In this document: one piece after another, positions 1 through 5,495 of the stretch
Layout of the letters: every line of letters begins with the position of its first letter
Numbering within the stretch: position 1 is the stretch's first letter
Source of the DNA: Acidimicrobiaceae bacterium
GTDB lineage: Bacteria; Actinomycetota; Acidimicrobiia; Acidimicrobiales; Aldehydirespiratoraceae
Reading direction: 5' to 3'
Assembly: GCA_009840695.1 (NCBI GenBank)
Contig: VXNG01000045.1
Location: 1 to 5,495 of the forward strand
Length of the DNA: 5,495 nucleotides
The notes under the pieces: model-generated
The model's database searches: none
Seen by the model: only the letters and a program-made list of their open reading frames with translations
What the model was told of the DNA's origin: nothing
Program-made: the position numbers and the translations under genes

Positions 1-2
1 AG

Positions 3-140
3 GTGCGCCACGCCATCGACCTCGGCACCCACACCCTGTTCGTGGGCGAGCTGGTGGACGGCGACATCCAAGTCGACGAGGCCCGCTCCGCCTCTATGAG
101 CGACACCCGCATGAAGTACGGAGGCGTCAAGCGCCACTAG
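3..140 (+). CDS. Flavin reductase family protein, C-terminal end (5' end outside window)
   Basis: The last 45 residues and TAG stop of a gene that begins before the window. The sequence DLGTHTLFVGELVDG, followed by a DTRMKYGG segment, fits the C-terminal part of flavin reductase-like (FMN-binding split barrel) proteins. Such enzymes use NAD(P)H to reduce flavin for a partner monooxygenase. An HpaB-type oxygenase begins at 5283, so this could be its reductase component (HpaC role). That pairing is inferred from context, because the flavin- and NADH-binding parts are not visible. The last five codons and first base of the stop (GVKRH) lie inside the 16-bp direct repeat that recurs at 2175 and 3938, so the 3' end looks like an integration target that was regenerated on insertion. 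No specific hpaC assignment is made because only the C-terminus is seen. Confidence 0.75.
   Translation: MRHAIDLGTHTLFVGELVDGDIQVDEARSASMSDTRMKYGGVKRH
118..138 (+). repeat. Direct repeat copy 1 (putative attachment site, left)
   Basis: Contains GGCGTCAAGCGCCACT (123-138) and is identical to copy 2 over 21 bp (118-138 versus 2170-2190). It forms the last codons of the flavin reductase gene and is followed by AG, giving a TAG stop. The core has short dyad arms, GGCG and CGCC, around TCAAG. The identity is seen directly; the role as an attL-like site is inferred from its position at a gene 3' end and its recurrence at the other boundaries. Confidence 0.85.
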
Positions 141-399
141 TCCCTGGGCCCAACTAGCGGCGGCTTCAGACTGTTGCCTGCTCGCTAAGTCTCCAGAATG
201 TAAAGGAATGCCGCGAAACGGTGACTTGGCTGGCTGTTGCGTGCTCGCTAAGTCCCCAGAATGTAAAGGAATGCCGCTTACGGGCCGAAAATGTAAACGC
301 TCAAGGCCACGGACGCTGACCAGGATCCCGTCACCGCCCGGGAAGTGTGGGTCTCCGTCTCGAACCGCCGTTGCCTCCGTCGGCTCGCTCCGCGCTTGA
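141..399. other. Leader region upstream of the kinase gene; no convincing gene
   Basis: 259 bp between the reductase stop and the kinase start. It holds an 8-bp palindrome TGGGCCCA (145-152), the two-copy 44-bp repeat (171-277) and a third short AATGTAAA motif (290-297). Part of it is noticeably more A+T-rich than its surroundings. A 63-codon open frame (208-399) starts inside the repeat but has no ribosome binding site or family resemblance and is not called. No clear promoter was recognised. Confidence 0.6.
171..277 (+). repeat. Two tandem 44-bp imperfect direct repeats, period 63 bp
   Basis: Positions 171-214 and 234-277 match at 42 of 44 positions; the differences are at 178/241 and 192/255. 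They are separated by 19 bp of unrelated sequence. Both copies contain CCAGAATGTAAAGGAATGCC. A third partial copy of the inner motif, AATGTAAA, lies at 290-297. Multiple internal repeats of this sort occur at the ends of some insertion sequences (for example the IS21 family) and in clustered operator sites. Nothing here decides between the two. No transposase gene accompanies them. Confidence 0.9.
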
Positions 400-1359
400 A
401 TGGTCGTGATGGCTGAGTCCGAGGCCTTGTCCACAGCGGTCGACGCTGAACGCTACCCCGTGTTTGATGTCACTGACTGGGCGGTCGTGCGGCGGGAGCA
501 ACTCGGCACGAAGCCCAAGCGGTGGATCCTCGCTCCGGACGGCAATCGCTGGCTCATGAAGTACACCACCGACAATCAGCGAAGTGACGGTACCAGTTAC
601 CGGAAGGGGGACGACTGGTCCGAGCGCGTCGCCAACGGCGTCGCTGGACGGCTCGGCATCCCAGCGGCTCGTACGGAACTCGCTTTGGATCGGGCTGCCG
701 AAGCTCCGGGCTACGGCATCATCAGCAAGTCAGTTCTTGCCCCGCATAGCGGCGATCCGCCCCAGAGTCCAGAGGAATTGGTCCATGGCAACCAACTCGT
801 GGACGTGGAGTTGGTCGGTCGCGAGCGGATTGGACATACCGTCGAGGCCATCCGGCAGGCGCTTGACGACATCTCGGCACCCAGCGGCATTGATGATCAC
901 CTCACGGCATGGGACGTGTTCGTCGGCTATTTGCTGTTGGACGCTGTGGTCGGCAACACCGACCGGCATGAGGAGAACTGGGCAGTGATCGATCGAGCCG
1001 GTGTCCGCCGTCTCGCGGCCACCTTCGACCATGCCTCGTGCTTAGGATTCCTGCTCGACGACGAGCGGCGCATGCGACACCTGCACACCCGCGACCGCTA
1101 CGACACGCCCGAAGCGTGGGCCGACCGAGCGAAGTCGAAGTTCGAGGGTCGGCCGCATCCAGTCGTGGCCGCGATGCGTGCCTTGGACTTAACCGATCAG
1201 ACCGTCCGCCAGCGTTGGGTCGGCCGATGCGAAGACGTGGACCGCCTCGTCGAACCCATCTCGATGGTCCCTGAGGACCGTATGTCACCCTTGGCGCGAC
1301 AGTTCGCTGAACGGGTGATCCGGCGGAATTGCCAATGGCTGCTCGACAAGTTCCGCTAG
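400..1359 (+). CDS. HipA-like Ser/Thr protein kinase (stand-alone, HipT/CtkA-like)
   Basis: A 319-residue protein with the HipA kinase fold signatures in order. LGTKPKRW (35-42) lies where HipA proteins have the ATP-contacting loop. WLMKY supplies the likely ATP-binding Lys54, and DDWSERVA supplies the helix-C Glu75. LVHGNQL is at 128-134. The catalytic loop VVGNTDRHEENW (183-194) has the likely catalytic Asp188 and metal-binding Asn193. TFDHASCLG (208-216) has Asp210 in the DFG-like position. HipA-family kinases phosphorylate translation factors such as glutamyl- or tryptophanyl-tRNA synthetase; the target here is unknown. It lacks the N-terminal HipA subdomain that binds HipB, and no HipB-like helix-turn-helix gene is present. 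The following HIRAN gene starts 35 bp downstream and probably shares the transcript. The start is uncertain: an in-frame TGA immediately precedes ATG 400, ATG 409 is an alternative, and neither has a clear ribosome binding site. All key kinase residues are intact, so it is probably active. Confidence 0.85.
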   Translation: MVVMAESEALSTAVDAERYPVFDVTDWAVVRREQLGTKPKRWILAPDGNRWLMKYTTDNQRSDGTSYRKGDDWSERVANGVAGRLGIPAARTELALDRAAEAPGYGIISKSVLAPHSGDPPQSPEELVHGNQLVDVELVGRERIGHTVEAIRQALDDISAPSGIDDHLTAWDVFVGYLLLDAVVGNTDRHEENWAVIDRAGVRRLAATFDHASCLGFLLDDERRMRHLHTRDRYDTPEAWADRAKSKFEGRPHPVVAAMRALDLTDQTVRQRWVGRCEDVDRLVEPISMVPEDRMSPLARQFAERVIRRNCQWLLDKFR

Positions 1360-1394
1360 GTTCGATGTCGTACCCCGCAACTACGGTGACGCAC

Positions 1395-2138
1395 ATGACC
1401 GAGCCCGGCGAAGACCGCCTCTATGCCGCTTGGCGCAACCCAGAGGGTCTGATCCGTCCTGTGGGAGTTCTGACGCGCCTGCGAACGGCCGAGGGGGAAT
1501 CGTACCGGTTCGCCTACCTGAAGGCAGCCGAGCAGTTCGACGGCTTCGTCTGCCTACCGGGCCTGCCCGAGTTGCACAGCGTTTACGAGAGCGAGTACCT
1601 CTTCCCGGTTTTTCGGAATCGTCTGATGCCGCGGAGTCGTCCCGACTATGGCCATTACGTCTCGGAGTTGAATCTTGAGGTGGATACGGACCCCTTCGAG
1701 GTCTTGATCCGTAGTGAGGGCCGTAGGGCGACTGACCGAGTGGAGGTGTTCGCCCATCCCGAGTGCACTCCTGAGGGCACCCTGACGACGCTGTTCTTCG
1801 TTCGGGGCATCCGCCATCTCGAGGGTGCCGCGGCCGCGGTCGATGACGTGCAGCCGGGCGAAGTGCTGGAACTCGTGGACGAGCCGGACAACCAGGTGAA
1901 CCGTCGGGCCATCCTTGTCAGCACTCGCACGGGGCGGCGACTGGGCTGGACGCCCGATTGCCTGGTCAACATGCTTCATGAACTGCGCGACTTGAATAGC
2001 CCCGTCGAGGTCACGGCGGAGCACGTCAACCCCGAGACGTCGCCACCGCATATGCGTCTGCTGTGCAAGCTGCGGGCGCCGTGGCCCGAGGGCTACGAGC
2101 CCCTTACAGGCCCCGAGTACCGGCCCATCGCCGCCTAA
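1395..2138 (+). CDS. HIRAN domain protein with HipA N-subdomain-like region; probable kinase partner
   Basis: A 247-residue protein with two recognisable parts. Residues about 8-78 follow the pattern of the HipA N-terminal subdomain: W..N...VG.LT.L..G..YRF.Y, then LPGLPEL, then YLFPVFRNRL. Residues about 133-212 match a HIRAN domain: FFVRGIRHLEG, then PGEVLELVDEPDN..NRRAILV, then GRRLGWTPDCLVNML. HIRAN domains are known as DNA-end-binding modules in HLTF/Rad5-type and bacterial proteins. The C-terminus (RLLCKLRAPWPEGYEPL) is characteristic of this bacterial family as I recall it. It probably pairs with the upstream HipA-like kinase, as HipS pairs with HipT, which would make it the likely regulator or antitoxin; this is inference. 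ATG 1395 has GGTGA five bases upstream. ATG 1365 (10 codons earlier, AGG at 1358-1360) is an in-frame alternative. It ends 31 bp before repeat copy 2. Confidence 0.75.
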   Translation: MTEPGEDRLYAAWRNPEGLIRPVGVLTRLRTAEGESYRFAYLKAAEQFDGFVCLPGLPELHSVYESEYLFPVFRNRLMPRSRPDYGHYVSELNLEVDTDPFEVLIRSEGRRATDRVEVFAHPECTPEGTLTTLFFVRGIRHLEGAAAAVDDVQPGEVLELVDEPDNQVNRRAILVSTRTGRRLGWTPDCLVNMLHELRDLNSPVEVTAEHVNPETSPPHMRLLCKLRAPWPEGYEPLTGPEYRPIAA

Positions 2139-2169
2139 CAAATCAAACGGGACTCATTACCGGCGAGTG

Positions 2170-2190
2170 ACGGAGGCGTCAAGCGCCACT
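2170..2190 (+). repeat. Direct repeat copy 2 (putative internal attachment site)
   Basis: Identical to copy 1 over 21 bp (2170-2190) and to copy 3 over 18 bp (2175-2192 versus 3938-3955). It sits alone between two convergent genes and is followed by GA, so it still reads GGVKRH-stop, a leftover of the reductase 3' end that serves no gene here. This marks it as a junction between two inserted units rather than a chance match. Confidence 0.85.
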
Positions 2191-2202
2191 GACAAGATTT
2201 CC

Positions 2203-2235
2203 CCGACGGTCGGTTCGACTGCCCGGACCACGGGC
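2203..2235 (-). terminator. Possible stem-loop terminator after the DUF4173 gene
   Basis: Directly after the minus-strand stop (2236-2238), the arms GCCCG (2221-2225) and CGGGC (2231-2235) form a perfect 5-bp stem with a 5-nt loop. A second dyad, CCGAC/GTCGG, lies at 2203-2213. Neither is followed by a long U tract, which is common in high-GC actinomycetes but keeps this tentative. Confidence 0.35.
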
Positions 2236-3813
2236 TCAACTGCAATCTCCCGTACCCGCTAGACTGCGCAGCGTCTCGAGGTTGTCGTCCACGGCGTGGC
2301 GCGCCCTGCTCTCGGACCAGTTGAAGCTGCGCCAGTCGGCAGGTTGTTCAGGGCCCCACTGGTGCAGGAGCCGGCTCGCCACCGAGCACTGTGCCTCATC
2401 CGGCAGCTCGTCGAGGCGGGCAATCAGAACGGGTGCCGCGTCACTCCCGAGCGAGCCGAGGTGCTCCACGTCCACCCCGCCCAACTGCTCGATCCGGTCG
2501 AGATTGTGACGGGCGACCAGGCCGGCAGGATTGATGAACTGCAGCGCACCCACCAGCACGAAAGCCGTGACGAGGGCGCCGATGGCGAAACGGTCGCGCC
2601 GGCCGCTGAACACGGTCACCCCGAACCAGACCACGATCACCGTCAACCACACGAGCACCGCGGTAACCACGACACGCGGCTCCGTGAGGCCGTAGGCGGT
2701 CTGGTAGGCCTGCACACGCTGAAGCGCCGAGGCGACAATGACCATCAGAAGAACTAGGTGGACGCCTGCGAGTGCGCCGAACACCGCCCGTGCCTTCGGA
2801 CTGCGCTCACCGAGCAGGCTGTGGGCGGCGAGGAGCCAGGGAATGGCCAACGCCACCGCGGCGACGAGCTGGAAGAAACCGGCACGGGCGTAGGCGGCGT
2901 ACGTGAGACCCGGAGTGACCTCGACCCAGGAACTTCCTCCGAACAGGTAACGGAACTGCACGATCACGAAGCCCAGGAACAGGAGATCCACCAGGCCTAG
3001 AGCGGTGGCCACCTCGGCGGTCCCAAGCGTCGGGCGGGCGAGCTTGAGGCGTCGAATCCCCTCGAGCCTCGTGCCCGACAAGGCGCCGACCAGGTAGCCG
3101 CAGACGAGCCAGGACAGGACGGCGATGACCACCAGATGCGAACCGAAGTTTTCCAGGTTGATCCTCGCCAAGTCTCCGACAATCGTGGCGAACACCTTGT
3201 CGGCCGAGATGAAGAGCGCCCCGAAGACGACCAGCGGCACGAGCGCGAGGAGCATTCCGGCGAGGGCAGTCCGGACCACGGCGCGTGCGGTCCGTCTGGG
3301 GGTGTCGACTCCGAGGTGACCCCAGTGCCGGCGGTTCATCAGTCGAGCACATCCGGACGCCGAGTGGAGCCCGGCTCCCGCCACGGCCTCGAAGATGTCG
3401 GTGATGCCGGACCTCATGGTCCACGCGCGCCCCGGGTTGAGAACCGGTAGCGAGAACGCGGTGAGCGTCGCGACGAGGGTTCCGAAACGGAGAATGTCGG
3501 AGCCCCGCCACAGCAGAGCGGCACTGCAGAGGAGTCCCACTCCAATCCACGACGACGCCTCCCGGTTGAGGGGCGATTCACTGCGCCGGGTCACGATCCA
3601 GACGGAGGCGGCGAGACCCATGAACAACAGGAAGAAGTTGAGGCCGGGGCCCGCCGGCGCCCGCAGGAGTTGGTCTCCGGCGAACCCCATTGCGATGCCG
3701 GCCACCAGGATGGCGACAACAGGCAGGGAGCGGTCGGGCTGGACGTTCGGAGGTGACGTCGGCTCCGGTGATTCGGGCCCTTGCCGTTGCGACTGCAAAG
3801 AATTCTGTGTCAT
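2236..3813 (-). CDS. DUF4173-family multi-pass membrane protein
   Basis: A 525-residue integral membrane protein. A polar, proline-rich N-terminal tail (1-29) precedes roughly eleven hydrophobic segments, near residues 31-50, 58-75, 88-123 (two), 184-203, 226-247, 268-290, 312-335, 343-365, 380-402 and 408-428. FGALFISADKVF (198-209), RYLFGG (288-293), TYAAYARAGFFQLV (304-317) and RVQAYQTAYGLTEPR (366-380), followed by INPAGLVARHNLDR, match the DUF4173 (DUF4153-related) pattern. A soluble C-terminal tail (about 440-525) includes LGSDAAPVLIARL and ends with a WRSFNWS..RA segment typical of the family. The molecular function is unknown, and no enzyme motif is visible. ATG 3813 is preferred because GGAGAG (3824-3819) lies five bases upstream; a TTG six codons earlier is less likely. 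It is the only gene in unit 2, convergent with the HIRAN gene. Confidence 0.85.
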   Translation of the reverse strand: MTQNSLQSQRQGPESPEPTSPPNVQPDRSLPVVAILVAGIAMGFAGDQLLRAPAGPGLNFFLLFMGLAASVWIVTRRSESPLNREASSWIGVGLLCSAALLWRGSDILRFGTLVATLTAFSLPVLNPGRAWTMRSGITDIFEAVAGAGLHSASGCARLMNRRHWGHLGVDTPRRTARAVVRTALAGMLLALVPLVVFGALFISADKVFATIVGDLARINLENFGSHLVVIAVLSWLVCGYLVGALSGTRLEGIRRLKLARPTLGTAEVATALGLVDLLFLGFVIVQFRYLFGGSSWVEVTPGLTYAAYARAGFFQLVAAVALAIPWLLAAHSLLGERSPKARAVFGALAGVHLVLLMVIVASALQRVQAYQTAYGLTEPRVVVTAVLVWLTVIVVWFGVTVFSGRRDRFAIGALVTAFVLVGALQFINPAGLVARHNLDRIEQLGGVDVEHLGSLGSDAAPVLIARLDELPDEAQCSVASRLLHQWGPEQPADWRSFNWSESRARHAVDDNLETLRSLAGTGDCS

Positions 3814-3839
3814 GAAGTCTCTCCACAACAACCGCCCGA

Positions 3840-3859
3840 CCTATAGGACCCTATACAGG
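3840..3859 (-). promoter_or_regulatory. A+T-rich palindromic region upstream of the DUF4173 gene, possible promoter or operator
   Basis: The perfect palindrome CCTATAGG (3840-3847) is followed ten bases on by CCTATACAGG (3850-3859). On the minus strand this gives two TATAGG hexamers that could act as -10 boxes 27-42 bp before the start codon. I see no good -35 box at the right spacing. The symmetry could equally be a repressor site. This is the only A+T-rich patch in the 124 bp upstream of the gene. Confidence 0.3.
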
Positions 3860-3937
3860 AGATGGAGGCCTTCTGCTGCGGCCAGTAGCGGCGGAGCGAT
3901 CGGTGCCCGAGACCCTCCGGCAGCCGTGGTTCGAAGG

Positions 3938-3955
3938 GGCGTCAAGCGCCACTGA
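3938..3955 (+). repeat. Direct repeat copy 3 (putative attachment site, right)
   Basis: GGCGTCAAGCGCCACT (3938-3953) plus GA, identical to copy 2 over 18 bp. It overlaps the 3' end of the MFS gene: the MFS stop is 3942-3944 and its last codons are read from the complementary strand of the core. On the plus strand it still reads GVKRH-stop. In the attachment-site model this is the attR-like boundary next to the ancestral chromosome. Confidence 0.85.
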
Positions 3956-5177
3956 GTTCGCCGCCGGCGGCGCCCAAGCGGCTCCGGTTGGCGGCGAGTA
4001 GGCCGCAGAGCGCGCACGTCGCGGTGACGGCCCCCACCGTGACCAGGGCGGTGCGGCTGCCGAAGGCGTCCACCATCCAGCCCAGGATCGGGCCGCCGAC
4101 GGCGCGGGCCCCCACGAAGACGACGCCGTACGCCGCGGACACCCGGCCCTGCAGGCGGGGATCGGCCGCGGTCTGCACCGATCCGTTGGACAGGCTCAGG
4201 AACCCGCCGCCGAAGGTGCCTACCACAAAGATGACCGCTACCCCGGCGAGGAGGTGGTCCACAGCAGCCAGCGGGACCATGGCCGCGCTGAACACGATCA
4301 GCAGGATCGCAAGATTGCGTGATCCCTCCAGCTTCGATGCTGCCATCATCACCGAGCCGATCAGGCTGCCGACCGCCATGACCTGGGCCAGGATCGCGAA
4401 CGTGCCCGCCCCGCTCTCCAGCTGCTTGTCGGCGATCACTGGAAGCAGCACCGCCAGATTCCAGCCGAACAGGGTGAAGGAGCACAGCAGGGCCATCGGT
4501 ATGGTCACTGCCGGGGTACGCAGCAGGTAGCCGAGCACCCGGCCCCCGGCGGCTCGGGATGCTTCCGACGAGGTGACGGTGGTGGTCACCACCCGGAGCA
4601 CCAGCATGGCCGCGAGCAGTGACGTCACTCCGTTCACTGCGAAGCAGGCCCATGCCGCGGACAGGCTCAGGAAGAGCCAAGCTGCGCCGCTTCCCAGGAA
4701 CCGACCTATCGACATCACTGAGGTGTGCAGCCGGGCCGCCCGGTCGATCCCGTCGGCGAGGACGACATCACGCACGAAGGCTCGCCGCAGCGGCGTGTCG
4801 ATGGCGCCGATCACGCCCAGCACTGCGACGGCTCCGAACAGCACTGCCAGCGGCAGGTCTTCTCCCATCGCTAGTGCGAGGAGTGCCAGCGCGCTAGCGA
4901 CGACGGACTTCGAGCCCTGAGTGGAGGCCAGCAGCCGGCGCCGGTCCATCCGGTCGGCCAGTGTCCCCGCCAGCGGCGCGAGAACGACGGCCGAGCCCGA
5001 CCGGATCGCAACGGTGAGCCCGACTACGAATGCGCTGCCGGTGATCTCATACACCAGCCACACCTCGGCGAGGTGGTGGGCCCACATCCCGGCGCCGTGC
5101 AGGAACTGGGCTCCGGCGTAGCGGCGGAAGTTGGGGTTGCTCAGCGTGCCGGCCAGCCGGCCCAGTGCGAGCTTCAC
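3942..5177 (-). CDS. MFS transporter (MFS_3 / EntS-like exporter family)
   Basis: A 411-residue major facilitator protein of about 12 membrane segments, the usual length for the family. The N-terminus NPNFRRYAGAQFLHGAGMW and the loop 2-3 motif A, GTLADRMDRRRLL (71-83), fit the enterobactin-exporter-like MFS_3 group. The second half has DPRLQGRVSAAYGVVFVGARAVGGPILGW, another hallmark of that group. The substrate cannot be read from sequence. Lying between the reductase end and divergent hpaB, it may move an aromatic substrate or product of the monooxygenase pathway; that is inference. GTG 5177 is chosen because GAGGA (5186-5182) lies four bases upstream and the translated product begins just before the conserved N-terminus. 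The upstream open frame to 5372 runs antisense through hpaB and is not expected to be translated. Its last codons and stop lie within direct repeat copy 3, so it would overlap the reductase gene by 14 nt in a repeat-excised arrangement. Confidence 0.88.
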   Translation of the reverse strand: MKLALGRLAGTLSNPNFRRYAGAQFLHGAGMWAHHLAEVWLVYEITGSAFVVGLTVAIRSGSAVVLAPLAGTLADRMDRRRLLASTQGSKSVVASALALLALAMGEDLPLAVLFGAVAVLGVIGAIDTPLRRAFVRDVVLADGIDRAARLHTSVMSIGRFLGSGAAWLFLSLSAAWACFAVNGVTSLLAAMLVLRVVTTTVTSSEASRAAGGRVLGYLLRTPAVTIPMALLCSFTLFGWNLAVLLPVIADKQLESGAGTFAILAQVMAVGSLIGSVMMAASKLEGSRNLAILLIVFSAAMVPLAAVDHLLAGVAVIFVVGTFGGGFLSLSNGSVQTAADPRLQGRVSAAYGVVFVGARAVGGPILGWMVDAFGSRTALVTVGAVTATCALCGLLAANRSRLGAAGGELSGA

Positions 5178-5197
5178 GCGATCCTCACATCGACAGT

Positions 5198-5226
5198 TTG
5201 ACAGCGCAGGCAGGTTGTCAGACAAT
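5198..5226 (+). promoter_or_regulatory. Probable sigma-70-type promoter of hpaB
   Basis: A perfect -35 box TTGACA (5198-5203), a 17-bp spacer and a -10 box GACAAT (5221-5226, four of six consensus bases). Transcription would begin near 5233, about 50 bp before the hpaB start. The adjacent repressor-like palindrome covers the -10 box. Confidence 0.6.
5215..5225. promoter_or_regulatory. GntR (FadR/FCD-type) operator-like palindrome
   Basis: TTGTCAGACAA is a perfect inverted repeat around a central A. It fits the TNGTNNNACNA consensus known for FadR-subfamily GntR regulators, which often control aromatic and organic-acid catabolism in response to the substrate. It overlaps the -10 box of the hpaB promoter, so bound protein would block transcription. 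It also lies 38 bp from the MFS start and could control both divergent genes. The regulator gene is not in the window. Confidence 0.6.
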
Positions 5227-5273
5227 CTGCTACTAGGGCGGGGCCTGCGCGGCGCGGCTTTCGTCGTTCTCCT

Positions 5274-5278
5274 GGAGG
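5274..5278 (+). promoter_or_regulatory. Ribosome binding site that fixes the hpaB start
   Basis: GGAGG four bases before ATG 5283. A nearer ATG at 5279 is in another frame and directly abuts the site, so 5283 is the start, in agreement with the conserved protein N-terminus. Confidence 0.7.
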
Positions 5279-5282
5279 ATGG

Positions 5283-5495
5283 ATGCGCACTGGGGACAGC
5301 TACGTCGAGTCGCTGCGAGACGGGCGCAACGTGATCCTCGACGGCGATCCGGTCGACGACATCACCTCCCATCCGGCCTTCGCCGCCGGCGTGCGCACCG
5401 TGGCCCGTCTCTACGACTTCGCGGCCGATCCGGCCAACCGCGAGCTCATGACCTACGAGTCGCCCACCGACGGGCGCCCGGTGAACCTGAGCTGG
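5283..5495 (+). CDS. hpaB: 4-hydroxyphenylacetate 3-monooxygenase oxygenase component, N-terminal 71 residues (3' end outside window)
   Basis: The visible N-terminus, with MRTGDSYVESLRDGRNVILDG at its start, then TSHPAFAAGVRTVARLYDFAADP and YESPTDGRPVNLSW, is characteristic of the HpaB family. This is the FADH2-dependent oxygenase of about 480-520 residues that hydroxylates 4-hydroxyphenylacetate or related phenols at the ortho position. It needs reduced flavin from a separate reductase, and the flavin reductase end at 3-140 is a plausible partner. The catalytic and flavin-binding residues are beyond the window, so related substrates (phenol, chlorophenols) cannot be excluded. It is divergent from the MFS gene across a 105-bp regulatory gap with a GntR-type operator. 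Confidence 0.85.
   Translation, partial: MRTGDSYVESLRDGRNVILDGDPVDDITSHPAFAAGVRTVARLYDFAADPANRELMTYESPTDGRPVNLSW

Follow-up and report, generated by a model that had tools for sequence, protein, structure and literature searches.

The 5,495-nucleotide stretch of DNA analysed here, called the window, raises the question of how the end of one gene came to be repeated around two small accessory units. The 16-mer GGCGTCAAGCGCCACT occurs on the plus strand at 123-138, 2175-2190 and 3938-3953, and a search allowing 3 mismatches still returned those three matches, against a dinucleotide-shuffle expectation of 0.11, with 0 of 200 shuffles reaching three. Copies 1 and 2 have 21 bp in common (118-138 and 2170-2190) and copies 2 and 3 have 18 bp in common (2175-2192 and 3938-3955), just as a first-pass annotation of this DNA had reported for three same-orientation copies. 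That annotation had also read copy 1 as the coding 3' end of a reductase, and the reading stands: PF01613 is matched weakly by the 45-aa piece in the window (E 0.009) and strongly by the full-length orthologue of L010 (E 8e-33). The GVKRH-stop reading of copies 2 and 3 is likewise upheld, each encoding GVKRH-TGA. The stop after copy 1 is instead TAG, and copy 2 is identical over 23 bp to the TGA-terminated reductase end at the loci of many relatives. All three copies match the flavin reductase 3' end (GVKRH-stop). Copy 3 doubles as the 3' end and stop codon of the gene for a major facilitator superfamily (MFS) transporter and is therefore coding on the opposite strand too. The features of the window are as follows.

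3..140, plus strand: 3' end of a flavin reductase (HpaC-like) gene, stop TAG at 138-140; 89-99% nucleotide identity to the gene end of relatives
118..138, plus strand: core copy 1, within the reductase coding end (16-mer 123-138)
171..297, plus strand: three A[AT]TGTAAA motifs (197, 260, 290) at 63/30-bp spacing, and repeat D2; former upstream region of a Fic gene
324..371, plus strand: 3'-end remnant of the Fic gene (P503), 39/48 nt identical to the P503 end in L014 (E 8e-7)
400..1359, plus strand: HipA-like kinase, hipIN-like first gene, PADLOC candidate PDC-M03A (E 4.5e-74)
1395..2138, plus strand: HIRAN-domain partner, HipN-like, PDC-M03B (E 7.3e-78); PF08797
2170..2192, plus strand: core copy 2, the 23-bp reductase tail separating units 1 and 2 (16-mer 2175-2190)
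2236..3813, minus strand: DUF4153 membrane protein, unit 2 (PF13687, E 2.9e-72)
3938..3955, plus strand: core copy 3, reductase tail plus GA, containing the MFS stop codon TCA (3942-3944)
3942..5177, minus strand: MFS transporter, right flank (PF05977/PF07690), 83-94% nucleotide identity in relatives and 99.5% over 214 nt in L014
5283..5495, plus strand: 5' part of hpaB, 4-hydroxyphenylacetate 3-monooxygenase oxygenase (PF11794, E 7.1e-20)

Unit 1 has the gene order of the hipIN kinase-HIRAN toxin-antitoxin modules, as these are described in PMC8262856, the HipA-like kinase gene coming first and the HIRAN-domain gene second, both matching PDC-M03A/B. The match of the kinase to PF07804 (E 5.8e-6) lies under the gathering score, and a search of a literature library for the name PDC-M03 found no paper. 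The motif region, which today lies upstream of this pair, may serve as a promoter or operator, and its 62-63/30 spacing recurs in L014, L012, G011 and G004a. Searches of the window for structured RNA (Rfam) and for plasmid relatives gave no match.

Comparison with related loci, from a group of uncultured actinobacteria, reveals a junction that differs from strain to strain. Among 14 alleles compared, two (G003 and G010) are empty and present an unoccupied site at which the convergent reductase and MFS genes overlap on one core copy, and 12 are filled, their contents varying: HipA-like/HIRAN pairs, a Fic protein, a type I restriction-modification system (HsdMSR), a methyltransferase, candidate defence ATPases and DUF4153. 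The defence-type matches comprise PDC-M03, AriAB-like, type I RM, PDC-S01 and Fic/PDC-S04, and the alleles of G005, G006 and G008 hold just one unnamed ORF and a glyoxalase-like gene. With conserved flanking genes and variable, defence-rich content, the reductase-MFS junction is, with very little doubt, a strain-variable hotspot for accessory, mostly defence-like, genes, and its repeats are reductase-tail copies. Relatives with no insert or with other units, which the first-pass annotation had suggested looking for, do exist, and its refuting case, in which all relatives carry the same 3.8 kb in place, does not apply. The count of 14 sets aside G004b (a second G004 contig, with the reductase and HipA at the contig end), the reductase paralogue G004c, and G012/L013, with reductase and MFS on separate contigs; on the G004a contig the reductase is present as its last 42 residues only, and L015-L035 are too distant (23-35% identity) to be used as alleles. 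The relatives are draft metagenome-assembled genomes, presumably of sponge origin, to judge from isolate names, and L014 and L012, from bins named Gemmatimonadetes and Acidobacteria, are probably misbinned.

The repeats at the insert ends vary as well. In G002 two exact cores enclose an insert of 10.1 kb, the window has three, and the repeats are degenerate in L014, L012 and G004a; the geometry of empty against filled alleles is that expected of an attB/attL/attR comparison. G002 and G003 are sisters in the MFS tree, and their MFS flanks are 97.6-99.6% identical over the first kb; the upstream side of G002 is rearranged by a 2.5 kb indel and is uninformative. An MFS-side core copy is absent in 7 of the 12 filled alleles, four of which (G001, G007, G009, G011) carry the same Fic or HipA-HIRAN modules, and in G004a a duplication of the MFS 3' end (141 aa) flanks the HsdMSR insert.

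The junctions themselves lend no support to two clean integrations, which is how the two units had been read. A left junction running from the core through the motif region to Fic or HipA is common to the window and three other alleles with repeats (L014, L012, G004a), and recurs in G009, G001, G011 and G007, which have no MFS-side copy; the reductase-unit 1 junction of the window is homologous to those of other alleles, and unit 1 holds the debris of a Fic gene that is intact in relatives. The right ends of the inserts are heterogeneous, with the N terminus of DUF4153 replaced in L014, and the DUF4153 gene is 88% identical in nucleotides to that at the same junction in L014 and 87% to one at another locus in G006. 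The left boundaries of the repeats were compared at four junctions drawn from three alleles (window, G002 and L014). Window copy 2 begins 5 bp before the core, the L014 repeat 3 bp within it, and window copy 3 and the G002 repeat at the core edge.

Repeated site-specific integration, the mechanism first suggested for this arrangement, finds little support in the searches for its machinery. In 11 hotspot-bearing genomes, a set that leaves out those of the window, L012 and L014, none of 57 PF00589 matches (68 counting G012) and not the single PF00239 match lay on a hotspot contig; the scanned insert ORFs belong to other families or are unnamed, with no integrase gene in or beside an insert. Together with the filled alleles lacking an MFS-side copy, these results speak against that reading. 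Nor is the core an ordinary dispersed repeat, a possibility raised earlier and now rejected: with at most one mismatch, its occurrences in 12 close genomes are confined to reductase 3' ends and the distal end of the G002 insert. A search of 51 genomes of the family at the same stringency gave 30 places, of which 18 are reductase ends or the G002 insert end; the other 12 (11 with one mismatch and one exact, in G042) look like chance, since a reversed control pattern gave 11 matches. A phage or plasmid attP was likewise rejected, as none of 17 exact matches on viral contigs continues for more than 1 bp past the 16-mer and no plasmid matched the window.

The explanation preferred as a whole, to which we give about an even chance, is a polymorphic slot in which homologous exchange anchored in the reductase is combined with an illegitimate right-hand join. 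New DNA would arrive on fragments bearing the reductase-side arm, recombine on the left by homology within the reductase and be joined on the right illegitimately inside the recipient's reductase tail, which would remain as a direct repeat. Since the two coding ends overlap, only joins retaining at least about 14 bp of the tail keep both genes whole, so that every event of this kind would produce a short direct repeat. DUF4153 would have entered the window first, leaving copy 3 as its scar, and a Fic-HipA-HIRAN block would have followed on the reductase side, leaving copy 2, with most of the Fic gene lost at some time; this order is suggested by position only. Alleles without repeats would stem from double crossovers with both flanks. 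In favour of this account are the empty and variously filled alleles, the hotspot contigs free of recombinase matches, the shared left junction, the heterogeneous right ends, the MFS duplication of G004a, and the exchange and incongruence described below.

What weighs against such one-sided homology is the clustering of the four repeat boundaries, for illegitimate joins made at random would be expected to leave longer tails in many cases, and selection fails to explain the core-sized tail of copy 2, which preserves no gene overlap. Because the boundaries fall within about 10 bp, at copy 2 as well, which no gene needs, core-specific recombination in trans is a serious rival, tentatively entertained: the reductase tail would act as attB for a tyrosine recombinase provided in trans (or since lost), and core-flanked cassettes devoid of an integrase would insert in tandem. 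The pair of exact repeats enclosing the G002 insert and the three in the window agree with this, as do the single core of the empty site, the sharp drop in homology at the core between the window and L014 (MFS flanks 99% identical over 273 nt), and the other tyrosine recombinases present elsewhere in all 12 genomes searched. It is opposed by the recombinase-free hotspot contigs, by a core that accompanies no other element (the viral-contig matches included), by right ends that share no visible arm-like sequence, with a truncated gene in L014, and by the missing MFS-side copies. The wider proposal that the core-bounded units are tiny defence-gene cassettes of a class of their own (1.8-10 kb, integrase-less), shuffled in tandem by a trans-acting recombinase as an integron-like array at a protein-coding gene overlap, is rather doubtful. 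Of an integron cassette array proper, neither intI nor long palindromic attC sites were seen, the hotspot contigs being without a tyrosine recombinase match and the repeats being coding tails of 16-23 bp. Host XerCD acting at the core as in Xer/dif-type mobile modules is highly improbable. Two strong tyrosine-recombinase matches (E below 1e-40), taken as XerC and XerD, are present in nine of 12 genomes. The putative dif is CCGCCGGAAATNNACATTATGTAAAGTAA, and a search of 11 genomes found its core a single time in each of 7; the attachment region agrees with it at 7 of 18 positions at best (ungapped), and no dif-like 28-bp boundary site was seen at the core region. Improbable too is an ancestral filled locus (Fic-HipA-HIRAN-glyoxalase) from which empty alleles arose by deletion between short repeats. 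Direct repeats can promote deletion, glyoxalase-like remnants are visible by eye in several alleles, and the reductase-Fic adjacency of G011 and G007, early-branching under the midpoint root, suggests an old filled state; yet this process by itself makes neither copy 2 nor an MFS-side copy, and the gene families differ beyond mere loss (HsdMSR, methyltransferase, DUF4153, PDC-S01). The midpoint is the only root of the MFS tree and does not fix whether the ancestral state was empty or filled.

Homologous exchange, as invoked by the preferred explanation, is visible in some comparisons. Between the window, G001 and G010, the first 450 bp of the MFS gene are more divergent than the next 500 (G001-G010: 43/450 vs 14/500 differences, p=1.4e-5, at a split picked after viewing the data), and the MFS gene of G005 looks mosaic. 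The HipA of the window is 88% identical to that of G011, 87% to that of G004 and 67% to that of G001, an incongruence, since in MFS nucleotide identity G001 (93%) stands well above G011 (83%). No imported tract is visible between G002 and G003, the similarity of their MFS-side flanks being the same near the junction as at a distance from it, and G005 shows fewer, not more, differences from G006 and G008 beside the slot (p 0.07 and 0.025).

The slot resembles the core defence hotspots cDHS1/2 of Pseudomonas aeruginosa, for which PMC10250203 describes conserved flanking core genes, highly variable defence content and no obvious single mobile-element group, and whose authors suggest transfer by transduction and homologous recombination via the flanks, with no mobile-element scar. 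Here, in contrast, the flanking genes overlap when the site is empty, inserts are small (1.6-10.1 kb), and some boundaries are marked by short direct repeats, the scars of one of the flanking genes. For the orphan immunity arrays of the Vibrio cholerae T6SS, successive displacement by a mechanism like homology-facilitated illegitimate recombination has been proposed, with no integrase evidence reported (PMC5361080); there, too, one side is a conserved anchor beside which new modules insert and older ones are displaced. Those arrays keep immunity genes, whereas a gene tail of 16-23 bp is retained here and the modules are defence or accessory genes. In PAISt of Streptomyces turgidiscabies, the site is likewise a protein-coding gene 3' end, and its modules are delimited by direct repeats, two flanking and one internal; unlike the present units of about 2 kb, for which no recombinase was found, PAISt is, according to PMC4057263, a large conjugative island with its own tyrosine recombinase, intSt.

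How genes are gained and lost in defence hotspots that lack an integrase is an open question on which this slot bears; the P. aeruginosa hotspots are termed enigmatic, and how they are built is posed as a question, in PMC10250203. As the empty state is a two-gene overlap, insertions would be tolerated only where the tail is duplicated, and the site would keep a record of insertion events in the form of countable scars, and the mechanism thus becomes testable by comparing boundaries across many strains. The HipA-HIRAN/PDC-M03 pair and other candidate defence genes are alternative occupants of this one slot. Relatives of the unit genes are found in part of the 51 genomes (HipA in 7, DUF4153 in 1, Fic in 11). 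G010 carries a HipA-HIRAN pair 3.4 kb upstream of its reductase, at a site unoccupied in G003; a mobile HipA-HIRAN element with repeats of its own was considered and rejected, the best exact repeat between the flanks of this pair being 9 bp. A Fic relative lies near an integrase on a contig pair of G010 and G005 that holds no core within 3 mismatches; two stretches are 100% identical between the two genomes, which points to a plasmid or a misbinned contig.

The three same-orientation copies of a 16-mer core from the flavin reductase 3' end, claimed by the first-pass annotation, are present on the forward strand at 123-138, 2175-2190 and 3938-3953, far above the 0.11 expected by chance with 3 mismatches allowed. 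They delimit two units in a slot between the flavin reductase and MFS transporter genes, arranged as follows.

Genes in and around the slot in the window
Left flank: flavin reductase 3' end
Unit 1: HipA-like kinase (PF07804, below its gathering score; PADLOC candidate PDC-M03A, E 4.5e-74)
Unit 1: HIRAN protein (PF08797; PADLOC candidate PDC-M03B, E 7.3e-78)
Unit 2: DUF4153 protein (no match in PADLOC)
Right flank: MFS transporter, then hpaB

In gene order, the unit 1 pair is like the hipIN modules described in PMC8262856. An Rfam search of the window (E up to 1) returned no family, and a plasmid search returned no near match.

A scan with the MFS protein recovered 35 loci, 14 of them (L001-L014) from close relatives at 82-98% identity, and a family search found the reductase in 40 of 51 genomes; the MFS gene follows the reductase in the close group only, within the fetched stretches, some of which end at contig ends. 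The 14 alleles compared were those of the window, loci L012 and L014, and relatives' genomes G001-G003, G004a (one contig of G004) and G005-G011. The first-pass annotation had proposed searching relatives for an insert-free or differently filled junction, and both exist: two alleles (G003, G010) are empty, their reductase and MFS genes overlapping on one core, which encloses the MFS stop codon and ends at that of the reductase, and 12 are filled with differing contents of 1.56 kb (G005) to ~10.1 kb (G002), not all with the same 3.8 kb.

Contents of the filled alleles
G005, G006, G008: ORF without Pfam or PADLOC match, glyoxalase-like gene (family PF00903 demonstrated on the G011 copy)
G009, L012: Fic protein
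L014: Fic, DUF4153
Window: HipA-HIRAN, DUF4153
G011: Fic-glyoxalase-HipA-HIRAN
G001: Fic-HipA-HIRAN-methyltransferase
G007: Fic, degraded HipA/HIRAN, PDC-S01 ATPase
G002: HipA-HIRAN-HsdM-HsdS-AriAB-like-HsdR
G004a: HipA-HIRAN-glyoxalase-MFS 3' duplicate-HsdM-HsdS-AlbA-HsdR

A second HipA-HIRAN insertion site lies upstream of the reductase in the G010 locus (L010, reverse-complement 4338-6197), has no flanking direct repeat longer than 9 bp and is unoccupied in G003.

Of 12 close-group genomes searched for the core (at most 1 mismatch), a set without the genomes of L012 and L014, 9 have it. It is single in each except G002, where it stands at both insert ends, and G004, where three copies each end a reductase on different contigs. 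Across the wider family, 12 of 30 core places (at most 1 mismatch) have non-reductase contexts, matching the 11 hits of a reversed control pattern, and an interspersed repeat was rejected; the dispersal at unrelated sites that had been named beforehand as refuting was not seen in the genomes searched. Seventeen exact matches in viral contigs have at most one further base in common and look like chance.

Unit 1 appears to be a Fic-HipA-HIRAN block minus most of its Fic gene, because its left region, from copy 1 to HipA, is homologous to G004a (83% over 230 nt), its motif spacing recurs elsewhere and it retains a 48-nt Fic 3'-end fragment. Three A[AT]TGTAAA motifs, all pointing the same way (197-297), are spaced by 62-63/30 bp, as upstream of the Fic gene in L014, L012 and G011, and the trio is kept in the window and G004a despite loss of the Fic ORF; one motif is left in G004b (a second G004 contig) and none in G002. 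With both strands counted, the motif occurs nine times in L001-L011, which is the sum of its counts at this position in G001, G007, G009 and G011. The trio may be a promoter, operator or arm-type site. The left junction of unit 1 resembles alleles that carry no core copy at the MFS end of the insert (G009, G001, G011, G007).

Such an MFS-side copy is found in 5 of the 12 filled alleles, with 0 mismatches in the window and G002, 2 in L014 and 3 in L012 and G004a; it is absent from the other seven (G001, G005-G009, G011), whose MFS genes end differently. In L014 (3315-3574, window orientation), the DUF4153 gene has an unrelated sequence in place of its N terminus, adjoining this copy. On the MFS side, homology to the empty site starts at the core edge in two cases (window copy 3, G002); in L014 it starts 3 bp into the core and, for window copy 2, 5 bp ahead of it. 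On the reductase side the homology ends 0-4 bp past the core. Copy 2 is identical over 23 bp to the reductase end plus TGA of many relatives' loci.

The preferred mechanism is one-sided homology, in which incoming DNA would be homologous on one side and joined illegitimately on the right. Since both genes need ~14 bp, from MFS stop to reductase stop, to remain whole, selection alone predicts a tail no shorter than this. The boundaries cluster tightly, and copy 2 protects no gene; both points exceed this prediction and favour the main rival, core-specific recombination in trans. Against that rival, recombinase matches are absent from the hotspot contigs of 11 genomes (0 of 57 for PF00589, a total that rises to 68 with G012 included but is scored here on the 11 genomes; 0 of 1 for PF00239). 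This absence, the Fic debris and the left junction of unit 1 also weigh against the earlier reading of the units as clean integrations. PAISt (PMC4057263) shows that a modular island can sit at the 3' end of a gene and have three repeats; it carries its own recombinase, whereas none was found on the hotspot contigs here. One-sided homology is akin to the model put forward for the T6SS arrays of V. cholerae (PMC5361080) and consistent with exchange through the flanks, as suggested for hotspots in P. aeruginosa (PMC10250203). There is precedent for defence hotspots, for hipIN pairs and for insertions at gene 3' ends; a narrow literature search found none for a hotspot at a convergent gene overlap with insertions recorded as gene-tail scars.

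The flanks also bear on exchange. Between the window, G001 and G010, the slot-side first 450 bp of the MFS gene carry 42-45 differences and the next 500 bp 14-26 (Fisher p 0.016 to 1.4e-5, for a split picked after data inspection); pairs of G002, G003 and G010 lack the excess, and G005 against G006 and G008 is less diverged on the slot side. The G005 MFS gene appears mosaic, with parts from two lineages. The window HipA is 88% identical to that of G011 and 87% to that of G004, the closest, and 67% to that of G001, values out of step with the flanks. In G004a (L067, G004 C69), an HsdMSR insert is flanked by a duplicated MFS 3' end (141 aa) bearing a further core copy with 2 mismatches; this has the window's repeat geometry but a long repeat, like a single-crossover integration.

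A probable dif, CCGCCGGAAATNNACATTATGTAAAGTAA, occurs once each in 7 of 11 genomes searched (L135-L141, of which L140 and L141 vary at one position; the reversed control matched in 1 of 11) and does not resemble the core, so that a Xer/dif reading is disfavoured. A contig common to genomes G010 (L128, C26) and G005 (L129, C49), identical between them over two stretches (10.3 and 8.8 kb, both 100%), is a plasmid or misbinned and carries a Fic relative (63%) ~4 kb from a tyrosine integrase.
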